Shown here: positions 1 to 64,000 of the stretch, one piece after another | Layout: the number at the start of each line of letters is the position of its first letter | Position numbering within the stretch: position 1 is the first letter of the stretch | NCBI RefSeq assembly: GCF_005435165.1 | Contig: NZ_SGUC01000006.1 | Location: forward strand, 1 to 64,000 | Length of the DNA: 64,000 bases | Reading direction: 5' to 3' | Source of the DNA: Halorubrum sp. GN11_10-6_MGM | Lineage (GTDB): Archaea; Halobacteriota; Halobacteria; Halobacteriales; Haloferacaceae | Translations under genes and position numbers: made by a program | Notes under the pieces: generated by a model | The model's input: the letters and a program-made list of their open reading frames with translations, nothing else | Told to the model about the DNA's origin: nothing | Database searches by the model: none

Positions 1-223
1 CCCGCGGGGGTCGTACCGCGAGCGCCTCGCGCCGAACCTCCGCGCCCGCCACGCGATCATGTGGACCAGCGCGACCGTCGGCGCGTCGAGCCGGCGGTTG
101 ACGCACAGCAGCGAGGGGTGCGCCAGCCCGTCCTCGACGACGACGTCGAACCCCGAGAGCCGGGCCGCGAGTCGGCGGGCGCGGAGGTTCGGCGCGAGGC
201 GCTCGCGGTACGACCCCCGCGGG
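1..223. repeat. 50-bp perfect inverted repeat (1-50 and 174-223)
   Basis: Bases 1-50 are the exact reverse complement of bases 174-223, with 123 bases between. The match stops at base 51. It lies wholly inside a protein-coding gene and touches the window edge, which fits a chimeric contig end better than a biological palindrome. Confidence 0.95.
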
Positions 224-342
224 AGCGAGACGACCTCGACCGCGTGTCCGCGCTCGCGGAGGCGGTCGCGGAGCCGCCGGTCGTAGTAGAAGCCGCCCGA
301 CTCGGACTCGATGTCGCCGGCGAGGACGAGGGCGACGCGCAT
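1..342 (-). CDS. glycosyltransferase (GT-B, group 1-like), N-terminal part only
   Basis: The reading frame starts with ATG at 342 and runs off the left edge without a stop. It begins MRVALVLAGDIESESGGFYY, with a hydrophobic first strand, a glycine loop and then RLRERGHAVEVVSLP. This is the usual start of a GT-B glycosyltransferase Rossmann domain. The start codon lies 8 bases after the stop of the pterin-synthase-like gene, so it is the third gene of an operon with that gene and the MDR dehydrogenase. The last 16 or so codons (bases 50-1) turn strongly basic, unlike the rest. Bases 1-50 are an exact inverted copy of 174-223, so this tail is probably an assembly fold-back. Family assignment is moderate because no C-terminal domain is visible; the acceptor is unknown. 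Confidence 0.65.
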   Translation of the reverse strand, partial: MRVALVLAGDIESESGGFYYDRRLRDRLRERGHAVEVVSLPRGSYRERLAPNLRARRLAARLSGFDVVVEDGLAHPSLLCVNRRLDAPTVALVHMIAWRARRFGARRSRYDPRG

Positions 343-349
343 CACGCGC

Positions 350-721
350 TCACTCCAGCGCGCCGGCGTAGGAGACGCTCGCGACGTCGTCCTCGCGAAC
401 GGTCACGGCCAGTTCGGTCGCGGCCGGCGCTTCCACGTCGGCGAGCGCGTCGAACAGCGCCCGCGCCAGTCGCTCCGCGCTCGGGTTGCCGTCGAGGTGG
501 TCGTTGAGCGTCTCGTCGCGGTAGCTGTCGGCGACGCCGCTCAGGGCTTCGACGGCGAGGTCGATGTCGAGCAGATAGCCGTGCTCGCCGAGGGCCGGGC
601 CGCGGAACGTCGCCTCCGCGGTGAACGTGTGCGAGTGGAGTTCGGCCTCGTCCGCCGGCGGGTTCGGGACGGTGAGGTAGTGCTGTGCGACGAACGATTC
701 GGTGACGGTCAGTTCGTACAT
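350..721 (-). CDS. 6-pyruvoyl-tetrahydropterin synthase / QueD-like protein, atypical active site
   Basis: This 123-residue protein has the T-fold pattern of the PTPS/QueD family: an N-terminal histidine (AQHYLTV) and a second pair (HSHTF) that would bind zinc, where the family usually has HGH. The catalytic Cys four residues before that pair is Glu here (EAELHSH). A Glu near this place is known in the PTPS-III subgroup, which acts in folate synthesis, but there the spacing is EXXHGH, so this is not a clean match. The ATG at 721 overlaps the end of the dehydrogenase gene by 13 bases, and the glycosyltransferase starts 8 bases downstream. Translational coupling suggests one pathway, not necessarily queuosine or archaeosine synthesis. 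Family membership is good, reaction unknown. Confidence 0.8.
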   Translation of the reverse strand: MYELTVTESFVAQHYLTVPNPPADEAELHSHTFTAEATFRGPALGEHGYLLDIDLAVEALSGVADSYRDETLNDHLDGNPSAERLARALFDALADVEAPAATELAVTVREDDVASVSYAGALE

Positions 722-1770
722 GGGTAGGTGAAGAGGAGCTGGAGGGTCGGTTCGGTCTCGTCGGCGAGGCGTCGGTACGCGCTCGGCGCGTTCGAGACGG
801 GGACGCGGTCGGTGACGAGTCGATCGGCGACGTCGAGGTCGGCGTCGAGCCGTCTGAGCTCGCGCCAGGCGGTCTCGCGCCGGCGTTCGCGGTCCCAGCG
901 CCCGCGGAGTTCGGGCGCGATGGTGGTGACCTGACTGCTCCGGACCGTCACCCGCCCCCGGTGGAAGTGGTCGCCGAAGCCGAGGTCGGCGCGCTTGGTG
1001 CCGTACCACGAGCCGACGAGGACGCGCCCGTCGAACCGGGTCGTCTCGACGGCCGTCTCCAGCGTCTCCGGGCGGCCCGAGACCTCGACCGCGAGATCGA
1101 CGCCGTCGCCGGCCCGCCCGCGAACGGCGTCGACGACGCCCGCGCGCCCGTCGTGTCGGCTCGGATCGACGACGGCGTCGGCGCCGAACTCGGCCGCGAG
1201 TCGGCGTCGGCGGTCCTTCGGCTCGACCGCGACGACGGTCTCGGCGCCGCTCCGGGCGAGCAGGGCCGTCGTGAGCAGTCCGACGACGCCCTGTCCGAAC
1301 ACCGCGACGCGCTCGCCGATCCGGGGGGCGGCGTCGAGCGTCAGGGTGACGGCGGTCTCGGCGTTCGCGAACAGCGTCGCCGTCTCCGGGTCGATCCCGT
1401 CCGGCACCGGCCGGACGGCGTCCGCGGGGACGGTGAACCGGCTCTCGTGGGGGTTAAAGGCGAAGACGGTCCGGTCGAGCCACCCCGGGTCGACGCCGTC
1501 GCCGACCGCCGTCACCCGGCCGACGACCGCGTAGCCGTAGCGGAGCGGGTACGAGAAGTCGCCGTCGAGCGAGGCCAGCTCCTCGTCGGCGACGGTCTCG
1601 GGGTCGAGCTCGCCGCGGTACGCCAGCAGCTCCGACCCCGCGCTCACCGCCGAGACGGACGCGGAGACGACCACCTCGTCGGGGGCCGGGTCGGGGTCAG
1701 CGGTCGAGACGACTTCGACGCGCCTCGGCCCGGCGAACTCCACCGCCCGTTCTGTTCCCTCGTCGCTCAC
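709..1770 (-). CDS. MDR-family dehydrogenase (BchC/threonine-dehydrogenase-like, lacks catalytic Cys)
   Basis: The protein is 353 residues and has the medium-chain dehydrogenase layout: a GroES-like N-terminal domain and a Rossmann domain with VAVFGQGVVGLL as dinucleotide loop. The position of the zinc-binding Cys is Ala (SAGSELLAYRGE), as in the zinc-free BchC-like branch. The frame starts with GTG at 1770; an in-frame TGA three codons upstream excludes an earlier start. A TATA-like element (TTTATG on the minus strand, near 1843) would give a leader of about 45 bases. It is the first gene of a three-gene operon with the QueD-like protein and the glycosyltransferase. It probably oxidises or reduces a sugar or cyclitol intermediate (inference). 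Confidence 0.8.
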   Translation of the reverse strand: MSDEGTERAVEFAGPRRVEVVSTADPDPAPDEVVVSASVSAVSAGSELLAYRGELDPETVADEELASLDGDFSYPLRYGYAVVGRVTAVGDGVDPGWLDRTVFAFNPHESRFTVPADAVRPVPDGIDPETATLFANAETAVTLTLDAAPRIGERVAVFGQGVVGLLTTALLARSGAETVVAVEPKDRRRRLAAEFGADAVVDPSRHDGRAGVVDAVRGRAGDGVDLAVEVSGRPETLETAVETTRFDGRVLVGSWYGTKRADLGFGDHFHRGRVTVRSSQVTTIAPELRGRWDRERRRETAWRELRRLDADLDVADRLVTDRVPVSNAPSAYRRLADETEPTLQLLFTYPCTN

Positions 1771-1944
1771 GCGGACTCACCCGTCCGCGGCCGACGACCG
1801 AGAGGATTCGGCATTACCGATCGCACGGACCGATCGAACATAAAGCCCGGCGGCGACGATTACACGACAGAACGGCGTCGCCGGCCGCGGTCCCGCGGGT
1901 CCGGGAGTAGACATAAGCCCGCGGAGACCGTGTTTCGCGTATTC

Positions 1945-2304
1945 ATGGCACGCTCCGACACCGGTGTCGACGTCGAATCGCTGACCCCCCTCCACTGGAT
2001 CGGCATCCTCGCCGCGGCGGTGACCGGAATCGCTCACGTCGCTCTCGGCGTCCAGTTCGGCGGGACGTGGATGGTCCTGTTCTTCCTCGCGACGCTCGGG
2101 TTCGGCGCCGGCGTCGCGGCGGTGGTCGCGAACTACCGCCGACGGCTGGTGTACGCGCTCGGTATCCCGTTCACCGCCGGCCAGATCGTCATGTGGTACG
2201 TCCTCAACGACGTGCCGCCGATCCCGACGAGCCACGCGATCGACAAGGTCGCGCAGGTCGTGTTGATCGCCGTCCTCGCCGTCCTGCTGTCTCGGGAGTC
2301 GTAG
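1945..2304 (+). CDS. small conserved membrane protein, four predicted TM segments
   Basis: The 119-residue protein has a short acidic N-terminus and then about four hydrophobic stretches: near residues 20-40, 44-65, 73-92 and 100-117. The second is followed by a basic loop (NYRRR), expected on the cytoplasmic side. ATG at 1945 is supported by a TATA-like GACATAAG near 1911-1918, about 30 bases upstream. No enzymatic motif is seen. It is convergent with the CDP-alcohol transferase gene. It resembles uncharacterised membrane proteins of haloarchaea; function unknown. Confidence 0.75.
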   Translation: MARSDTGVDVESLTPLHWIGILAAAVTGIAHVALGVQFGGTWMVLFFLATLGFGAGVAAVVANYRRRLVYALGIPFTAGQIVMWYVLNDVPPIPTSHAIDKVAQVVLIAVLAVLLSRES

Positions 2305-2351
2305 TCCGCGTTCCGCATTTCGTCGTCGCACTCCCGCTGTCGCACTCTCGG

Positions 2352-3140
2352 TCAGTCGCTCCCCCGTCCCGCCGCGGTCGGCGGGTCCTCGCGTCCGAGC
2401 CGTCCCGTCGCGGCCGCCCAGTCGCGGGCGAAGCTCGCGAGCAGCGCCGCGAGCGCCACCGCCGCGAACGCGGTCAGCAGGGCCGACCGTCCCGCGAGTC
2501 CGACGCCCGGGAGGAGCGCGAGCGCGACGACGGCGAACTGCGCGGTGCCGACGACCGGTCGGAGTCGGCTCGGCGGCAGTTCGTACACCGGCTCCCCGGC
2601 CAGCCGCCGCCGCCACAGCGACCCGGCGTAGGCGTACCAAACGCCGCCCGCGATGAGGTACCACGCCGGGAGCGCACCGAGCGCGACGGCGACCGCGGCG
2701 CCGACGAGGACGGTCAGCGCGTCGGTGGCGCCGTCGAGCCGCGCGCCGAGGACCGTCTCGCGCGTGCGCCGGGCGACCGCGCCGTCGACCGCGTCGAGGC
2801 CGACCGCGCCGACGAAGAGAACCGCGGGGAGCCACGGAACCGGCGGCGACGCGACCGCCGCCCCGGCGAGGAGGACGGCGAGCCAGCCGCGGAACAGCGT
2901 GATCCCGTTCGCCGGTCCGAACCGCGGGGACGGGTCGCCGCCGTCGGGCGAGTGATTCGCTCCGAGGTTGGTCCACGCGTACGCGGCGAGGTACGCTGCG
3001 GGCAGCGATGCGGCGAGGACCCACGCGGTCCCGAGCGGGCGCCACAGCGCGGCGAGCCCGAGGACGCCGAGCGCGACGGCGCCCGCGAATCGGAGGCGGA
3101 GCCGAGAAGGTGGAGCCCCGGGCGACCCGGTCGCCGTCAT
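2352..3140 (-). CDS. CDP-alcohol phosphatidyltransferase family membrane protein
   Basis: The protein is 262 residues from ATG at 3140. It carries the complete CDP-alcohol phosphotransferase signature, DAVDGAVAR followed by GARLDGATD, which supplies the four metal-binding aspartates and the CMP-binding arginine. Six or so hydrophobic segments surround it. The family moves a phospho-alcohol from a CDP-activated lipid to an acceptor at the membrane; the acceptor cannot be read from sequence. The start was chosen one base after the Lhr stop codon, implying coupled translation; a longer reading to 3194 would overlap the Lhr gene. The C-terminal half is hydrophobic without motif, as usual. Confidence 0.85.
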   Translation of the reverse strand: MTATGSPGAPPSRLRLRFAGAVALGVLGLAALWRPLGTAWVLAASLPAAYLAAYAWTNLGANHSPDGGDPSPRFGPANGITLFRGWLAVLLAGAAVASPPVPWLPAVLFVGAVGLDAVDGAVARRTRETVLGARLDGATDALTVLVGAAVAVALGALPAWYLIAGGVWYAYAGSLWRRRLAGEPVYELPPSRLRPVVGTAQFAVVALALLPGVGLAGRSALLTAFAAVALAALLASFARDWAAATGRLGREDPPTAAGRGSD

Positions 3141-3141
3141 C

Positions 3142-6117
3142 TCAGTCCGACCCTCGGTCCGCCGGCGGTTCGGCGCCTCGCTCGCCGCGCTCACGCGCTT
3201 CTCCGCCGTTATCCCCGACCCCCCCGTCGGCGCCGCTCCGCGCCGGCTCGCCGATCTCTTCCATCACGCGGGCGTGGAACTCGCGGAGGACGGCCGACTC
3301 GTCGTCGGCGATGACGGTGTCGGAGTCGACGAGCGTCGCGAGCCCGAACGCGAGCGGGCTGGGCGAGTCGACGACGCGGTGTTCCACCGCGAGGTCGCCG
3401 GCCGCGATCCGGCCGACCGCGTCGGAGATCCCGGCGACGTCGAGGCGGTCTTCCAACAGCTCGCGGTACGTCTCCTCCAGCACGGCGAACTCCTCCAGAC
3501 CGGCCGCGAACGACAGCAGCATCTCGGCCGAGACCTGCTGTTCCGCGGCCGACTTCTCGTACCCCTTGTAGCGCTTTAAGATGAGCAGCGCCCGCCCGGC
3601 GTCGATCCGGAAGTAGCGCTGGAGGAGGTCCGTCCCCTGAACCGCCTCCCGGAGGTCCTCGCGGACCGTCTCGGGGTCGAGGTCGGCCAGAATCCCCGCC
3701 ACGTCGACCTTGCGGTTCAGCGGGAGCGCGAGCGAGAACCCGCGGTCCGCGACCGCGACGGCGACGTTGGCGTCGGTCCGGTTCGCCACCTCGGCGGCGA
3801 CGAGCCGCGAGAGCCCGTCGTTGAACCGCCGACCGTAGGTGGCGTGGACGTAGAAGCGGCGCTTGTACTCGCCCCGGTCCAGTTCCTCCTCGACGACGAG
3901 GCGGTCGGGCGTGGAGACGCTCTCGGGACCGGCGTACCGGACCTGCTCGTCGTACATCCGGGCGAGCGCGCGGACGGCGTTCTCGTCGAGGGGCAACTCG
4001 CGGAGCCACGCGCGGACCGCGGCCGGGCCAGCGTTCGGGTCGTCGCCGGCCAGCCGGTCGAGGAGTTCGCCTTGGAAGTCGAGGACCTCGCGCGCGAGGT
4101 CCGCAGAGAGGGGGAGACGCTCGGCGAACCACGACGGGACCGTCGGGCGCTCGCTCGTTCGGTCGACGTACACCTTCGAGCCGCGGCGGTAGCGGAACGC
4201 GAAGCGCTCGCCGCCCAGCGCGAACACGTCGCCGGACTCCAGCGTGTCGAGGTACGACTCGTCTAAGGTGCCGACCCACTCGTCGTCGCGCGTGAACACG
4301 TCGCACGTGAACGAGTCGGGGATCGTCCCCACGTTCGTCATGTAGATGACCCGCGCGAGCCGCCCGCGCTTCCCGACGAGCGTCTCGTCAACCGGGAACT
4401 CGGCGTGGTGATGCTCGCCGTCCGGCGGGTCGTTCGCGTCGCGCCACACCTTCGGGTAGACGTTCTTCTCCTCCAGCCCGTCGTAGTCACCCGTCAGATA
4501 CCGCATGAGTCGCTCGTACGCGTCCTCGTCGAAGCCGCGGTAGGGGTGCGCGCGACGGAGCACCTCGCGGACCTCGCGGTCCGGTCGGATCCGGTTTATC
4601 GCCATCCCGTAGACGTGCTGGGCGGCGACGTCGTAGGCGCCCTCGGGCGGGAACACCCGGTCGACGAACCCGTCCTCGGCCCGCGCGAGCAGCGTCGCGC
4701 ACTCGATCAGCTCGTCGCGGTCGAGGGCGAACACTCGCCCCTCGACGGTCTCGCCCGGACTGTGGCCCGCGCGGCCGACGCGCTGGAGCAGCGCGGCGAC
4801 GGACTTGGGCGAGCCCACCTGAACCACCAGATCGAGGTGGGGCATGTCGATGCCGAGTTCGAGGCTCGTCGAGGTGGTGACGACGTCGAGGTCGCCCGCC
4901 TTCAACCCCTCCTCGACCCGGGTGCGCTGCGCCTCGCCGAGGCTCCCGTGGTGGACCCCCGAGTCGGACTCGTCGTAGCCGAACCGCTCGCGGAGCTCTT
5001 GGAGCGTGCGCTCGGCGCCCGACCGGGAGTTCGTGAACACCAGCGTGTTCTCGTGGGACGCGATCAGCTCGCGGAGCGACTCGTAGAACCGGTCGGTCAC
5101 CGCCGACCGCGGCGTGTGGACGAGGTCGGCGGCGGGCGTCCGGAGTTCGAGGTCGAACTCGCGGGCGAACCGGGCGTCGACCACCTCGCAGGGGCGCGTC
5201 TCGAACCCGTCGGCGTCGCCGACCGCACCGCTCGCGCGCTCGCGGCCGACGAGGAACGACGCGATCCCGTCGAGCGGTTCGACCGTCGCCGAGCAGCCGA
5301 TTCGTGTGATGTCACCGGGCTCGTGCGCCGAGGAGTCGCCGTCGGGGGCGTGCCGCGTCAGTTCGGTCAGTCGCTCCAGCGACACCGAGAGATGGGTGCC
5401 GCGCTTGTTGGCGGCCAGCGAATGGATCTCGTCGACGATCACGTACTCGACGCTGCGGAGCTTCTCCTTGAACTTCGGCGAGTTGAGCAAGATCGCGAGC
5501 GTCTCGGGCGTGGTGTTGAGCACGTGCGGCGTCTCCGAGAGCATCGCCTGCCGGTCCGCCTTCGAGGTGTCGCTGTGGCGGATCGCCTGCCGGACGCCGG
5601 GGTCGTAGGCGTCGTCCGCGTCGGAGTTGCCGGCGTCGCCTCCGTCCGCCTCCGCCGCGGCGACCGCCTCGCCGATCCCCGCAAGCGGGGCTTCGAGGTT
5701 CCGCTCGATGTCGTTTGCGAGCGACTTCAGGGGCGAGACGTAGAGGCAGTAGACGGCGTTCTCCAACTCACCGGCGCGGTCGCGCGCGAAGAGGTCGTCG
5801 AGGACCGCGAGGAAGGAGGCGAGCGTCTTCCCGCTGCCCGTCGGCGCGGCGACGAGGCAGTTCTCCCCGGCGTCGACGTGGGGGATCGCCTCGCGCTGCG
5901 GCGGCGTGAAGAAGCCGCCGTTCTCGGCGACGTACTCGCCGAAGCGCTCGACCCACCAGCGGCGGACCGGCGGCGAGAGCCGAGCGAGCACGTCGGCGTC
6001 CCCGATCGGGACCGTCTCCGGATCGAAGTCCGGATCCGCGATAGCGCCGCGATCGACCGCGTCGCGGAGGAGCGCCCGCGCGGCGGCCTCGTCACCCCGG
6101 TCCGTGGTCTCGCTCAC
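3142..6117 (-). CDS. lhr: Lhr-type ATP-dependent helicase (large DEAD/DEAH helicase)
   Basis: The protein is about 991 residues from GTG at 6117. Superfamily 2 motifs are clear: Walker A APTGSGKT (residues 91-98), DEIH box (229-232), SATVE (276-280) and helicase C motifs such as TNSRSGAERT and QRVGRAGHS. A long C-terminal region follows, typical of Lhr proteins, which act on RNA:DNA hybrids and branched DNA in repair. The frame is open to 6258, but that would overlap the divergent CMP kinase promoter, so the GTG just before SETTDRGDE is preferred. The CDP-alcohol transferase follows immediately. A small acidic insert (near residues 155-172) is halophile-specific decoration. Confidence 0.9.
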   Translation of the reverse strand: MSETTDRGDEAAARALLRDAVDRGAIADPDFDPETVPIGDADVLARLSPPVRRWWVERFGEYVAENGGFFTPPQREAIPHVDAGENCLVAAPTGSGKTLASFLAVLDDLFARDRAGELENAVYCLYVSPLKSLANDIERNLEAPLAGIGEAVAAAEADGGDAGNSDADDAYDPGVRQAIRHSDTSKADRQAMLSETPHVLNTTPETLAILLNSPKFKEKLRSVEYVIVDEIHSLAANKRGTHLSVSLERLTELTRHAPDGDSSAHEPGDITRIGCSATVEPLDGIASFLVGRERASGAVGDADGFETRPCEVVDARFAREFDLELRTPAADLVHTPRSAVTDRFYESLRELIASHENTLVFTNSRSGAERTLQELRERFGYDESDSGVHHGSLGEAQRTRVEEGLKAGDLDVVTTSTSLELGIDMPHLDLVVQVGSPKSVAALLQRVGRAGHSPGETVEGRVFALDRDELIECATLLARAEDGFVDRVFPPEGAYDVAAQHVYGMAINRIRPDREVREVLRRAHPYRGFDEDAYERLMRYLTGDYDGLEEKNVYPKVWRDANDPPDGEHHHAEFPVDETLVGKRGRLARVIYMTNVGTIPDSFTCDVFTRDDEWVGTLDESYLDTLESGDVFALGGERFAFRYRRGSKVYVDRTSERPTVPSWFAERLPLSADLAREVLDFQGELLDRLAGDDPNAGPAAVRAWLRELPLDENAVRALARMYDEQVRYAGPESVSTPDRLVVEEELDRGEYKRRFYVHATYGRRFNDGLSRLVAAEVANRTDANVAVAVADRGFSLALPLNRKVDVAGILADLDPETVREDLREAVQGTDLLQRYFRIDAGRALLILKRYKGYEKSAAEQQVSAEMLLSFAAGLEEFAVLEETYRELLEDRLDVAGISDAVGRIAAGDLAVEHRVVDSPSPLAFGLATLVDSDTVIADDESAVLREFHARVMEEIGEPARSGADGGVGDNGGEARERGERGAEPPADRGSD

Positions 6118-6260
6118 GGCGATCACGAGGGCTCGGGAAGGGAAATCGGTTGCGTCGATCGCAGCGGAAATCGCGCAACGCAGCTCTCTCCGTCGGCTCC
6201 CACCGGAACGCTCGGGGGAACCGACCCGTTTATCCGAGCGTCTTCCGTGTCGCAACACGT

Positions 6261-6875
6261 ATGAGCGGCACCTCGCCGGAGCCCGACCGACGGATCGACC
6301 GGAACCTGTTCGTCACCGTCTCCGGCCCGCCGGGCTGCGGGGCCACGACCCTCGTGGAAGGGATCGCCGAGTCGCTCGACTGCGGCTACGTCTCCGGCGG
6401 CGAGCTGTTCCGCGAGATCGCGGCCGAGCGCGACATGAGCCTCTCGCAGCTCATCGCCGAGACCGGCGAGTCCGAGGAGATCGACCGCGCGCTCGACCGC
6501 CGGCTCCGCCGGATCGCCGAGAAGTGGGGGACCGCGAACAAGGCGTTCGTGTTGGAGTCCCGGCTCGCGGGGTGGATCGCCGGCAACCGCGCCGACGTCC
6601 GGATCTGGCTCGACGCGCCCGACGAGGTCCGCGCGGACCGCACGGCCGGCCGCGAGGAGATGACCTCCGAGATGCAGGTCCGCGAGGTCATCGAGGAACA
6701 GCGCTACAAGTCCTACTACGGGATCGATCTCTCCGACCGCTCGATCTACGACCTCGCGATCAACACGGGGCGCTGGGACGCCGAGGCGACGCTCGAGTTG
6801 GCGCTCACCGGCATCGAGAACTACGACGTCGAGGCCGACGAGGGCGCGTTCGACACGCCCGACTTCGAGATCTGA
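6261..6875 (+). CDS. cmk: cytidylate kinase (archaeal CMP/dCMP kinase)
   Basis: The 204-residue protein matches the archaeal CMP kinase pattern: P-loop GPPGCGATT (residues 22-30), VSGGELFREIA, the lid-type region with LESRLAGWIAG, IWLDAP, and the C-terminal YKSYYGIDLSD...YDLAINT block. It phosphorylates CMP and dCMP with ATP. The P-loop has Cys and Ala where GSGTTT is usual in archaea, but the lysine-free form is normal for this branch. ATG at 6261 gives an acidic N-terminus; upstream in-frame codons are basic and unlikely to be translated. Its neighbour Lhr is transcribed divergently from a shared 143-base gap. Confidence 0.9.
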   Translation: MSGTSPEPDRRIDRNLFVTVSGPPGCGATTLVEGIAESLDCGYVSGGELFREIAAERDMSLSQLIAETGESEEIDRALDRRLRRIAEKWGTANKAFVLESRLAGWIAGNRADVRIWLDAPDEVRADRTAGREEMTSEMQVREVIEEQRYKSYYGIDLSDRSIYDLAINTGRWDAEATLELALTGIENYDVEADEGAFDTPDFEI

Positions 6876-6895
6876 GCCCGCGGCGCCGACCGGTC

Positions 6896-6908
6896 GAGTC
6901 CTTTTAGT
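6896..6908 (+). terminator. possible T-rich terminator after cmk
   Basis: A short T-run (CCTTTTAG) follows the cmk stop by about 25 bases, before the convergent MGMT-like gene ends at 6923. T-runs act as terminators in archaea; there is no hairpin. Confidence 0.3.
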
Positions 6909-6922
6909 ACGGTCGAGTGCCG

Positions 6923-7387
6923 CTAAATCCCCTCGATCCGCCGGAGCGCGCTCCTGACGTCGCCCGGCGTCGCGTACGGCCCGCCGCTCACCCGGTGGTC
7001 CGGCAGCAGGACGGGGATCGGGTTGTCGTCGAGCGCCGCCGTGACGGTCTCCAGGTCGTCGGCGTCGTCGGGGTCGAACCCGCTGAGCCGAGTGAGCCGA
7101 CTCACGGAGACCTCCTCGCCGTACGGGAGGCTCCGGAGCGCCTCCAGCACTTCCCGCTGATCGGTCGGCACGGTGAGACCGAGCGCGACCTCGGCGAACT
7201 CGTCGCGCTCGCCGCCGAGGTAGGCGTCGACCCGGTCGAGCAGGTCGTGGTCTCCCTCGGCGTCCGCCGGCGGTTCCGCGGGGAACGACACCGAGATGAC
7301 GCGGCCGCCGGCGAACCCTACCTGAACGGCCCGGTCGATCGCGCCGAACTTCCGGGCGTAAACGCCGGACGTACCCGACAGACTCAT
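6923..7387 (-). CDS. MGMT/Ogt-fold protein without the reactive cysteine (alkyltransferase-like)
   Basis: The protein is 154 residues. The C-terminal part follows the O6-alkylguanine-DNA alkyltransferase DNA-binding domain: LRSLPYGEEVSVSRLTRLSG (helix-turn-helix region), then the block equivalent to PCHRV, which reads PDHRV at 129-133, followed by GGPYATPGDVRSALRRIEG. The suicide Cys is Asp130. Bacterial alkyltransferase-like (ATL) proteins have Trp or another residue at this place and flag lesions for nucleotide excision repair. A direct repair reaction is not expected. The start is the ATG at 7387 rather than the weaker TTG at 7396. The gene stands alone, between cmk (convergent) and trpC (divergent). 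Confidence 0.8.
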   Translation of the reverse strand: MSLSGTSGVYARKFGAIDRAVQVGFAGGRVISVSFPAEPPADAEGDHDLLDRVDAYLGGERDEFAEVALGLTVPTDQREVLEALRSLPYGEEVSVSRLTRLSGFDPDDADDLETVTAALDDNPIPVLLPDHRVSGGPYATPGDVRSALRRIEGI

Positions 7388-7486
7388 ACCCACCAATGTT
7401 CGGGTCGAGCACTTAAACTATCGGCCGCCCGACGGCCTTCTGCGCGCGGGCGGGAGATCGGAGGCGGACGACACCTCCCCGCAAGC

Positions 7487-7513
7487 CTTATGAACAGATA
7501 CGTACATTAGTGT
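7487..7513 (+). promoter_or_regulatory. trpC promoter with palindromic operator-like site
   Basis: CTTATG at 7487-7492 lies about 30 bases before the trpC ATG, as expected for a leaderless haloarchaeal promoter. Between it and the start lies ACATTAGTGT (7504-7513), a palindrome with one mismatched pair. The same 10-mer occurs at 14459-14468. A repressor site is plausible but unproven. Confidence 0.5.
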
Positions 7514-7519
7514 ATAGTA

Positions 7520-8332
7520 ATGGACGATCCAGACGAGCTGGCGCCGGCGGTCAGGTCGATCCTGTCCGCCGCTCGGGAGCGGTCGACCGGGCGAGCGGAC
7601 GCGAGCGGGACCGTCTCGGTCTCGCCGCGGGACCTCTCGGCCGCGTTCGAGCGGGCCGAGGCCGACGGGCGCGTCCCGCTTATCGCGGAGGTGAAGCCGA
7701 CGAGTCCGACGACCGAGGGCACCCGCGAGGACGACCCGGTCGCGCTCGCGGAGGAGATGGTCGCCGGCGGGGCGGCCGCCCTGAGCGTCCTCACCGAGCC
7801 GGAACACTTCGGCGGGAGCGTCGACACCCTCGAACGCGTGCGCGCCGCCGTCGACGTGCCGGTCCTCCGGAAGGACTTCGTCGTCGAGGAGTCGCAGCTG
7901 GACGCCGTCGAGAGCGACGTCGTCCTCCTCATCGCCCGGTTCGTCGGCGACGACCTCCCGGACCTGCTCGCGGCCGCCCGCGATCGGGGGTTTCAGGTCC
8001 TCGTCGAGGTCCACGACCGCGAGGAGCTGGAGCGGGCGATCGACGCCGGCGCGACGACGGTCGGCGTCAACAACCGCGACCTCGCGGAGCTGGTCGTCGA
8101 CCTCGGAACCTTCGAGTCCGTGGCGCCCCACGTCCCGGACGAGGTGACGCTGATCGCCGAGAGCGGTATCGGGTCGCCCGCGGACGTCCGCCGGATGCGC
8201 GCCGTGGGCGCCGACGCGCTGCTCGTCGGGAGCGCGATCATGGACGGCGATGTGGAGGCGAACACGCGGGACCTGACGCGGGCGGAGGCGGCGACCGACG
8301 ACGCGACGGAGACAACGGAGACACCCACATGA
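7520..8332 (+). CDS. trpC: indole-3-glycerol-phosphate synthase
   Basis: The 270-residue TIM-barrel enzyme closes the indole ring of CDRP, the step before tryptophan synthase. Key residues are visible: IAEVKPTSP with catalytic Lys59, VLRKDFVV with Lys118, [14 protein letters not shown] for phosphate binding and LVGSAIM. It is the first gene of trpCBA; its stop overlaps the trpB start in an ATGA. The C-terminal 15 residues are a Thr/Glu/Asp-rich tail, typical for halophiles. The trpD, trpF and trpEG genes are not in this window. Confidence 0.97.
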
Positions 8333-9642
8333 GCGAGACCGACACGCGGACGACGGACGCAACGGACGGCGCGGCGCCCTCGCGGCGACCGGGTCGCGAG
8401 CGCGGGCGGGGCGACGGGAAGTTCGGCCGCTACGGCGGCCAGTACGTCCCGGAAGCGCTGATGCCGGCGATCGAGGAGCTGACCGACGCCTACGAGCGCT
8501 ACGTCCTGAACAACGAGGACGGGTTCATGGACGAGTTCCGCGAGCGCCTCGCCGACTTCGGCGGCCGCCCGACGCCACTCCAGCGCGCCGACCGCCTCTC
8601 CGAGCGCTACGACACGGAGGTGTACCTCAAGCGCGAAGACCTCCTCCACGGCGGCGCCCACAAGCTGAACAACGCGCTCGGGCAGGTCCTCTTGGCGAAG
8701 TACATGGGTAAAGAGCGCATCATCGCGGAGACCGGGGCCGGCCAGCACGGCACCGCGACCGCGATGGCGGCCGCGCACCTCGATATGCCCTGTACGATCT
8801 ACATGGGCGAGCGCGACATCAACCGCCAGCGCCCCAACGTGTTCCGGATGAAGCTCAACGGCTCGGAGGTGAAGCCGGTGACGACGGGCCGGGGCACGCT
8901 CAAGGAGGCCATCTCCGAGACGATGCGCGACTGGGCCGCAACGGTCGAGGACACCCACTACGTGATCGGCTCGATCGTCGGCCCCCACCCGTTCCCGGTG
9001 ATGGTCCGCGACTTCCAGGCGGTCATCTCCGAGGAGGCCCGCGAGCAGGCGATCGAGAAGACGGGCGGGCTCCCGACCGACGTGGTCGCCTGCGCCGGCG
9101 GCGGCTCGAACACGATGGGCGCGTTCGCCGAGTTCGTCGACGACGAGTCCGTCGCGCTCCGCGCGGTCGAGGCCGGCGGATCGACCCTCGAAGTCGACGA
9201 GGAGGCGGGCGTGGCGCCCAACTCCGCGTCGCTTTTCGCGGGCGAGGAGGGCGTCCTCCACGGCGCCCGCACGAAGCTGCTCCAGGACTCCGACGGGCAG
9301 ATCATGGAGAGCCACTCGGTGTCGTCCGGGCTCGACTACGCCGGCGTCGGCCCCGAGCTCGCGTACCTCGTCGACGAGGGGCGCGTGGAGCCGGTCGCGG
9401 TCGACGACGACGCCGCGCTGGAGGGGTTCCACCGACTCTCCTCGACGGAGGGGATAATCCCCGCCTTGGAGACGGCGCACGCGTTCGGCTACCTCGAAGA
9501 ACACCACGATGAGCTCGGCGAGCGCGTGGTCGTGAACGTCTCCGGTCGCGGGGACAAGGACCTCGACGCCGCCATCGAGGAGACGGACCAGCGAGACCTG
9601 CCGAACGCGCCGGACATGTCGATGTTCACGGAGGGGATCTGA
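8329..9642 (+). CDS. trpB: tryptophan synthase beta subunit
   Basis: The 437-residue PLP enzyme condenses indole with serine. The PLP lysine sits in HGGAHKLNN (Lys112); the phosphate-binding loop GGGSN and the C-terminal [10 protein letters not shown] are present. The first 30 residues are a Thr/Asp/Arg-rich extension before [15 protein letters not shown], where family members normally begin. ATG at 8329 overlaps the trpC stop by four bases, and trpA starts at the base after its stop, so the three genes are tightly coupled. This is the TrpB1 type that partners TrpA, judging from the neighbouring trpA and normal length. Confidence 0.97.
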
Positions 9643-10497
9643 ATGGCGGAGACGGGCAACTCCGACGCGATCGCCGCGGCGTTCGCCGACGGCCCCGCCT
9701 ACGTCCCCTACCTCGTCGTCGGCGACCCGGACTACGAGTCGTCGAAGGCGTACGTCGAGGCGTTAGACCGCGGCGGCGCCGACGTGATCGAACTCGGCCT
9801 TCCCTTCTCCGAGCCGATCGCCGAGGGGTCGACGATCCAAGAGGCCCTCGTCCGCTCGCTCGACGCGGGGATGACGCCGGAGCGCTTCTTCGAGTTCGCG
9901 GAGGAGGTCGACGTCGACGCCGCCGTAGTGTGTATGACGTACTACAACCTGATCTACCAGTTCGGCACCGATCCCGGCCCGCGCCCCTTCGTCGAGCGCG
10001 CCGCCGCGGCCGGGATTCAGGGGCTCGTCGTCCCCGACCTGCCGGCCGAGGAGGCGGACCCGCTGCGAGCGGCCTGCGACGAGTTCGGCCTCGACCTCGT
10101 CTTCATCGTCGCGCCGACCACGCGCGGCGACCGCCTCGACCGGATCATGGAACACGTCTCCGGCTACGTGTACGTTCAGGCGCGTCTCGGCACGACCGGC
10201 GCCCGCGACGACGTCTCGGACCAGACGACCGCGAGCCTCGACCGGCTCCGCGAGTACGACGTGCCGAAGGCGGTCGGGTTCGGCATCTCGACCGGCGAGC
10301 ACGCCGAGCGGATCGTCGCGGGCGGCGCCGACGGGATCATCGTCGGCTCGGCGCTCGTCGACCTCGTCGCCGAAGGCGTCGAGGACGACCTGTCGGCCGA
10401 GGTGGTGGCCGACCGGCTGGAGGCCCTCTCCCGCGAACTCACGGACGGCGCGGAGCGCGGCTACCGCTCCCGGACCGAGACGGTCGAGTCCGCCTGA
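9643..10497 (+). CDS. trpA: tryptophan synthase alpha subunit
   Basis: The 284-residue TIM barrel cleaves indole-3-glycerol phosphate to indole and glyceraldehyde 3-phosphate. The catalytic Glu is in [11 protein letters not shown] (Glu50). The second catalytic residue, an Asp in the well-studied bacterial enzyme (SDPLADG), is Glu here (SEPIAEG, Glu61), a conservative change. Other landmarks are [26 protein letters not shown] and GFGIST. The gene starts directly after the trpB stop. A 20-residue basic/acidic tail follows the barrel. Confidence 0.96.
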
Positions 10498-10595
10498 GGC
10501 GGCGCGCCGCGCCGGACCGATACGAACCAATACGGCCCCGAACGAAACCGACTTACCTCCGATTGCCACACCCTCACACAACGACCGACCTCACA

Positions 10596-11387
10596 ATGAC
10601 AGCAGGACTCTCGGCACGACTCGACCGCATCTCCACGAACGACCGATACCTCATCGTCCCGATGGACCACGGGATCACGATGGGCGCCGTCGAAGGGCTC
10701 GTCGACATCGAGTCGACCATCGACGGCGTCACGAGCGGCGGGGCGGACGCGGTACTCACGCAGCGAGGGATCGCCGACCGCGTCCACCCGAACAAGAACG
10801 ACGCGGGGTACATCGTCCACCTCAACGGCTCGACGACGATCGGTCCCGACGAGAGCGACAAGCGCGTCACCGGCACCGCGGAGGACGCCGTACGCGCCGG
10901 CGCCGACGCCGTCTCCTTCCACATCAACGTCGGCTCAGACCACGAGCCGGACCAGATCGAGGAGCTCGCCGAGCTGACCGCCGACGCCGAACGGCTCGGG
11001 CTCCCCGTCCTCGCGATGGCGTACGCGCGCGGTCCGGGCGTCGACGAATCCGATCCCGAGTCGCTCGGCCACGCCGTCCGGCTCGCCGAAGAGCTCGGCG
11101 CCGACGTGGTGAAGACGGGCTACTCCGGCGACGGCGACTCGTTCGCGCGCGTCACCGAGTCGACCCGCCTCCCGGTCGTCATCGCCGGCGGCTCGAAGGG
11201 GACCGACCGCGAGACGGTCGAGATGGTCCGCGGCGCGATGGACGGCGACGCCGCCGGAGTGTCGATGGGACGGTCGATCTTCCAGCACGAGGACCCCGAG
11301 GGGATCGCGCGGGCGGTGTCGTCGGTCGTCCACGAGGACGCGAGCGTCGAGGAGGCGCTCCGAGCCGGCGGGTTCGTCGAGGCGTAA
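10596..11387 (+). CDS. aroA': 2-amino-3,7-dideoxy-D-threo-hept-6-ulosonate synthase (archaeal shikimate route, step 1)
   Basis: The 263-residue protein is of the archaeal class I aldolase type that makes the precursor of 3-dehydroquinate from 6-deoxy-5-ketofructose phosphate and aspartate semialdehyde. Visible landmarks are VPMDHGITMG, a Schiff-base lysine in DVVKTGYSGD, IAGGSKGTDRE, and GVSMGRSIFQHEDP. Fructose-bisphosphate aldolases of the same fold are close relatives. The position next to trpCBA, and the dehydroquinate synthase II gene 1.8 kb away, favour the shikimate function. About 100 bases separate it from trpA, so it may have its own promoter (ACTTACCT near 10551). Confidence 0.9.
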   Translation: MTAGLSARLDRISTNDRYLIVPMDHGITMGAVEGLVDIESTIDGVTSGGADAVLTQRGIADRVHPNKNDAGYIVHLNGSTTIGPDESDKRVTGTAEDAVRAGADAVSFHINVGSDHEPDQIEELAELTADAERLGLPVLAMAYARGPGVDESDPESLGHAVRLAEELGADVVKTGYSGDGDSFARVTESTRLPVVIAGGSKGTDRETVEMVRGAMDGDAAGVSMGRSIFQHEDPEGIARAVSSVVHEDASVEEALRAGGFVEA

Positions 11388-11395
11388 CGGCGTCG

Positions 11396-11404
11396 CGTTT
11401 TTCC
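11396..11404 (+). terminator. possible T-rich terminator
   Basis: GTTTTTCC directly follows the aminodeoxyheptulosonate synthase gene, in the short gap before the convergent HTTM gene. Confidence 0.3.
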
Positions 11405-11410
11405 GGCGTT

Positions 11411-13042
11411 TCAGCAGGCGACGCGTATCTGCCGCTCTCGCTCCGGCTCTCCCACGGCCCCGCTCGCGTCGACAGCCTGCTCGACGTGGAAGACGGTCAC
11501 GGACTGTAACTCGCGGTCCGAACGCTCGCAGAGGTACGACGCCACCGGTCGGTACCGCGACTCCCCCGCGTTCTTCATCCGGAACCCGAACTGATGCCAG
11601 AGGGTCGTCGGATACGTCTCCGCCGCGTCGGGCGGTCGGTCGTACGTGGGCTCCTCGCCGTCGCGGAGGTCGATTGCGTCGCCCGATTCGAGCGTGCCCG
11701 CGGCGACGTACCAGCCCGAGGCGTCCGGGGGGTTCGGGGCGAAGAAGGACCAGCTCACCTCCGACAGCTCGCCGACCGACTCCGACGCCGGGAGGTCGAC
11801 GAGCCCGACCCCCGCGGCCTGCCACCACACGAGCGCGACGAAGACCCCCACGAGCAGCGCGGCGGCTCCGACCCCGATCACGCGACGGCCCCGTGACGGG
11901 GTCGAGGACGCGGTCCCCGCGTCGGCTCCGCCGTCGTTCCGGCGCGGGCGGCTCCGATCCGCGAGCCGCAGGGACTCGGGGCGCTTCGGCGCGACGGCCT
12001 CGACGCGGTCCCACGCGCCGGGCGGGAGGAACAGGAGGAGGATCGCGCCCATGACGAACGGGAACACGGCGAGTCGCATCGTCGCGGCCATCCCGAGGTG
12101 CGCGGAGACGAACGCGGCGACGAGTGTGGTCCTCGACCGCCCGGTCGCGACGACCAGCAGGGGCGAGACGGAGAGGAGCGCGATCCAGAGCCAGTTGACC
12201 GCGGTGAGGGCCGCGGCGTACTCCGAGACGAGCGGTCCCAGCCCCACGGTGAACTCCCCCAACTGGAAGATCCGGGAAACGGCGCCCCCCGACATCCAGG
12301 CGTCGCTCCGGTACTTCGAGACCGCGTTCGCCGCGTATATCGACACGAACGTCAGGAGCGTGACCGCCGTGGCGATCGAACAGACCCGCGGGTCGGCGGG
12401 TTCCCCCCGATCGCCACTCGCTCGCTCGTCGGCGCCGTCGCGGCCGTCAGCGCTGTCGCGGCTGTCCCCGCCGTCGGCACCGTTGCGGACGCCACCGCCG
12501 CCGCCGCCGCGACCGTCCCCGCCGTCGCGATCGCCTCGCCGGTCCGAACCGAGCGACCAGCGGGCGTCGAGCGGGATGAAGAGGCTCAGGAACAGGAACG
12601 CGACCAGAATCGTGTTCCCGCCGTTGAGCACGTACGGGTTCCTCGCGTACAGCGACGCGAGCAGGACGAACGAGAGGCCGGTCGCCGCCCGCGTGCGATA
12701 GCCGACCAGAAGGCAGACGGCGGCGATGGCGGCGACCGCGAGGAGCCCCGTCTGGACCCGCGCCGACCCGGATATCGCGAACAGCGACGCGCGCTCCAAC
12801 AGCGGGAAGGCCTCGGCGAGCGTCGATCGCGGGAGGACGCCGCCGTCGGTGTAGAACGTCCGCACCGCCGGGAGGCGATAGACCAGCAGATCCGCGAGGA
12901 CGACGAGCGCCACCGCGATCCGGAACGCGCCGAGCGCTCGCGGATCGATCCCGAGGTGCGGCCGGGCGCGGTCGCGGAGGGATTCGCGCGCCGCGGCGTA
13001 TCGCGACCCCGCATTCGAGAGGCGCTGGCGTGGTGGCGTCAT
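11411..13042 (-). CDS. HTTM-domain membrane protein (vitamin K-dependent carboxylase-like N-terminus)
   Basis: The protein is 543 residues. An N-terminal region with several hydrophobic helices (roughly residues 25-330) includes the HTTM-like blocks DPRALGAFRIAVALVVLADL, FYTDGGVLPR and the region around RSDAWMSGGAVSR. A low-complexity Gly/Asp/Arg linker sits near residues 165-215. The C-terminal part after a last TM segment (VFVALVWWQAAG) has WSFFAPNPPDASGWYV and ends as an extracytoplasmic domain. HTTM proteins are membrane-bound, of unknown function in archaea. It is on the opposite strand between two shikimate-route genes: convergent with the first, divergent from the second. Confidence 0.85.
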   Translation of the reverse strand: MTPPRQRLSNAGSRYAAARESLRDRARPHLGIDPRALGAFRIAVALVVLADLLVYRLPAVRTFYTDGGVLPRSTLAEAFPLLERASLFAISGSARVQTGLLAVAAIAAVCLLVGYRTRAATGLSFVLLASLYARNPYVLNGGNTILVAFLFLSLFIPLDARWSLGSDRRGDRDGGDGRGGGGGGVRNGADGGDSRDSADGRDGADERASGDRGEPADPRVCSIATAVTLLTFVSIYAANAVSKYRSDAWMSGGAVSRIFQLGEFTVGLGPLVSEYAAALTAVNWLWIALLSVSPLLVVATGRSRTTLVAAFVSAHLGMAATMRLAVFPFVMGAILLLFLPPGAWDRVEAVAPKRPESLRLADRSRPRRNDGGADAGTASSTPSRGRRVIGVGAAALLVGVFVALVWWQAAGVGLVDLPASESVGELSEVSWSFFAPNPPDASGWYVAAGTLESGDAIDLRDGEEPTYDRPPDAAETYPTTLWHQFGFRMKNAGESRYRPVASYLCERSDRELQSVTVFHVEQAVDASGAVGEPERERQIRVAC

Positions 13043-13162
13043 GCGGAGGTGTACGTCTGAGGATGCTAGCTCAGCGATAAGTGCTTTGTCGTCCGCCTCG
13101 CGCCGTCCGCAACGCCCGACCCTTTCGCAGTTTTCAAGCCGGCGGGCCGTGAGGTTCCGGCA

Positions 13163-14335
13163 ATGACACGCACGGTCTGGGTCAAAGCCGACGGCGCCGT
13201 CGGCGACTGGGAGGCGCGGAAGCGACGGGTCACGGCCGCCATCGAGGCCGGCGCGGACTGGGTGCTCGTCGACGAGGACGACGTCGGGCGCGTCCGGGAA
13301 CTCGGCGACGTGAACGTGGCGGCGTTCCGCTCCGACGCCGACGTGATCGACGACGCCGAGAGCGACGCCGAGGCCGACGCGTACTTCGTCGGGAAGGGCG
13401 GCGAGGGCGACGGGACGATCGACATGCCCGAGGACCTCTCCGGGTCGGCGGACCTCACCACGCTTCGCCGGCGCGACGACCGCGCGCAGGGCGCGTACGT
13501 CCGCGTCCTCGACACCGAGTACGAGGCGTTCGCCGAGGCGGCGGCAGACGAGGCCGAGTTCACCGTGGTCATCGGCGAGGACTGGTCGATCATCCCCTTG
13601 GAGAACCTCATCGCGCGGGTCGGCGAGGAGACCCACCTCATCGCGGGCGCGACGACGGCCGCCGAGGCCCGGACCGCCTTCGAGACGCTGGAGATCGGCG
13701 CCGACGGCGTTCTCCTCGACGCGGACTCCCCCGACGAGATCCGCGGCGCGGTCGAGGCCCGCGACGCCGCCGACCGCGAGACGCTCGACCTCCGCTACGC
13801 CGAGGTGACCGCGGTCGAACAGACCGGGATGGCGGACCGCGTCTGTATCGACACGGGGTCGCTGATGGACGACAGCGAGGGGATGCTCGTCGGCTCGATG
13901 TCGCGCGGACTGTTCTTCGTCCACGCGGAGACCGCCGAGTCGCCGTACGTCGAGTCGCGCCCGTTCCGCGTGAACGCGGGCGCGGTCCACGCGTACGTCC
14001 GCAACCCCGAGGGCGGCACCAACTACCTCGCGGAGCTGTCGAGCGGCGACGAGGTCCAACTCGTCGACACCGACGGACACACCCGCGAGGCGGTGGTGGG
14101 CCGAGTGAAGATCGAAAAGCGCCCGATGTTCCGGCTTCAGGCGGAGGTCCAGACCGACGACGGAACCGATCGAGTCGAGACGCTGATTCAGAACGCCGAG
14201 ACCGTGAAGATCGCCACGAGCGAGGGGCGGAAGGCCGTTACGGAGGTCGAGCCGGGCGACGAGGCGCTCGTCTACTACGAGGACGTCGCGCGCCACTTCG
14301 GCGAGGCCGTCGAGGAGAGCATCATCGAGAAGTAG
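13163..14335 (+). CDS. aroB': 3-dehydroquinate synthase II (archaeal shikimate route, step 2)
   Basis: The 390-residue protein matches archaeal AroB': N-terminal MTRTVWVKADG, central VIGEDWSIIPLENLIA, and C-terminal blocks MLVGSMSRGLFFVHAE, PFRVNAGAVHAY and KIEKRPMFRLQAE. It oxidatively deaminates and cyclises 2-amino-3,7-dideoxyheptulosonate to 3-dehydroquinate with NAD. It partners the gene at 10596-11387. An acidic insertion (around residues 60-85) is halophile decoration. It is divergent from the HTTM gene, with a 120-base gap for two promoters. Confidence 0.95.
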   Translation: MTRTVWVKADGAVGDWEARKRRVTAAIEAGADWVLVDEDDVGRVRELGDVNVAAFRSDADVIDDAESDAEADAYFVGKGGEGDGTIDMPEDLSGSADLTTLRRRDDRAQGAYVRVLDTEYEAFAEAAADEAEFTVVIGEDWSIIPLENLIARVGEETHLIAGATTAAEARTAFETLEIGADGVLLDADSPDEIRGAVEARDAADRETLDLRYAEVTAVEQTGMADRVCIDTGSLMDDSEGMLVGSMSRGLFFVHAETAESPYVESRPFRVNAGAVHAYVRNPEGGTNYLAELSSGDEVQLVDTDGHTREAVVGRVKIEKRPMFRLQAEVQTDDGTDRVETLIQNAETVKIATSEGRKAVTEVEPGDEALVYYEDVARHFGEAVEESIIEK

Positions 14336-14336
14336 C

Positions 14337-14386
14337 GGGGTCGACCGCACGGGAGACCCCGTATGGCGAGCCGGCCATCGGCCGGC
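14337..14386 (+). terminator. two adjacent hairpins after dehydroquinate synthase II
   Basis: GGGGTC (14337-14342) pairs with GACCCC (14355-14360); GCCGGCC (14370-14376) pairs with GGCCGGC (14380-14386) around a three-base loop. The pair follows the aroB' stop directly. There is no T-run, so termination is only a guess; RNA processing or end protection is equally possible. Confidence 0.35.
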
Positions 14387-14458
14387 GAGTAGCGAGACCG
14401 AGCGGAGCGGGGTCGACGCGAACCGGTCGGAACCGGGCGTGTTCGCACCGACCCGAAC

Positions 14459-14483
14459 ACATTAGTGTGATACTTTTTATATC
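14459..14483 (+). promoter_or_regulatory. AT-rich promoter with ACATTAGTGT site
   Basis: ACATTAGTGT (14459-14468) is identical to the site before trpC and is followed by TTTTTATATC (14474-14483). The second is a strong TATA-like run but lies only about 14 bases from the ATG at 14492. The first could instead be part of the promoter at the proper distance. Confidence 0.5.
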
Positions 14484-14491
14484 GCTGTCAT

Positions 14492-15100
14492 ATGGCTGTT
14501 GTTGACGAGAGCCGTCACGTCGCAGAGTCAGGGTTCGTCGAACGGGTACAACACCTCGCGGACGCAGCGAACCCGGCGTTCGCGGCCGGGAGCTTCCTCG
14601 TGCCGCTGGCGTTTCTCGCGGCGAGCGTCGCGCTCGCGAGCACCGAACTGCTCTTCTATACGCACGTCGCTGCGGGCGCGGTGTGGTTCGGCTTCGCGCT
14701 GATCTTCCCCGCGCTCATCGGCCCGACGCTCGGCGGGTTAGACGAGGAGGCGTCGGCCGCGGTGAACAAGACGCTCATCCCGAAGGCCGTCTTCTTCCTC
14801 GTCGGCTTCTCGCTGACGACGGTGCTGTCCGGAACGGTCCTGTTGACGCCCGGCCTCGGACTCGGCTACGGCTTCGGCGGGACGTGGTCGGGGCTCGCGC
14901 TCGGTCTCGGCTGGGGGCTGTTCGCGTTCGGGCTGGCGGTCCCGCACCGGCTCCAGCTGTCGGCGTACTACGAGACGCTGTCCGCGGATCCCGACGCGTC
15001 CAAGCTCGAATCGATCGAGAAGAAGAACCTGATCGTCGGGCTGTTCGAGGGCGCGATGATGCTCGCACTCATCGTGTTGATGACCGGGTTCCGACTCTGA
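14492..15100 (+). CDS. conserved membrane protein, about five TM segments
   Basis: The protein is 202 residues. Hydrophobic segments lie near residues 30-50, 55-78, 98-120, 125-152 and 182-200. The motif THVAAGAVWFGFALIFPALIGP recalls membrane proteins of the CopD/DUF2269 kind, with a histidine in the second helix and another near VPHRLQLSAYYE. A role in haem, copper or quinone binding could be imagined, but no motif decides it. ATG at 14492 begins an acidic N-terminus. It is followed on the same strand by the CPBP protease. Confidence 0.75.
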   Translation: MAVVDESRHVAESGFVERVQHLADAANPAFAAGSFLVPLAFLAASVALASTELLFYTHVAAGAVWFGFALIFPALIGPTLGGLDEEASAAVNKTLIPKAVFFLVGFSLTTVLSGTVLLTPGLGLGYGFGGTWSGLALGLGWGLFAFGLAVPHRLQLSAYYETLSADPDASKLESIEKKNLIVGLFEGAMMLALIVLMTGFRL

Positions 15101-15182
15101 CGGGCCGCGCCGCTATCCGACACTGACAGTCTGCGTTCGCGGGCGACGCAACCGTTATCTCCCCGTCGGGAGTCGGCCCACC

Positions 15183-15983
15183 ATGGCCTCGACGGGATCT
15201 AGCTCCTCCTTCCGCACCCGATTCGGAACCGCGCTCTTGGTCGGTCTTCCCGGCATCGTCGCGCTCGTGGCGTACGTCTACCGGTCGACGCCGTCGGGGG
15301 CCGTCCCGGCCGGACTGTCCCGTCCGTCCCTCGCGCTCCTCTCCGGACTCAACCCGCTCCTGCTGCTCGTCGTCGCGTGTCTGGTCGGCGCTTACGCGGC
15401 GCCGAGGGCGGGCCTGCGGTCACACCTGCTGGACCGGGCGGGCGGCGCGGGGGTGAGAGAGCGGCTCCGTCCCGAGGTCGGCTTCGCGGTCGGGGTCGGG
15501 GTCGGCGGGAGCCTCCTCGTGCTCGCGCTCGACGTCGCGCTGGCGCCGTTCGTCGCCCGCGACCTCCCGCAGTCGGCGATCGGGGCGGCCAGACCGACCG
15601 TCGTCGACGTGCTCGCGCACGCGCCGGTCCGGTTCCTCTACGGCGGCGTCACGGAGGAACTCCTGTTGCGGTTCGGGCTCATGTCGGCGCTCACGCTCGC
15701 CGGGTGGGTCCTCGTCGGCCGCCGGGGTGACGCGCCCGGGCCGAGGGTCATCTGGGCCGCGATCGCGATCTCGGCGGTCCTGTTCGGCGTCGGCCACCTG
15801 CCTGCGCTGGCGGGAGCGGTGGGACTGACCCCGGCGCTCGTCGCTCGAACGGTCCTGTTGAACGCGGTGGCGGGCGTCGCGTTCGGGTGGCTCTACTGGC
15901 GGCGCAGCCTCGAAGCCGCGATGGTCGCGCACGCCGCGTTCCACGTGCCGCTGGTGGCGCTTTCGCTGATTCAGGTGCTCTGA
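15183..15983 (+). CDS. CPBP-family intramembrane protease (Abi/CAAX-like)
   Basis: The 266-residue protein has six or more hydrophobic segments and the three CPBP motifs: the double-glutamate motif GGVTEELLLRFG (residues 154-165), FGVGHLPA with the first histidine, and the last motif MVAHAAFHVP. These form the metal-dependent or glutamate-based protease site in the membrane. Substrates are unknown; archaeal members are mostly uncharacterised. ATG at 15183 has a TATA-like CCGTTATC about 30 bases upstream. It ends 28 bases before the convergent carboxypeptidase gene. Confidence 0.88.
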   Translation: MASTGSSSSFRTRFGTALLVGLPGIVALVAYVYRSTPSGAVPAGLSRPSLALLSGLNPLLLLVVACLVGAYAAPRAGLRSHLLDRAGGAGVRERLRPEVGFAVGVGVGGSLLVLALDVALAPFVARDLPQSAIGAARPTVVDVLAHAPVRFLYGGVTEELLLRFGLMSALTLAGWVLVGRRGDAPGPRVIWAAIAISAVLFGVGHLPALAGAVGLTPALVARTVLLNAVAGVAFGWLYWRRSLEAAMVAHAAFHVPLVALSLIQVL

Positions 15984-16011
15984 TGCGGCTGGAAAACGGG
16001 ACGACCCGTCT

Positions 16012-17538
16012 TCAGATCCCGTACAGCTCGCCGTACTTCTCGTCGACGTAGTCGAGGAAAGCGTCGGCCGAGAAGTCCTCGCCGGTGGCGCGCACCACCA
16101 GTTCGTTCGTCTCGTAGCGGGAGCCGTGCCGGTGGACGTTCTCGCCGAGCCACTCGTGGAGGTCGCCGAACTCGCCGTCGGCGATCTGCCCGTCGAGGTC
16201 GTCGATCTCCTCTTCGGCGGCCGCGAACAGCTGCGCGGCCATCACGGAGCCGAGCGAGTAGGTCGGGAAGTAGCCGAAGTTGCCGTGACTCCAGTGGATG
16301 TCCTGGAGACACCCCTCGGCGTCGTCGTCGGGGCGGACGCCGAGGTACTCCTCGTACTTGTCGTTCCAGACCTCGGGCACGTCCTCGACGTCGAGGTCGC
16401 CGCGGATCAGGTCGCGCTCGATCTCGAACCGGATCACGATGTGGAGGTGGTAGGTGAGCTCGTCCGCCTCGACCCGGATGAGGTTGTCCTCGTACACCTG
16501 GTTGAACGCCTCGTAGGCGTCCCGGACCGTCGCCGCCTCGGTCTGCGGGAAGTGCTCTTTGAACACGGGGAGGAACTCCTCCCAGAACGCCTCGCTGCGG
16601 CCGACGTGGTTCTCCCAGAGGCGCGACTGCGACTCGTGGACCGAGAGGTCGCGCGACTCGCCGAGCGGCGTGCCGAACTGTTCCTGCGGGAGCCCGAGGT
16701 TGTACTGCGCATGGCCGAACTCGTGGATCGTCGAGCCGACGGCGCCGAGCGGGTCGGTCTCGTCGAACCGCGTCGTCACGCGGCAGTCGAACTGGTTGCC
16801 GGAGGTGAACGGGTGCGAGGAGACGTCGAGGCGGCCGCGGTCGAAGTCGTAGCCGACGAGTTCGAGCGCCTCCCGCGAGAGCGCCTCCTGGTCGTCCTCC
16901 GGGAACGTCCCCTCGAAGGTGTCGACCGCGAGGTCGACGTCCGACTCGCGGATCTCGTCGATCATCGGGACGAGCGCCTCGCGGAGCTCGGTGAGGATCG
17001 ACTCGGCGCGCTCCATCGAGAGACACGGCTCGAACTCCTCGAAGAGGACCTCGTAGGGGTCGCGGTCGGGGTCGATGTGCTCGGCGTACTCGCGTTTCAG
17101 CTCGACGTGCTTCTCCAGGTAGGGCGCGAACGTCTCGAACTCGTCTTCGGCCTTCGCCTCCTCCCACGCCTGAAGCGCCTCGGAGCCGGTCTCGGAGATC
17201 TCCTCGACGAGCTCGACCGGCACGGCGTCGGCGCGCTCGTACTCGCGGCGGACCTCGCGGACCACGGCGGCCTGCTCCTCGGTGAGGTCGGCGCCGTCGA
17301 GCTCGTCGAGCAGCTCGCCCGTCTCGTCGGCGGTGACCATGTCGTGGTGGACGGAGGAGAGCGCGGAGAGCTGCTTCGACCGCGCGGGCGTGCCGCCCTC
17401 CGGCATCATCACCTGCTGGTCCCAGCCGAGGACGCCGGAGGCGCTCCCGACCGCGTTCCATCGCTGGACCCGGTCGAGGAGCGCGTCGTAAGCCTCGGGT
17501 GCGTCGCCCGTCTCGTCAGTCGCGGCTTCCGTTGCCAT
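16012..17538 (-). CDS. M32 family metallocarboxypeptidase (Taq type)
   Basis: The 508-residue protein has the M32 zinc motif HEFGH at residues 272-276, in STIHEFGHAQYN, and the typical downstream landmarks ESQSRLWENHVGRS and ELTYHLHIVIRFEIERDLI. The enzyme removes C-terminal amino acids in the cytoplasm. Length is normal for the family (about 500). ATG at 17538 gives MATEAATDE. It is divergent from threonine aldolase. Confidence 0.95.
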   Translation of the reverse strand: MATEAATDETGDAPEAYDALLDRVQRWNAVGSASGVLGWDQQVMMPEGGTPARSKQLSALSSVHHDMVTADETGELLDELDGADLTEEQAAVVREVRREYERADAVPVELVEEISETGSEALQAWEEAKAEDEFETFAPYLEKHVELKREYAEHIDPDRDPYEVLFEEFEPCLSMERAESILTELREALVPMIDEIRESDVDLAVDTFEGTFPEDDQEALSREALELVGYDFDRGRLDVSSHPFTSGNQFDCRVTTRFDETDPLGAVGSTIHEFGHAQYNLGLPQEQFGTPLGESRDLSVHESQSRLWENHVGRSEAFWEEFLPVFKEHFPQTEAATVRDAYEAFNQVYEDNLIRVEADELTYHLHIVIRFEIERDLIRGDLDVEDVPEVWNDKYEEYLGVRPDDDAEGCLQDIHWSHGNFGYFPTYSLGSVMAAQLFAAAEEEIDDLDGQIADGEFGDLHEWLGENVHRHGSRYETNELVVRATGEDFSADAFLDYVDEKYGELYGI

Positions 17539-17650
17539 ACGTCACGGATCGATCCCGGCCGTTAAGAAGGGACCGAACGCGGAACCGGCGCGCTCGGGAC
17601 CGAGCCGGTCGAAGCCGATCTGTTCGGGAGCGAGCCGGTCGGAACGCCCC

Positions 17651-17707
17651 GCGACTGCGACCGGCCTCCGCGACTGCGACCGGCCTCCGCGACTGCGACC
17701 GACCGCC
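17651..17707 (+). repeat. three tandem 19-bp repeats
   Basis: The unit GCGACTGCGACCGGCCTCC occurs at 17651-17669 and 17670-17688, with a changed third copy (GCGACTGCGACCGACCGCC) at 17689-17707. They lie in the gap between the divergent carboxypeptidase and threonine aldolase genes, 45 bases before the latter's ATG. Confidence 0.9.
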
Positions 17708-17751
17708 GAGCGCGGGATATATCCTCGCCGCCGTCGAACCGTCGGTAACAG

Positions 17752-18798
17752 ATGTCAGACGACGACTTCATCGACCTGCGGTCCGACACCGTGACGACGC
17801 CCTCCGCGGAGATGCGCGAGGCGGCCGCGACCGCCGAGGTCGGCGACGACGTGTACCGCGACGACCCGACCGTCAACGAGCTGGAGCGCCGGGCGGCCGA
17901 CGCCGTGGGGACCGAGGCCGCGCTGTACGTCCCCTCGGGAACGATGGCGAACCAGATCGCGGTCCACGTCCACACCGAGCCGGGCCAGGAGCTCCTCTTG
18001 GAGCGCGAGTCGCACATCTACCGCTGGGAGCTGGCGGGCGCGGCCAAGCTCTCGGGCGTCCAGACGCGGACGATCGACGCGGGCGAGCGCTGCGTCCCGA
18101 CGCCGGAGGCGGTCCGCGAGGGGCTCGTCGACGAGGACCTCCACCGGCCGGGGACCGGTCTCCTCTCGCTGGAGAACACCCACAACTACCGCGGCGGGAC
18201 GGCGATCCCCGTCGACCGGATCGCGGCGGCGGCCGAGGTCGCCCGCGACGCGGACGTACCGGTCCACCTCGACGGCGCGCGCGTGTTCAACGCCGCGGTC
18301 GCGCTCGACGTCGACGCGAGCGAGATCGTCGCGCCCGTCGACAGCGTCACCTTCTGCCTCTCGAAGGGGCTCGGCGCCCCGGTCGGCTCGATCCTCGCCG
18401 GCGACGAGGCGTTCGTCGAGGCGGCGCGCCGCGTCCGCAAGCTGTTCGGCGGCGGGATGCGACAGGCGGGGATGATCGCCGCGCCCGGGCTGCGCGCGCT
18501 GGACAACGTCGACCGGCTCGCCGAGGACCACGCCAACGCGGCGCGGCTCGCCGCCGGGCTCGACGCGATCGACGGCGTCGACGCGCCCGCGCCCGACACG
18601 AACATCGTCGTGGCACACACCGAGGCGGCCGGCGTTCCGGCCGAGTCGCTTTACGCGGCCTGTAAGGACGCTGGCGTCGGCTGCGTCGAGTTCGCCGACT
18701 ACACCACGCGGTTCACCACCCACCTCGACGTCGACGGTGACGACGTCGACGAGGCCGTCGACCGCATCACCACGGTCGTGGACGAACTGCGGGACTGA
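17752..18798 (+). CDS. ltaE: low-specificity L-threonine aldolase
   Basis: The 348-residue PLP enzyme cleaves L-threonine or allo-threonine to glycine and acetaldehyde. It starts with the hallmark IDLRSDTVTTP. Other landmarks are GDDVYRDDPTVNELE, VPSGTMANQIA, HLDGARVFNAA, and the PLP-lysine block FCLSKGLGAPVGS (Lys205). ATG at 17752 follows the tandem repeats. A TATA-like GGATATATCC about 30-35 bases upstream (17715-17724) supports the start. Confidence 0.93.
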   Translation: MSDDDFIDLRSDTVTTPSAEMREAAATAEVGDDVYRDDPTVNELERRAADAVGTEAALYVPSGTMANQIAVHVHTEPGQELLLERESHIYRWELAGAAKLSGVQTRTIDAGERCVPTPEAVREGLVDEDLHRPGTGLLSLENTHNYRGGTAIPVDRIAAAAEVARDADVPVHLDGARVFNAAVALDVDASEIVAPVDSVTFCLSKGLGAPVGSILAGDEAFVEAARRVRKLFGGGMRQAGMIAAPGLRALDNVDRLAEDHANAARLAAGLDAIDGVDAPAPDTNIVVAHTEAAGVPAESLYAACKDAGVGCVEFADYTTRFTTHLDVDGDDVDEAVDRITTVVDELRD

Positions 18799-18954
18799 CG
18801 GGACCCCCGCCCGCTCCGAGCACCGCCGCGGGCCCGACGAAAACGTTCAATTCGACGCGCGACCAACGCGGTCGCATGGACGCACAGACCGTCGATGCGG
18901 ACGCGGAGGCCGGTCCAACCGTGGTGAACGGCGCCCGCCCCTGAGGTCGTCGGC

Positions 18955-19311
18955 GTGGACATCAGCGGCCGCCACGAGGAGGACGGCGAGTACCTGATGG
19001 TGGCGGCCGCGGTCCACGCGCGGATCGACTCCGCGCGGATCCGCTCCGTCGAGGGGATGGGGTTCGCCGCCGCGCGCGAGGGGCCGACGCTGGAGGCGAC
19101 CGTCGCGCTCGCCGCGGAAGCGGTCGGCGATCTCCCGGCCCCGCCAGACGGACCGGTCGTCGCGGAGGGCGGCGAGTTCTACGAGGAGCCGGCGGCTCGC
19201 GTCGGGCTCAGCTTCCAGCCCGAGTTTAAATACGTCGAGAGCATAGGCGAGCGCGAGACAGTGCAGGCAGCACACCACGCCGCGTACGCGGCCCGGGACC
19301 TCATCCGATGA
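18955..19311 (+). CDS. DUF2209-like protein, probably frameshifted at its N-terminus
   Basis: The readable frame gives 118 residues from GTG at 18955 (MDISGRHEEDGEYLMVAAAV). The first codons begin in the middle of what looks like a conserved strand (EVVGVDISGRH). The missing start is in another frame: ATG at 18876 opens a 22-codon acidic stretch ending ARP-stop. Removing one C from the run at 18938-18941 would join them as ...NGARPEVVGVDISGRH. The D-x-S-G start recalls RNase H-like folds. The stop overlaps the hflX start by four bases (ATGA). DUF2209 assignment is from memory of archaeal proteins next to hflX. Either a sequencing indel or a real lesion is possible. Confidence 0.65.
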   Translation: MDISGRHEEDGEYLMVAAAVHARIDSARIRSVEGMGFAAAREGPTLEATVALAAEAVGDLPAPPDGPVVAEGGEFYEEPAARVGLSFQPEFKYVESIGERETVQAAHHAAYAARDLIR

Positions 19312-20666
19312 ACGGGAACGCCGAGCGAGTCGACGCGAGCGTCGAGCCGTCCGCTGAGGGGCGCCGCGCGGTCGTCGCGAAGCGCGTCGACTCCGGGGAG
19401 GCCGACCTCGCCGAGATCTCGCAGCTCGCGGCCGCCGCGGGGTACGAGGTCGTCGGCGAGCTCACGCAGACCCGCACCGAGGACGCCGCCTTCATGTTCG
19501 GCGAGGGGAAGGTCGCTGAGCTGCGCGACCTCGTCCGCCGGACGGACGCGAACGCCGTGATCATCGACAACGACGTGGGGCCGTACCAGACGTTCAACAT
19601 CGGCGGGAAGCTCCCCGAGGGCGACGAGGTGATCGATCGGTTCACGCTCATCCTCGAAATCTTCGGCCAGCGCGCCAACTCCCGGAAGGCGCAGCTCCAA
19701 GTCGAGCTCGCGGAGCTGCGCTACGAGCTGCCCCGAGCGGAGGCGAAGGCGAGCCTCGCGAAGCGCGACGAGCGCCCGGGGTTCATGGGGCTCGGCGAGT
19801 ACGACGAGAGCGTCGAGCGCGACATCAAACGCCAGATATCGGAGATCCGCGACGAGCTGGAGTCGATCGCGGAGAAGGAGGAGGCGCGCCGCGAGCAGCG
19901 CCGCGACTCCGGCTTCGACCTCGTCGCGCTCGCGGGCTACACCAACGCCGGGAAGTCGACCCTGATGCGCCGGCTCGCCGACGAGCTGGAAGTCGACGAG
20001 AACGCCGAGCGGCACCGCGACCTCGACACGACCGCCGAGTCGCAGGACATGCTGTTCACGACGCTCGGCACCACGACCCGACGCGCCGAGATGGAGAAGC
20101 GAGACGTCCTCCTCACCGACACCGTCGGGTTCATCTCCGATCTCCCGCACTGGCTGGTGGAGTCGTTCGAGTCGACGCTCGACTCCGTCTATCGCGCCGA
20201 CCTCGTGCTGCTCGTCGTCGACGCCAGCGAGCCGGTCGCGGAGATGCGCGAGAAGCTCGTCACGAGCCACGACACCCTCTACGAGCGCAACGAGGCGCCC
20301 GTCGTCACGGTGTTCAACAAGATCGACCGGCTGGAGCCGGGCGAGCTGGCCGAGAAGCGCGGCGCGCTCTCCGGCGTGGCGCCCGATCCCGTCGCCGTGT
20401 CGGCGAAGACCGGCGCGGGCGTGGCGGAGCTCCGCGACCGGGTCGAAAGCGAACTTCCCGAGTGGGAGCGCGAGCGGCTCGTCCTCCCGCTTTCGGACGA
20501 CGCGATGAGCCTCGTCTCGTGGGTCCACGACCACGGCCACGTCGCCGAGGAGACGTACGCGGGCGACCAGGTGACGGTCGACTTCGAGGCGAAGCCGTCG
20601 ATCGTCGCCCGCGCTCGGGCGAAGGCGACGGAGATCGCGGTGCCGCCCGCCGAGGAGTCGGCCTGA
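19308..20666 (+). CDS. hflX: GTPase HflX
   Basis: The protein is 452 residues. The HflX N-terminal domain (FGEGKVAELRDLV, AVIIDNDVGPYQTFN, DRFTLILEIFGQRA) is followed by a coiled-coil linker (near residues 125-205) and a G domain: G1 GYTNAGKST (about 210-218), G2 threonine in FTTLGTTTR, G3 DTVGFI, and G4 NKID. HflX binds the large ribosomal subunit and can split stalled ribosomes. A basic/acidic C-terminal extension after the G domain is normal. It is translationally coupled to the DUF2209-like gene. Confidence 0.96.
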   Translation: MNGNAERVDASVEPSAEGRRAVVAKRVDSGEADLAEISQLAAAAGYEVVGELTQTRTEDAAFMFGEGKVAELRDLVRRTDANAVIIDNDVGPYQTFNIGGKLPEGDEVIDRFTLILEIFGQRANSRKAQLQVELAELRYELPRAEAKASLAKRDERPGFMGLGEYDESVERDIKRQISEIRDELESIAEKEEARREQRRDSGFDLVALAGYTNAGKSTLMRRLADELEVDENAERHRDLDTTAESQDMLFTTLGTTTRRAEMEKRDVLLTDTVGFISDLPHWLVESFESTLDSVYRADLVLLVVDASEPVAEMREKLVTSHDTLYERNEAPVVTVFNKIDRLEPGELAEKRGALSGVAPDPVAVSAKTGAGVAELRDRVESELPEWERERLVLPLSDDAMSLVSWVHDHGHVAEETYAGDQVTVDFEAKPSIVARARAKATEIAVPPAEESA

Positions 20667-20763
20667 GCGAGCGACGGGCCGCGCGGCCTGAGCCCGCCCG
20701 GTAGACCGCGGCGTCCGGACCGCTGCTCTCGCCGACGGCTCTCAGTCGCCGGGCACCCGGACA

Positions 20764-20771
20764 AAGTATAC
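20764..20771 (+). promoter_or_regulatory. TATA-like element of first acetyl-CoA synthetase gene
   Basis: AAGTATAC is centred about 29 bases before the ATG at 20797, the spacing of a leaderless haloarchaeal promoter. Confidence 0.5.
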
Positions 20772-20796
20772 GTTTCTCCGCGGGTCATACTCGTTC

Positions 20797-22752
20797 ATGG
20801 ACGACTCCGGGGGGGACGGTCGGCTCGCCGACGGCGAGGAGGACGTCGTTCCGCCGCCGGCCGACTTCCGGACGCGGGCGGCCGCGAGCGACCCCGCGGT
20901 GTACGAGCGGTTCGACCGGGACGGGCCCGAGGCGTGGCGCGAAGCCGCGGACCTCCTGACGTGGGACCGGGAGTACGAGACCGTCCTCGACGACTCCGAG
21001 CCGCCCTTCTACGAGTGGTTCCCCGACGGGCGGCTCAACGCCGCGGTGAACTGCGTCGACCGACACCTCGACGAGCGTCGGAACCAGCTCGCGATCCGGT
21101 GGTTCGGGAAGCGCGGCGAGCGCCGGTCGTACACGTACCTCGACCTCCACCGCGAGGTGAACGCGGTCGCGGCCGGGCTCCGCGACCTCGGCGTCGAGGA
21201 GGACGACGTGGTGACGCTGTACCTGCCGATGATCCCGGAGCTGCCGATCGCGATGCTCGCGTGCGCGCGCATCGGGGCGCCGCACAACGTCGTGTTCGCG
21301 GGGCTGTCGGCGGAGGCGCTGGCGACGCGGATCGACGCCGCCGACTCCGAGTACCTGATCACCTGCGACGGCTACTACCGCCGCGAGGACGCGTTCAACC
21401 AGAAGTCGAAGGCGGACAACGCCCGCATCCGCGCCGAGGGGGAGCTGTCGGCCGCGGTCGTCGTCGACCGGCTGGGCGACGAGCTCGCCGTCTCGCTGGG
21501 CGACGACGAACACGAGTACGGCGCGCTCGTCGACGCGCACGACGGCGAGACGGTCGAACCGGTCGCCCGCGACGCGACGGACCTCCTGTTCGTGATGTAC
21601 ACGTCGGGGACGACCGGGCGGCCGAAGGGGGTCGAGCACGCCACCGGCGGCTACCTCGCGCACGTCGCGTGGACGACGCGGAAGGTCTTGGACGTGCGCC
21701 CCGAGGACACCTACTGGTGCGCCGCCGACATCGGCTGGATCACCGGTCACTCGTACGGGGTGTACGGCCCGCTGGCGACGGGGACGACCACCGTGCTGTA
21801 CGAGGGGTCGCCCGACTACCCCGATCGCGACCGCGTCTGGGACCTGATCGAGCGCAACGCGGTGAGCGTCTTCTACACCTCGCCGACCGCGATCCGCTCG
21901 TTCATGAAGTGGGGCGCGGAGTACCCCGACTCGCACGACCTCTCGTCGATCCGCCTGCTCGGGACCGTCGGCGAGTCGATCACGCCGAAGGCGTGGCGGT
22001 GGTACCGCGAACACGTCGGCGGCGGCGACGCGCCGATCGTGGACACGTGGTGGCAGACCGAGACCGGCGCGATCGCGCTCGCCACGCTCCCCGGAATCAC
22101 GCCGATGAAACCGGGGAAGGTCGGTCCGCCGCTCCCGGGGATCGACGCCCGGGTCGTCGACGAGGACGGCGAGCCGGTCGAGCCGGGCGAGTCGGGGTAC
22201 CTCACGCTCGCGTCCCCGTGGCCCGGCATGCTGCGCGGGCTCCGCGAGGGCGACGAGCGCTACCTCCGGGAGTACTGGCTGAAGGGCGAGGATGGGTGGC
22301 GCTACCGCACCGGCGACGGCGCAACCGTCGACGAGGACGGCTACGTCACGATCCTCGGACGCGTCGACGACGTGATCAACGTCCGCGCGCAGCGGTTCAA
22401 CACCGGCGAGCTGGAGGCGGCCATCGTCGACGCCGACGGCGTGACCGAGGCCGCGGTCGTCGGCGACGACGACGGGCGCATCGTGGCGTACGTGACGACG
22501 AAGGGCGCGGTCGAGCCGGGCGAGACACTCCGCGACGCCATCGCGGACCGGCTTGCGAGCGCCGTCGGTGACGTGGCCCGACCGGACCGGATCGTGTTCA
22601 CGCCCGAACTCCCGAAGACGCGCTCGGGGAAGATCATGCGGCGACTGCTGGAGGACATCGCCCGCGGCGAGGAGTTCGGCGACGTGAGCGCGCTCCGCAA
22701 CCCCGAGGTCGTGGGCGAGATCGAGTCGACCGTGAGAGAAAAAAGTAACTGA
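20797..22752 (+). CDS. acetyl-CoA synthetase-like acyl-AMP ligase (paralogue 1, unusual A8 loop)
   Basis: The 651-residue protein follows the acetyl-CoA synthetase pattern: YTSGTTGRPKGVEH ATP loop (from residue 268), WWQTETG with the acetate-pocket tryptophan, the hinge GRVDD, and the C-terminal acylation lysine in PKTRSGKIMRR (Lys611). It would make acyl-CoA from acetate or another short acid, ATP and CoA. The A8 loop after the hinge is unusual: RAQRFNT (530-536) replaces the almost invariant SGHRLGT seen in the paralogue at 25145-27139. That loop lines the CoA tunnel and pantetheine path in structurally studied enzymes. Different substrate or altered second half-reaction is possible. It is followed by DUF2061 and a Bat-type regulator. 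Confidence 0.88.
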   Translation: MDDSGGDGRLADGEEDVVPPPADFRTRAAASDPAVYERFDRDGPEAWREAADLLTWDREYETVLDDSEPPFYEWFPDGRLNAAVNCVDRHLDERRNQLAIRWFGKRGERRSYTYLDLHREVNAVAAGLRDLGVEEDDVVTLYLPMIPELPIAMLACARIGAPHNVVFAGLSAEALATRIDAADSEYLITCDGYYRREDAFNQKSKADNARIRAEGELSAAVVVDRLGDELAVSLGDDEHEYGALVDAHDGETVEPVARDATDLLFVMYTSGTTGRPKGVEHATGGYLAHVAWTTRKVLDVRPEDTYWCAADIGWITGHSYGVYGPLATGTTTVLYEGSPDYPDRDRVWDLIERNAVSVFYTSPTAIRSFMKWGAEYPDSHDLSSIRLLGTVGESITPKAWRWYREHVGGGDAPIVDTWWQTETGAIALATLPGITPMKPGKVGPPLPGIDARVVDEDGEPVEPGESGYLTLASPWPGMLRGLREGDERYLREYWLKGEDGWRYRTGDGATVDEDGYVTILGRVDDVINVRAQRFNTGELEAAIVDADGVTEAAVVGDDDGRIVAYVTTKGAVEPGETLRDAIADRLASAVGDVARPDRIVFTPELPKTRSGKIMRRLLEDIARGEEFGDVSALRNPEVVGEIESTVREKSN

Positions 22753-22821
22753 CAATGGTTTCGTATTGCGCTTTGTGACGGTGGTAGTAGTTACTTATTG
22801 GTGGCGCCCCAACCGGTGGGT

Positions 22822-23061
22822 ATGTCCACCAGCGTTTTCTCGCGGGACGCGATCCACGCTCGCCGTCGCGCCCTCGTCAAGACCCTCTGTTACCGGGTGC
22901 TGATGGTGACGATCACGGTGCTGGTCGCGTGGCTCGTCGTCGGCGACGTCGGTCAGGCGGCGAGCATCGGCTTCGTGACCAACGCGGTAAAGACGCTCAC
23001 TTACTACGGCTACGAGCGACTGTGGGACCACGTGGCATGGGGGGTCGGCCAGTCGGGGTGA
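22822..23061 (+). CDS. DUF2061 family small membrane protein
   Basis: The 79-residue protein has two hydrophobic segments (residues 20-43 and 48-65) and the typical pattern RALVKTLCYRVLMVTIT, then a region ending in YYGYERLWDHVAWG. Such proteins are conserved but uncharacterised. ATG at 22822 has a TATA-like ACTTATTGG near 22789-22797. A longer GTG reading from 22798 would overlap that element. It sits 69 bases after the first acetyl-CoA synthetase. Confidence 0.8.
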   Translation: MSTSVFSRDAIHARRRALVKTLCYRVLMVTITVLVAWLVVGDVGQAASIGFVTNAVKTLTYYGYERLWDHVAWGVGQSG

Positions 23062-23221
23062 CCGGCGAACGGTGTTTCGGATTCTCGTGAAAGACCGAAT
23101 TTGAACGATCAGCGACCGACCCGAATAAAGATGAATTTCGCGATGTCGGAGACTATCCGCCCGTAGACGCCGTTTCCACCGGAAATTTTTTCTTTCGGCT
23201 GCTCATTGAGTCCCGAAACGA

Positions 23222-25018
23222 ATGGTCGACGGCCTCGACGCGGACGCCTACGACGCGCTCGTCACCGCCGCGGAGACGTATCGCGCGGCGCTGGTCGTCA
23301 GGCTGGCGGGCGAGGCGGGGCTCCGAACCGAGGAGATAACCCGCGTCGCCCCGCGACACCTGCGCGAGGCGGAGTCGGTCGCGGACGCGCGCCTCCTCGC
23401 CGTTCCGGTGGGCGACGGCGACGAGGGAGGGGACGGAAGCGGGAGCCCCCCCGCGGCCGGCGGCGAACCGATCGACCGCGAGACCGTGGTTCCGGCCTCG
23501 CTGGCGGCCGACCTCGATCGGTACGCGACGAGCGAGGGGCTCGGCGAGGGAGATCCGTACGTCGACGTCTCGCCCCGCCGCGTCCAGATGATCGTCAGCG
23601 AGACCGCGGCGCGCGCGGCCGACCTCGCCGACGGCGCGCTCGACGAGCGGGTCACCCCGAGCGCCCTTCGGAAGACGTTCGCCCGGCGCCAGCTCGTCGA
23701 CCGCGGCGTCGACCCGCGCGCCGTTCGGGACGCGGGCGGCTGGGAGTCGCTCGGGACGCTCGACCCGTACCTCGACCCCCTCGACGGCGAGGCGCTCGCG
23801 GCCGCCATCGCCGGCGACGAACGGTCGGGTGACGCGCCGCTTGAGGGGACTGTGACGGCGGCGTTGACGGGGTTCGAGGCGCTCGCAGACCCCGGGTCCG
23901 CGGCCCCCGCGGCGGCCGTGACCGCGGGGCTGACCGAGGCCGACCGCTGGGCCGAGGCGTGGGTCGTCCGCCGTGGGGTCGGCGGCGACCGGGCGGACGT
24001 GACCGCGGCGGCGGGCGTCGATCGAGAGACGCTGGCGGACCGCGGCGTGACTGCCGGCGGGCCGTGGCTGGACGCGATACCGGACGGCGCGCCCGCCGCC
24101 ACCGACGGTCGGCGGGAGACCGGCGGTCGGCCGGCGGTCGCGGTTCCCGCGGCCTACGAGGGCGTGGCCCACGGCGCGCTCTGCGTCGTCGCGGCCGACG
24201 GCGACGACTCGATCGACGAGTCCGAACGCCGGGCGCTCGCCGCGCTCGGCGGGTGTCTCGGCCGGGCTATCACCGCCGACAGGTGGCGAGAGCTGCTCCA
24301 CTCCGACGCGGTCACCGAAGTCGAGTTCCACACCACCGACGACGCCGCGTTCCTCGCCCGCGCGAGCGACCGGCTGGACTGCCGGATCGAGTTGACCTCG
24401 ACCGTCGACGTGGACGAGGAGGTCTCGCGGGCGTACCTCTCCGTGGACGGAGCCCGGCCGCAGGACGTCGCGGCGATCGTCGAGACGGCGACGGGGGTCT
24501 CCGATTTCCGGGTGATAGAGACCCGAGAGGAGGGCTGTTCGGCGTCGCTGCGCCTCGCGGACGGGTCGCTCGTCAGGGCGCTCGTCGACCACGGCGCGAC
24601 GGTGCGCGACGCGTCGGCCGCCGACGGTCGGGTCCGCGTCGTCGCGGACTTCCCCGAGGGGACGAACGTCCGTCCCGTCGCGGACGGGCTCCGGGACCGG
24701 TTCGCAGACGTCAGGCTCGCGAGCAAGGAGTCGGTCGCGCGCTCGCCGCGCGCGGAGTCCTCGCTGCGGGACGGGATCGCCGACCGGTTCACCGACCGCC
24801 AGTGGGCCGCGCTGTCGGCGGCGTACCACGGCGGCTACTTCGACTGGCCGCGCGGGAGCACGGCCGAGGAGGTGGCCGACGCGATGGACGTCTCCTCGCC
24901 GACGTTCCACAACCACCTGCGAAAGGCCCAGCGAGCCCTCCTCGACGGCGTCTTCGAGAACGCTTCCGACCGACCGGATCGAGCGGCCGACGAGCGGGCG
25001 GCCCCGCCGGGCGGGTGA
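23222..25018 (+). CDS. Bat-type transcription regulator with degenerate tyrosine-recombinase N-terminus
   Basis: The protein is 598 residues. Residues 1-190 look like the catalytic half of an XerC/D-type integrase: Arg35 in GLRTEEI, TPSALRKTF with Ser147 where the first His should be and Arg150, GGW with Trp174 in the second His place, and Tyr183 in DPYLDP. A GAF-like region (about 225-335) follows, then the Bat intermediate region, then an HTH_10 at the end (FTDRQWAALSAAYHGGYFDWPR, SSPTFHNHLRKAQ). Bat proteins activate bacterio-opsin genes; homologues control other systems. The gene lies between the two acetyl-CoA synthetases and may regulate them (inference). T-rich TATA region at 23183-23192. 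Recombinase activity is doubtful. Confidence 0.85.
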   Translation: MVDGLDADAYDALVTAAETYRAALVVRLAGEAGLRTEEITRVAPRHLREAESVADARLLAVPVGDGDEGGDGSGSPPAAGGEPIDRETVVPASLAADLDRYATSEGLGEGDPYVDVSPRRVQMIVSETAARAADLADGALDERVTPSALRKTFARRQLVDRGVDPRAVRDAGGWESLGTLDPYLDPLDGEALAAAIAGDERSGDAPLEGTVTAALTGFEALADPGSAAPAAAVTAGLTEADRWAEAWVVRRGVGGDRADVTAAAGVDRETLADRGVTAGGPWLDAIPDGAPAATDGRRETGGRPAVAVPAAYEGVAHGALCVVAADGDDSIDESERRALAALGGCLGRAITADRWRELLHSDAVTEVEFHTTDDAAFLARASDRLDCRIELTSTVDVDEEVSRAYLSVDGARPQDVAAIVETATGVSDFRVIETREEGCSASLRLADGSLVRALVDHGATVRDASAADGRVRVVADFPEGTNVRPVADGLRDRFADVRLASKESVARSPRAESSLRDGIADRFTDRQWAALSAAYHGGYFDWPRGSTAEEVADAMDVSSPTFHNHLRKAQRALLDGVFENASDRPDRAADERAAPPGG

Positions 25019-25082
25019 GCGACCTGCGGGGGTGACTCCGGTCGGCGGCGTCCCGCCACGCGCCCGACCCGCCGGAGTCTGT

Positions 25083-25093
25083 CACGGTTTTTC
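25083..25093 (+). terminator. possible T-rich terminator after the Bat-type gene
   Basis: CACGGTTTTTC lies 65 bases after the stop and before the TATA element of the second acetyl-CoA synthetase gene. Confidence 0.3.
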
Positions 25094-25108
25094 GTATTTA
25101 GCGTCAGC

Positions 25109-25117
25109 GTTTATATG
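25109..25117 (+). promoter_or_regulatory. TATA element of second acetyl-CoA synthetase gene
   Basis: GTTTATATG is centred about 31 bases before ATG 25145, which places the transcription start at or just before the start codon and supports that start over the longer reading from 25115. Confidence 0.6.
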
Positions 25118-25144
25118 CCGATATTGGTTGGATACGACCGTACC

Positions 25145-27139
25145 ATGACAGAGGGAGACGGCCAACTGGAAGCGAGATTAGCGGAACAAGAGGTATTCGA
25201 GCCGTCGGAGTCGTTCGTCGAGCAGGCGAACGTCTCCGACCCGGACATATACGAGGAGTTCGAGGAGAACTGGCCCGAGTGCTGGGAGACGGCCGCCGAC
25301 CTGCTGGAGTGGGAAACCGAGTACGATCAGGTGCTCGACGACGACGACCCGCCGTTCTACGAGTGGTTCACCGGCGGCGAGCTGAACGCGTCGGCGAACT
25401 GCCTCGACCGACACCTCGACGAGCGCGGCGACGAGGTCGCGATCGAGTGGGTCGGCGAGCCCGTCGACGAAGACGACCGCTCGTACACCTACGAGGAGCT
25501 TCACCGCGAGGTGAACGAGTTCGCGGCCGCCCTCCGGGAGCAGGGCGTCGAGGAGGACGACGTGGTCACGATGTACATGCCGATGATCCCGGAGCTGCCG
25601 ATCGCGATGCTGGCGTGTGCGCGCATCGGCGCGCCCCACAGCGTCGTGTTCGCCGGGTTCTCGGCGGACGCGCTCGCGACGCGGATGAACTCCGCGGACT
25701 CGGAGTACCTCGTCACCTGCGACGGCTACTACCGCCGCGGCGACCCGCTCGACCACCTCGACAAGGCGAACGAGGGGCTCGCGGGCGTCGACCACGACAC
25801 GACCACGGTCGTCGTCGACCGGCTCGGCCCGAACGGCGACGGCTTCGGTCACGACCTCGGCGACGACCAGCTCGACTACGCCGACCTCGTTGCCGAACAC
25901 GAGGGCGCCGAGGTCGACCCGGTCACCCGCGACGCCGAGGACATGCTGTTCCTGATGTACACCTCGGGGACGACCGGAGAGCCGAAGGGCGTGAAACACA
26001 CGACCGGCGGCTACCTCTCCTGGGTGTCGTGGACCTCGCAGTCGGTCCTCGACATCAAGCCGGATGACACGTACTTCTGTTCGGCCGACATCGGCTGGAT
26101 CACGGGCCACTCCTACATCGTCTACGGGCCGCTCTCGCTCGGGACGACGACGATGATGTACGAGGGGACGCCGGACCACCCCGAGCGCGACCGCCTCTGG
26201 GAGATCGTCGAAGAGTATGAGGCGACGCAGCTGTACACGGCGCCCACGGCCATCCGCGCGTTCATGAAGTGGGGGTCGGAGTACCCCGACCGTCACGACC
26301 TCTCCTCGCTGCGGCTGCTCGGCACGGTAGGCGAGCCGATCAACCCGCGCGCGTGGAAGTGGTACTACCAGCACATCGGCGACGAGGAGTGCCCGATCGT
26401 CGACACGTGGTGGCAGACCGAGACCGGCGGGATGATGGTGACCACGCTGCCCGGTGTCAAGGACATGAAGCCCGGCGCCGCGGGCCCGCCGCTGCCGGGG
26501 CTCGACGTCCAGATCCTCGACACGCTCGGCGACGAAGTCGAGCCCGGAAAAGCCGGCTACCTCACGGTACAGAAGCCGTGGCCCGGCATGCTCCGGACGC
26601 TGTACAACAACGACGAGCGGTACATCGAGGAGTACTGGGCGGAGTACTCCGACACCGATAGCGACGACCCCGACGACTGGGTGTACTTCCCGGAGGACGG
26701 GGCGAAGATCGACGAGGACGGCTACATCACCGTCCTCGGTCGCGTCGACGACGTGCTCAACGTCTCCGGCCACCGGCTCGGAACGATGGAGATCGAGTCC
26801 GCCATCGTCGGCGTCGAGGGGGTCGCGGAGGCCGCCGTCGTCGGCGGTGACCACGACATCAAAGGCGAGGCGGTGTACGCCTACGTGACGACCGAGGACG
26901 GCTACGAGGGCACCGACGAGCTCCGCGACGCGATCGTCGCGGGCGTCGAGGACGCCATCGGGCCGATCGCTCGGCCGGAGCAGGTCGTGTTCACGCCCGA
27001 CCTGCCGAAGACCCGGTCCGGAAAGATCATGCGCCGCCTGCTGGAGAACATCGCCGACGGCAAGGAGCTCGGGAACACGAGCACGCTCCGGAACCCGGAG
27101 ATCGTCGAGGAGATCCAACAGAAGGCCGACGCCGAGTAG
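25145..27139 (+). CDS. acs: acetyl-CoA synthetase (canonical paralogue)
   Basis: The 664-residue enzyme activates acetate to acetyl-CoA through acetyl-AMP. It has YTSGTTGEPKGVKH, the acetate-pocket block DTWWQTETGG, the hinge GRVDDVLNV followed by the normal SGHRLGTMEIE loop (from residue 541), and PKTRSGKIMRR with the lysine that is acetylated in regulated homologues. The N-terminus (LEARLAEQEVFEPSESFVEQANV) is typical of haloarchaeal members. About 110 bases downstream starts the symporter operon, so acetate uptake and activation are neighbours. Confidence 0.95.
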   Translation: MTEGDGQLEARLAEQEVFEPSESFVEQANVSDPDIYEEFEENWPECWETAADLLEWETEYDQVLDDDDPPFYEWFTGGELNASANCLDRHLDERGDEVAIEWVGEPVDEDDRSYTYEELHREVNEFAAALREQGVEEDDVVTMYMPMIPELPIAMLACARIGAPHSVVFAGFSADALATRMNSADSEYLVTCDGYYRRGDPLDHLDKANEGLAGVDHDTTTVVVDRLGPNGDGFGHDLGDDQLDYADLVAEHEGAEVDPVTRDAEDMLFLMYTSGTTGEPKGVKHTTGGYLSWVSWTSQSVLDIKPDDTYFCSADIGWITGHSYIVYGPLSLGTTTMMYEGTPDHPERDRLWEIVEEYEATQLYTAPTAIRAFMKWGSEYPDRHDLSSLRLLGTVGEPINPRAWKWYYQHIGDEECPIVDTWWQTETGGMMVTTLPGVKDMKPGAAGPPLPGLDVQILDTLGDEVEPGKAGYLTVQKPWPGMLRTLYNNDERYIEEYWAEYSDTDSDDPDDWVYFPEDGAKIDEDGYITVLGRVDDVLNVSGHRLGTMEIESAIVGVEGVAEAAVVGGDHDIKGEAVYAYVTTEDGYEGTDELRDAIVAGVEDAIGPIARPEQVVFTPDLPKTRSGKIMRRLLENIADGKELGNTSTLRNPEIVEEIQQKADAE

Positions 27140-27204
27140 CGCTCGGCGACCCGTTTTCCGCACGCCCGAAACAGACGAAGCGCACGGCGCGGCAAACAAA
27201 TATC

Positions 27205-27217
27205 ACGATAAAATCGT
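27205..27217 (+). promoter_or_regulatory. dyad over the probable TATA box of the symporter operon
   Basis: ACGATAAAATCGT is a 5-bp inverted repeat around AAA in an unusually AT-rich gap (27190-27250). GATAAAAT fits a TATA element about 40 bases before the ATG. A dyad over the TATA box could be an operator. Confidence 0.45.
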
Positions 27218-27250
27218 ACAAACAAACCACGACCATACACACCACGACAC

Positions 27251-27787
27251 ATGACAAACAATAGCTCACAAGATTCGGACGACGCGGTCGCCGACGGGGG
27301 CCGCGCAGCCGACGAAGCGGTCACTGACGGTGGCCGCGCAGCTGACGACGCGGTCACCGACGGGGGCCGCGCAGCTGGCGACGCGGCCACCGACGGCGGC
27401 GTCGCCACGGGTGCGGCACAGGCGCACAACGACACCGACTACCTCGGCGCGGAGGTGAACATCCTGAATCCGAGTACGCCGTACATGCGCGACCACCTCC
27501 GTATCGTCTGGACGGGGTTCGCCATCTGGGTCCTCGCGGTGTGGGGGCCGGTAACGCTGACGCGACTCGCGCCCGGCCCGATGACGCAGTCGATGCCGAT
27601 CTTACAGTTCCCGCTCCACTACTTCCTCGTCGCGTTCGGCGCACCGACTAGCGCGCTGATCCTCTCGTTCTGGTACTCGCGAAAGCGGGACGCGCTCGAC
27701 GAGAAGTACGGTATCGAACACGACACCCCGACGGAGAGCGTGAGCGGCGCTGAGGCCGCTGCGGCGGACGGAGGGGTCGACGAATGA
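27251..27787 (+). CDS. sodium/solute symporter small subunit (DUF4212) with N-terminal repeats
   Basis: The 178-residue protein has two TM segments (about residues 84-106 and 118-140), with the typical FPLHYFLVAFGAPTSALILSFWYSRKRDALDEKYG in the second half. DUF4212 proteins pair with sodium:solute symporters of the VC_2705 branch, encoded here by the next gene with an ATGA overlap. The first 55 residues are an extension of 11-residue repeats (DDAV-TDGGRAA), unlike the family's normal short N-terminus. C-terminal 20 residues again carry ADGG. Acetate is a plausible substrate, given the neighbouring acs gene. Confidence 0.9.
   Translation: MTNNSSQDSDDAVADGGRAADEAVTDGGRAADDAVTDGGRAAGDAATDGGVATGAAQAHNDTDYLGAEVNILNPSTPYMRDHLRIVWTGFAIWVLAVWGPVTLTRLAPGPMTQSMPILQFPLHYFLVAFGAPTSALILSFWYSRKRDALDEKYGIEHDTPTESVSGAEAAAADGGVDE
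27278..27406 (+). repeat. 33-bp tandem repeats encoding DDAVTDGGRAA
   Basis: Three units of 33 bases (27278-27310, 27311-27343, 27344-27376) and a diverged 30-base fourth unit lie in frame at the start of the symporter small subunit gene. The differences are mostly silent, so the repeats are not brand new. Confidence 0.9.
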
Positions 27788-29544
27788 CGCCGAGTTCACT
27801 CCTCCTACAGAGCGAACTCCTGCCCGAAGCCCTCGACATCTCGTTCAAGATCGGCCCGGCAGTCCTCGTGATCGGCATGCTGGGGCTGTTCCTCACGATC
27901 GGGTTCGTCTTCCGCGTGGCGGACACCGAGGACATGTGGGTCGCCGGCCGCTCCATCGGGAACGTCGAGAACGGGATGGCGATCGGGGCGAACTGGATGT
28001 CGGCCGCGTCGTACCTCGGCATGGCGGCGTCGATCGCGCTCGCGGGCTTCTACGGGCTGGTGTACGTCGTCGGCTGGACGACGGGGTACTTCATCCTCCT
28101 CATCTTCCTCGCCGCGCAGCTGCGTCGGTTCGGGAAGTACACGGCGCCTGACTTCGTCGGCGACCGGTTCAACTCCGACACCGCGCGCGCCATCGCGGCG
28201 GTGACGACGTTCCTCATCGGCTTCGTCTACGCCATCGGGCAGGCGAAGGGGATGGCGCTGGTCGGTCTGTACATCTTCGGTAACTACGGGGCTCTCGTCC
28301 CCGGCTTGGACGGGTACCAAGTGATGGTCGTCGCCATGATGGTCATCACGGTCGGCTACCTGACGCTGTCCGGAATGTTGGGCGCCACGAAGAACCAGGC
28401 GGTCCAGTACGTCATCCTCATCCTCGCGTTCGTCGTCGGGCTGTTCGTGGTCGGCTACACCAACGGTTACTCCACGGTGTTACCGCAGCTAGAGTACGGC
28501 GCGCTGATCAGCCAGCTCGGCAGCGAGTTCTCCGAGCCGTTCGCCTCGTCGAGCTACTACCTCTGGGTCGCGACGACGTTCTCGCTGATCGTCGGCACCT
28601 GCGGGCTGCCGCACGTGCTGGTCCGGTTCTACACGGTCGAGAGCGAGCGGACCGCCCGCTGGTCGACGGTGTGGGGCCTGTTCTTCATCTGTATCCTCTA
28701 CTGGAGCGCGCCCGCGTTCGCGGCGTTCGGGACCGACCTCTACTCGCAGAACGTCGGCGCGACGTACGGCGACCCCGGCATGACGAGCGCGGCCAGCGAG
28801 GTTATCGTCGTGCTGGCGGCACAGCTGTCCGGGCTGCCGTCCTGGTTCGTCGGCATCGTCGCGGCGGGCGGTATCGCCGCGGCGATCGCGACGGTCGCCG
28901 GACTGTTCATCGCCGGCTCCTCGGCGATCAGCCACGACATCTACACGAACATCATCAACGAGGACGCGACGCAGCGCCAGCAGATCCTCGTCGGCCGCCT
29001 CTCGATCGTCGCGCTGGGCGCGCTGACCACGCTGGCGGCCTTGAACCCCGCCTCCTCGATCGCGGCGCTCGTCGGCTACGCGTTCTCGCTGGCCGGCTCC
29101 GTCCTGTTCCCGATGTTCTTCCTCGGCATGTGGTGGGAGAACGCCAACCGGCAGGGGGCGCTCGCCGGGATGACCACCGGGCTGACGCTCTGGTCGATCC
29201 CGATGATCAACCAGATCGTCCCGACGTACATCGGCTCGCTCGAAGCGCCGCTGTCGGCGGGGCTAGCGACGTGGATGCCCGCCATCGGCTCGGCGCTCAT
29301 CACGCTCCCGATCGTGTTCGCGGTCACCATCGCCGTCTCGATGGCGACCGACGAGCCGTCGCTGGAGACGAAGCGGATCGTCCGGCAGTGTCACAGCCCC
29401 GAGCCGATGGGGCAACAGGAGACCGCCGAGGACGTCGTCGCCGCCGACGGCGGCGAGGACGTGGCGACCGACGGCGGCCGCGCAGTTGACGACGCGCGCG
29501 CCGACGGCGGTGACGCGGCCGCGACCAAGGAGGGGGAGCGGTGA
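27784..29544 (+). CDS. sodium:solute symporter large subunit (VC_2705 / ActP-like)
   Basis: The 586-residue protein has about 13 hydrophobic segments and the SSS-family pattern: VAGRSIGNVENGMAIGANWMSAASYLG near the start, GQAKGMALVGLYIFG, and GTCGLPHVLVRFYTV. The short acidic insertion and partner DUF4212 subunit place it in the VC_2705 branch, usually thought to carry acetate or similar organic acids with Na+. The C-terminal 35 residues (VAADGGEDVATDGGRAVDDARADGG) resemble the repeats of the partner's N-terminus. It overlaps both neighbours by 1-4 bases, so small subunit, large subunit and stress protein form one operon. Confidence 0.92.
   Translation: MTPSSLLLQSELLPEALDISFKIGPAVLVIGMLGLFLTIGFVFRVADTEDMWVAGRSIGNVENGMAIGANWMSAASYLGMAASIALAGFYGLVYVVGWTTGYFILLIFLAAQLRRFGKYTAPDFVGDRFNSDTARAIAAVTTFLIGFVYAIGQAKGMALVGLYIFGNYGALVPGLDGYQVMVVAMMVITVGYLTLSGMLGATKNQAVQYVILILAFVVGLFVVGYTNGYSTVLPQLEYGALISQLGSEFSEPFASSSYYLWVATTFSLIVGTCGLPHVLVRFYTVESERTARWSTVWGLFFICILYWSAPAFAAFGTDLYSQNVGATYGDPGMTSAASEVIVVLAAQLSGLPSWFVGIVAAGGIAAAIATVAGLFIAGSSAISHDIYTNIINEDATQRQQILVGRLSIVALGALTTLAALNPASSIAALVGYAFSLAGSVLFPMFFLGMWWENANRQGALAGMTTGLTLWSIPMINQIVPTYIGSLEAPLSAGLATWMPAIGSALITLPIVFAVTIAVSMATDEPSLETKRIVRQCHSPEPMGQQETAEDVVAADGGEDVATDGGRAVDDARADGGDAAATKEGER
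29431..29520 (+). repeat. DGG-rich segment shared with the partner subunit
   Basis: This C-terminal segment of the large symporter gene encodes DGGEDVATDGGRAVDDARADGGD. Its core (ACCGACGGCGGCCGCGCAG) closely matches the tandem repeat units at 27278-27406 of the small-subunit gene. Confidence 0.75.
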
Positions 29545-30005
29545 TGTACGACCGCATCCTCGTCCCCACTGACGGCAGCGACGTCGCGGAGGCCGCCGTC
29601 GACCACGCGCTCGACCTCGCGGAGAAGTACGACGCGGAGGTCCACGCGCTGTACGTGGTCGACATCGACTCGGTGAACTTCAGCCTCGGAACCGAGCAGG
29701 TCGACCGGCTCAAGCAGGGTCGGTTCGACGAGATGGGCGAGCTGAAAGAGCAGGCGGACGAGGCGACCGGCGTGGTCGCCGGCCGCGGCGCCGACCGCGG
29801 CGTCGACGTCGTCGAACACGTCTCGGGCGGTCGGCCGCACAAGGTGATCGCCGACTACGCCGAGAACCACGAGATCGACCTCATCGTGATGGGGAGCCAC
29901 GGGCGGGCCGGCGTTCGGCGCGCGCTGCTCGGCAGCGTCACGGAGCGCACGCTGCGCTCGACGCACGTCCCCGTCCTCGTCGTCGACTACCTCGACGAGG
30001 ACTGA
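29544..30005 (+). CDS. universal stress protein (UspA family)
   Basis: The 153-residue single-domain protein starts YDRILVPTDGSDVAEAAVDHALDLA and ends with the ATP-binding signature GSHGRAGVRRALLGSVTERTLRSTHVPVLVV. These proteins bind ATP and dimerise. Its ATG shares one base with the symporter stop; a GTG three bases earlier is possible. Universal stress proteins often accompany transporters in haloarchaea, so a role in tuning the symporter is plausible but inferred. Confidence 0.95.
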   Translation: MYDRILVPTDGSDVAEAAVDHALDLAEKYDAEVHALYVVDIDSVNFSLGTEQVDRLKQGRFDEMGELKEQADEATGVVAGRGADRGVDVVEHVSGGRPHKVIADYAENHEIDLIVMGSHGRAGVRRALLGSVTERTLRSTHVPVLVVDYLDED

Positions 30006-30112
30006 GGCCGCCGCGCCGGGACCGTGCCGCCCGGCCCGCGAACCGTTCCGCCGCGCGGTCGACGCCGCGCGATTCCGCAACACCGACGTAACTCCTCGCA
30101 CACACTCACCAC

Positions 30113-30388
30113 ATGCCCGACTCGGACGCCCCGGAGACGCCCGACGACCAGCCGACCGACCCGAGCGTCGCCGACCGCGCCCGAACCGTCCTCAGCGAGA
30201 ACGGCACGGGCATGGCGCAGGACCTGTTGTTCGCGCTCGCTTGGGTCGGGCTCGCGTCGATCCTGTACGACTTCGTCTTCCCGACGGCGCCGCGGTGGGT
30301 GCTGTACATGTTCATGCTCGCGGGGATCCCCGCGTACTTCGGTTTCTTCATCTCGCTGGAGATAGCCAAGGAGCGCAGCGCGCGCTGA
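30113..30388 (+). CDS. small membrane protein, two TM segments
   Basis: The 91-residue protein has an acidic N-terminus (about 30 residues) and two hydrophobic segments (about residues 36-53 and 58-80), ending IAKERSAR. ATG at 30113. It follows the symporter operon on the same strand after 107 bases. No recognised motif. It is convergent with the epimerase-like gene at 30430. Confidence 0.7.
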   Translation: MPDSDAPETPDDQPTDPSVADRARTVLSENGTGMAQDLLFALAWVGLASILYDFVFPTAPRWVLYMFMLAGIPAYFGFFISLEIAKERSAR

Positions 30389-30429
30389 CGCCGCCCCGCG
30401 AGCGGTCGGTCTCGTTCGTCCGCGGTCGG

Positions 30430-31086
30430 TCACCCGGCGAGATCGCGAATGTCACCGACGTCGAGCAGTCGCTCGTCCGGGTTCAACGCGGCGCGGTACG
30501 TCGCCCGCGCGACGGTGTCGACGGAGAGCGGCCGCGACTCGCCGAGCCGCGACGCGATCGGTCGCGCGCTCGCGACGAACCGGAGGACCCGGTCGACGAC
30601 CGCCGGGACGTGCGGCTGGCCCTCGCCGTACACCGGTCCCGGCCGGAGGACGACCGTGTCGAGATCGAGGTCGGCGATCGCGGTCTCGGCGCGGCGCTTG
30701 GCGGTCAGGTAGGCGGCTCGGACGCCGGGGGGCTTCGCGGTCGCGGAGAGAAAGACGAACGCGTCGACGCCGGCGCGTTCCGCCTCCAGCGCCGCGATGA
30801 CGGCGGCGTCGCCGTTGACGCGCTCGAAGGTGACGCCGTCGGTCGCCGCCTCGGTGAGCGTTCCGACGGCGTGGACGACGGCGTCGACCCCGTCGAGGCG
30901 GTCGCGCCACGCGTTCGGCCGGAAGAGGTCGGCGCTCGTCCACGAGACCTCGTCGGTCCACGCCTCGTCGACGTCCGGGCGGCCGCTCCGCGAGACGCTG
31001 CGGACCTCGTGGCCGTCGCGGACCGCGAACCGACAGACCGAGCGTCCGATGAAGCCGCTGCCGCCGACGACGAGGAGGGTGGTCAT
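30430..31086 (-). CDS. NAD(P)-binding epimerase/oxidoreductase (NDUFA9-like atypical SDR)
   Basis: The 218-residue protein starts with a Rossmann loop GGSGFIG (residues 8-14) and continues as an atypical extended SDR: VDAVVHAVGTLTEAA, FVFLSATAKPPGVRAAYLTAKRRAE with a YxxxK pair, and VLRPGPVYGEG. Such proteins bind NAD(P)H and include the complex I 39-kDa subunit type. Length is shorter than the usual 290-300. The substrate is unknown. Confidence 0.85.
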   Translation of the reverse strand: MTTLLVVGGSGFIGRSVCRFAVRDGHEVRSVSRSGRPDVDEAWTDEVSWTSADLFRPNAWRDRLDGVDAVVHAVGTLTEAATDGVTFERVNGDAAVIAALEAERAGVDAFVFLSATAKPPGVRAAYLTAKRRAETAIADLDLDTVVLRPGPVYGEGQPHVPAVVDRVLRFVASARPIASRLGESRPLSVDTVARATYRAALNPDERLLDVGDIRDLAG

Positions 31087-31164
31087 GGCTCCGCGTACGC
31101 GCCGGGTCGTCTTGGGACTTCGGGACGGGACGCCGAAAAGAAGTTAGACGCGGTCGGCCGCCGA

Positions 31165-33843
31165 TCAGCGCCGGAGGACCCCGAAGAGCACGTAGTCCCG
31201 GTCGGGATCGTACCGGCGGAACAGGAGGCTGTTCGTCAGCACCGATACCGAAGAGAACGCCATCGCCCCGGCCGCGAGGGCGGGCTGGAGCAACCCGAGG
31301 GACGCGAGGGGGATCATCGCGGTGTTGTAGCCGAGCGCCCACACGAGGTTCTGTTTGATCTTCTGAAGCGTCGCGTCCGAGACCCGGATCGCCTTCACGA
31401 CGTCGAGCGGGTCGTCGCGCATCAGCGTCACGTCGGCGGCCTCGATGGCCACGTCGGTCCCGGAGCCGATGGCGGTGCCGACGTGCGCCACCGCGAGCGC
31501 CGGCGCGTCGTTGACGCCGTCGCCGACCATCATCGCCTTCCGACCGTCGGCCTGAATCTCCTCGACCGCGTCCGACTTGTCTTCGGGGAGGACTCCGGCG
31601 CGGACGTTCTCGGGGTCGATCCCGACCTGCTCGGCGACCGCGCGGGCCGTGCGCTCGTTGTCGCCCGTGATCATCATCACGTCGACGCCGCGCTCTTTCA
31701 GCTGGCTCACGGCGTCTTTCGCGCTCTCTTTGACCGTGTCCGCGTCGGCGACGACGCCGAGGAGTTCCCCCTCGTCGGCGCCGGCGGGCACGCGGGCGAC
31801 GAGCATCGCCGTCTTCCCCTCGCGTTCGAGCCGCTCCATCGCGTCCGCGGCCGGCGAGGGGTCGATTCCGGCGTCGCGCAGGAGCTTCCGGTTGCCGACG
31901 AGGATCTCGTCGCCGTCCACCGTCGCCTTCACGCCGTGCCCGGGGACGTTCTCGAACTCCGCGGGGTCGGCGAGGTCGAGACCGCGCGCCTCAGCGCCCT
32001 CGACGATGGCGCGGGCGAGGGGGTGTTCGCTCCCGCGTTCGGCGCTCGCGGCGAGGCGGAGGATCTCGTCTTCCGGCGTCGCCGTCGCGTCGTCGGTCTC
32101 CGCATCGTCGGCTTCCGCGTCGTCGCCGCCCTCGACGACCGCGCCGCCGTCGGGGAGCGTTCCGCCGTCGTCGCCGACCGCGACCACGTCCGTGAGCTCC
32201 ATCTCGCCCTCGGTGAGCGTCCCGGTCTTGTCGAAGACGACGGTGTCGACGTCCTTCGCGCGTTCGAGGACGTCGCCGCCCTTGAACAGGACGCCGTTTT
32301 GCGCCCCGATGGTGGTCCCGACCATCGTCGCGGCCGGCGTCGCGAGCCCGAGCGCGCAGGGACACGCGATCAGGACCGAGGAGGCGAACACGACGATCGC
32401 GAACTCGAACACGGAGACGGTCCCGCCGACCGGGGCGGGGCCGCCCGCGACCTGGCCCCACAGCGGGAGCCGGTCGACGAACGCGGCGAGCGTCTCGGGG
32501 AAGAGGAACCAGACGACGCCCCACAGCAGGGCGTTGGCGATGACCGCCGGTACGAAGTACGCCGAGATGCGGTCCGCGAGGTTCTGGATGTCGGGCTGGC
32601 GGGACTGCGCCTCCTTCACCGTCTGGACGATCTGCTGGAGCGCGGTGTCCGCGCCGACCTTCGTCGCCTCGACGACGAGGAGCCCGTTCTCGTTGATGGT
32701 GGAGCCGACGACCTCGTCGCCCTCCTCCTTCTCGACGGGGACCGACTCGCCGGTCACCATCGACTCGTCGACGGCGGACTGCCCCTCGACGACGACCCCG
32801 TCGGTCGGGATCTGCTCGCCGGGGCGGACCTTCATCCGGTCGCCGACCTCGACCTCGTCGATCGGGACCTCCTCCTCGTCGCCGTCCTCGTCGACGAGGG
32901 TGGCGGTGTCGGCCTCCATCTCCAGCAGCTTCCGGAGCGCCTCGCCGGCCTGCCCCTTCGAGCGGGCTTCGAGGTAGTTGCCGAGCGTGATGAAGACGAG
33001 GATGAGCGCGGCCGTGTCGAAGTAGACGCTCCCGGCGACCGCGTTGAGGAGGACGGCGACGGAGTAGACGTACGCCGTCGTGGAGCCGAGGGCGATCAGC
33101 ACGTCCATGTTGGCGCGCCCGTTCGTGACGAGCGCCTTGTAGGAGTTCTTATAGAAGGGTCGGCCGAGCGCGATCTGGACCGGCGTCGCGAGCGCGAACT
33201 GCGCCCACTCGGCCCTGACGCCGAAGATCCGGTCCGGAATCACCGTTCCCCCGAGCAGGAGCTTGTCGACCATGAAAAAGAGGAGGGGCGCGGCGAGCAC
33301 GGCGCCGAACAGCGTCAGCCGGAGCTGTTTTCTGATCTCGGCGTTCCGTGCGGCGTCGCGCGCGCTCTCGCCCGAGTCGCCGCCGCTTCCCCCATCCGCG
33401 TCCTCCCCCTCGCCGCCGTCGCCCTCGCGGACCGGCGAGTAGCCCGCCTCCTCGACGGCGTCGTACAGCGCCGACAGCGAGGTCTCGGCGGGGTTGTACC
33501 GCACCTGCGCCTCGTCCGTGGCGTAGTTCACGTCGGCCTCGATGACTCCGGGCACGCCTTCGAGCGCGTCGCGGTTTGCGTCCGCGCAGTTCGCGCAGCT
33601 CATGTCCGTGATCGCGACGGTCACGCTCTCGGAGACCGCGCCGTAGCCCGCGTCCTCGATCGCGTCGTAGATCGCGGCGAGCGACGTCGTCGCCGGGTCG
33701 AACTCGACGGTCGCCTCGTCCGTGGCGTAGTTCGCGTCCGCCCGCTCGACGCCGTCTATCGACTCGACGGCGTCGCCGACCGTCGCCGAGCAGTTGGCGC
33801 AGCTCATCCCCGTGATGTCGAGGTGGGTTGTTCTGGTACTCAT
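31165..33843 (-). CDS. copA: copper-translocating P-type ATPase with two metal-binding domains
   Basis: The 892-residue P1B-type ATPase has two N-terminal heavy-metal domains (GMSCANC, Cys15/18, and DMSCANC, Cys83/86), eight hydrophobic segments, TGESVP, the copper motif CPC (494-496), DKTGTLTEG with the phosphorylated Asp near 538, HPLAR and [10 protein letters not shown]. It exports Cu+ (or Ag+). An acidic Gly/Asp/Glu linker (about residues 140-165) follows the second metal domain, and an acidic insertion is in the P/N domain (about 560-590). ATG at 33843 is preceded on the minus strand by CTAAGG about 30 bases upstream. Copper chaperone or regulator genes are not adjacent. Confidence 0.95.
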
Positions 33844-33992
33844 CTTGGGTACTACTACGGGATACTCCCTTAGTGCGTTTTCCCATTCGGAAGCAAAGCC
33901 AGAGGCGAGTCGAAATTTGGAATACAAAGTGAAACACGGGTGTCGGCCGATTTTGGTCCGATTTCCGCTCGGCGTAAACGGCGCACACAACA

Positions 33993-33998
33993 CTTATG
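33993..33998 (+). promoter_or_regulatory. TATA-like element of the cold shock gene
   Basis: CTTATG lies about 30 bases before ATG 34026. The gap 33844-34025 also serves the divergent copA gene. Confidence 0.45.
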
Positions 33999-34025
33999 CC
34001 CACGTCGGGTGACTGTTAGGCTGCG

Positions 34026-34220
34026 ATGGCGACAGGCAAGGTCGACTTCTTCAACGACACCGGCGGCTACGGATTCATCGAGACTGACGACGCTGACGAG
34101 GACGTGTTCTTCCACATGGAAGACGTCGGCGGCCCGGACCTCGAGGAGGGACAGGAGGTAGAGTTCGAGATCGAGGAGGCGGACAAAGGTCCGCGCGCGA
34201 AGAACCTCACTCGACTGTAG
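34026..34220 (+). CDS. cspA: cold shock domain protein (CspA family)
   Basis: The 64-residue single cold-shock domain has the RNP-like motifs GGYGFIE and DVFFHMED and the family start GKVDFFNDTGG. It binds single-stranded RNA or DNA. It is strongly acidic, as expected in halophiles. Divergent from copA and followed by an unrelated gene. Confidence 0.96.
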   Translation: MATGKVDFFNDTGGYGFIETDDADEDVFFHMEDVGGPDLEEGQEVEFEIEEADKGPRAKNLTRL

Positions 34221-34337
34221 CTCGGTCGCGGCATCCGCTACCGGCGAACTCGGACAGCTCTCGAAACGCGTTCCGCGTATATTCTCACCGCGAGCGACGG
34301 CGCCGGGGTTTTCCTCGCCGAGCGCCGAAAACAACGC

Positions 34338-34877
34338 ATGCCCGTCGACGACCTCGACGCGTTCGTGGCCGAGAACCTCGACCGCTACGCCGAGACCCAG
34401 GGCGTTCTCCCGGAGCGGCTCGACGAGTTCGGCGAGCGGTATCGGTCGCAGGGACACCTGACGCGCGAACAGCTGTACGAGATCGCCTACGAGTCGTCGA
34501 CCCGGAGCGCCTACCACGTCGAGAAGAACTCCGAGGGCCGGTGCCGAGAGGTGACCCGCAACGCGCGCGCCGTGGACGGCGACTTCTCGACGGTCCACCT
34601 GATCACCGGCCTCGCCGGGTTCAAGCCGCCGACCGCGTCGTGCGTGCTGGCCGCGCTCGACGGCGACCGCCACGCCGTCGTCGACACGCGCGTCTGGGCG
34701 TCCTTAGAGCGACTCAGCTACCTCGACGGACGGAAGGAGTCGTTCGACGCCGCCGACTACGTGACGATGATCGGGCCGATCCGCGAGATCGCCGACGAAA
34801 CGGGGTACCGCGCGGTCGACGTGGGGTACGCGCTGTTCGCGCACGACGCGCACGTCCGGGAGGGGACGCTCCACTGA
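34338..34877 (+). CDS. helix-hairpin-helix protein resembling the HhH-GPD glycosylase fold
   Basis: The protein is 179 residues. The block LAGFKPPTASCVLAAL (about residues 92-107) followed by AVVDTRVWASL (113-123, with Asp116) mirrors the hairpin and the catalytic-Asp strand of HhH-GPD DNA glycosylases (GxGxxTAxxVL ... VDTHV). No iron-sulfur cluster cysteines follow. The N-terminal half is helical without motif. A DNA glycosylase or a DNA-binding relative is possible; the hairpin has PP where GxG is expected. ATG at 34338. Confidence 0.6.
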   Translation: MPVDDLDAFVAENLDRYAETQGVLPERLDEFGERYRSQGHLTREQLYEIAYESSTRSAYHVEKNSEGRCREVTRNARAVDGDFSTVHLITGLAGFKPPTASCVLAALDGDRHAVVDTRVWASLERLSYLDGRKESFDAADYVTMIGPIREIADETGYRAVDVGYALFAHDAHVREGTLH

Positions 34878-34901
34878 GGTGCGGGCCCGCGGCGAGACGA
34901 G

Positions 34902-35897
34902 CTATACCGGGAACTCGACGCCCGTCGCCTCGGTCGAGTACTCCCAGAGCCGCCGCGCGTCCTCGCGGTCGTAGGAGGCGTCGTTCGACCGGCCGACGGT
35001 CGGGTGCCCGCGCATGTTCATGAACCCGCCGGGCTCGACGTACGCCCCGCCGTCGATGTCGGTCGTCGCCGCGTACAGCATCGGTTCGACGCCGACGTCG
35101 GGGTCCTGCCCGAGGACGGCGTTCGCGACCTTCATGCCGACTTTCATCAGGGGGTTGCCGCTCTCTTCGGCGGTCCGCATCTGGAGGTTCGTGTCGGTGT
35201 ATCCGGGGTGGCAGGCGACGCTGCGGACGCCGCTTACGTCCTCAGACGCGTCGAGCCGCCGCTGTAGCTCGTAGGCGAAGAGCAGGTTCGACAGCTTGCT
35301 GCGCCCGTACGCCTTCCACTTGCCGTACGACCGCTCCCAGTTGAGGTCCGAGAAGTCCATCTCGCCCTGCTCGTGGGCGCCCGAGGACTGGGTGACGACG
35401 CGCGCGTCGCCGGACTCCGTCCGGCTTCCAGCGGCGCTGCGCGCCGCCCCGTCCCCGCCGATCCCCTCGGCCGCGTCGAGGAGGTCGAACAGTCGTCCGG
35501 TGAGCGCAAAGTGTCCGAGATGGTTGACGCCGAACTGCGTCTCGAAGCCGTCCTCGGTCTCGCTCCGCGGGATCGCCATCACGCCGGCGTTGTTGCAGAG
35601 CACGTCGACGGCGTCGTAGTCGGCCGCGAGCCCGTCGGCGAACGACGCCACCGAATCGAGCGAGGCGAGGTCGCACTCGCGGACGTCGAGCGCGCCGTCG
35701 ACCTCGCCCCCCGCGTCCGCCCGGATCTCGTCGGCCGCGTCCTCGGCGCGCTCGACGCTCCGGCACGCCATCACGACGGTCGCGCCCTTCGCGGCGAACG
35801 CGCGCGTCCCCTCGAACCCCAGCCCGCTGTTCGCGCCCGTGACGACGACCGTCTTCCCGTCCAATCGCGGCATCTCGTCGGCCGTCCATCCTGACAT
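34902..35897 (-). CDS. short-chain dehydrogenase (retinol-dehydrogenase/WW-oxidoreductase-like)
   Basis: The 331-residue SDR has TGANSGLG (residues 20-27), NNAGVM, the active serine in VTQSSGAHEQ, and YGRSKLSN with the YxxxK pair, then CHPGYTDTNLQ. The long loop with FDLLDAAEG...RSAAGSRTE is an insertion. This branch acts on lipophilic alcohols or aldehydes in eukaryotes; archaeal [13 protein letters not shown] unknown. ATG at 35897; the frame is open further upstream, but that part is basic and overlaps the Top6B promoter area. Confidence 0.88.
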   Translation of the reverse strand: MSGWTADEMPRLDGKTVVVTGANSGLGFEGTRAFAAKGATVVMACRSVERAEDAADEIRADAGGEVDGALDVRECDLASLDSVASFADGLAADYDAVDVLCNNAGVMAIPRSETEDGFETQFGVNHLGHFALTGRLFDLLDAAEGIGGDGAARSAAGSRTESGDARVVTQSSGAHEQGEMDFSDLNWERSYGKWKAYGRSKLSNLLFAYELQRRLDASEDVSGVRSVACHPGYTDTNLQMRTAEESGNPLMKVGMKVANAVLGQDPDVGVEPMLYAATTDIDGGAYVEPGGFMNMRGHPTVGRSNDASYDREDARRLWEYSTEATGVEFPV

Positions 35898-36093
35898 GGC
35901 CGATCGAAGGGACGTCGAGGGGAGAAAGCTGTCGGCGGGATCGGACGTTGCCCGTTCGGGTTCGGGATTGCCGACGGCGAGCCGTGCGACACCGTACCGA
36001 ACAGCGGGACGAGAGAGCGTCTGACGGCGAGATACACTTTCACCGCGCCGGCGGTGCGTTTTTAGGTGCCTCGGTGGAAGGGAGGGATACCGA

Positions 36094-39000
36094 ATGACGT
36101 CCTTCCAGTCGACGATCGGCGACGAGGAGGGGATCGCGGAGGAGCTGGCCGAGGGCCAGCGCGAGATCTCCATCGCCGAGTTCTTCGAGAAGAACAAACA
36201 CATGCTCGGGTTCGACTCGGGCGCCCGCGGGCTCGTCACCGCCGTCAAGGAGGCGGTCGACAACGCCCTCGACGCGACCGAGGAGGCCGGGTACCTCCCC
36301 GACATCTACATCGAGATCGAGGAGGTGGGCGACTACTACCGGCTCGTCATCGAGGACAACGGGCCGGGCATCACGAAAGAACAGCTGCCGAAAGTGTTCG
36401 GGAAGCTCCTGTATGGGAGCCGGTTCCACGCCCGCGAGCAGTCACTAACCCCGAACCAACAACTGCTCGTCAGACGGGGCGGAAACGTCGAGTACATCCC
36501 CATCGGAGTGCTCTGTGACGCGTATCTTCCCGATGACGGCGACGGAACAGCCCCGATACCCGACGAGATAGAAGTCCCGTCGTTCAATCGCGAAACACAG
36601 GAGATGAGTTGGCAGCCGGTCACTCACGCGATTCGCCACGAGACTGACGAGCGAACCTACGAGATCGAGACCCAAAAGGGGAGAACGGTTGAGGTTACCG
36701 GGAACCACAGCGTGTTTAGCGTCGATTCGAACGGGAACACACGCGAAGTGAAGGCCAGCGAACTTGAATCAGGAGACACACTTCTCACGCCCCGTACGCT
36801 ACCATCGACCGACCGGAGCGTCGAGAAAATCAACCTCCTCGAGCACCTCATACCCGAGGAGGTTGCCGATCGGCGCGTCTACGTCTACGGCTTCGACCGA
36901 GAGACGCTTGAGACGCTCCAGACGGGAGAGACGATTCGACGGAAGCCGTCGGACGAGAGCGACCGAAAGCGCACGTACTACCGGTACGACGGCGTTGAGA
37001 TTCTGAAGGACAGCCTCGACCAGAACTACTTGGAAAAGGGGTATCTCCCGGCGGAGACGGTCTTGGAACTCGGTTGGGAGGAGAAGGCGGCCGACTGTGA
37101 GTTTAAGACGTATCGGGTCGGCGGTGACGAGACGACGCTCCCGGTGTCGCTACCGGTCGACGAGTCGTTGGTCGAGATGTTGGCGTACTACGTGTCGGAG
37201 GGGCACGCGGGACCGAGACAAGTCGGATTCACGTTCGGAAGCCACGAATCGAATCTGATCGAAGCGACAGAACAGGCGATACAGACGATAGGTGGGTCGA
37301 CGACGACGGTAGAACGTGAGCGCAACTCGACTCGCGTGAAGGCGTTCGGTTCGCCACTGGCGCTGTTCTTGAAATCCGTCTGTGGCGACGCCGCCGAGAA
37401 CAAGCGGGTTCCGGGATTCGTGTTCGACCTCGACTCGGACCTCCAGCACCGGTTCATCGGGGCACTATACGAGGGAGACGGATCCGATTCCCACCCGAGC
37501 AACGAACTCTCTCACACGACGCGAAGCGAGACGCTGGCTCGGCAGCTCTCGACGCTCTGGAACATGCAGGGCGTCCTCGCGAGCACGGAGGTTTCGGAGG
37601 ACGACAACGGGTACGGTGATGGCATCTCCACGAAGTATCGAACCAAAGTGTACGGTTCGGATATCGACGTCGTCGACGCGCTCAAAGACTCGGAATCGGT
37701 GCGGACTCAGCAATACAAACGAGTCCCGACGGCGCTGCTTGACGATGTGCGCGTCAGCGACGCTGGCACCGAGACGGTTCCGGACACGATTCCCGGATTG
37801 CTGATGGGTGCCGGGATCGGATCGAAGCGGGAGCACGCAGAAACGTACGCCTCGTTGATCGAGCGCGCTCTGGACGGAGAACGGGTTGACGAGCCGAGGT
37901 ACGCACACAACCTACAGGAGTACGGACTCCTCGACGACGAAGGCTTCGCGACCGACGCACTCGAATCGCTCTGGAAAACGGTCACCAATCTACACGGAAT
38001 TACGGACACGGACATGTGTCTGCTCTCGGTGAAGAGCGTGACCGAGACGGAGCCGCCAGAACACGTGTACGACATCTCCGTCCCCGGGGAATCCGGAACC
38101 GACGAGAACTTCGTCGTCTCCAACGAGGGCGCACTGAGCGTTAAAAACAGTCGCGGCCAGCAGGGGATCGGCATCTCGGCGGCCGTGCTGTACTCCCAGT
38201 TGACCTCCGGCCAGCCGGCGAAGATCACCTCGCGGCCGAAGGGCCAGTCGCGGGCGCAGTACTTCGAGCTCATCATCGACACGGACACGAACGAGCCGGA
38301 GATCCAGGCCGACGAGGAGACGACGTGGGACCGACCGCACGGCACCCGGATCGAGCTGGAGATGGAGGCGAACATGCGCGCCCGCCAGCAGCTCCACGAC
38401 TACGTGAAACACACCGCGGTCGTCAACCCCCACGCCCGGCTCGAACTGCGCGAGCCCGGACTCGACGAGCCGCTGAAGTTCGAGCGCGCGACCGACGAGC
38501 TCCCGGCGGAGACGGAGGAGATCCGCCCGCACCCGCACGGGGTCGAGCTGGGCGCGCTGATCAAGATGCTGGAGGCGACCGAGTCGTACTCGGTCTCCGG
38601 ATTCTTACAGGAGGAGTTCACGCGCGTCGGGAAGAAGACCGCAGACAGCGTGATCGACAACTTCCGCGACGTCTACTACGGCCGCGAGCTCGCGTGGACG
38701 CCGCCGAGGGCGCACGACGACCGGGACGTCGCGGGCGCGGTCGCCGAGGCGGTCGCGAACAAGGGCGCGGCGGCGACGAGCGCCTTCGCCGACGGCGTCG
38801 CCGAGACCGTCGGGAACAACGATCGGATCGCCCGCTCCGAGCTCGCCGAAATAGTCGACAACGTCGCGGAGACGGTCGAGGCCGACACGGGCAAGACGTT
38901 CGGCGGGACGGTCCGAGAGAACGCCGTCGCCGCCGCGTGGCGGGCGGTCACGGGGATCGGCGGAGAGGAGGCCGCGGACACGACCGAGTCCGGCGGGGAG

Positions 39001-40269
39001 GACGACGACGCCGACGGCAGCGACGAGTCGCCGCTCGTTTCCGACGCCTACGCCCTCGTCGACGAGGCCACGTCGACGCGGAAGGACGACGCCGCGGTCC
39101 GGGCGATGGCCGAGGCGCTCGCGCGCCGGTTCGAGAACCTCGACGGCGACGCGTTCCGAATCACCCGCGACGACCTCGAACGGCTCGTCGCGGACGCGGC
39201 CGGGTTCGTCGCCGAGCAGCGCGACGCGACGTTCGGCGAGACCGCCCGCGAGAACGTCGTCGAGGCGTTCTGGTCGCGGGCGCGCACGGTCCCGGACGAG
39301 CCGCCGAAGGTGAAGTCGATCGCGGGCAGCCGCGACGCCGCCGCCGACCTGCTCGACGCGATGCGGACGACCGACATCCTCGCGCCGCCGACCGACTGCC
39401 TCGCGCCGATCACGGCCGAGCTGGTCGAGGCCGGGCTGCGGAAGGAGTACGACGCCGACTTCTACGCGGCCGCGACCCGCGACGCCGACGTCCACGGCGG
39501 CGACCCGTTCATCGTCGAGGCGGGCATCGCCTACGGCGGCGAGATACCCGCCGAGGGGTCGGTCGAACTGCTCCGGTTCGCCAACCGCGTCCCGCTCGTC
39601 TACCAGCGCGGCGCCTGCGCGACGACGGACGTGATAAAGAACATCGGCTGGCGGAACTACGGGCTCGACCAGCCCGGCGGCTCGGGGATGCCCAACGGGC
39701 CGGCGGTCATTAGCATCCACGTCGCCTCCACGAACGTCCCGTTCACGAGCGAGTCGAAGGACGCGCTCGCGAACGTCCCGGCAATCGAAGACGAGATCGA
39801 GCTCGCGGTGCGGGAGGCGGCCCGGGAGCTGAAGTCGTACCTCAACAAGCGGCGTTCGATGCAACAGCGCCGGGAGAAACAGGATGTGCTCGGCAAGATC
39901 CTCCCGGAGATGGCCGACAAAGTGAGCGAGGTCACGGGCCGACCGCGCCCCGATATCGACGGCGCGCTGGCGCGGATCATGAACAACGTGAGCGTCGAGC
40001 GCGAGGTGAACGGCGAGACGGTGACGCTCGTCGTCGAGAACCACTCCGACGTGAACGAGCAGCTGGATATCACGGACATCGTCTCCGCGGAGCCGACCGA
40101 CCTCTCCGACGGGACGGTGGTGGACATGGACGGCGAGTGGTTCGTCCAGTGGAAGCCCGAAGTCCCCTCGGGCGACGAGCGGGAACTGACGTACGCGGTC
40201 GACGGCGACGCGGAGTTCGAGGTCAGCGTCGGCGGCGTGGAGACGGAGAAACTCACGGTGAACGCCTAA
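36094..40269 (+). CDS. top6B: DNA topoisomerase VI subunit B, interrupted by an intein
   Basis: The frame codes for 1391 residues; 569 are an intein, leaving an 822-residue Top6B. The ATPase subunit has GHKL motifs: [16 protein letters not shown], and GQQGIGISA in the ATP lid. The intein splits the lid between REQ and SRGQQGIG. The middle of the extein has a duplicated acidic module (residues about 908-953 and 1020-1063). The end matches the transducer and C-terminal Ig-like domain (VNAEREVN...[11 protein letters not shown]). With Top6A it forms the type IIB topoisomerase that relaxes and decatenates DNA. Its stop codon overlaps the top6A ATG by one base. Confidence 0.97.
36442..38148 (+). 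other. intein with LAGLIDADG homing endonuclease domain, inside Top6B
   Basis: This in-frame insertion of 569 residues starts with Ser (SLTPNQ; Top6B residue 117) and ends ALSVKN, with Ser as first residue of the downstream extein. Block B is TGNHSVF, block F is [28 protein letters not shown]-like endonuclease motifs are [14 protein letters not shown] (Top6B 356-369) and [13 protein letters not shown] (453-465). The nucleophile pair is Ser/Ser and the usual penultimate His is Lys. Base composition is visibly richer in A and T than the flanks, fitting horizontal spread. The removal site reads REQ-SRGQQG, which restores the normal ATP lid. Confidence 0.95.
38815..39285 (+). repeat. diverged internal duplication in Top6B
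   Basis: Two protein segments align: [19 protein letters not shown]...[15 protein letters not shown] (38815-38950) and [19 protein letters not shown]...[15 protein letters not shown] (39151-39285). An acidic linker ([12 protein letters not shown]) lies between. It falls in the region of the family's H2TH/transducer junction. Confidence 0.75.
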
Positions 40270-41354
40270 TGACGACCGAAAGCGACGCACGAGACGAGCT
40301 GATCGACCTGGCGGCGGACTTCTACGACCAGTTCGCCGGGGGGAAGATCCCGGAGATGACGCTCCCGACCCGGACGAAGAGCAACATCGAGTACGACGAG
40401 GAGAGCGGCGTCTGGACCTACGGCGACCGCACTTCGACGCGCAGCGCCAACTCGGTGCGGGGCGCGCGCAAGCTGTTGAAGGCCGCCTACACGATCGAGT
40501 TCCTCGCCGGACAGCTCGACGAGGACCGATCATCGACCCTCCGTGAGCTGTACTACCTCTCGGAGTCGTGGGACAACGACGAGGCGCAGTTCAAGAGCCA
40601 GGACGAGTCGAACGACCTCGTGGAGGACCTCGAGATCGTCACCGGCGTCACCCGCGAAGACTTCCACATGCGGCCGGAGGAGTCGGGCGCGAAGGTGATG
40701 GGCCCGCTGAAGATCCGCGAGCAGACCAACCGCGGCGACCGCGAGATCCACTGCCAGCTCGACGTGGGGCAGGGCGGCTACCAGATCCCGAACAACCCGG
40801 ACACGATCGAGTTCCTCGACAACGACGCCGAGTTCGTCCTCTGCGTCGAGACCGGCGGCATGCGCGACCGGCTCGTCGAGAACGGGTTCGACGAAGAACA
40901 CGACGCCTTGGTCGTCCACCTCGGCGGCCAGCCCGCGCGCGCCACGCGGCGGCTGACGAAGCGGTTCCGCGACGAGCTCGACCTCCCCGTCGTGGTGTTC
41001 ACCGACGGCGACCCGTGGTCCTACCGGATCTACGGCTCCGTGGCGTACGGCTCGATCAAGTCCGCGCACCTCTCGAAGTACCTCGCGACGCCGGAGGCAC
41101 GGTTCATCGGCATCCAGCCGGAGGACATCGTCGAGTACGACCTCCCCTCCGATCCCCTCTCCGACTCCGACATCAACGCGCTCGAATCGGAGCTGGAGGA
41201 CCCGCGTTTCCAGACCGACTACTGGGAGGAACAGATCGAGCTCCAGCTCGACATCGGGAAGAAGTCCGAACAGCAGTCGCTCGCGAGCCGCGGCCTCGAC
41301 TTCGTCACGGACACGTACCTCCCCGAGCGGCTCGGGGAGATGGGCGTCCTCTGA
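40269..41354 (+). CDS. top6A: DNA topoisomerase VI subunit A (Spo11-like)
   Basis: The 361-residue protein is the DNA-cleaving subunit. The catalytic tyrosine is in [11 protein letters not shown] (Tyr95 or 96). The Toprim acidic residues are in CVETGGMRD and [12 protein letters not shown]. The block [18 protein letters not shown] is typical. ATG at 40269 shares a base with the top6B stop, so the two subunits are coupled. Confidence 0.97.
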
Positions 41355-41372
41355 GCAGCGGTCGAGGCGCAG

Positions 41373-41609
41373 CTACTCGTCTTCGTAGACGATCTCGTCG
41401 ATCGCCCGACGCTCGCCGTCGGCGTCGTCGTTCGCGTATTTGTAAACGACACCGTCTTCCTCGTCGGTCGTCGCGTTGTGCGAGCCGTCACAGAGCGGCT
41501 TCGAGTCCGACAGACCGCACCGGCAGACGTAGATCAGGCCGTCGTCGCCCTTGTCGTCGTCGTCGAGCACCGCCGGACCGCGCTCCTCGTGTGTGACCTC
41601 ACGTGCCAT
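41373..41609 (-). CDS. CDGSH iron-sulfur domain protein
   Basis: The 78-residue protein contains CRCGLSDSKPLCDGSHN (about residues 29-45), the full CDGSH motif with three Cys and one His that bind a 2Fe-2S cluster. The rest is acidic. It is probably an electron or cluster carrier. ATG at 41609; convergent with top6A and divergent from msrB. Confidence 0.92.
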   Translation of the reverse strand: MAREVTHEERGPAVLDDDDKGDDGLIYVCRCGLSDSKPLCDGSHNATTDEEDGVVYKYANDDADGERRAIDEIVYEDE

Positions 41610-41698
41610 GGAGTGAGATTCACCGCGACGGGGAAACGCCTTGCGTCGGGGGGTCGTCCCGCCGCAACCCCCTTGCCCGTGCGCTGCCAAAGGGCGGT

Positions 41699-42109
41699 AT
41701 GAGCGAGACCGACGAGCGCGACCCGACGGAACTGACCGACGAGGAGTGGCGCGAGCGACTCTCCGAGGAGGAGTACCGCGTGCTGCGCGAGAGCGGCACC
41801 GAGGCGAAGTTCTCCGGCGAGTACGTCGACCACCACCCCGGGGACGGGGAGTACCGCTGCCGCGCCTGCGGCAGCGTCCTCTTCGAGGCCGAGACGAAGT
41901 ACGAGTCCGGCTGCGGCTGGCCCGCGTTCTACGCCGCCGAGGAGGAGTCGGTGACGACGCAGGTCGACACCAGCCACGGAATGCGTCGCACCGAGGTCCG
42001 GTGTGCGAACTGCGACTCGCACCTCGGTCACGTGTTCGACGACGGCCCCGAGCCGACCGGGAAGCGGTTCTGTATCAACTCGGTCGCGATGGAGTACGAC
42101 GACGAGTAG
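41699..42109 (+). CDS. msrB: peptide-methionine (R)-S-oxide reductase
   Basis: The 136-residue enzyme reduces the R isomer of methionine sulfoxide in proteins. It has the zinc pairs CRAC and CANC, GCGWPAFY, SHLGHVFDDGP, and the catalytic Cys in RFCINSVAM. It begins with an acidic extension. ATG at 41699; the short gap to the divergent CDGSH gene is 89 bases. Confidence 0.96.
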   Translation: MSETDERDPTELTDEEWRERLSEEEYRVLRESGTEAKFSGEYVDHHPGDGEYRCRACGSVLFEAETKYESGCGWPAFYAAEEESVTTQVDTSHGMRRTEVRCANCDSHLGHVFDDGPEPTGKRFCINSVAMEYDDE

Positions 42110-42166
42110 CCGGGAGACGGTTCGGGAGGGTCCGGCCGCGCGTCGGGGACGCCTCGCCGCTGGCCG

Positions 42167-42934
42167 TCAGACCCGCTCGGTCGGCCGCGAACACCGCAGA
42201 CAGAGGACTCCGGTGCCGGCCCAGTTCACGTGGTTCGACCCGCAGTGCGGACAGCGATGCGACTCGTTGTCGTACTCGGTCGTCCCGCGAGGCGCGGCGA
42301 GGTGGCCGTCCTCGACCGCGCGCTCGACGAGGCTCCGGAACCGCTGCTTTTTGAATCGGGCGCGGTGGGCGAGGAACTCGCCGGGCTGGTCTGGATCCGC
42401 CCCGTGGAGGTCCTCCCACGCGATCGCGATCTCGCCGTCGGCCTGCCCGCGCGCGACCTGCTTGATCGTCGCGGCCGCGGCCTCGAAGAGCGGCGTCGTC
42501 GCGAGCGCCTGCGGCGAGTCGACGGCGTCGCCAGCGGCGACGTACTGGTCCGCGGCGTCGTCGTAGGCGGCCTCGGCGGCGTCGAGCGCGCCCGCGACCC
42601 GGAAGTCGGCGACGAACTCCGCGAGGCAGGCCGCCTGTCCCGGCTCGTCGAGGACGCGCGCGAAGTCCCGGCTCGCGGCGATCCCCTCGACCGCCCGCTG
42701 CGTGGCCCGCGCGTCGACGCCGGCGACGCGGGAGGCGACCGTGGCTGCGAGCAACTGCCGGAGCCCCTGTCCGACCCAGCCCTTCTCGTCCGGTCCGAAG
42801 GGGTCGATCTCGGGTCGGGGATCGGCGAGCACGCGCCATCCGCCGCGAGTGTAGCGGTTCCCCGCGCGCTCGTACTCTCGGACCGCCAGCGCGTCGACCG
42901 CCGCGTCGTGGTGGCCGCCGTCGTCGGTGTTCAC
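42167..42934 (-). CDS. hypothetical helical protein with C-terminal zinc ribbon
   Basis: The 255-residue protein has a long Ala-rich helical part with TPR-like features (DFARVLDEPGQAACLAEFVADFRVAGALDAAEAAYDDAADQ) and ends with CPHCGS...CLRC, a zinc ribbon (residues about 228-250). Not recognised beyond that. A protein-protein or nucleic-acid binding role is likely. ATG at 42934; convergent with msrB. Confidence 0.75.
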   Translation of the reverse strand: MNTDDGGHHDAAVDALAVREYERAGNRYTRGGWRVLADPRPEIDPFGPDEKGWVGQGLRQLLAATVASRVAGVDARATQRAVEGIAASRDFARVLDEPGQAACLAEFVADFRVAGALDAAEAAYDDAADQYVAAGDAVDSPQALATTPLFEAAAATIKQVARGQADGEIAIAWEDLHGADPDQPGEFLAHRARFKKQRFRSLVERAVEDGHLAAPRGTTEYDNESHRCPHCGSNHVNWAGTGVLCLRCSRPTERV

Positions 42935-43016
42935 ACGCGGCGTACGGACGTGGCGGAGTTACGCCTATCGGGTGTGAGTCCCGACCATACTTACCCGCGG
43001 GCGTCGAAGCGGTCGC

Positions 43017-43595
43017 ATGGACAGGCCGGACGGGGACGCACGGTCCGCGTCGGGGTCCGGAGCGCGGTCCACCGCAACGTCCGGAACCCGGTCCGCGTCG
43101 CGCCCGGATCGACCGACAGCGAGTTCGCGCGTCGAGTGGCTCCTCGTCGTTGCGCTGCTCGCGGTCCCGATGGCGGTCGTCCCCGGCGACGGCGATCCGA
43201 CGCTTGTGAGCCTCTGGGGATTCGTGACGCTCGGCGGCAACGGGGCCGGGCTCGGCGGCTATCCGGTGTGGGCGTACTTCCTCGACCAGCCGCGGCCGTT
43301 CGCGACGCTCCCGCCGTCGATCCGGGCGTGGCCGCTCGCCCTCGGTTTCCACCTGACCGCGGCCGGGAGCGCCACGGCCGGGGTCGCGCTCGGGCGCGAG
43401 GACCGTCGGGTCACGGGCGGCCTCCTCGTTCTCGCGGCGGCCGCGACGCTGTGGGTCGCGGCGGGTCTCGGCGTGCGGTTCGGCGTCGGGACCACCGCCG
43501 GCTGGCTGGCGGTCCTCCCGGTGGGCGCGGTCGCAACGCTCGCCGTCGGCGCCGTACTCTACCGGGGCGATCTCCGCCGGATCGTCGCTCGGTGA
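43017..43595 (+). CDS. conserved haloarchaeal membrane protein, unknown function
   Basis: The 192-residue protein has a 38-residue Ser/Arg/Asp-rich N-terminus, then about five hydrophobic segments (near residues 40-56, 65-86, 108-124, 133-150 and 160-180). Loops include GGYPVWAYFLDQPRPFATLPPSIRAWPLALGFH, proline-rich and Trp-rich. No enzyme motif. ATG at 43017, divergent from the zinc-ribbon gene. Confidence 0.7.
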   Translation: MDRPDGDARSASGSGARSTATSGTRSASRPDRPTASSRVEWLLVVALLAVPMAVVPGDGDPTLVSLWGFVTLGGNGAGLGGYPVWAYFLDQPRPFATLPPSIRAWPLALGFHLTAAGSATAGVALGREDRRVTGGLLVLAAAATLWVAAGLGVRFGVGTTAGWLAVLPVGAVATLAVGAVLYRGDLRRIVAR

Positions 43596-43659
43596 CGCCC
43601 CGGGAGCGACCGGACCCCGCCCGGCCCATTTATCAGTCCGCCTCTCGGATGCGGATCGC

Positions 43660-44607
43660 ATGACTTCGTTCGCGACCATGCTCGGCGTGACGAGCGCCGC
43701 AGGGCTCGTCACGGCCCTCGGCGCGGTCCCCGTGTTCTTCAGCGCACGCGTGACCCACCGGACGTACGACGCCGCGCTCGGGCTCGCGGCCGGGCTGATG
43801 GTCGCGGCCAGCGTGTTCGGTCTCGTGATCCCGGGACTGGAACAGGGGACGCTCTCGGAGGTGATGGCGGGCGTGCTCGTCGGCGGCGTCGTCCTGCTCG
43901 CCGGAAACTACCTTATCCCGCACCTCCACGCGGAGTACCGCGAGTGGTTCCCCGAGGGCGGCGCGACCGGAGCGGACGCGTCCGAGGTGGGACTGCCGGC
44001 CGCGGACCCGGTCGGCGCAGCCGGCGCGTCCGCGGACGCCGGCGACACGAGGGAAGCGGTCACGGACGACCACGCGAGCGAGTCGGCCCCGAGCGACGGC
44101 CGAGAAAGCGGCGACGGCGAAAACGGCGGCGCCGGACGCGCCGAGGGGCTGGAGGCGTCGCTGCGGAAGGCGCTCCTGATCGGCGGCGCGATCACGCTCC
44201 ACAACGCGCCCGAGGGGTTGGCGATCGGCGTCGCGTTCGCCTCGGGACTCGACGAGGTGGCGCTGGTGCTGGCGGTCGTGATCGGCCTCCAGAACGTCCC
44301 GGACGGGTTCGCGTTCGCGGTGCCGATGGCCGAGACGGGGATGTCGAACGCCCGCGTCGTCTGGTACACCGCGCTCTCCGGGTTCGTCCCGCAGGTCGTC
44401 GCGTCCGCGTTCGGATTCTGGCTCGTCGGGCTCTCCACCGGGCTGTTCCCCGTCGCCTCGGGCTTCGCGGCGGGCGCGATGCTCGCCGTCGTCTTCCGAG
44501 AGCTGATCCCCTCGTCGCACGGCCACGGCCATGCCGACGCCGCGACCGCGGCGTTCCTCGTCGGGTTCGTCCTCCTCGTCGTCGTCGACGCGGTCGTGGC
44601 GGTGTGA
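43660..44607 (+). CDS. ZIP family metal transporter
   Basis: The 315-residue protein has eight hydrophobic segments. The central helices carry the ZIP signature: TLHNAPEGLAIGVAF (His181, Asn, Pro, Glu) and IGLQNVPDGFAFAVPM, here with Gln where the second His usually is. The large loop between TM3 and TM4 (about residues 100-165) is acidic and Gly-rich rather than His-rich. It probably imports Zn2+ or other divalent metals. ATG at 43660. Confidence 0.92.
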   Translation: MTSFATMLGVTSAAGLVTALGAVPVFFSARVTHRTYDAALGLAAGLMVAASVFGLVIPGLEQGTLSEVMAGVLVGGVVLLAGNYLIPHLHAEYREWFPEGGATGADASEVGLPAADPVGAAGASADAGDTREAVTDDHASESAPSDGRESGDGENGGAGRAEGLEASLRKALLIGGAITLHNAPEGLAIGVAFASGLDEVALVLAVVIGLQNVPDGFAFAVPMAETGMSNARVVWYTALSGFVPQVVASAFGFWLVGLSTGLFPVASGFAAGAMLAVVFRELIPSSHGHGHADAATAAFLVGFVLLVVVDAVVAV

Positions 44608-44646
44608 TCGCGATCGCGATGTGAGCGCGGTCACGGCCCTCGCCGG

Positions 44647-44657
44647 TAAACGTTAAT
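44647..44657 (+). promoter_or_regulatory. TATA-like element upstream of 44682
   Basis: GTAAACGTTAATC lies about 29 bases before ATG 44682 but 160 bases before the membrane protein start 44814. Transcription starting here would include the small upstream frame. Confidence 0.4.
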
Positions 44658-44681
44658 CCCCCTCGACGCGTTTCTCGGACC

Positions 44682-44816
44682 GATGTCACGACGCGGGTTC
44701 CCACGTGCGCCCTCCGCGGACGGACGCCCTCGAACGAGTCGACGCCGACGTACCGTTCGGCCAACCGAGTTACAATCGGCGGCCTCACGCGCCGCCGCGC
44801 CCGGAGGAGACCGATG
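44682..44816 (+). CDS. possible 44-residue leader ORF, ends in an ATGA overlap
   Basis: An ATG at 44682, correctly spaced from a TATA-like element, opens 44 codons ending in TGA that overlaps the ATG of the membrane protein gene. The predicted peptide (MSRRGFPRAPSADGRPRTSR...) is rich in arginine, unlike true haloarchaeal proteins, so it may not be translated. If the transcript starts at the TATA, this gap of 206 bases is its leader. Confidence 0.25.
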
Positions 44817-45815
44817 ACGCTGTACGCCGTCGAGGCGATCGACGACGCGATCGCGGCGACGCGGTCGTTTCTCTGGCCGTTCGACGTGGGCCGATGGCTC
44901 CGACTGGCGCTCGTCGTGTTCTTCGTCGGCGGCACCGGCGGCTCCGCGCCGGCGCAGTTCGGAGGCAGCGCCTCCACAGCCCCCGGATCGCAGCCCGGGC
45001 CACCACCGCAGCTGCCCGCCCCGGAGACGGTCCTCCCCGGCGGCGTCGAACTCCTCGCGATCGGGGCCGTCGTCGCGGCGGTCGTCGTGCTCGTCCTCGG
45101 GCTCCTGTTCGTCGGGTCGGTGATGGAGTTCGTCTTCGTCGAGTCGCTCCGCCGCGAGGCGGTCTCGGTCCGGCGCTACTGGCGCGGCCGCTGGCGGGCG
45201 GGCGCCCGGCTGTTCGCCTTCCGGCTCGTCCTCGGCGCGGTCACGCTGACGCTCGTCGGCGCGACCCTCGCGCCCTCCCTGCTGCCGGCGCTCTCCGGCG
45301 ACGCGCCCGTCGCCGTCGGCCTCGTGCTGCTCGCGGTGCCGGTGGTGGGCGTTCTCGCCGTCGTCAGCGGCCTCATCGGAGGGTTCACCACGAACTTCGT
45401 CGTGCCCGTGATGATAGCCGAGGACCGGTCGCTGCTCTCCGCGTGGCGCCGTTTCTGGCCCGCGCTGACGGGGGAGTGGAAGCAGTACGCCGCGTACGTC
45501 GTCCTCGCGTTCGTGCTTCGGGCCGCGATCGGGGTCGCCACGGGAGTCGCGGTCGCCTTCGGCGCGCTCGTCGCCGCGGTGCCGCTCGGGATCGCCGGGA
45601 TCGTCGGCGTCGCGCTCCTCTCGGTCGCCGAGCCGGTCGGCGCGGCCCTGATCGCGGTCTCGGTCCTGCTGTTCGTGGTCGCGGTCGTCGCGGTCGCCCT
45701 GATCGTCTCAGTGCCCGTTCAGACGTATCTCCGGTACTACGCGCTGTTCGTGTTGGGCGACACCGACGCCGACTTCGACCTCATCGCCGAGCGGCGGCGG
45801 GCGGTCAGGGAGTGA
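44814..45815 (+). CDS. conserved membrane protein, about six TM segments
   Basis: The 333-residue protein has hydrophobic segments near residues 28-42, 82-108, 138-158, 168-192, 225-262 and 275-305. A repeated pattern (SLRREAVSVRRYWRGRWR; DRSLLSAWRRFWPALTGEWKQ) recalls the DUF4013-like membrane proteins of archaea with cytoplasmic amphipathic helices. Such proteins have unknown function. ATG at 44814. It is convergent with chorismate synthase, the stop codons touching. Confidence 0.75.
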   Translation: MTLYAVEAIDDAIAATRSFLWPFDVGRWLRLALVVFFVGGTGGSAPAQFGGSASTAPGSQPGPPPQLPAPETVLPGGVELLAIGAVVAAVVVLVLGLLFVGSVMEFVFVESLRREAVSVRRYWRGRWRAGARLFAFRLVLGAVTLTLVGATLAPSLLPALSGDAPVAVGLVLLAVPVVGVLAVVSGLIGGFTTNFVVPVMIAEDRSLLSAWRRFWPALTGEWKQYAAYVVLAFVLRAAIGVATGVAVAFGALVAAVPLGIAGIVGVALLSVAEPVGAALIAVSVLLFVVAVVAVALIVSVPVQTYLRYYALFVLGDTDADFDLIAERRRAVRE

Positions 45816-47003
45816 CTACTCGTTGCGCGGGCTGCTCGGGTGGTAGTCGGTGTCGTACTCGCCGGGGGACCCGTCGACGCGGTCGGGGTTGATCCGGCCG
45901 CCGAGCAGCATGAAGTCGAGGACGGTACAGTACAGCATCGCCTCCACGACGGGGACCGCGCGCGGCGGCAACACGGGGTCGTGGCGGCCGACGACCTGAA
46001 TCTCCTTCTCCTCGCCGGTCTCCCAGTCGGCCGAGCGCTGCTGCTTGGGGATCGAGGTCGGGGCGTGCCACGTCGCCTCGCCGTAGATCGGTTCGCCGGT
46101 GGTGATACCCCCCTGGAGTCCGCCGTGGTCGTTGCCGACGGGGACGGGGTCGCCCTCCTCGCTCTCGACGTGGTCGAACGACTCGCCGTCGTCGAACGTC
46201 CAGTCCTCGTTGCGCTCGCTGCCCGTCACGTCGACGGCGTCTTTCCCCAGCCCGAACTCGACGCCCGTCGTCGCCGGAATCGAGAACATCGCCTGTCCGA
46301 GCCGGCTCGGGAAGCCGTCGAAGCGCGGCGCGCCGAGCCCGCGCGGGACGCCGCGACACTCGAAGTAGATGGAGCCGCCGATGGAGTCGCCCTTCTCTTG
46401 GTACTCCTCGATCAGCTCTTGCATCTCTGCCGCAGCCTCGGGGTCGGCACAGCGCACGTCGTTCTCCTCGCTGTTCGCGAGCAGCTGCTCGAAGCTTACC
46501 GGGTCGGCCTCGACGTCGCCGATTCGGTTGACGTGCGCTTTGATCTCGACGTCGTGCTCGGAGGCGTCGAGGACCTGCTCGGCCACCGCGCCCGCTGCGA
46601 CCCAGTTGACGGTCTCGCGCGCCGAGGAGCGGCCGCCGCCGCCCCAGTTGCGCGTGCCGAACTTCGCGGAGTAGGTGTAGTCGCCGTGCGAGGGGCGCGG
46701 GGCGGTGACGTACGGCTCGTACTTCCCCGAGCGCGCGTCCTTGTTCTGGATCACCATTCCGATCGGCGTCCCGGTGGTGTACCCGTCCTGAACGCCCGAG
46801 TTGACGACGACCTCGTCGGGCTCGCCCCGCGAGGTGGTGATCATCGACTGCCCCGGCTTGCGCCGGTCGAGGTGCGCCTGAATTGCCTCCTCGTCGAGCT
46901 CGACGCCCGCCGGCACGCCGGAGAGGGTGACGCCCATCGCGTCGCCGTGGCTCTCGCCGTAGGTCGTCAGCTGGAAGAGTCGGCCGAACCGGTTCCCGTT
47001 CAT
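45816..47003 (-). CDS. aroC: chorismate synthase
   Basis: The 395-residue enzyme makes chorismate from EPSP with reduced FMN, the last common step of the aromatic pathway. Landmarks: GESHGDAMGVTLSGVPAG, LDRRKPGQS, TPIGMVIQNKDAR, RPSHGDYTY, GGGRSSARETVNWVAAGAVA and NDHGGLQGGITTGEPI. ATG at 47003 fits the TATA box on the minus strand (47025-47032). The frame is open eight codons further but that would leave the TATA inside the gene. Confidence 0.97.
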   Translation of the reverse strand: MNGNRFGRLFQLTTYGESHGDAMGVTLSGVPAGVELDEEAIQAHLDRRKPGQSMITTSRGEPDEVVVNSGVQDGYTTGTPIGMVIQNKDARSGKYEPYVTAPRPSHGDYTYSAKFGTRNWGGGGRSSARETVNWVAAGAVAEQVLDASEHDVEIKAHVNRIGDVEADPVSFEQLLANSEENDVRCADPEAAAEMQELIEEYQEKGDSIGGSIYFECRGVPRGLGAPRFDGFPSRLGQAMFSIPATTGVEFGLGKDAVDVTGSERNEDWTFDDGESFDHVESEEGDPVPVGNDHGGLQGGITTGEPIYGEATWHAPTSIPKQQRSADWETGEEKEIQVVGRHDPVLPPRAVPVVEAMLYCTVLDFMLLGGRINPDRVDGSPGEYDTDYHPSSPRNE

Positions 47004-47024
47004 ACCCTCACGTGTGGCCGGGGG

Positions 47025-47032
47025 CATATATG
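47025..47032 (-). promoter_or_regulatory. TATA box of aroC
   Basis: CATATATG is centred about 25 bases upstream of the aroC ATG on the minus strand, in a GC-rich surrounding. Confidence 0.6.
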
Positions 47033-47148
47033 GGTTGCAATCCGCGCAACGGGTGTCGGTCGGGGCCTCGTGGTGGCGGCGGAGGGACGGCGCGGCTGCT
47101 CGGAGCGCGACCGATGGGAGTATGTAACGGGAACGCGTCGGTCGAGGC

Positions 47149-47370
47149 GTGCGCGAACGCCTGACATCGGACCTCGGCGTGTACGCCCTCGCCGGCCTGT
47201 TCTCGCTCGTCGTCTTCGTCCTCGCCCTCGCGATCCTCTCGCGGACGCTGCCCGGCGGGCTCGCGAGCCGACAGCTCGGCGGGCTCGTGGTCGGCTACCT
47301 CCTGTTCGTCGGCGTGTACACGACCGCGTGGTTCATCTACACCGGGATCGACAGCCGCGAAGATGTCTGA
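47149..47370 (+). CDS. small membrane protein, two TM segments
   Basis: The 73-residue protein starts with GTG at 47149 and has two hydrophobic segments (residues 9-30 and 43-65) flanking ASRQLGGLVV. AGTATGTAAC, 26 bases before the GTG, can act as TATA element and supports the start. No recognised motif. Confidence 0.7.
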   Translation: MRERLTSDLGVYALAGLFSLVVFVLALAILSRTLPGGLASRQLGGLVVGYLLFVGVYTTAWFIYTGIDSREDV

Positions 47371-47460
47371 CGGCCGCGTTGCGTCCGCTCGCTGGCACCG
47401 CTCTCGGACCGACGGTTCCGCCTGCCGAACCGTTTTCACGCCGCCGTTCGACGGAGGCGT

Positions 47461-48237
47461 ATGGATTCGGACACCGTCGCCTTCGACGTCGACGACCGCG
47501 GCGTCGCGACGATCACCGTCGACCGACCGGAACAGCTCAACGCGCTCACCGTCGAGACGCTGGAGGCGATCGAGGACGCGCTCGACGAGGCCACCGACCG
47601 CGAGGCGCGCGCCCTCGTGATCGCCGGCGCGGGCGACGACGCGTTCGTCGCGGGCGCGGACATCTCCTACATGGTCGACCTCTCGACGCCCGAAGCGCAG
47701 GCGTACGCCGAGCTCGGCCACCGCGTCGCGGACGCGATCGAGACGTTCCCCGCGCCGACGATCGCCGCGATCGACGGGTACGCGTTCGGCGGCGGCTGCG
47801 AGCTCGCGTTGGCCTGCGACCTCCGAGTCGCGGCCGAGAGCGCGGTCCTCGGGCAGACGGAGATCGACCTCGGGATCATCCCCGGCTGGGGCGGCACGCA
47901 GCGACTTCCGGCGCTGGTCGGCGACGAGGTCGCCCGGCGCCTGATCTTCCTCGGCGAGCGGATCGACGCGGCCGAGGCGGCCGAGGTCGGCTTCGTCGGG
48001 GAGGTCGTCGCGGACGACGCGTTCGACGAGCGGATCGACGAGCTGACTGGCGAGCTGGCGGCGAAGCCCGCGACCGCGCTGCGCGCCGCGAAGGAGGCGC
48101 TGAACGCGGCCGGCGACGGCTCGGCGGCGACCGGGCTCGCCCTCGAACGCCGGGCGTGGGCCGGCCTGTTCGGCACGCACGACCAGCGCGAGGGGATGGA
48201 GGCGTTCTTAGCGAAGCGCGAGCCGGAGTTCGAGTAG
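47461..48237 (+). CDS. enoyl-CoA hydratase/isomerase family protein
   Basis: The 258-residue crotonase-fold protein has both oxyanion-hole regions (AFVAGADISYMVD and GYAFGGGCELAL), and the catalytic Glu block GQTEIDLGIIPGWGGTQRLP. It probably hydrates enoyl-CoA in fatty or amino acid breakdown. Length and motifs are canonical. ATG at 47461. Confidence 0.93.
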   Translation: MDSDTVAFDVDDRGVATITVDRPEQLNALTVETLEAIEDALDEATDREARALVIAGAGDDAFVAGADISYMVDLSTPEAQAYAELGHRVADAIETFPAPTIAAIDGYAFGGGCELALACDLRVAAESAVLGQTEIDLGIIPGWGGTQRLPALVGDEVARRLIFLGERIDAAEAAEVGFVGEVVADDAFDERIDELTGELAAKPATALRAAKEALNAAGDGSAATGLALERRAWAGLFGTHDQREGMEAFLAKREPEFE

Positions 48238-48299
48238 ACGGACCCACAATCGAATCGGAACAGCGGTGTGGTGGCGCGCGCCTCCGAGCGGCCGTCAGG

Positions 48300-48526
48300 C
48301 CGTGAGGAGCGCGTGCGAGGGACGCCGTGAGCGACGGGCGACCGGAGGGAGCCCGAAGCGAACGGCGAGGCTGGGGAGGTGTGAGGTGCGGTGCGGTCCG
48401 GGGCGGGATTCAAAGGGGCAGCCACGAGGCCGCGGTAGGCGACGTAAGCACTGGAAGGAGCGAACGGAGTGAGCGACTGAAGCGCGCAACGAGCGTACCG
48501 CGGCCTCGTGGCTGGGGCTTTGGCGG
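48300..48526 (+). repeat. repeat element A, with 19-bp perfect hairpin stem
   Basis: The arm starting at 48366 (CGAGGCTGGGGAGGTGTGAG) leads into a hairpin: CAAAG (48411-48415), GGG, CAGCCACGAGGCCGCGGTA (48419-48437), a 58-base loop, its exact complement at 48496-48514, GGG, CTTTG (48518-48522). An inverted second copy lies at 49341-49590. The left limit is approximate. Confidence 0.85.
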
Positions 48527-48654
48527 TGTTCGCCGTCGGTCAGCAATCACTCACTGATGACCGAATGGTTGGGGCTGTGGTGGTGAGACACACGGCGTCA
48601 GTTCGGCTTTCGTTCCGTGCCACCGTCTCTCACCGCGATCCGGCAACCGCCACG

Positions 48655-48664
48655 CTTTATTAAT
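48655..48664 (+). promoter_or_regulatory. TATA box of hpt
   Basis: CTTTATTAAT is centred about 25 bases before ATG 48684. Confidence 0.6.
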
Positions 48665-48683
48665 CCGCCCGAGTACCCGCGAC

Positions 48684-49253
48684 ATGGACCAGTTGCGGCA
48701 GTCGCTCCTCGACGCGCCGATCATCGAGAAAGGCGAGTACCAGTACTTCGTCCACCCGATCAGCGACGGCGTCCCCATGCTCGAACCGGAGCTACTCCGG
48801 GAGATCGTCATCCGGATCATCCGGAAGGCGGAGCTGGAGAACGTCGACAAGATCGTCACCCCCGCGGCGATGGGGATCCACATCTCCACCGCGCTCTCGC
48901 TGATGACCGACATCCCGCTCGTCGTCATCCGCAAGCGCCAGTACGGCCTCGACGGCGAGGTCCCGCTGTTCCAGGAGACCGGCTACTCCGAGTCGGAGAT
49001 GTACATCAACGACGTCGAGGAGGGCGACCGCGTGCTCGTGCTCGACGACGTGCTCTCGACGGGCGGCACGATGAAGGCCATCCTCGACGCGCTCACCGAC
49101 GAGGTCGGCGCGGAGGTCGTCGACGTCGTCGCCGTGATCAAGAAGGCAGGCGACAACGAGCTCGACGACACCGACTACAACGTGAAGACGCTGATCAACG
49201 TCACCGTCGAGGACGGCGAGGTCGTGATCGTCGACGCGCAGGGCGACGAGTAA
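48684..49253 (+). CDS. hpt: hypoxanthine/guanine phosphoribosyltransferase (archaeal type)
   Basis: The 189-residue purine phosphoribosyltransferase has the PRPP loop [13 protein letters not shown] (about residues 117-129) and the archaeal Hpt start [39 protein letters not shown] and [13 protein letters not shown] support salvage of hypoxanthine or guanine; adenine use cannot be excluded. The gene sits alone between two inverted hairpin elements. Confidence 0.9.
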
Positions 49254-49340
49254 GCCGGTATCCGTAGATCGACGAGGAACATCACCACGTTTCCAACCGG
49301 TCAGTTATTAACGACTGACCTCAGCAACGCGGGGACCATT

Positions 49341-49590
49341 TCCGAAGCCCCAGTCGCGGGGACTCGCGCGGCTCGGTGCGCTCCTCGCTCAGTCGCTGTC
49401 GCTCCTTCGCTGCGGTGCTTCCGTCGCCGTGCTTCGTCCTCGCGACTGCCCCTTCGAGTCCCACCCCGCCCAGCAACGCAACCGCAGCCTCACACCTCCC
49501 CAGCCTCGTTGGCGGCTCCCGGTGGTCACCGCCAACTCCCTCGCGCGGTGCTGCTCGCCCGCAAAGCGGCCTCGCAGGCACGCGCCACCG
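49341..49590 (-). repeat. repeat element B, inverted copy with covarying hairpin
   Basis: Read on the plus strand: CGAAG (49343-49347), CCC, CAGTCGCGGGGAC (49351-49363), a 72-base loop, GTCCTCGCGACTG (49436-49448), CCC, CTTCG (49452-49456), then the arm ending near 49508 (complement of CGAGGCTGGGGAGGTGTGAG). Similarity to element A is clear in the arm and hairpin; loop similarity is patchy. Confidence 0.85.
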
Positions 49591-49604
49591 CACCGCGAAC
49601 GCGC

Positions 49605-49612
49605 TTATAAAA
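49605..49612 (+). promoter_or_regulatory. TATA-like element before the DJ-1-like gene
   Basis: TTATAAAA would place transcription start near 49635, giving a leader of about 48 bases before ATG 49683. A second, weaker T-rich site (CTTTTGT, near 49650) fits a leaderless start. Confidence 0.45.
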
Positions 49613-49682
49613 CCCGCGTCGCCCCGCGTCGCTGCCGGGCGCGGGCCGCTTTTGTGTCGCGGTCGCGAACGTGGATCCGGAC

Positions 49683-50360
49683 ATGACTAGCGCGCTGTTC
49701 GTCGTGAGCGAGGAAGGGTACTGGGCCGAGGAGTGTATCGAGCCGCTGACGACGCTCGAATCCGAGGGCGTCGACGTGACCGTCGCGACGCCCTCCGGGT
49801 CGCCGCCGGTCGTCGACGAGCGTTCCTTAGAGCCGGACGCCGCGGGCGGCGAGGAACGGGTCGCGGAGCTCCGCGAGGTCGACGAGAACCACCCAGGTCT
49901 CAACGATCCCGAACCGATCGCGACGGTCGACGCCGACGGCTACGACGCCGTCGTCTTCCCCGGCGGCCACGGCACGGTCTGGGACGTGAACCAGGACCGC
50001 CACGCCCGTCAGCTCCTGCTCGACGCGGTCGCGGGCGAGGAGAGCGTCGCCCTCGTCGTCTGTCACGCCGTCGGCATCCTCGCGTTCACGCGCGAGGCCG
50101 ACGGGACGCCGCTCGTCGAGGGGCGCTCCGTGACCGGCTTCCCGAACGCGTGGGAGGAGAACATCGTCGACGACCACGACGTGATGCCGGACGGCCGGAA
50201 GCTCCCGTACTGGGTCGAAGACGAGGTCGTCCTCGCGGGCGCCGAGTGGGACGCCGAACTCGACGCCGACACGAGCGTCACCGTCGACGGCGACCTCATC
50301 ACGGCCCGCGGCCCCGGCTCGTCGGCCGAGGCGGCCGCGACGCTGCTCGACGAACTGTAG
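49683..50360 (+). CDS. DJ-1/PfpI family protein (Hsp31-like)
   Basis: The 225-residue protein has the nucleophile elbow VVCHAVG with Cys127-His128, and PGGHGTVWD upstream, as in class I glutamine amidotransferase-like proteins of the Hsp31 branch. These act as glyoxalase III, deglycase-like or chaperone proteins. The acidic Glu before the elbow, needed for Cys activation in DJ-1, would be Glu14/Glu17 in the EEGYWAEE region. ATG at 49683 is preferred to GTG 49671. Confidence 0.9.
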   Translation: MTSALFVVSEEGYWAEECIEPLTTLESEGVDVTVATPSGSPPVVDERSLEPDAAGGEERVAELREVDENHPGLNDPEPIATVDADGYDAVVFPGGHGTVWDVNQDRHARQLLLDAVAGEESVALVVCHAVGILAFTREADGTPLVEGRSVTGFPNAWEENIVDDHDVMPDGRKLPYWVEDEVVLAGAEWDAELDADTSVTVDGDLITARGPGSSAEAAATLLDEL

Positions 50361-50393
50361 GCGCCTCGCTCGGGGTCGGCCCGCTCCGCTCGC

Positions 50394-50696
50394 CTAGCGG
50401 ATCACGAACGCCGGCTCCTCGATCCGCTCGCTCTTACACTCGGGGCACCGCGACGGCTCGTTGACGAGGTCGTCGAAGCCGTCGAACCCGCAGTCGCGAC
50501 AGGCGGGCGGCGCGACGAGGAACTCCTCGTCCGCGCCGCCTCCGTCCCCGTCGCCCCCCTCTCGGACCGACCGCGAGACGTGGTCGAGGTGTTCGTACAC
50601 GACGGGCGTCGGCAGCGACAGCGTCTCGGCGAGATCGTCCGCCGTCCGCGGCTCCTCGCGGAGCGCGTCGGCGATGCGCTGGCGGGTCGTCTCCAT
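50394..50696 (-). CDS. HTH/zinc-ribbon transcription regulator
   Basis: The 100-residue protein has a winged-helix start (TRQRIADALREEPRTADDLAETLSLPTPVVYEHLDHV) and a zinc ribbon (CRDCGF...CPEC, about residues 66-86). It resembles the archaeal one-domain regulators with fused Zn ribbon (COG3357 type). Targets unknown; the convergent DJ-1-like gene and the divergent nucleotidyltransferase are neighbours. Confidence 0.85.
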   Translation of the reverse strand: METTRQRIADALREEPRTADDLAETLSLPTPVVYEHLDHVSRSVREGGDGDGGGADEEFLVAPPACRDCGFDGFDDLVNEPSRCPECKSERIEEPAFVIR

Positions 50697-50789
50697 GCGT
50701 CGGATTCGCGGTGAGCGAGGAAAAGCCGTGCGGGAGGAACGACCGGTACCGGCACAAGAGGTATGTCACCGGGGCGAGACGGGACGGGT

Positions 50790-51764
50790 ATGAAAGCAGT
50801 GGTACTTGCGGGTGGCTACGCGACCAGACTCTGGCCGATCACCGAACACCGGCCGAAGATGTTCCTCCCGGTGGGCGAGAACACCGTCATCGACGAGATA
50901 TTCGAGGACTTGGAGGCCGACGACCGCGTCGACGAGGTGTTCGTCTCGACGAACGAGCGCTTCGCCGACACGTTCGCGGAGTACCTCGCCGACAGCCCCT
51001 TTGAGAAGCCGACGCTGTCGGTCGAGGAGACCGTCGAGGAGGACGAGAAGTTCGGCGTCGTGGGGGCGCTCGAACAGCTCGTCGACCGGGAGGGGGTCGA
51101 CGACGACCTCATCGTCGTCGCCGGCGACAATATGATCAGCTTCGATCTGGGCGACTTCGCCGACTTCTTCGAGTCGAAGGGGACGCCGACGCTGGCGGCG
51201 TACGACGTCGGCGACCGCGAGCGCGCGAAGTCGTACGGGCTCGTCCAGCTCGACGGCGACGAGGTGATCGACTTCCAGGAGAAGCCCGACGACCCGCAGT
51301 CGACGCTCGTCTCCATCGCCTGTTACGCGTTCCCCGCCGAGACGCTCCCGGATCTCACCACGTACCTCGACGACGACAACAACCCCGACGAGCCGGGATG
51401 GTTCCTCCAGTGGCTACAGCAGCGCGGCGCGGTCCACGCGTACACCTTCGACGGCGCGTGGTTCGACATCGGCACCGCCGATTCCTACCTCGACGCGGTG
51501 GAGTACGCCTTGGAGGGCGGGACGCTCGTCGCCGACGACGCGACGGTCGAGGGGAGCGACCTCGGCGACGTGGTCCACGTCATGTCGGGCGCGACGGTGA
51601 CCGACTCGACGCTCGACCGCGCCGTCGTCTTCGAGGACGCCACGATAACGGACTCGGAGATCCGCAACTCCGTGATCGACACGGGCGCGACCCTGGAAGG
51701 CGTCGACCTCTCGGGCGCGCTCATCGGCTCGTACACCTCGATCACCGAGGGCGACGAGTTCTAG
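50790..51764 (+). CDS. sugar-phosphate nucleotidyltransferase (RmlA-like)
   Basis: The 324-residue protein has the nucleotidyltransferase signature MKAVVLAGGYATRLWPITEHRPKMFLPVG, a GDN metal site (VVAGDNMIS), FQEKPDDPQ, and a C-terminal left-handed beta-helix made of hexapeptide-like repeats (ATVEGSDLGDVVHVM, ATVTDSTLDRAVVFEDATITDSEIRNSVI). It probably activates glucose 1-phosphate or a similar sugar with TTP or UTP for glycan synthesis. The start at 50790 is chosen over an earlier GTG/ATG because family proteins start at MKAVVLAGG. Confidence 0.9.
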   Translation: MKAVVLAGGYATRLWPITEHRPKMFLPVGENTVIDEIFEDLEADDRVDEVFVSTNERFADTFAEYLADSPFEKPTLSVEETVEEDEKFGVVGALEQLVDREGVDDDLIVVAGDNMISFDLGDFADFFESKGTPTLAAYDVGDRERAKSYGLVQLDGDEVIDFQEKPDDPQSTLVSIACYAFPAETLPDLTTYLDDDNNPDEPGWFLQWLQQRGAVHAYTFDGAWFDIGTADSYLDAVEYALEGGTLVADDATVEGSDLGDVVHVMSGATVTDSTLDRAVVFEDATITDSEIRNSVIDTGATLEGVDLSGALIGSYTSITEGDEF

Positions 51765-51812
51765 CTCGCCTCGCTCGGCTCTCCCGTCCGAGACCCGGTC
51801 ACGCACGGGCCG

Positions 51813-52037
51813 TCAGTCTGTGCCGGCCTGCGCGTGCGTGTGGTGATAGCAGTCGAACGCCGGCTCGCCGCCGTCCGCTCCTTCCTTTCCGCCGTCGGTC
51901 GCAGGGTAAAAACAGACCCGCTGGTAGCGCTCGTTGTCGAGCAGGTTCACGACGAAGCCGCCGGTGTGCCGGGAGACCGAGTCGTACGGGTCGCCGCAGG
52001 CGGGACAGTCCGGCGGCGGGTCCTCGGGGACGTACAT
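51813..52037 (-). CDS. small zinc-finger protein, unknown function
   Basis: The 74-residue protein has CPACGDPYDSVSRHTGGFV and later CFYP and CYHHTH, which could bind one or two zinc ions. Acidic and small, of the type common in haloarchaea. ATG at 52037, in the same direction as the RCK-DHH gene upstream of it. Confidence 0.7.
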   Translation of the reverse strand: MYVPEDPPPDCPACGDPYDSVSRHTGGFVVNLLDNERYQRVCFYPATDGGKEGADGGEPAFDCYHHTHAQAGTD

Positions 52038-52087
52038 GCGACGTGTGTGGCTGGCTACGGTCGGGAGGCGGAAAACCGCCTCGCCGC

Positions 52088-53554
52088 TCAGGAGCCGTTC
52101 GAGCCGTCGCCGCTGCCGCCCTCGACGCCGAGCGCGTCGAACAGCTTCCGGCGGACCGCCTCCTCGGTGAGGTGGAGGAGCGTGTCGCGGTTGTCGCCGC
52201 TCGCCTCGATACCGGTGAAGATGCCGAGCGGAATTTCGAGCGACCCCTGCGTCGAGTGGCCGGCGGCGTCGCCCATCTCGGAGAACGCCTCGTCGAGGAC
52301 GTTCCCGATGTTCAGCCGGATGTCCTTCGAGCGCGCCGCGAGGTAGATCTTCTCGTCGGCGATGCCCAGCACGGCGGTCGTCGTGATCCCCTCCAAGTTG
52401 AGGAGGTGCTGGGCCGCCTGCGCCAGCGCCTCGCGGTCGCGGATGAAGCCGGCCGTCGAGAAGAGGTGGCTCCCCTGGACCTCGCGGTTCTGGATCGCCT
52501 CGGCGAGCACATCCAGCGTCTCCGGGCTCATCGACGGCGACTCCACCTGTTCGAGCGTGTCGTGGTTCGCGAACGGGTGGAGGTACGCCGCCGCGGTCAG
52601 GTCCGCGGGCGTCGTGTCTCGCTTGAAGTCGAGCGTCTCGGCACGGATCCCGTACAGCAGCGCGGTCGCGACCGCCTCCGATGGCGACTGGTCGAACTCC
52701 TGGAGGTACTTCGTGAGGATCGTCGACGTCGACGAGACGTTGGTCCGCACGTCGACGAACCGCGCGTCGAACGGCACCTCGGACTCCAGGTGGTCGATGT
52801 AGATGTCTATCCCGACGTCGAAGTCGAACCCCTCTTCCGCCGACTTCGCGAGGTCGACGGCGGCCACGGTGCCGTACTCGGACAGCTCTGGTGCCTCGTC
52901 GCGGGCGAGCAGGTCGATTCCGAGGAGGTTGACGAACGCGCGGTTCTCCTGGTGGCCGACGTCGCCGGAGTAGACGATGTCGGCGTCGACCCCGAACGCC
53001 TCGGCGATCGCCTGGAGCGCGGTCGCGGACGCGATCGAGTCCGGCTCCGGGTTGTCGTGGGTGAGGATCGCCATCCCGTCGCCCCCCTCCTCGATTATCT
53101 CCGCCAGCTGGCGGGCCATGTACTCCAGTTCGCCCGTCTCCAGCGACTGGAGCGCGCTGTCCGCGATCACCGTCGAGGGGTTGATCACGACGTCGGCGCC
53201 GCGCTCGCGCAGCTCGTCCTCGCTGACGGGGTCCGAAGCGCGGACGACGACGTAGTGGTCGCCGCCGGTCTCCCTGACCGCGGAGACAGCGGCCTTGTTC
53301 GCCTCCACGTCGCTGGCGAGGATCAACACGATGTCGCGGTCGGCGAGCTCGTCGACGACGTCCGGCTCGGCGATGTCCTGGACGCGCGCGTTGAGGTCCT
53401 GGTCGCGGAGCGCCTCGACCCGGCTCTCGTCGCGGTCGAGGATGAGGACGTCCTTCCCGCGCTCGGTCAGTTCCTCCGCGACGGCGTGACCGACGCTACC
53501 ACAGCCGAGGATGGCGTATCGGGTCCGCGCGGATCCGGATGCCCCACTACTCAT
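52088..53554 (-). CDS. RCK_N-DHH-DHHA1 protein with altered DHH motif
   Basis: The 488-residue protein starts with a TrkA-N/RCK Rossmann domain (GCGSVG, residues 18-23; Asp at the end of the second strand, ILDRDES), followed by a DHH phosphoesterase domain and a DHHA1 domain (about residues 380-470, with GHSTQGSLEIP, where GGH is common). DHH proteins cleave nucleotide phosphodiesters (nanoRNAs, cyclic di-AMP). Motif I is HDNPEPD (166-172; commonly HxxPDxD) and the namesake motif is DHL (254-256). Manganese binding may be affected. ATG at 53554. Confidence 0.88.
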   Translation of the reverse strand: MSSGASGSARTRYAILGCGSVGHAVAEELTERGKDVLILDRDESRVEALRDQDLNARVQDIAEPDVVDELADRDIVLILASDVEANKAAVSAVRETGGDHYVVVRASDPVSEDELRERGADVVINPSTVIADSALQSLETGELEYMARQLAEIIEEGGDGMAILTHDNPEPDSIASATALQAIAEAFGVDADIVYSGDVGHQENRAFVNLLGIDLLARDEAPELSEYGTVAAVDLAKSAEEGFDFDVGIDIYIDHLESEVPFDARFVDVRTNVSSTSTILTKYLQEFDQSPSEAVATALLYGIRAETLDFKRDTTPADLTAAAYLHPFANHDTLEQVESPSMSPETLDVLAEAIQNREVQGSHLFSTAGFIRDREALAQAAQHLLNLEGITTTAVLGIADEKIYLAARSKDIRLNIGNVLDEAFSEMGDAAGHSTQGSLEIPLGIFTGIEASGDNRDTLLHLTEEAVRRKLFDALGVEGGSGDGSNGS

Positions 53555-53689
53555 TGGAGGGATTTCCGCGGCACGACACTTAACGAGTGCGCTCTCGCCG
53601 TCCGCGCGTCCGAGAACGACCCACGAGACGGACGAGATGTCGACGGCCGAACCGATCGACAAGCCGCCGTCGTCACGGAATGAAAAGGT

Positions 53690-53697
53690 CTTTTACC
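53690..53697 (+). promoter_or_regulatory. TATA-like element of the tRNA gene
   Basis: CTTTTACC is centred about 28 bases upstream of the tRNA 5' end. Confidence 0.55.
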
Positions 53698-53720
53698 GTG
53701 ACAGGGATATCGTCTCGTGA

Positions 53721-53794
53721 GGGCCGGTAGCTCAGTTAGGGAGAGCGACGGACTCTTAATCCGTCGGTCGCGTGTTCAAATCGCGCCCGGCCCG
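53721..53794 (+). tRNA. tRNA-Lys (anticodon CTT)
   Basis: A complete cloverleaf is visible: acceptor GGGCCGG (53721-53727) with CCGGCCC (53787-53793), D-arm GCTC...GAGC, anticodon stem ACGGA/TCCGT around CTCTTAA, T-arm GCGTG-TTCAAAT-CGCGC, discriminator G. No intron and no encoded CCA. Confidence 0.97.
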
Positions 53795-54116
53795 TTCCGT
53801 TAATAAAAGATAGAGACCTCTTAGTCGCTTCTTGGCAATTAGCTGGTACCCCAGCGATAGCGCTGTGAGCAGCGTCGAGCGGCGGATCGACGTCGACCCA
53901 CGGTGGCGGACACGGTCTCAGTCATCGACTGATACGAGCGCGAGTATCGGATAGACACACCACACGTGTCAGAGATGTACACAGGGTTCGAGGGTCAATC
54001 TGTGTTCCCGAATGAGCGCGACCCAACTGCGTGGGGTGGCCGAAACACGGATCTTCTCGCTGATGGACTGATAACCGCCCCCTAGAACTTTTTATACAGT
54101 ATTATCGAACCGCTGT
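53795..54116. other. 322-base gap after tRNA-Lys, no gene seen
   Basis: The stretch is poorer in GC than its surroundings. It starts with an AT-rich segment (TTAATAAAAG) that may end the tRNA transcript, and finishes with the promoter of the beta-helix gene. No second copy of the tRNA 3' end was found, so no attachment site is shown. Confidence 0.7.
54089..54097 (+). promoter_or_regulatory. TATA box of the beta-helix lipoprotein gene
   Basis: TTTTTATAC is centred about 24 bases before ATG 54117 in a very AT-rich context. Confidence 0.65.
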
Positions 54117-55520
54117 ATGGATAGAAATTTGACGCGGCGCAAGATGCTCGGCGCCGGCGCCACGGTCGGCCTCGGCTCCTTGGCAGGCTGCGGAGGGGAC
54201 GGAGACTCGACGGGGCCCGGAGCGAACTCGGAAGCCAATCCGAACACGACGGGACCGGAGACTGAGAGGGAGCAATCGGAAGACGGTGTGCCCGCTCAGA
54301 CGGGGGTCCTCCCGGCCCAGTTCGTGGTCACGAAGGGGTCCGACGAGATTCGGGCGTACGACGGTACGACGCTCGAGGTGGCGTTCCGGGGCGAAGCCGG
54401 GGCGGAAGACGGTCGCGTGCTACAGGAAACGTTCGATGCGACCGACGGCGGCCGGGTCTTCATTCGGCGCGGCACCTACACGGTGGACCGTGGATTACGG
54501 ATCCGGAACGATGGCACCGAGATCCGGTCGGACTTCGCGCGGCTCGCGTTCAGCGACCACGAGCCGTCCGGCTCGGCGCAGGTCGACTTCGCGGTGAATT
54601 CGGCGGAACACGTGGAAGTGAACGGGCTCGTCCTCGACGCCCGGAAGCGGGAGCGAACCGGGGGAACTCGGACGGCGGACATCTGGGGCGAATCGGCCTT
54701 CGTGGCGTACCGGAACTGTGTGATTTTCGGCGGGAAGTCCGTCGACGGAAACGCCGGCTACGGCATCGGCGAGGATAACGACGCCGACTACGTCACCATC
54801 GACAACTGCGTCATCCGCGACAGCGACCGGCACGCCTACCACCCTTCTGCCGCTCATCACCGAATCGTCAACTCGACGTTCATCAACAACGCCCAACGAA
54901 CGGGCGACATCTTCGACCTCGCGTCGACGAAGGCGGTGGTCGCCAACAACCACTTCGAGGCGAACGGTCACGGCATCAAGATCGACGACGCCGGCGACGC
55001 CGCTAGCGGCGGAAACATCCTCATCACGGGGAACGTCTTCACGGACAACTACTTGGAGGACGTCGCCTCCGGTCAGATCGAGTTCGCGGACACCCGCGTC
55101 GATTCGGTGACTCTCTCGGACAACACCTTCCTGTTACCGGACATCGACGCGGAAGAGACGTCGGCTCACGTGCTCTTCGATTCCAACCTCGATCTCGGGA
55201 GCGTTACGTTCCGTAACAACTACTTCGCTGGTGGCGGCCGGAACGCGCTGACGTGGTTTACCGAATCGGGCCGGCGGCTCGACACGCTCGTCTTCGAACA
55301 CAACACGTTCGAAGACATCTCCGGCGACGTGGGGCTGCTCGCGAGCGCTAACCGCTTGCTGTTCCGGGACAACCTCATAACGTGTTCGGGGTCACGGCGA
55401 GGGCGTCTCGATATCATCGAATCGAACACCGGTGTCGTCTCCGGGAACGTCTGCTACAACGCGACGATCGAGGTTGCCGACGGTCTCAACGTGATCGCCG
55501 AGAGAAACCACAACTTCTGA
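54117..55520 (+). CDS. Tat-exported lipoprotein with right-handed beta-helix
   Basis: The 467-residue protein begins with a twin-arginine signal (LTRRKMLGAGA, Arg7-Arg8) and a lipobox LAGC (Cys25), followed by a Gly/Asp/Thr-rich linker (25-60). The rest has repeated short strands such as VVANNHFEANGHGIKIDD, ILITGNVFTDNYLE and LVFEHNTFEDIS, with regular NNxF/GNxF ladders typical of pectate-lyase-like parallel beta-helices. It is probably a surface glycan-acting or binding protein. Codons are less GC-biased than the neighbours, and it follows a tRNA, both hints of acquisition. No catalytic residues could be assigned. Confidence 0.88.
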   Translation: MDRNLTRRKMLGAGATVGLGSLAGCGGDGDSTGPGANSEANPNTTGPETEREQSEDGVPAQTGVLPAQFVVTKGSDEIRAYDGTTLEVAFRGEAGAEDGRVLQETFDATDGGRVFIRRGTYTVDRGLRIRNDGTEIRSDFARLAFSDHEPSGSAQVDFAVNSAEHVEVNGLVLDARKRERTGGTRTADIWGESAFVAYRNCVIFGGKSVDGNAGYGIGEDNDADYVTIDNCVIRDSDRHAYHPSAAHHRIVNSTFINNAQRTGDIFDLASTKAVVANNHFEANGHGIKIDDAGDAASGGNILITGNVFTDNYLEDVASGQIEFADTRVDSVTLSDNTFLLPDIDAEETSAHVLFDSNLDLGSVTFRNNYFAGGGRNALTWFTESGRRLDTLVFEHNTFEDISGDVGLLASANRLLFRDNLITCSGSRRGRLDIIESNTGVVSGNVCYNATIEVADGLNVIAERNHNF

Positions 55521-55770
55521 CCGGTCTGGGATGTCAGTACCGATATCGGTCGACGATTCGAACGCCTTCTCTCGGTAGGGGTCGCCACACGGTCCCGATA
55601 GCGCCCGACTCGAACGGCTTCGACCCGGGACGGATCGAGCGCTGGCGCCGCTCTATCCCCGCGTCCTGACCGCGTCGCCGAGTCCCGTCTCGGGATACCC
55701 CTCGCCTCGACGCCTTCCGAAGTGTCGAGTCGGCGCGGACGGTGTTAGCCCTGATAATTTGCGGTGTACG

Positions 55771-55779
55771 CTTTTATAT
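55771..55779 (+). promoter_or_regulatory. TATA box of the PAS protein gene
   Basis: CTTTTATAT is centred about 25 bases before ATG 55800. Confidence 0.65.
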
Positions 55780-55799
55780 CGCAGCGACGTGGGGCGGGT

Positions 55800-57935
55800 A
55801 TGACGCTGGAGACCGACCCGGCCCGGCCGATCGTTCACCGCGGCCTCGACGGGGAGTTGGTTCGCGAGGCGGTCGCGGAGTCGACCGTCGTCGCCGACCC
55901 CGAGCGCGTCCTGTCGGTGGGTCCGGAGGCCGGAGACCTCGCCTCGGTCGCGGGAACCGACCCGCTGGTGGTCGTCTGTCGCCTGAGCGCGGGCGATACC
56001 GACGGGTTCGCCGCGGTCCGCGAGTCGTTCCCCGACGCGCCGTCGCTCGCGCTCGTCGCCGACGACGACGCGGTCGGTGACGCGCTCGCGGCCGGCGCGA
56101 CCGACGTGTTCGTCCGTCGTGAGGGGATCGACGAGGCGGCGGTGCTCGCTCGGCGGATCGACGCGCTCGCGACCTCGCCGGATGAGTCGACGGCGGCCGG
56201 TGGCTCGGCCGAGCCGTCGCTCGGCTCGGAGTCGACGGGGCGGCTCCTCGACGCCATCGACGACTCCTTTTACGCGCTCGACGCGGACGGGTCGCTCGTC
56301 CGGTGGAACGAGCGGTTCCGCGACGTCACCGGCTACGACGACGCTGAGTTGGCGGGGATGCACGCGCTCGACTTCTTCGTCGGCGCCGACCGGGACCGCG
56401 TGGCCGACGCCATCGAGACCGCGCTCGACCGCGGCAGCGCCACCGTCGAGGTGGAACTCGTCGCGAAGGACGGGGAGACGGTCCCGATCGAGTACACGGG
56501 CGCGCCGGTCACCGACGCCGACGGGACGGCGACGGGCATCGTCGGCGTCGGCCGGAACCTGCGGGACCGACGCGAACGCGAGGACCGACTGGTCCGGCTT
56601 CGACAGGCGGTCGAGACGGCCGTCGACGGGGCGCCCCTGACGCTGTTCGAGATCGGTCCCGACGGCGCGGTCGCGACCGTTCGCGGCGATTCGCTTTCTC
56701 GGCGGCTCCCGGGCGGACTCGGTTCCGGGGACGCCGTCGCCGACGCGTTCGCCGACCACCCGGAGATGCGGCGGGATATCGGAGCCGCGCTCGACGGCGA
56801 GGCGAGCTGCAGCCTCGTCGAGGCGGGCGGGGCGACGTTCGAGACGTGGCTCCAGCCGGCGTTGGACGAGACGGGAACCGTCAGTCGGGTGATCTGCCTG
56901 GCGCTCGACGTGACGGAGCGGGAGAACCGAGCCGCCATGCTCGATCAGATCCGGGCGAACGCCGGCGAGGTGATCTGGCTGTCGACGCCGGAGAAAGCGT
57001 CGATGGACTTCGTCACCGACGCCTACGAGGACGTCTGGGGGCGCTCCCCGGAGACGCTGTACGAGGATCCCGTGTCGTTCGTCGAGGCGATCCACCCCGA
57101 CGACCGAGAGCGGGTCGAGGCGGCGTTGGCGGAGCAGCGCGAGGCTCCCGACGCGTACGAGGAGACGTACCGCGTGGTTCGACCGGACGGCGAGGTCCGG
57201 TGGGTACACGACCAGTCGGCCGGCGTCTACGAGGACGGAGAGTTGACCCGGATCGTCGGCATCGCGACCGACGTCACCGTTCGGAAGCGACGCGAGCGCG
57301 AGCTCCGACTGAAGAACCGCGTCGTCGAGACCGCTCCCGTCGGCATCGCGATCCACGAGACCGGCGACGGAAACGGGTCGATATCCCACGTCAACGAACG
57401 GTTCGCGGCGACTGCGGGCCGCGACCGCGATGCGGTCACGGGCGAGGGGCTCTCCGTACTCGGCGGTGACGACACGGACGCCGATCGGCTCCGGGCGCTG
57501 GAGGCGGCCGTCGAGTCCGGCGCCCGCGGCTCGGAGACCCTCGTCTGTCACCGCGGGGACGGGACGCCGTTCTGGGGGCGTATCGACGTCGCTCCCGTCG
57601 TCGGGCCGGACGGGGAGGCGACTCACGCCGTCAGCTTCCTCCAAGACGTGACGGAGTCGAAGGAGCACGAACAGGAGATAGAGCGTCATCTGACGGAGTT
57701 CGGCGAGGTGCTCGCCGAGGACCTCGGAGCCCCGCTCCGGGAGGCGGACCGGCGGCTCGACGCCGCGCTCGACGGCGAGTCGGACGAGGACCTTCGACGG
57801 GCGAAACGGGCGGTCGAGACCGCTCGCTCGCTGGTCGACGACCTCGAGACCGTCCACTCGTTCTCCGTCGAACCGCGGCGGCTCTCGGAGTCGATTCGCG
57901 GGGGGACGCCTGCGCCGACGGAGGGCGATGAGTGA
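55800..57935 (+). CDS. multi-PAS sensor with receiver-like N-terminus and dead kinase end
   Basis: The 711-residue protein has a receiver-like N-terminus (VADPERVLSV ... LALVADDDAVGDALAAGATDVFVRR, about residues 25-125), then four PAS/PAC-like regions (about 145-260, 270-385, 390-510 and 515-625; for example YALDADGSLVRWNERFRDVTGY and VTERENR/VTVRKRR ends). The C-terminal 80 residues look like a histidine-kinase dimerisation helix, but the phospho-His block is VLAEDLGAPL with Glu640 in the His place, and no ATPase domain follows before the stop. It probably signals by protein contact. A HalX-like regulator follows 102 bases downstream. Confidence 0.88.
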   Translation: MTLETDPARPIVHRGLDGELVREAVAESTVVADPERVLSVGPEAGDLASVAGTDPLVVVCRLSAGDTDGFAAVRESFPDAPSLALVADDDAVGDALAAGATDVFVRREGIDEAAVLARRIDALATSPDESTAAGGSAEPSLGSESTGRLLDAIDDSFYALDADGSLVRWNERFRDVTGYDDAELAGMHALDFFVGADRDRVADAIETALDRGSATVEVELVAKDGETVPIEYTGAPVTDADGTATGIVGVGRNLRDRREREDRLVRLRQAVETAVDGAPLTLFEIGPDGAVATVRGDSLSRRLPGGLGSGDAVADAFADHPEMRRDIGAALDGEASCSLVEAGGATFETWLQPALDETGTVSRVICLALDVTERENRAAMLDQIRANAGEVIWLSTPEKASMDFVTDAYEDVWGRSPETLYEDPVSFVEAIHPDDRERVEAALAEQREAPDAYEETYRVVRPDGEVRWVHDQSAGVYEDGELTRIVGIATDVTVRKRRERELRLKNRVVETAPVGIAIHETGDGNGSISHVNERFAATAGRDRDAVTGEGLSVLGGDDTDADRLRALEAAVESGARGSETLVCHRGDGTPFWGRIDVAPVVGPDGEATHAVSFLQDVTESKEHEQEIERHLTEFGEVLAEDLGAPLREADRRLDAALDGESDEDLRRAKRAVETARSLVDDLETVHSFSVEPRRLSESIRGGTPAPTEGDE

Positions 57936-58037
57936 CCCGACGGCGGTGAGCGACCGGCCGGTGCCGCGCGTACCGACAGCGCAGAGTGAGGCGACCGCAC
58001 CGCAGGTCTCGCGAGAGACCCGGTCGGGTGTGGGACG

Positions 58038-58850
58038 GTGACCGGCGTCGAACTCCCCGTCTCGACGGTCGTCGTCTGCGAGGCGAACCGAACGAGAGCG
58101 GACCTCTACGGGCTCTGGCTCGACGCCTACGAACCTCGCCGCGCGCTGACGAGCGCGCAGTTCGCCGAGGCGTTCGACGCCGGCGTCGCTGTCCTCGTGC
58201 TCGACGACTCGTTCGGCGACGGGAGCGCCGAGGCGGTGGTCGAACGGGTCCGATCGGAGGCTGCACACTGCCGCGTCATCGGCATCAGAGAGGCGTCGGA
58301 CGCGGACGACCCCTCGGCGTACGACCGGGACCTCACGCGGCCGGTGTTCGAGGCGGACCTCACCGACTGCGTCGAGACGCTGCTGTACCGGGCGAACTAC
58401 CACCTGCTGTTGGACAAGTACTACCGGACCACGGTGTTGATCTCGGCGTACGAGTGGCGGACCGGCGACGAGGGGTCCCCCGCGGCGGACTCGCCCGACG
58501 CCGAGCGGTACGACCGACTGCGGGACCGCGCCGAGCGACTACAGGGCTACCTGAACGACATCCGCCCTGCCATGACCGACGAGGACGTCCGCGCCGTCGC
58601 GGAGGGGATCGCGGTCGCCGACGCCGAACCGGCTGATGCCGAACCGGCTGACGCCGCGGGAGGGAAATCGGGCGAGAGCAAGTACCGCCCCGACGAGTGC
58701 GCTCGGTGCGGGACGGACTGGCGAGGGTCGAACGGGAGCGAGGCGCCCGCGACGAAGCTGGGCGCCTACGTCTGGCGGTGCGGTAGCTGCGGACACGTGG
58801 ATATGCGAGCCGACCCGAACCACCGACACGTCTCCTCGTTCCGGCGGTGA
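58038..58850 (+). CDS. HalX-type receiver-like regulator with C-terminal zinc ribbon
   Basis: The 270-residue protein starts with GTG at 58038. Residues 8-110 follow a receiver fold (VVVCEANRTRADLYGLWL; VLVLDDSFGDGSAEAV; VIGIREAS). The next block (CVETLLYRANYHLLLDKYYRTTVLISAYEW) resembles the HalX domain, which follows haloarchaeal receivers. The C-terminus has CARCG...CGSCGH, a zinc ribbon (about residues 220-260). A short repeat (ADAEPADAEPADAA) links the parts. The upstream PAS pseudo-kinase is a likely signalling partner. Confidence 0.82.
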   Translation: MTGVELPVSTVVVCEANRTRADLYGLWLDAYEPRRALTSAQFAEAFDAGVAVLVLDDSFGDGSAEAVVERVRSEAAHCRVIGIREASDADDPSAYDRDLTRPVFEADLTDCVETLLYRANYHLLLDKYYRTTVLISAYEWRTGDEGSPAADSPDAERYDRLRDRAERLQGYLNDIRPAMTDEDVRAVAEGIAVADAEPADAEPADAAGGKSGESKYRPDECARCGTDWRGSNGSEAPATKLGAYVWRCGSCGHVDMRADPNHRHVSSFRR

Positions 58851-58870
58851 GTCGGCGGTCTGGCACGAAT

Positions 58871-58879
58871 CCTTTATCA
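58871..58879 (+). promoter_or_regulatory. TATA-like element of the SDR gene
   Basis: CCTTTATCA is centred about 28 bases before ATG 58903. Confidence 0.55.
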
Positions 58880-58902
58880 AGCGCGCCGTCGACCCCGAGC
58901 AC

Positions 58903-59640
58903 ATGACGGATCTCGACGGCGCGGCGGCGGTGATAACCGGGGCGAGCTCGGGGATCGGGGAGGCGACGGCGCACGCGCTCGCGGAGCGCGGCGCGAACCT
59001 CGTCCTCGTCGCGAGACGGCGCGAGGCGCTCGAATCGGTCGCGGACGACGTACGGGCCGAACACGGCGTCGAGGCGGTCGTCGCGGACGGCGACGTGCGC
59101 GACCCGGCGACCTCGGCGGCGGCGGTCGAGGCCGCGGTCGAGTCGTTCGGCGGGCTCGACGTCGCCGTCGTCAACGCGGGGCTCGCCCGCGGGAGCGACG
59201 TGGCGACGATGACCGACGAGGAGTACGCCGCGATGCAGGAGACGAACGTCGACGGAGCGTTCTACCTGACGCGCGAGGCGCTCCCGTACCTCACGGAGAG
59301 CGAGGGGAGCCTGATCGCGGTCGGCAGCTTCGCCGGCCAGTTCCCCCGCTCGTTCAACCCCGTGTACGCCGCGACGAAGTGGTGGGTCCGCGGGTTCGCG
59401 CACAGCGTCGCGGCGCAGGTCGGCGACGACGGCGTGGCCGTCTCGGTGGTCAACCCCTCTGAGGTCCGGACGGAGTTCGGCAGCGAGGACGGCGAGCCGT
59501 TCGAGGAACGGTTCGAGCCGGGGAGCGCCACCGAGCCCGAGGAGGTCGCCGAGGCCGTGGCCTTCGCGGCGTCGCGGCCCGGCTCGTCGGCACAGGAGAT
59601 CGACCTCTATCGCCGAGACAAGTTCTCCGATACCCTGTAG
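58903..59640 (+). CDS. short-chain dehydrogenase/reductase
   Basis: The 245-residue classical SDR has TGASSGIG (residues 12-19), VNAGLARGS, the active Ser in AVGSFAGQFP and YAATKWWVRGF with YxxxK. Similar to the YdfG-like group that oxidises hydroxy acids or reduces carbonyls; the substrate is unknown. ATG at 58903 follows the TATA element. Confidence 0.9.
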   Translation: MTDLDGAAAVITGASSGIGEATAHALAERGANLVLVARRREALESVADDVRAEHGVEAVVADGDVRDPATSAAAVEAAVESFGGLDVAVVNAGLARGSDVATMTDEEYAAMQETNVDGAFYLTREALPYLTESEGSLIAVGSFAGQFPRSFNPVYAATKWWVRGFAHSVAAQVGDDGVAVSVVNPSEVRTEFGSEDGEPFEERFEPGSATEPEEVAEAVAFAASRPGSSAQEIDLYRRDKFSDTL

Positions 59641-59658
59641 CCGTCGCGAGCGGACGCC

Positions 59659-59787
59659 TCAGCGCTCGGTCGACCCGTCGCCCCGGCAGTCGAGCGACGC
59701 CCCGCACTCCGGACAGACCTCGTCGACGCGCGTCACCGCGAGGTCACACTCGGGACAGAACTCCCGGTCGCAGGCGGAGTCTCCCAT
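59659..59787 (-). CDS. 42-residue double zinc-ribbon protein
   Basis: The tiny protein reads MGDSACDREFCPECDLAVTR, then CPECGASLDCRG; the two CPEC knuckles would form one zinc ribbon. A TATA-like AGCTATTTCC on the minus strand lies about 27 bases before ATG 59787. Such proteins are common and uncharacterised in haloarchaea. Confidence 0.75.
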   Translation of the reverse strand: MGDSACDREFCPECDLAVTRVDEVCPECGASLDCRGDGSTER

Positions 59788-59884
59788 GCCGCAACTGACG
59801 GCGCCGTTCCGGAAATAGCTTCGGCGCGGGACGGCGCGGCCTTCGAACCGAAATCCCTTTTGAACCGGTGGCCGCCGATCCGGT

Positions 59885-61168
59885 GTGAGCAACGCCGACC
59901 GCCGGGGGCAGTTCTGGGCGCTCTACCTCACCCGGTTCGCGGAGGGATTCGGGTTCATCACGCTGTTGACGCTGCTGCCGACGTACATCAACGCGCTGGA
60001 CCCGCAGGCGACGACAGTGCTAGGCGTGACGGTGTCGGCCGGGTTCGTCATCGGGATGTACACCACCGGGTTCACGCTCGCGCAGACCGTCGCCGTGGTC
60101 CCGCTCGCGTGGGCGGGCGACCGGTTCGACAAGCGGCTCGTGCTGCTCGCCGTCCTCGCTGCCGGCGCGGGCGTGTACGCGCTGTTTCCGCTCGTCGACT
60201 CCTCGGCGACGTTCATCCTCGTGCGCGCGCTTCAGGGGCTCGTCGTCACCGGCGCGGGGCTGATGACGCTCTCGCTCGTCGGGCAGATCGCCGAGACCGG
60301 CACGCGGGCGGACAAGATCGGGAAGGCGAACGCCGCCTCGTTCGGTGCCTCCATCCTCGGCTCGCTCGGAGCGGGGGCCGTCTACGACGCCGTCGGCTTC
60401 GGGCCGGTGTTCGCGCTCATCACGGCGCTGATGATCGCCGCGTGGCTCGTCACGTGGGGGTACCTCGATTCGGACCCGACGCGGGTCGAGGGGTTCCCGT
60501 TCAGCGACCTCGCGGTCAACCGCAAGATCCTGACTATCTCGACGTTCCGCGCGCAGTACGCCTTCGCGGTGACGATGGTGCGGACGTGGGTCCCGATCTA
60601 CGCCGGCACCGAGCTGGCCGCCGGGGGGCTCGCGGTCGGCGCGACCGCGGTCGCCGTGACGGTCACCGCGGAGAAGGGGACGAACATGGTCGGGCAGCTG
60701 TTCACCGGTCGCCTCTCCGACGCCTACGGCCGATCGCTGTTCGTCTTCGCAGGCGGGGGCGCGTACGGGCTGATCGCGGTGCTGATCCCGTTCTCGACCG
60801 CCATCGGAACCGTGCTCTGGACCGGCGTCTCGGTCCCGATACTGGGCGAGCTCCCCGTAGCGTACCTCCCGCTCGTCGCTCTCTCCGGGCTGCTCGGCGT
60901 CGCGGACTCGTTCCGCGAGCCGGCCAGCATGGCGCTGTTCGCCGACGAGGGGACCGACGACGGCGGCGTCGCGTCCAGCTTCGGCATCCGCGAGCTCGTG
61001 TGGCGCCCGGGCTCCGTGGCCGGCCCCCTCATCGCGGGCTGGCTGATGGTCGAGGTGAGCATGGCGTCGGTCTTCTACGTCGGCGGCGCGTTCGCGGTCA
61101 CCGGCGTCCTCGCGTTCCTCGCCGTCCTCCTCAACGACCACGGCCGCGCGGCGCTGACGGCGTGGTGA
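59885..61168 (+). CDS. MFS transporter
   Basis: The 427-residue protein has about 12 hydrophobic segments and MFS marks: AWAGDRFDKRLVLLAVL between TM2 and TM3 (the GxxxDRxxRR loop) and TGRLSDAYGRSLFVF in the second half. GTG at 59885 is used (MSNADRRGQFWALYLTRFAEGFGF), 24 bases after a T-rich element (CTTTTGAA). The substrate cannot be told; drug or metabolite export is common for this type. It is convergent with the aminotransferase gene. Confidence 0.92.
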   Translation: MSNADRRGQFWALYLTRFAEGFGFITLLTLLPTYINALDPQATTVLGVTVSAGFVIGMYTTGFTLAQTVAVVPLAWAGDRFDKRLVLLAVLAAGAGVYALFPLVDSSATFILVRALQGLVVTGAGLMTLSLVGQIAETGTRADKIGKANAASFGASILGSLGAGAVYDAVGFGPVFALITALMIAAWLVTWGYLDSDPTRVEGFPFSDLAVNRKILTISTFRAQYAFAVTMVRTWVPIYAGTELAAGGLAVGATAVAVTVTAEKGTNMVGQLFTGRLSDAYGRSLFVFAGGGAYGLIAVLIPFSTAIGTVLWTGVSVPILGELPVAYLPLVALSGLLGVADSFREPASMALFADEGTDDGGVASSFGIRELVWRPGSVAGPLIAGWLMVEVSMASVFYVGGAFAVTGVLAFLAVLLNDHGRAALTAW

Positions 61169-61253
61169 GACGTAGCGGGCCGGTCCGGCGAGAACGTCTG
61201 GTTTGAAAAACTATCTGCGTGATTCGGTGTTCGCGCTCGCGGAGGTCGTCGAC

Positions 61254-62426
61254 TCAGGCCTCGTGCCCCTGTACCGCGAGCGCCTCTTCCAGCGCCGAGA
61301 GGACGTACTCGACGTTCTTCGGGCGAGCCGAGTAGCCCATACAGCCGATCCGCCAGATGTCGCCTTCGAGGTCGCCGAGTCCGGACGCGATCTCCAGGTC
61401 GTACTCCGCGAGGAGGTGGTCGATGACGGCGCCGTCGTCGACGCCGTCGGGCACCCGCACCGCGTTCAGGCTCGGGAGCCAGTACTCGTCGGGGGCGTTC
61501 ATCTCCAGTCCGAGGTCCTGAAGCCCGGCCTTCAGCTCGCCGGCGACCTCGCGGTGACGCTCCCACCGCGACTCGATCCCCTCCTCCGCGACGAGGCGGA
61601 GCGCCTCGCGCAGCGCGTACACGTTCGTGATCGGCGCGGTGTGGTGGTACGAGCGGTCGTCGCCCCAGTATCCCTCGAGCAGCGAGAGGTCGAGGTACCA
61701 CGAGCGGGGCTGCTCGTCGCGGTCGAGCACCTTGTCCATCGCGCGGTCGTTGAGCGTGAGCGGGCTCGCGCCCGGCGGACACGAGAGGCACTTCTGCGGA
61801 CCGGAGTAGGCGACGTCGACGTCCCACTCGTCGACGCGCAGTTCCACGCCGCCGAGCGAGGTGACGCAGTCGGCGATCACGAAGGCGTCGTGGGCGTGCG
61901 CGATGTCGGTCAGTTCGGGGACGTCGGGCTGGCGGACGCCGGTCGAGGTCTCGGCGTGGACGAACCCGAACACGTCCGGCTGGTGCTCGTCGAACGCGCG
62001 CTCGACGTCGACGGGGTCGAGCGGCTCGCCCCACGGCGCGTCGACCGTCACGACCTCGCCGCCGGCGCGCTCGGCCATCGACTTCATCCGCCCGCCGAAG
62101 TAGCCGTTCGTCGGCACCAGCATGGTGTCGCCCGGCTCGACGAGGTTTCCGATCGCGGCCTCCATCGACGCCGACCCGGTGCCCGAGACCGGGATCGTCC
62201 ACTGGTTGTCCGTGCGGAACGTGTAGCGCAACAGCTCCTGTACCTCGTCCATGATCTCGACGAACGAGGGGTCGAGGTGACCGACCAGCGGCGTGCTCAT
62301 CGCCTGAAGGACGCGGGGGTGAACGTCGCTCGGCCCCGGTCCCATCAGCGTGCGGTCCGGCGGTGTCAGCTCGCCGACCTCGGGCGCTTGCTCGTCGACG
62401 CCGCGTTCGGCGTATCGCTCCGTCAT
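61254..62426 (-). CDS. class V aminotransferase (alanine-glyoxylate / serine-pyruvate type)
   Basis: The 390-residue PLP enzyme has the family start LMGPGPSDVHPRVLQAM, GTGSASMEAAI, the Asp that holds PLP in VIADCVTSLGG, and the lysine block YSGPQKCLSCPPG (Lys212). C-terminal WRIGCMGYSA is typical. It uses Ala, Ser or phosphoserine-like donors with glyoxylate or pyruvate. A T-rich box (GCTTTTTG) on the minus strand about 25 bases before ATG 62426 supports the start. Confidence 0.93.
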   Translation of the reverse strand: MTERYAERGVDEQAPEVGELTPPDRTLMGPGPSDVHPRVLQAMSTPLVGHLDPSFVEIMDEVQELLRYTFRTDNQWTIPVSGTGSASMEAAIGNLVEPGDTMLVPTNGYFGGRMKSMAERAGGEVVTVDAPWGEPLDPVDVERAFDEHQPDVFGFVHAETSTGVRQPDVPELTDIAHAHDAFVIADCVTSLGGVELRVDEWDVDVAYSGPQKCLSCPPGASPLTLNDRAMDKVLDRDEQPRSWYLDLSLLEGYWGDDRSYHHTAPITNVYALREALRLVAEEGIESRWERHREVAGELKAGLQDLGLEMNAPDEYWLPSLNAVRVPDGVDDGAVIDHLLAEYDLEIASGLGDLEGDIWRIGCMGYSARPKNVEYVLSALEEALAVQGHEA

Positions 62427-62526
62427 ACGCTAAACTCCAGCAAGCGCCGACAAAAAGCCGACGGAACCCGAATCCCTCGCGCGGCCCGTCGGCGGACGAC
62501 CCTCTCTGAGGCGATCGGCTAGGGAG

Positions 62527-62590
62527 TTTGGGGCGACCGGCTGGGGGTGACCGTCTCAGGGGTGACCGTCTTGGGGGACGACCGGCCGCG
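62527..62590. repeat. four degenerate G-run/GACCG repeats
   Basis: The gap between the aminotransferase and the histidine kinase has four diverged copies of GGGG(T)GACCGKCT: starting at about 62530, 62543, 62559 and 62573. Spacing varies from 13 to 16 bases. Function unknown. Confidence 0.6.
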
Positions 62591-62668
62591 AACCGCCTCC
62601 GTTTGGCCTCCGCCCATGTAAAATGGTAATCCACGTCACCTAAGAACCCGGGACGCGTATCTCGGAAC

Positions 62669-64000
62669 ATGAGCGACCGCCGCCGCAGCCCGAGCGCGGA
62701 GCAGGACCTCCGGACCATCCTCGACCGGATGGCGGACGGGTTCTTCGCGCTCGACGCGGAGTGGCGCATCTCGTTCGCGAACGATCGGGGGCGAGAGATT
62801 CTCCGCTCCGCGATGCGCGACGACGCGGTGGGGGCCGACGGCTCGGTCGAGGGGTGTCACCTCTGGGAGTCGATCCCCGGGTCCACCGAGACCGTCTTCC
62901 ACGACGAGTACCACCGCGCCATGGAGACCCAAGAGCCGGTCTCGTTCGACTCGTACTACGAGCCGCTGGACACCTGGTTCGAGGCCCGCGCGTTCCCCTC
63001 TGACGAGGGACTCTCCGTCTACCTCCGGGACGTCACCGAGCGGCACGAACTGGAGCGACAACAGCGGGAGAGCCTCCGAGCCATCCAGCGGCTCTACGCT
63101 GTCTCGTCGGACAACGACCGGACGTTCGAGGCGAAGGTGGAGGCGATACTGGCGCTCGGCTGCGAGTACCTCGACGTCCCGAACGGGTTCCTCACCCGAA
63201 TCGACGACGAGACGCAACACGTCGAGGTGTCCCACGCCGAACACCCTCTGTTACAGGCGGGCGAGAGCTGTCCGCTCGACGAGGCGTACTGTAAGCGCAC
63301 CATCGAGCGCGAACAGCTCCTGACGGTCGTCGACGCGTCGGACGAGGGGTGGGTCGGCGACCCGGCCCACGAGACGTTCGGGCTCGAAACGTACATCGGC
63401 GGACGCGTCGAGGTCGACGGCGAGCGGTTCGGCACGCTGTGCTTCGCCGACACGGTCCCCCGAGGCGAGCCGTTCACCGAGACGCAGCAGACGTTCGTCG
63501 AGCTGTTGACCCGCTGGGTGAGCTACGAGCTGGAGCGGCAGCGCGCGGCCGACCGGCTGGAGCGCGAGCGCGACCGGCTCGACGAGTTCGCGAGCGTCGT
63601 GAGCCACGACCTCCGAAACCCGCTCACCACGGCGCGCGGACGGGTGGACCTCCTCGCCGACGACTGCGACAGCGAGCACGTCGAGCCGGTTCAGCGGGCG
63701 CTCTCACGCATGGAGACGCTCATCGAGAACCTCCTCATGCTGGCCCGCGAGGGCGGCGGCGTCGACGAGGTGGGGCGCGTCGACCTCGTGGCGCTCGCCG
63801 GGGACGCCTGGGAGACGACCGACAGCCGCGGCGGGGCGCTCCGCACGGCGGTCGACGAGTTCGAGCTCCGCGCCGACGAACCCCGGCTGCGACAGCTGTT
63901 GGAGAACCTGTTCCGGAACGCCGTCGAACACGGGGCCGCGGAAGCGGGCTCAGACGGCGTCACCGTGACCGTCGGCCCGCTCGCGGACGGCGACGGCTTC
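62669..64000 (+). CDS. PAS-GAF sensor histidine kinase, cut by the window end
   Basis: The first 444 residues are visible. PAS (about residues 12-120, DGFFALDAEWRISFAND), GAF (about 140-290, with CPLDEAYCKRTIEREQLLTVVDAS), then the DHp helix with FASVVSHDLRNPL (His313) and the start of the ATPase domain with the N-box LLENLFRNAVEHG. The frame is still open at 64000. It looks catalytically complete so far, unlike the PAS protein at 55800. ATG at 62669; no partner regulator is within the window. It is divergent from the aminotransferase. Confidence 0.93.
   Translation, partial: MSDRRRSPSAEQDLRTILDRMADGFFALDAEWRISFANDRGREILRSAMRDDAVGADGSVEGCHLWESIPGSTETVFHDEYHRAMETQEPVSFDSYYEPLDTWFEARAFPSDEGLSVYLRDVTERHELERQQRESLRAIQRLYAVSSDNDRTFEAKVEAILALGCEYLDVPNGFLTRIDDETQHVEVSHAEHPLLQAGESCPLDEAYCKRTIEREQLLTVVDASDEGWVGDPAHETFGLETYIGGRVEVDGERFGTLCFADTVPRGEPFTETQQTFVELLTRWVSYELERQRAADRLERERDRLDEFASVVSHDLRNPLTTARGRVDLLADDCDSEHVEPVQRALSRMETLIENLLMLAREGGGVDEVGRVDLVALAGDAWETTDSRGGALRTAVDEFELRADEPRLRQLLENLFRNAVEHGAAEAGSDGVTVTVGPLADGDGF

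Follow-up and report, generated by a model that had tools for sequence, protein, structure and literature searches.

The analyzed window is taken from a draft haloarchaeal genome, in which it makes up the first 64 kb (64,000 nucleotides) of contig C168. Three genes were located on the reverse strand at the contig end, i.e., the N-terminal part of a GT4 glycosyltransferase (51–342; Glyco_transf_4), a PTPS/QueD-fold protein of a Cys-less subfamily of COG0720 (350–721; PF01242, E=9.8e-19), and a zinc-free MDR dehydrogenase (709–1770; PF00107, E=3e-19). A DUF7475 four-helix membrane protein, a conserved neighbor in haloarchaea, is encoded on the divergent forward strand (1945–2304). The next gene, on the reverse strand, encodes a membrane enzyme of the CDP-alcohol phosphatidyltransferase family (2352–3116) with an intact DxxDGxxARx8GxxxDxxxD motif, for which a longer start at 3194 is possible. 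The first three genes overlap or nearly touch, as was originally predicted: the MDR and PTPS-like genes overlap by 13 nt, and the PTPS-like and glycosyltransferase genes lie a few nt apart. In relatives, the latter gap almost always falls between −8 and +7 nt, which fits the expectation for co-transcribed genes.

The contig end is an assembly foldback artifact, in which bases 1–50 are an exact inverted copy of 174–223. The glycosyltransferase is therefore cut short, with a false stretch of ~17 codons at its end in the window. The predicted glycosyltransferase family was correct, but the window copy is only a fragment with an artificial C-terminal end. The remaining part was found on contig C115 (5–793, forward strand), where it corresponds to residues 106–368 of a relative at 83% identity; the window part is 92–96% identical to its closest relatives. 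A SAM methyltransferase gene directly follows the remainder on C115. The operon is complete in the source genome and was split by assembly over the two contigs; it consists of the CDP-alcohol phosphotransferase, DUF7475, MDR, PTPS-like, GT4, and methyltransferase genes. Full-length glycosyltransferase relatives have Glycos_transf_1 and Glyco_transf_4 domains and an ExFGxxxLE-type motif. When the Methylosinus glycosyltransferase was searched in the source genome, the split gene was the best match.

The PTPS-like protein had been predicted to have the QueD/PTPS fold with Glu in place of the catalytic Cys and HSH in place of HGH, and both features were confirmed. The QueD reference residues (E. 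coli numbering), i.e., H16, C27, H31, H33, D70, and H71, were present in 24 of 24 QueD sequences. The window protein has H14, E25, H29, H31, R68, D69, and E110, and its motif is ExxxHSH, whereas that of QueD is CxxxHGH. Among haloarchaeal operon members, Glu was found at the C27 site (40/40), Asp or Glu at the H71 site (40/40), and Arg at the D70 site (34/40); all zinc His are retained, and E25 and D69 are kept almost without exception. Bacterial operon members have Ala at the Cys site and Tyr at the His site, both in 11/11, and five of the 11 have no third zinc His. The catalytic Cys and His of QueD were missing from every operon member checked, and the pterin-anchoring Glu (E110 in the window) is retained.

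The AlphaFold model of this protein (pLDDT 97) had SCO6650 of Streptomyces as its top PDB match (TM 0.88), with QueD next; SCO6650 is also the best solved relative by sequence. A tree built on few columns and including some long branches had a 100/98 branch that set all QueD proteins apart from all operon members. On the NCBIfam QueD model (TIGR03367, cutoff 89.25) the window protein scored 38.6 bits, although the canonical QueD of the same genome also scored below the cutoff (72.8). A role as QueD or in archaeosine synthesis was rejected on the lost signature, the separate branch, and the canonical queD-queE-queC genes of this genome, which are found on contig C122 (L053:7313-9307). A YhhQ-like membrane gene adjoins that operon on C122. 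The statement that no queuosine/archaeosine or folate partners lie at the locus held; the conserved neighbors showed no folate gene. A folate PTPS-III was rejected as well, since that type is defined by ExxHGH (PMC5041015) and the window protein has ExxxHSH. The database label "6-carboxytetrahydropterin synthase" is probably wrong for this family.

With the triad lost in all members, and the third zinc ligand also absent from the Streptomyces type, the protein might be considered a non-catalytic binding, carrier, or regulatory subunit for a pathway intermediate. We give this a slim chance, as the archaeal zinc ligands, E25, and D69 are almost invariant, and the conservation of these residues suggests a metal-dependent reaction.

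The MDR dehydrogenase was predicted as a zinc-free, BchC-like protein. The zinc-free part is supported, because the window protein has YGYA in place of GHE and no Cys is conserved among 35 members. The BchC part was not: the BchC model TIGR01202 gave 74.2 bits, far under its cutoff of 291, and TDH scored slightly better (81.5). A search of the haloarchaeal genome as a whole with the MDR of the Streptomyces operon gave a single significant match, the window MDR (1.7e-37), and the two were assigned as orthologs. In an archaeal contig (G586:C114), a natural fusion of GTP cyclohydrolase II and the MDR was found at L172:1990-3720, with the PTPS-like and glycosyltransferase genes following it.

The original prediction regarded the operon as an orphan and proposed an analysis of conserved neighborhoods. 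In that analysis the partner set recurred in haloarchaea and bacteria, so the orphan status does not stand. Matches to the PTPS-like family were found in 160 of 293 genomes and 59 of 87 genera of the order, a count that may take in other COG0720 members at its weak end. Thirty-nine haloarchaeal loci, window included, were compared; they were chosen by similarity and genus spread, and the counts are not unbiased rates. Within seven genes, the MDR was found in 35 loci, the glycosyltransferase and the methyltransferase in 29 each, the CDP-alcohol enzyme in 26, DUF7475 in 23, ArfA in eight, a MocA/aldo-keto reductase fusion in seven, and FkbM in four. The gene order of the full operon recurs in most of them. 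Some loci have no glycosyltransferase, methyltransferase, or CDP-alcohol enzyme, and one (L043) has the PTPS-like gene alone; the MDR-PTPS-glycosyltransferase trio is retained in loci without the CDP-alcohol enzyme. On plasmid pNG700 of Haloarcula marismortui (L153, ~8001–8374), the PTPS-like frame is broken and unannotated, and the other operon genes look intact. One genome (G120) has two operon copies (L188 and L189), of which one has a frameshifted PTPS-like gene and the other its own arfA.

The operon is conserved across archaea and bacteria, and the order MDR-PTPS-GT4-methyltransferase is common to both. Its hosts outside haloarchaea include Streptomyces, Rhizobiaceae, Methylosinus, Thiodictyon, and Microbacterium. 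In Streptomyces loci, the MDR, PTPS, GT4, methyltransferase, LPG_synthase_TM, and GTP cyclohydrolase II genes run in one direction, and several have a divergent CDP-alcohol enzyme gene directly upstream. The four-gene order is retained on plasmids of Thiodictyon, Methylosinus trichosporium, Peteryoungia, and Microbacterium; Palleronia has MDR-PTPS-methyltransferase with the GT4 gene five genes off, and further actinobacterial genomes have RibD-MDR-PTPS-glycosyltransferase. Genes for RibD-family, RibA, CDP-alcohol, FkbM, LPG_TM, cytochrome b561, or sulfatase proteins were found near the bacterial plasmid loci. An exception is S. anthocyanicus (L160), in which the PTPS-like gene is present without other recognized operon genes. 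The structure model of DUF7475 is confident and predicts a four-helix membrane protein with two invariant His at a spacing of 14 residues. These features made a cytochrome b a candidate identity, but a Foldseek search of this model against solved structures gave no significant match. In some bacterial clusters a cytochrome b561 gene takes the place of DUF7475.

Two unrelated GTP cyclohydrolase families were found in the clusters, i.e., type III (ArfA, PF05165) in haloarchaea and type II (PF00925) in bacteria and some archaea. In its eight haloarchaeal loci, arfA is usually directly next to the MDR gene. Four haloarchaea (G054, G120, G182, and G190) have a second arfA copy inside the operon, and in five others (G014, G084, G173, G188, and G196) the sole full arfA copy is inside it. 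RibA neighbors were found in Streptomyces, Peteryoungia, Palleronia, and actinobacterial loci L180, L186, and L187, and one of the three GTP cyclohydrolase II genes of a Streptomyces genome (G293) is clustered. RibD_C neighbors were found in L154, L155, L156, L158, L159, and L180–L187. The clustered RibD proteins tested have the RibD_C reductase domain, and one of them scores on the archaeal diaminopyrimidine reductase model, under its cutoff. An ArfB-like creatininase gene lies near the operon in H. marismortui. The window operon, like most haloarchaeal loci, has no GTP cyclohydrolase or RibD gene within it; in the source genome, ArfA and RibD_C are each encoded once, on contigs other than C168, so that there the pathway would draw on the housekeeping supply.

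The possibility that all clustered GTP cyclohydrolases II form only the formylamino product was rejected, as Met replaces Tyr105 in Streptomyces only and the others have Tyr. The Met of the Streptomyces enzyme fits the activity of SCO6655, which reportedly makes only the formylamino intermediate. Haloferax volcanii presumably has a version of the operon adjoining arfA, judging from locus numbers and related loci. Deletion of arfA in this species results in riboflavin auxotrophy (PMC8305020).

These neighbors bear on three other explanations. First, the operon could make a lipid head group unrelated to pterins, i.e., a glycolipid or phospholipid, with the PTPS-fold protein and GTP cyclohydrolases being incidental. 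The CDP-alcohol phosphotransferase in 26/39 loci, the bacterial LPG_synthase_TM and FkbM genes, and PimB' and MshA among the nearest solved relatives of the GT4 protein would suit such a product. However, two unrelated GTP cyclohydrolase families and RibD recur, one cyclohydrolase being fused to the MDR, and the MDR-PTPS-glycosyltransferase trio persists without the CDP-alcohol enzyme, which makes an incidental association quite improbable.

Second, the operon could serve a known cofactor, i.e., F420, riboflavin, or folate, with the PTPS-like protein being the haloarchaeal PTPS-IV. Among COG0720 subfamilies, a review describes PTPS-IV as involved in F420 synthesis (unpublished) and PTPS-V as unclear (PMC5041015). 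ArfA supplies both riboflavin and F420. However, the PTPS-like family was not found in ~45% of the genomes of the order, and dedicated second arfA copies occur. The synthesis of these cofactors offers no evident role for the glycosyltransferase, methyltransferase, or CDP-alcohol enzyme, and we put the probability of this explanation low.

Third, the PTPS-like protein may make 6-pyruvoyl-tetrahydropterin from dihydroneopterin triphosphate, with the MDR then standing in for sepiapterin reductase to reduce this compound before its glycosylation by the GT4 protein, as in the synthesis of cyanobacterial biopterin glucoside. The retained zinc ligands and pterin-anchoring Glu are consistent with this, and the kinds of enzyme are the same, i.e., PTPS, ketone reductase, and pterin glycosyltransferase (PMC3546692). 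However, the catalytic Cys and His are gone from every operon member, and the neighboring RibA, ArfA, and RibD_C enzymes start the riboflavin branch, whereas no gene of the GTP cyclohydrolase I type was recognized among the operon neighbors. SCO6650, the structural homolog, is reported not to carry out the PTPS reaction. This route is rather improbable, and dihydroneopterin triphosphate, which had been suggested for activity tests, is a less likely substrate than a diaminopyrimidine of the riboflavin type.

By the association with GTP cyclohydrolases, the product of the operon very probably derives from GTP. The chance is about even that the genes form the core of a conserved operon for a GTP-derived, pterin-like glycoside. 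For the pterin-type ring, a point of chemistry, the chance falls slightly short of even, and a lipid-linked product is possible but somewhat doubtful. The pathway was originally expected to make a modified or glycosylated small molecule or lipid head group, and the conserved GT4, SAM methyltransferase, and CDP-alcohol phosphotransferase partners bear this out in general terms.

In the proposed GTP-derived pathway, haloarchaeal ArfA or bacterial RibA would act as the GTP cyclohydrolase and open GTP as in riboflavin synthesis to give a formylamino- or diamino-ribosylaminopyrimidine phosphate, with deformylation by the ArfB-like creatininase where required. A RibD_C-type reductase, clustered in bacteria and perhaps the housekeeping enzyme in haloarchaea, would then convert the ribosyl to the ribityl group. 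The MDR, a relative of polyol and ketose dehydrogenases, would oxidize a side-chain hydroxyl. If this occurs at C2', the product would be the 1-deoxy-2-keto amine that GTP cyclohydrolase I forms in its Amadori step, and it may close to a dihydropterin ring. Reduction to ribityl followed by reoxidation at C2' would give a purpose to the pairing of RibD and MDR. With its conserved Glu, the PTPS-fold protein may hold the pyrimidine or pterin and aid ring closure or side-chain remodeling by a mechanism other than the Cys/Asp/His chemistry of QueD or PTPS. Finally, a sugar would be added by the GT4 protein, a methyl group by the methyltransferase, and a phospho-alcohol or lipid by the CDP-alcohol phosphotransferase. 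The order of these steps is our inference, as is the oxidation at C2', which draws on known riboflavin and pterin chemistry.

A bolder version of this pathway, unlikely but worth stating, is a pterin route independent of GTP cyclohydrolase I, in which closure by a Cys-less PTPS leads to a glycosylated, methylated, lipid-linked membrane pterin. Archaea and bacteria would then have in common a new branch of cofactor or pigment synthesis from GTP. Such a pterin is perhaps redox-active, as suggested by the cytochrome b561 and DUF7475 neighbors. Haloarchaea contain unusual pterins, i.e., phosphohalopterin and sulfohalopterin; as products of the operon these are a lead only, and no usable open paper on them was found. 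Among the open papers searched, none on the operon was found, and none gives it a product. An operon whose order is kept in haloarchaea, Actinomycetota, and Proteobacteria, and for which several genomes have dedicated GTP cyclohydrolases, should make something useful.

Compared with known systems, the operon shares its first enzymes with the riboflavin branch (ArfA, ArfB, RibA, and RibD_C), of which several genomes have extra copies, but the MDR, PTPS-like protein, and glycosyltransferase stand in place of lumazine and riboflavin synthases, neither of which was recognized in the clusters. QueD (PTPS-I), the 6-carboxytetrahydropterin synthase, has the T-fold, zinc His, and pterin-anchoring Glu in common with the window protein, which differs in having no CxxxHGH Cys, no Asp-His pair, and no queE or queC neighbors. 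The PTPS-III of the folate bypass in Plasmodium and bacteria is similar in a Glu near the place of the Cys; however, the Glu of the window protein is at position −4 relative to the first His rather than −3, and the catalytic His is replaced by Asp. The cyanobacterial biopterin glucoside/cyanopterin pathway starts with GTP cyclohydrolase I, has a catalytically intact PTPS, and is not known to include RibA, RibD, or a CDP-alcohol enzyme. Its logic of a PTPS-fold protein, a reductase, and a pterin glycosyltransferase (BGluT/PgtA; PMC3546692) is similar.

The nearest system is that of SCO6650 (PDB 3D7J). Both proteins have the same fold and have lost the Cys/His signature, and the SCO6650 cluster has the MDR-PTPS-glycosyltransferase-methyltransferase order, a CDP-alcohol enzyme nearby, and a clustered GTP cyclohydrolase (SCO6655). 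The Streptomyces type has Ala/Tyr at the Cys/His sites, no third zinc His, and GTP cyclohydrolase II, whereas the haloarchaeal type has Glu/Asp, all three His, and GTP cyclohydrolase III. SCO6650 is a puzzle structure, a PTPS homolog without the triad that is reported to lack zinc and PTPS activity as well, and the operon gives it a context.

Follow-up and report, generated by a model that had tools for sequence, protein, structure and literature searches.

The two non-coding elements flanking hpt in the window (the whole 64-kb stretch of Halorubrum DNA analysed here) belong to a multi-copy family spread across the class Halobacteria, in which one hairpin, P3, keeps its fold while its stems change in sequence. 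Many haloarchaeal genomes hold tens to more than 100 copies of this one folded element, which has no credible match in Rfam. It is tentatively read here as an ancient family of imperfect hairpins, scattered between genes, that would work at the DNA level, like the REP sequences and BIMEs of bacteria, in which case archaea too would have dispersal of the REP kind, driven by a different enzyme. On balance it seems probable that the single-strand fold of this class-wide family has been selected since early haloarchaeal evolution and that the family has its own enzyme or binding partner, either as a Y1-free archaeal REP-like system or as a cis-acting RNA, dispersed en masse, whose framework is a GA/GA rod. 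The choice between RNA and DNA is directly testable, given the strong covariation, the available covariance model and the genetic tractability of haloarchaea.

Two oppositely oriented elements around hpt

Copy 1 runs on the forward strand from 48271 to ~48588, and copy 2 on the reverse strand from ~49612 down to the end of hpt (Table 1). Such a pair of opposed elements with a common arm had been described in an earlier note on this DNA, and the two arms do match exactly. Along the G-rich strand both copies have the same order of modules: P1 and P2 come first, then a 20-nt arm, which a G/T-rich spacer separates from P3 and its GGG/GGG internal loop, and last a tail. The elements start earlier than claimed, since two more hairpins, P1 and P2, precede the arm, from 48271 in copy 1 and from ~49590 in copy 2, and the hairpin that was said to follow the arm is present but does not touch it, the G/T-rich spacer lying between them. 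What had been called a "58-72-base loop" is in fact paired, forming a rod in which GA/GA mismatches separate steps of 2 bp.

Table 1. Modules of the two elements and the gene between them, in coordinates of the window
Feature	Position	Strand	Basis or remark
Copy 1 hairpin P1, stem with GA/GA mismatch	48274..48316	+	fold
Copy 1 hairpin P2, variable stem immediately 5' of arm	48323..48367	+	fold
Copy 1 conserved 20-nt arm	48366..48385	+	exact match; 124 genome places at <=3 mismatches
Copy 1 G/T-rich spacer and foot	48386..48410	+	sequence; 25 nt
Copy 1 hairpin P3, GGG/GGG loop and GA/GA rod	48411..48523	+	123.5 bits, covariance model R1; folds
Copy 1 tail, degenerate second ...TTGGGGCT... box, without TTTATAA	48524..48588	+	sequence
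hpt, phosphoribosyltransferase (context)	48684..49253	+	ORF; matched in 52/52 Halorubrum genomes; name from the earlier sequence-only note
Copy 2 tail with TTAATAA, reaching the hpt stop codon	49254..49341	-	sequence
Copy 2 hairpin P3	49342..49456	-	109 bits, covariance model R1; folds
Copy 2 G/T-rich spacer and foot	49457..49488	-	sequence; 32 nt
Copy 2 conserved 20-nt arm	49489..49508	-	exact match
Copy 2 hairpin P2	49508..49536	-	fold
Copy 2 hairpin P1	49546..49590	-	fold
Copy 2 TATA-like TTTTATAAG upstream of P1	49604..49612	-	such motifs in 71/179 copies at -45 to -12

The TATA-like motif of copy 2 is nearly palindromic, so it may equally serve the adjoining forward-strand gene. When the 64 kb were scanned with covariance model R1, which was built from 44 copies of P3, the next best score after these two copies was 18.5 bits; as both sit in the model seed, their scores indicate that they stand out and are no independent discovery. 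RNA folding against shuffled sequences gave z -6.3 for copy 1 (0/200 as good) and a moderate z -2.5 for copy 2 (3/200 as good). Compared pair by pair, the GGG/GGG loop is identical in both copies, as had been observed, and the compensatory changes reported between them are real, although P3 holds four and not three: an outer A-T/G-C, a C-G/T-A, an A-T/G-C and a deeper C-G/A-T. Two copies alone could not demonstrate selection on folding, because hairpin-templated correction can homogenise the arms.

Fold, covariation and folding strand of P3

P3 begins with a foot whose last letters are GGGA(C/A)T; a 5-bp stem, the GGG/GGG mismatch, a variable stem, a rod in which 2-bp steps alternate with GA/GA mismatches, and a small apical loop that is often GNA follow. 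RNAalifold, applied to 29 copies, paired the former loop as 2-bp steps between purine mismatches and found compensatory change in 20/34 pairs. Directly 5' of P3 the foot reads GGGTGGGACT, GGGTGGGAAT, GGGCGGGACT or similar in most of 76 copies, and the form GTGGGAYTGAA (for example in L258 before 1501) appears to resemble the 3'-terminal part of type I-B CRISPR repeats of haloarchaea. Among 188 copies, P1 could be placed in 170 and P2 stems in 120, and P3 was not placeable in 58; P1 and the arm were found in 179 copies, and the P3 end in 122 of those 179. The register of the P1-P2 alignment is doubtful.

Covariation was judged against a null made by scattering the inferred substitutions randomly over the tree, following the principle of R-scape in our own code, with E<0.05 taken as significant. 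The Halorubrum set comprised the 146 of 175 P3 copies that are 100-125 nt long; it shares loci with the seeds of model R1, as does the source-genome scan. Nine pairs were significant in this set, eight of them in the predicted structure, while the ninth (24-89) extends that helix in register; covariation is also seen in 2-bp steps that have mismatches on either side (columns 39-74 and 51-63). Outside Halorubrum, 19/19 significant pairs fell within the structure (66 copies, 18 genomes, 17 genera); this set was chosen by sequence anchors with no pairing filter, three further copies without the right end being dropped, and its loci had first been found with the covariance model, which somewhat favours paired sequences.

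The mismatches are retained alongside the stems. Of the 130 copies (among 188) in which P3 could be placed with the triplets left free, 122 have GGG left and right, and the left GGG is present in 65/66 copies outside Halorubrum, where the right GGG was part of the selection anchor. GA is kept at four columns in 123 to 141 of the 146 copies. The apical loop is predicted to be of 3 nt in 107/146 Halorubrum-set copies and 55/66 outside, and is GNA in 87/146 and 47/66, respectively; in DNA, 3-nt loops of the GNA type and GA pairs in tandem are both highly stable. Selection on the fold of P3 is supported. The earlier note had proposed this, and had named a lack of covariation in further copies as a result that would speak against an RNA; what was found instead is covariation above a tree-aware null, both in and outside Halorubrum, with GGG/GGG conserved.

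Wobble pairs indicate which strand folds. In P3 cells of the Halorubrum set G.U outnumbers A.C by 121 to 39, an earlier tally stood at 50 to 13 (a single position supplying 22 of the 50), and the ratio outside Halorubrum is 39 to 16; among inferred changes, 72 were from Watson-Crick to G.U and 34 from Watson-Crick to A.C. Unpaired columns changed at near-equal rates (C>T 43 over 1,265 cells; G>A 109 over 3,452). Since G.U exceeds A.C without such a bias in unpaired columns, it is the G-rich strand of P3 that folds. P2 is without this bias (14 to 12). Folded DNA tolerates G.T pairs as well, so the excess does not choose RNA over single-stranded DNA.

Spread, sites and variants of the family

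In the source genome the arm occurs at the 124 places given above, compared with 0 for a reversed control; the first 100 of these places are listed by position, and 76 of 89 arm contexts had enough flank for further comparison. At <=2 mismatches it is present in 52/52 Halorubrum genomes, with 9 to 195 copies each. Across the order the arm is patchy (46/243 genomes). The loci of an exact-pattern scan, at least 117 and counted among the matches listed, lie mostly in Halorubrum, and also in Haloparvum, Halorussus, Halobellus and two unassigned MAGs. A covariance-model search of Halorubrum genomes, as suggested in the earlier note, returned 101 P3 matches in the source genome at E<=0.01, at least four of which duplicate another match from the opposite strand. 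At E<=0.001 the model matched 144/194 genomes and 55/65 genera of the class Halobacteria, in a survey that scored the best 19 candidates per genome, so that counts are floors. At E<=1e-4, with the best 150 candidates scored per genome as in the source-genome scan, there were 3 to 87 copies in 18 non-Halorubrum genomes, chosen for having matched, and within Halorubrum from 0 (G041) and 1 (G026) up to at least 150 (G022), where the scoring limit was reached. Since copy number differs this widely inside a single genus, the family is dispensable and able to multiply. Of the REP/MITE-like haloarchaeal family that had been suggested, the REP-like part holds, extended from Halorubrum to the class, and the MITE in the strict sense is not supported, a further point against it being that every arm is on the main contig in two genomes. 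A Halorubrum-only MITE is rejected on the class-wide presence of P3, with few partial plasmid matches and no virus matches.

Two hpt loci, L207 (G026) and L216 (G031), share 94% identity over 941 bp, yet their genomes hold 1 and 117 P3 matches, respectively; the likeness concerns the hpt region alone and is no proof of close genomes. G041 has 19 arms but no P3 at E<=1e-4, and arm and P3 are thus separable. In contigs C41, C60, C116, C120, C125, C146, C149, C153, C169 and C179 of the source genome, arms lie in the first 20-160 bases (among the matches listed), and the repeat probably breaks Halorubrum draft assemblies at some contig ends.

A search of Rfam with 47800-50200 of the window gave no match at E<=1, and five loci gave two weak matches to miRNA families only, both in L273 and far under gathering scores. 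A search of mainly open-access literature found no description of the P3 family, so an earlier one elsewhere as a plain repeat is possible; the motif strings occur in none of the top-ranked papers.

With our own gene caller, no copy overlapped a gene in the Halorubrum set (0/189, being 0/76 in the source genome and 0/113 in other named genomes) or outside it (0/26). Convergent gene pairs hold 76/188 Halorubrum-set copies, compared with 175/870 of all neighbouring pairs and 11/179 arm-free gaps of >=150 nt, and the figure outside Halorubrum is 5/26. Orientation to neighbouring genes is not consistent: copies follow a same-strand gene in 107/188 cases and are otherwise placed in 81/188 (13 and 13 of 26 outside), and among tandem sites of the Halorubrum set 49 have the element running against the genes and 31 with them.

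Sites are inherited with their orientation. At the hpt locus of 29 other Halorubrum genomes (of 51), the upstream arm is present in 13, always '+', and the downstream arm in 15, always '-'; in four genomes (L221, L228, L229, L234) crotonase adjoins hpt, yet there is no upstream copy. Across 117 pairs of loci matched by their flanks, some of which were entered once in each direction, the arm lies at the same site in 89, with the same orientation in 87/89; this is no unbiased rate, because many loci were fetched for holding an arm. At a given site, species differ from one another by entire stem and loop modules, so that copies probably also convert one another. Upstream of hpt in L226 (G006:C82), CTGTCTCTTATACACATCT stands beside an N and is presumably a leftover sequencing-library adapter.

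Every arm is on the main contig in both genomes examined for this (69/69 in G017 and 64/64 in G025), for which the chance under an even spread, from rounded genome sizes, is ~9e-10 and ~6e-4, respectively. Along the chromosome spacing is random in the two genomes tested, with neither regular spacing nor orientation runs. BLAST with one copy matched 0/50,697 phage records and 7/72,556 plasmid records, none covering 80%; one P3 from outside Halorubrum matched two plasmid records, and exact arm and core patterns gave no match in viral contigs. Empty sites were found in diverged form only, none of them precise, and neither a terminal inverted repeat nor a clear duplication of the target was observed, TTTATAA-like motifs lying near both ends in part of the copies.

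The architecture varies. Outside Halorubrum P3 often occurs without P1, P2 and the arm, to which it is joined in Halorubrum and some other genera; an TGGGGAGG arm lies upstream of P3 in 5/30 non-Halorubrum loci (L265, L267, L269, L276, L281). There, 24/78 P3 copies face an opposite P3 foot across 22-28 nt (downstream control 3), by a looser definition under which both members of a pair can count; a stricter one gives three pairs among 26 copies, five loci having no anchor. TATA-like motifs stand 5' of P1 at a fixed place (-45 to -12) in 71/179 Halorubrum-set copies, and 151 tails hold 63 occurrences at 20 to 34 nt. The loop core of P3 is forward in 168 of 189 copies, inverted in four, both in one and unrecognised in 16; 3/4 of the inverted cores also have a changed left GGG, and L046, L210 and L226, with loop inversion and perfected or altered arms, look like hairpin-templated correction events. 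In L017 (G000:C146, first 150 bases) four tandem arms at 35-bp spacing end at the contig start, and the arm with the preceding half of P2 can undergo tandem amplification. The P3 loops of L010, L030, L209, L214 and L217 contain inserted small hairpins of other repeats, TTCGAGA...TCTCGTCATCACGA-like and TCAGAACG...CGTTCTGA-like, and the tails of L021, L056 and L223 consist of ~55-70 bp tandem repeats, each with TTTATAA and a ...CTGGGGCTTYGG box.

Possible roles and comparison with known systems

For the DNA-level role tentatively preferred here, the G-rich strand would fold when single-stranded, and the foot and mismatched hairpin would together form the substrate of a putative DNA-processing enzyme; it is proposed that such recognition keeps the mismatches while the stems drift in matched pairs. 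The enzyme, which need not be a Y1 (IS200/RAYT) transposase, would have multiplied the family in some lineages, with loss in others, and most copies would now be fixed and inherited. This is favoured by the covariation inside and outside Halorubrum, the kept mismatches and strand-specific wobble of P3, the lack of a fixed gene orientation, head-to-head P3 pairs at 22-28 nt as in BIMEs, loop inversion (4/189), which is a DNA event, the range of copy number within one genus, and the 3-nt GNA apex loops. Against it, no copy was seen to move: copies keep their site and orientation between genomes, and hardly any plasmid or virus record contains one; P2 is without G.U bias, and the G.U excess and GA tandems suit RNA equally. 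The over-used convergent sites and the TATA-like box in 71/179 Halorubrum copies fit a transcribed element. The main rival is a family of structured RNAs, with a rather low probability. The G-rich strand would then be transcribed, from its own promoter or in UTRs, with the P3 rod binding a protein or protecting mRNA ends, and many copies would be expected because the element would act in cis. Covariation with G.U as the tolerated mismatch agrees with an RNA, as do the TATA-like box that many Halorubrum copies have 15-30 nt 5' of P1 and the excess of convergent sites over both arm-free gaps and gene pairs. However, convergent sites are not favoured outside Halorubrum, the orientation to genes is inconsistent, the head-to-head spacers listed outside Halorubrum are without TTTATAA, and there is no credible Rfam match. 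Transcription starts ~26 nt downstream of a TATA-like box, and a start at that distance would cut into P1.

It is unlikely that the elements are chromosome-organising sites, at which an SMC-like, gyrase-like or nucleoid protein binds the duplex or an extruded cruciform. A protein organising the chromosome would account for confinement to the main contig and for head-to-head pairs of fixed spacing, and the inherited sites agree with it, but plain vertical inheritance also yields such confinement, spacing along the chromosome is random and without orientation runs in the two genomes, the near-absence of P3 from G041 and G026 marks the element as dispensable, and strand-specific wobble speaks against a duplex cruciform. 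The remaining explanation, a passive repeat in which gene conversion between copies and hairpin-templated arm correction produce covariation without selection, is already disfavoured and very improbable. Although the wholesale difference of stem modules at one site between species and the inverted loops of L046, L210 and L226 would suit it, such correction would erase GGG/GGG and GA/GA, yet both are kept; the 2-bp steps between mismatches covary, the G.U bias is strand-specific, and pairing is kept across genera despite different stem sequences.

Among known systems, the structured RNAs of Rfam share with P3 a covariation-supported single-strand fold, but none is a credible match. The PATE, MITE and SMR repeats of Haloquadratum (PMC3119063) are likewise high-copy haloarchaeal repeats without a transposase; PATEs are described there as having near-terminal palindromes and being tied to IS605-type transposons, whereas P3 reaches 87 and 59 copies in genomes without Y1, by a search with PF01797 only. 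The bcr1-bcr18 repeats of the Bacillus cereus group are also intergenic, 100-400 bp long and present in up to 130 copies (bcr1), according to PMC6542083 and PMC3446304, which give them a recurring TTTAT motif, a proposed mobility like site-specific recombination, transcription of about half in the strains studied and, for some, conserved secondary structure. They are compared here by description, and the P3 family belongs to another domain of life, with TTTATAA flanking only part of its copies; as in bcr repeats, this motif might mark a place of integration.

The closest likeness is to REPs and BIMEs, which according to PMC3733652 are high-copy, dispersed, extragenic imperfect hairpins with internal mismatches, G-T stem pairs and head-to-head dimers, as in the P3 family; alternative complementary stems are common to both. 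The same paper reports that RAYT cleaves single-stranded REP and that strengthening the REP stem abolishes cleavage. P3 is larger (~113 nt, with 100-125 nt in 146/175 copies, compared with 20-40 bp), its foot ends GGGA(C/A)T where REPs have GTAG or CGTC, neither of which ends any of the feet listed, and its fold is kept across a whole class, unlike that of REPs as far as this source describes them (PMC3733652). The Y1 transposase domain PF01797 is present in seven of the nine genomes searched and absent from G075 and G149, whose 87 and 59 P3 copies rule out a RAYT-driven REP. The family would therefore work like REP yet is not filed as REP, because its tag and size differ and two high-copy genomes are without Y1.
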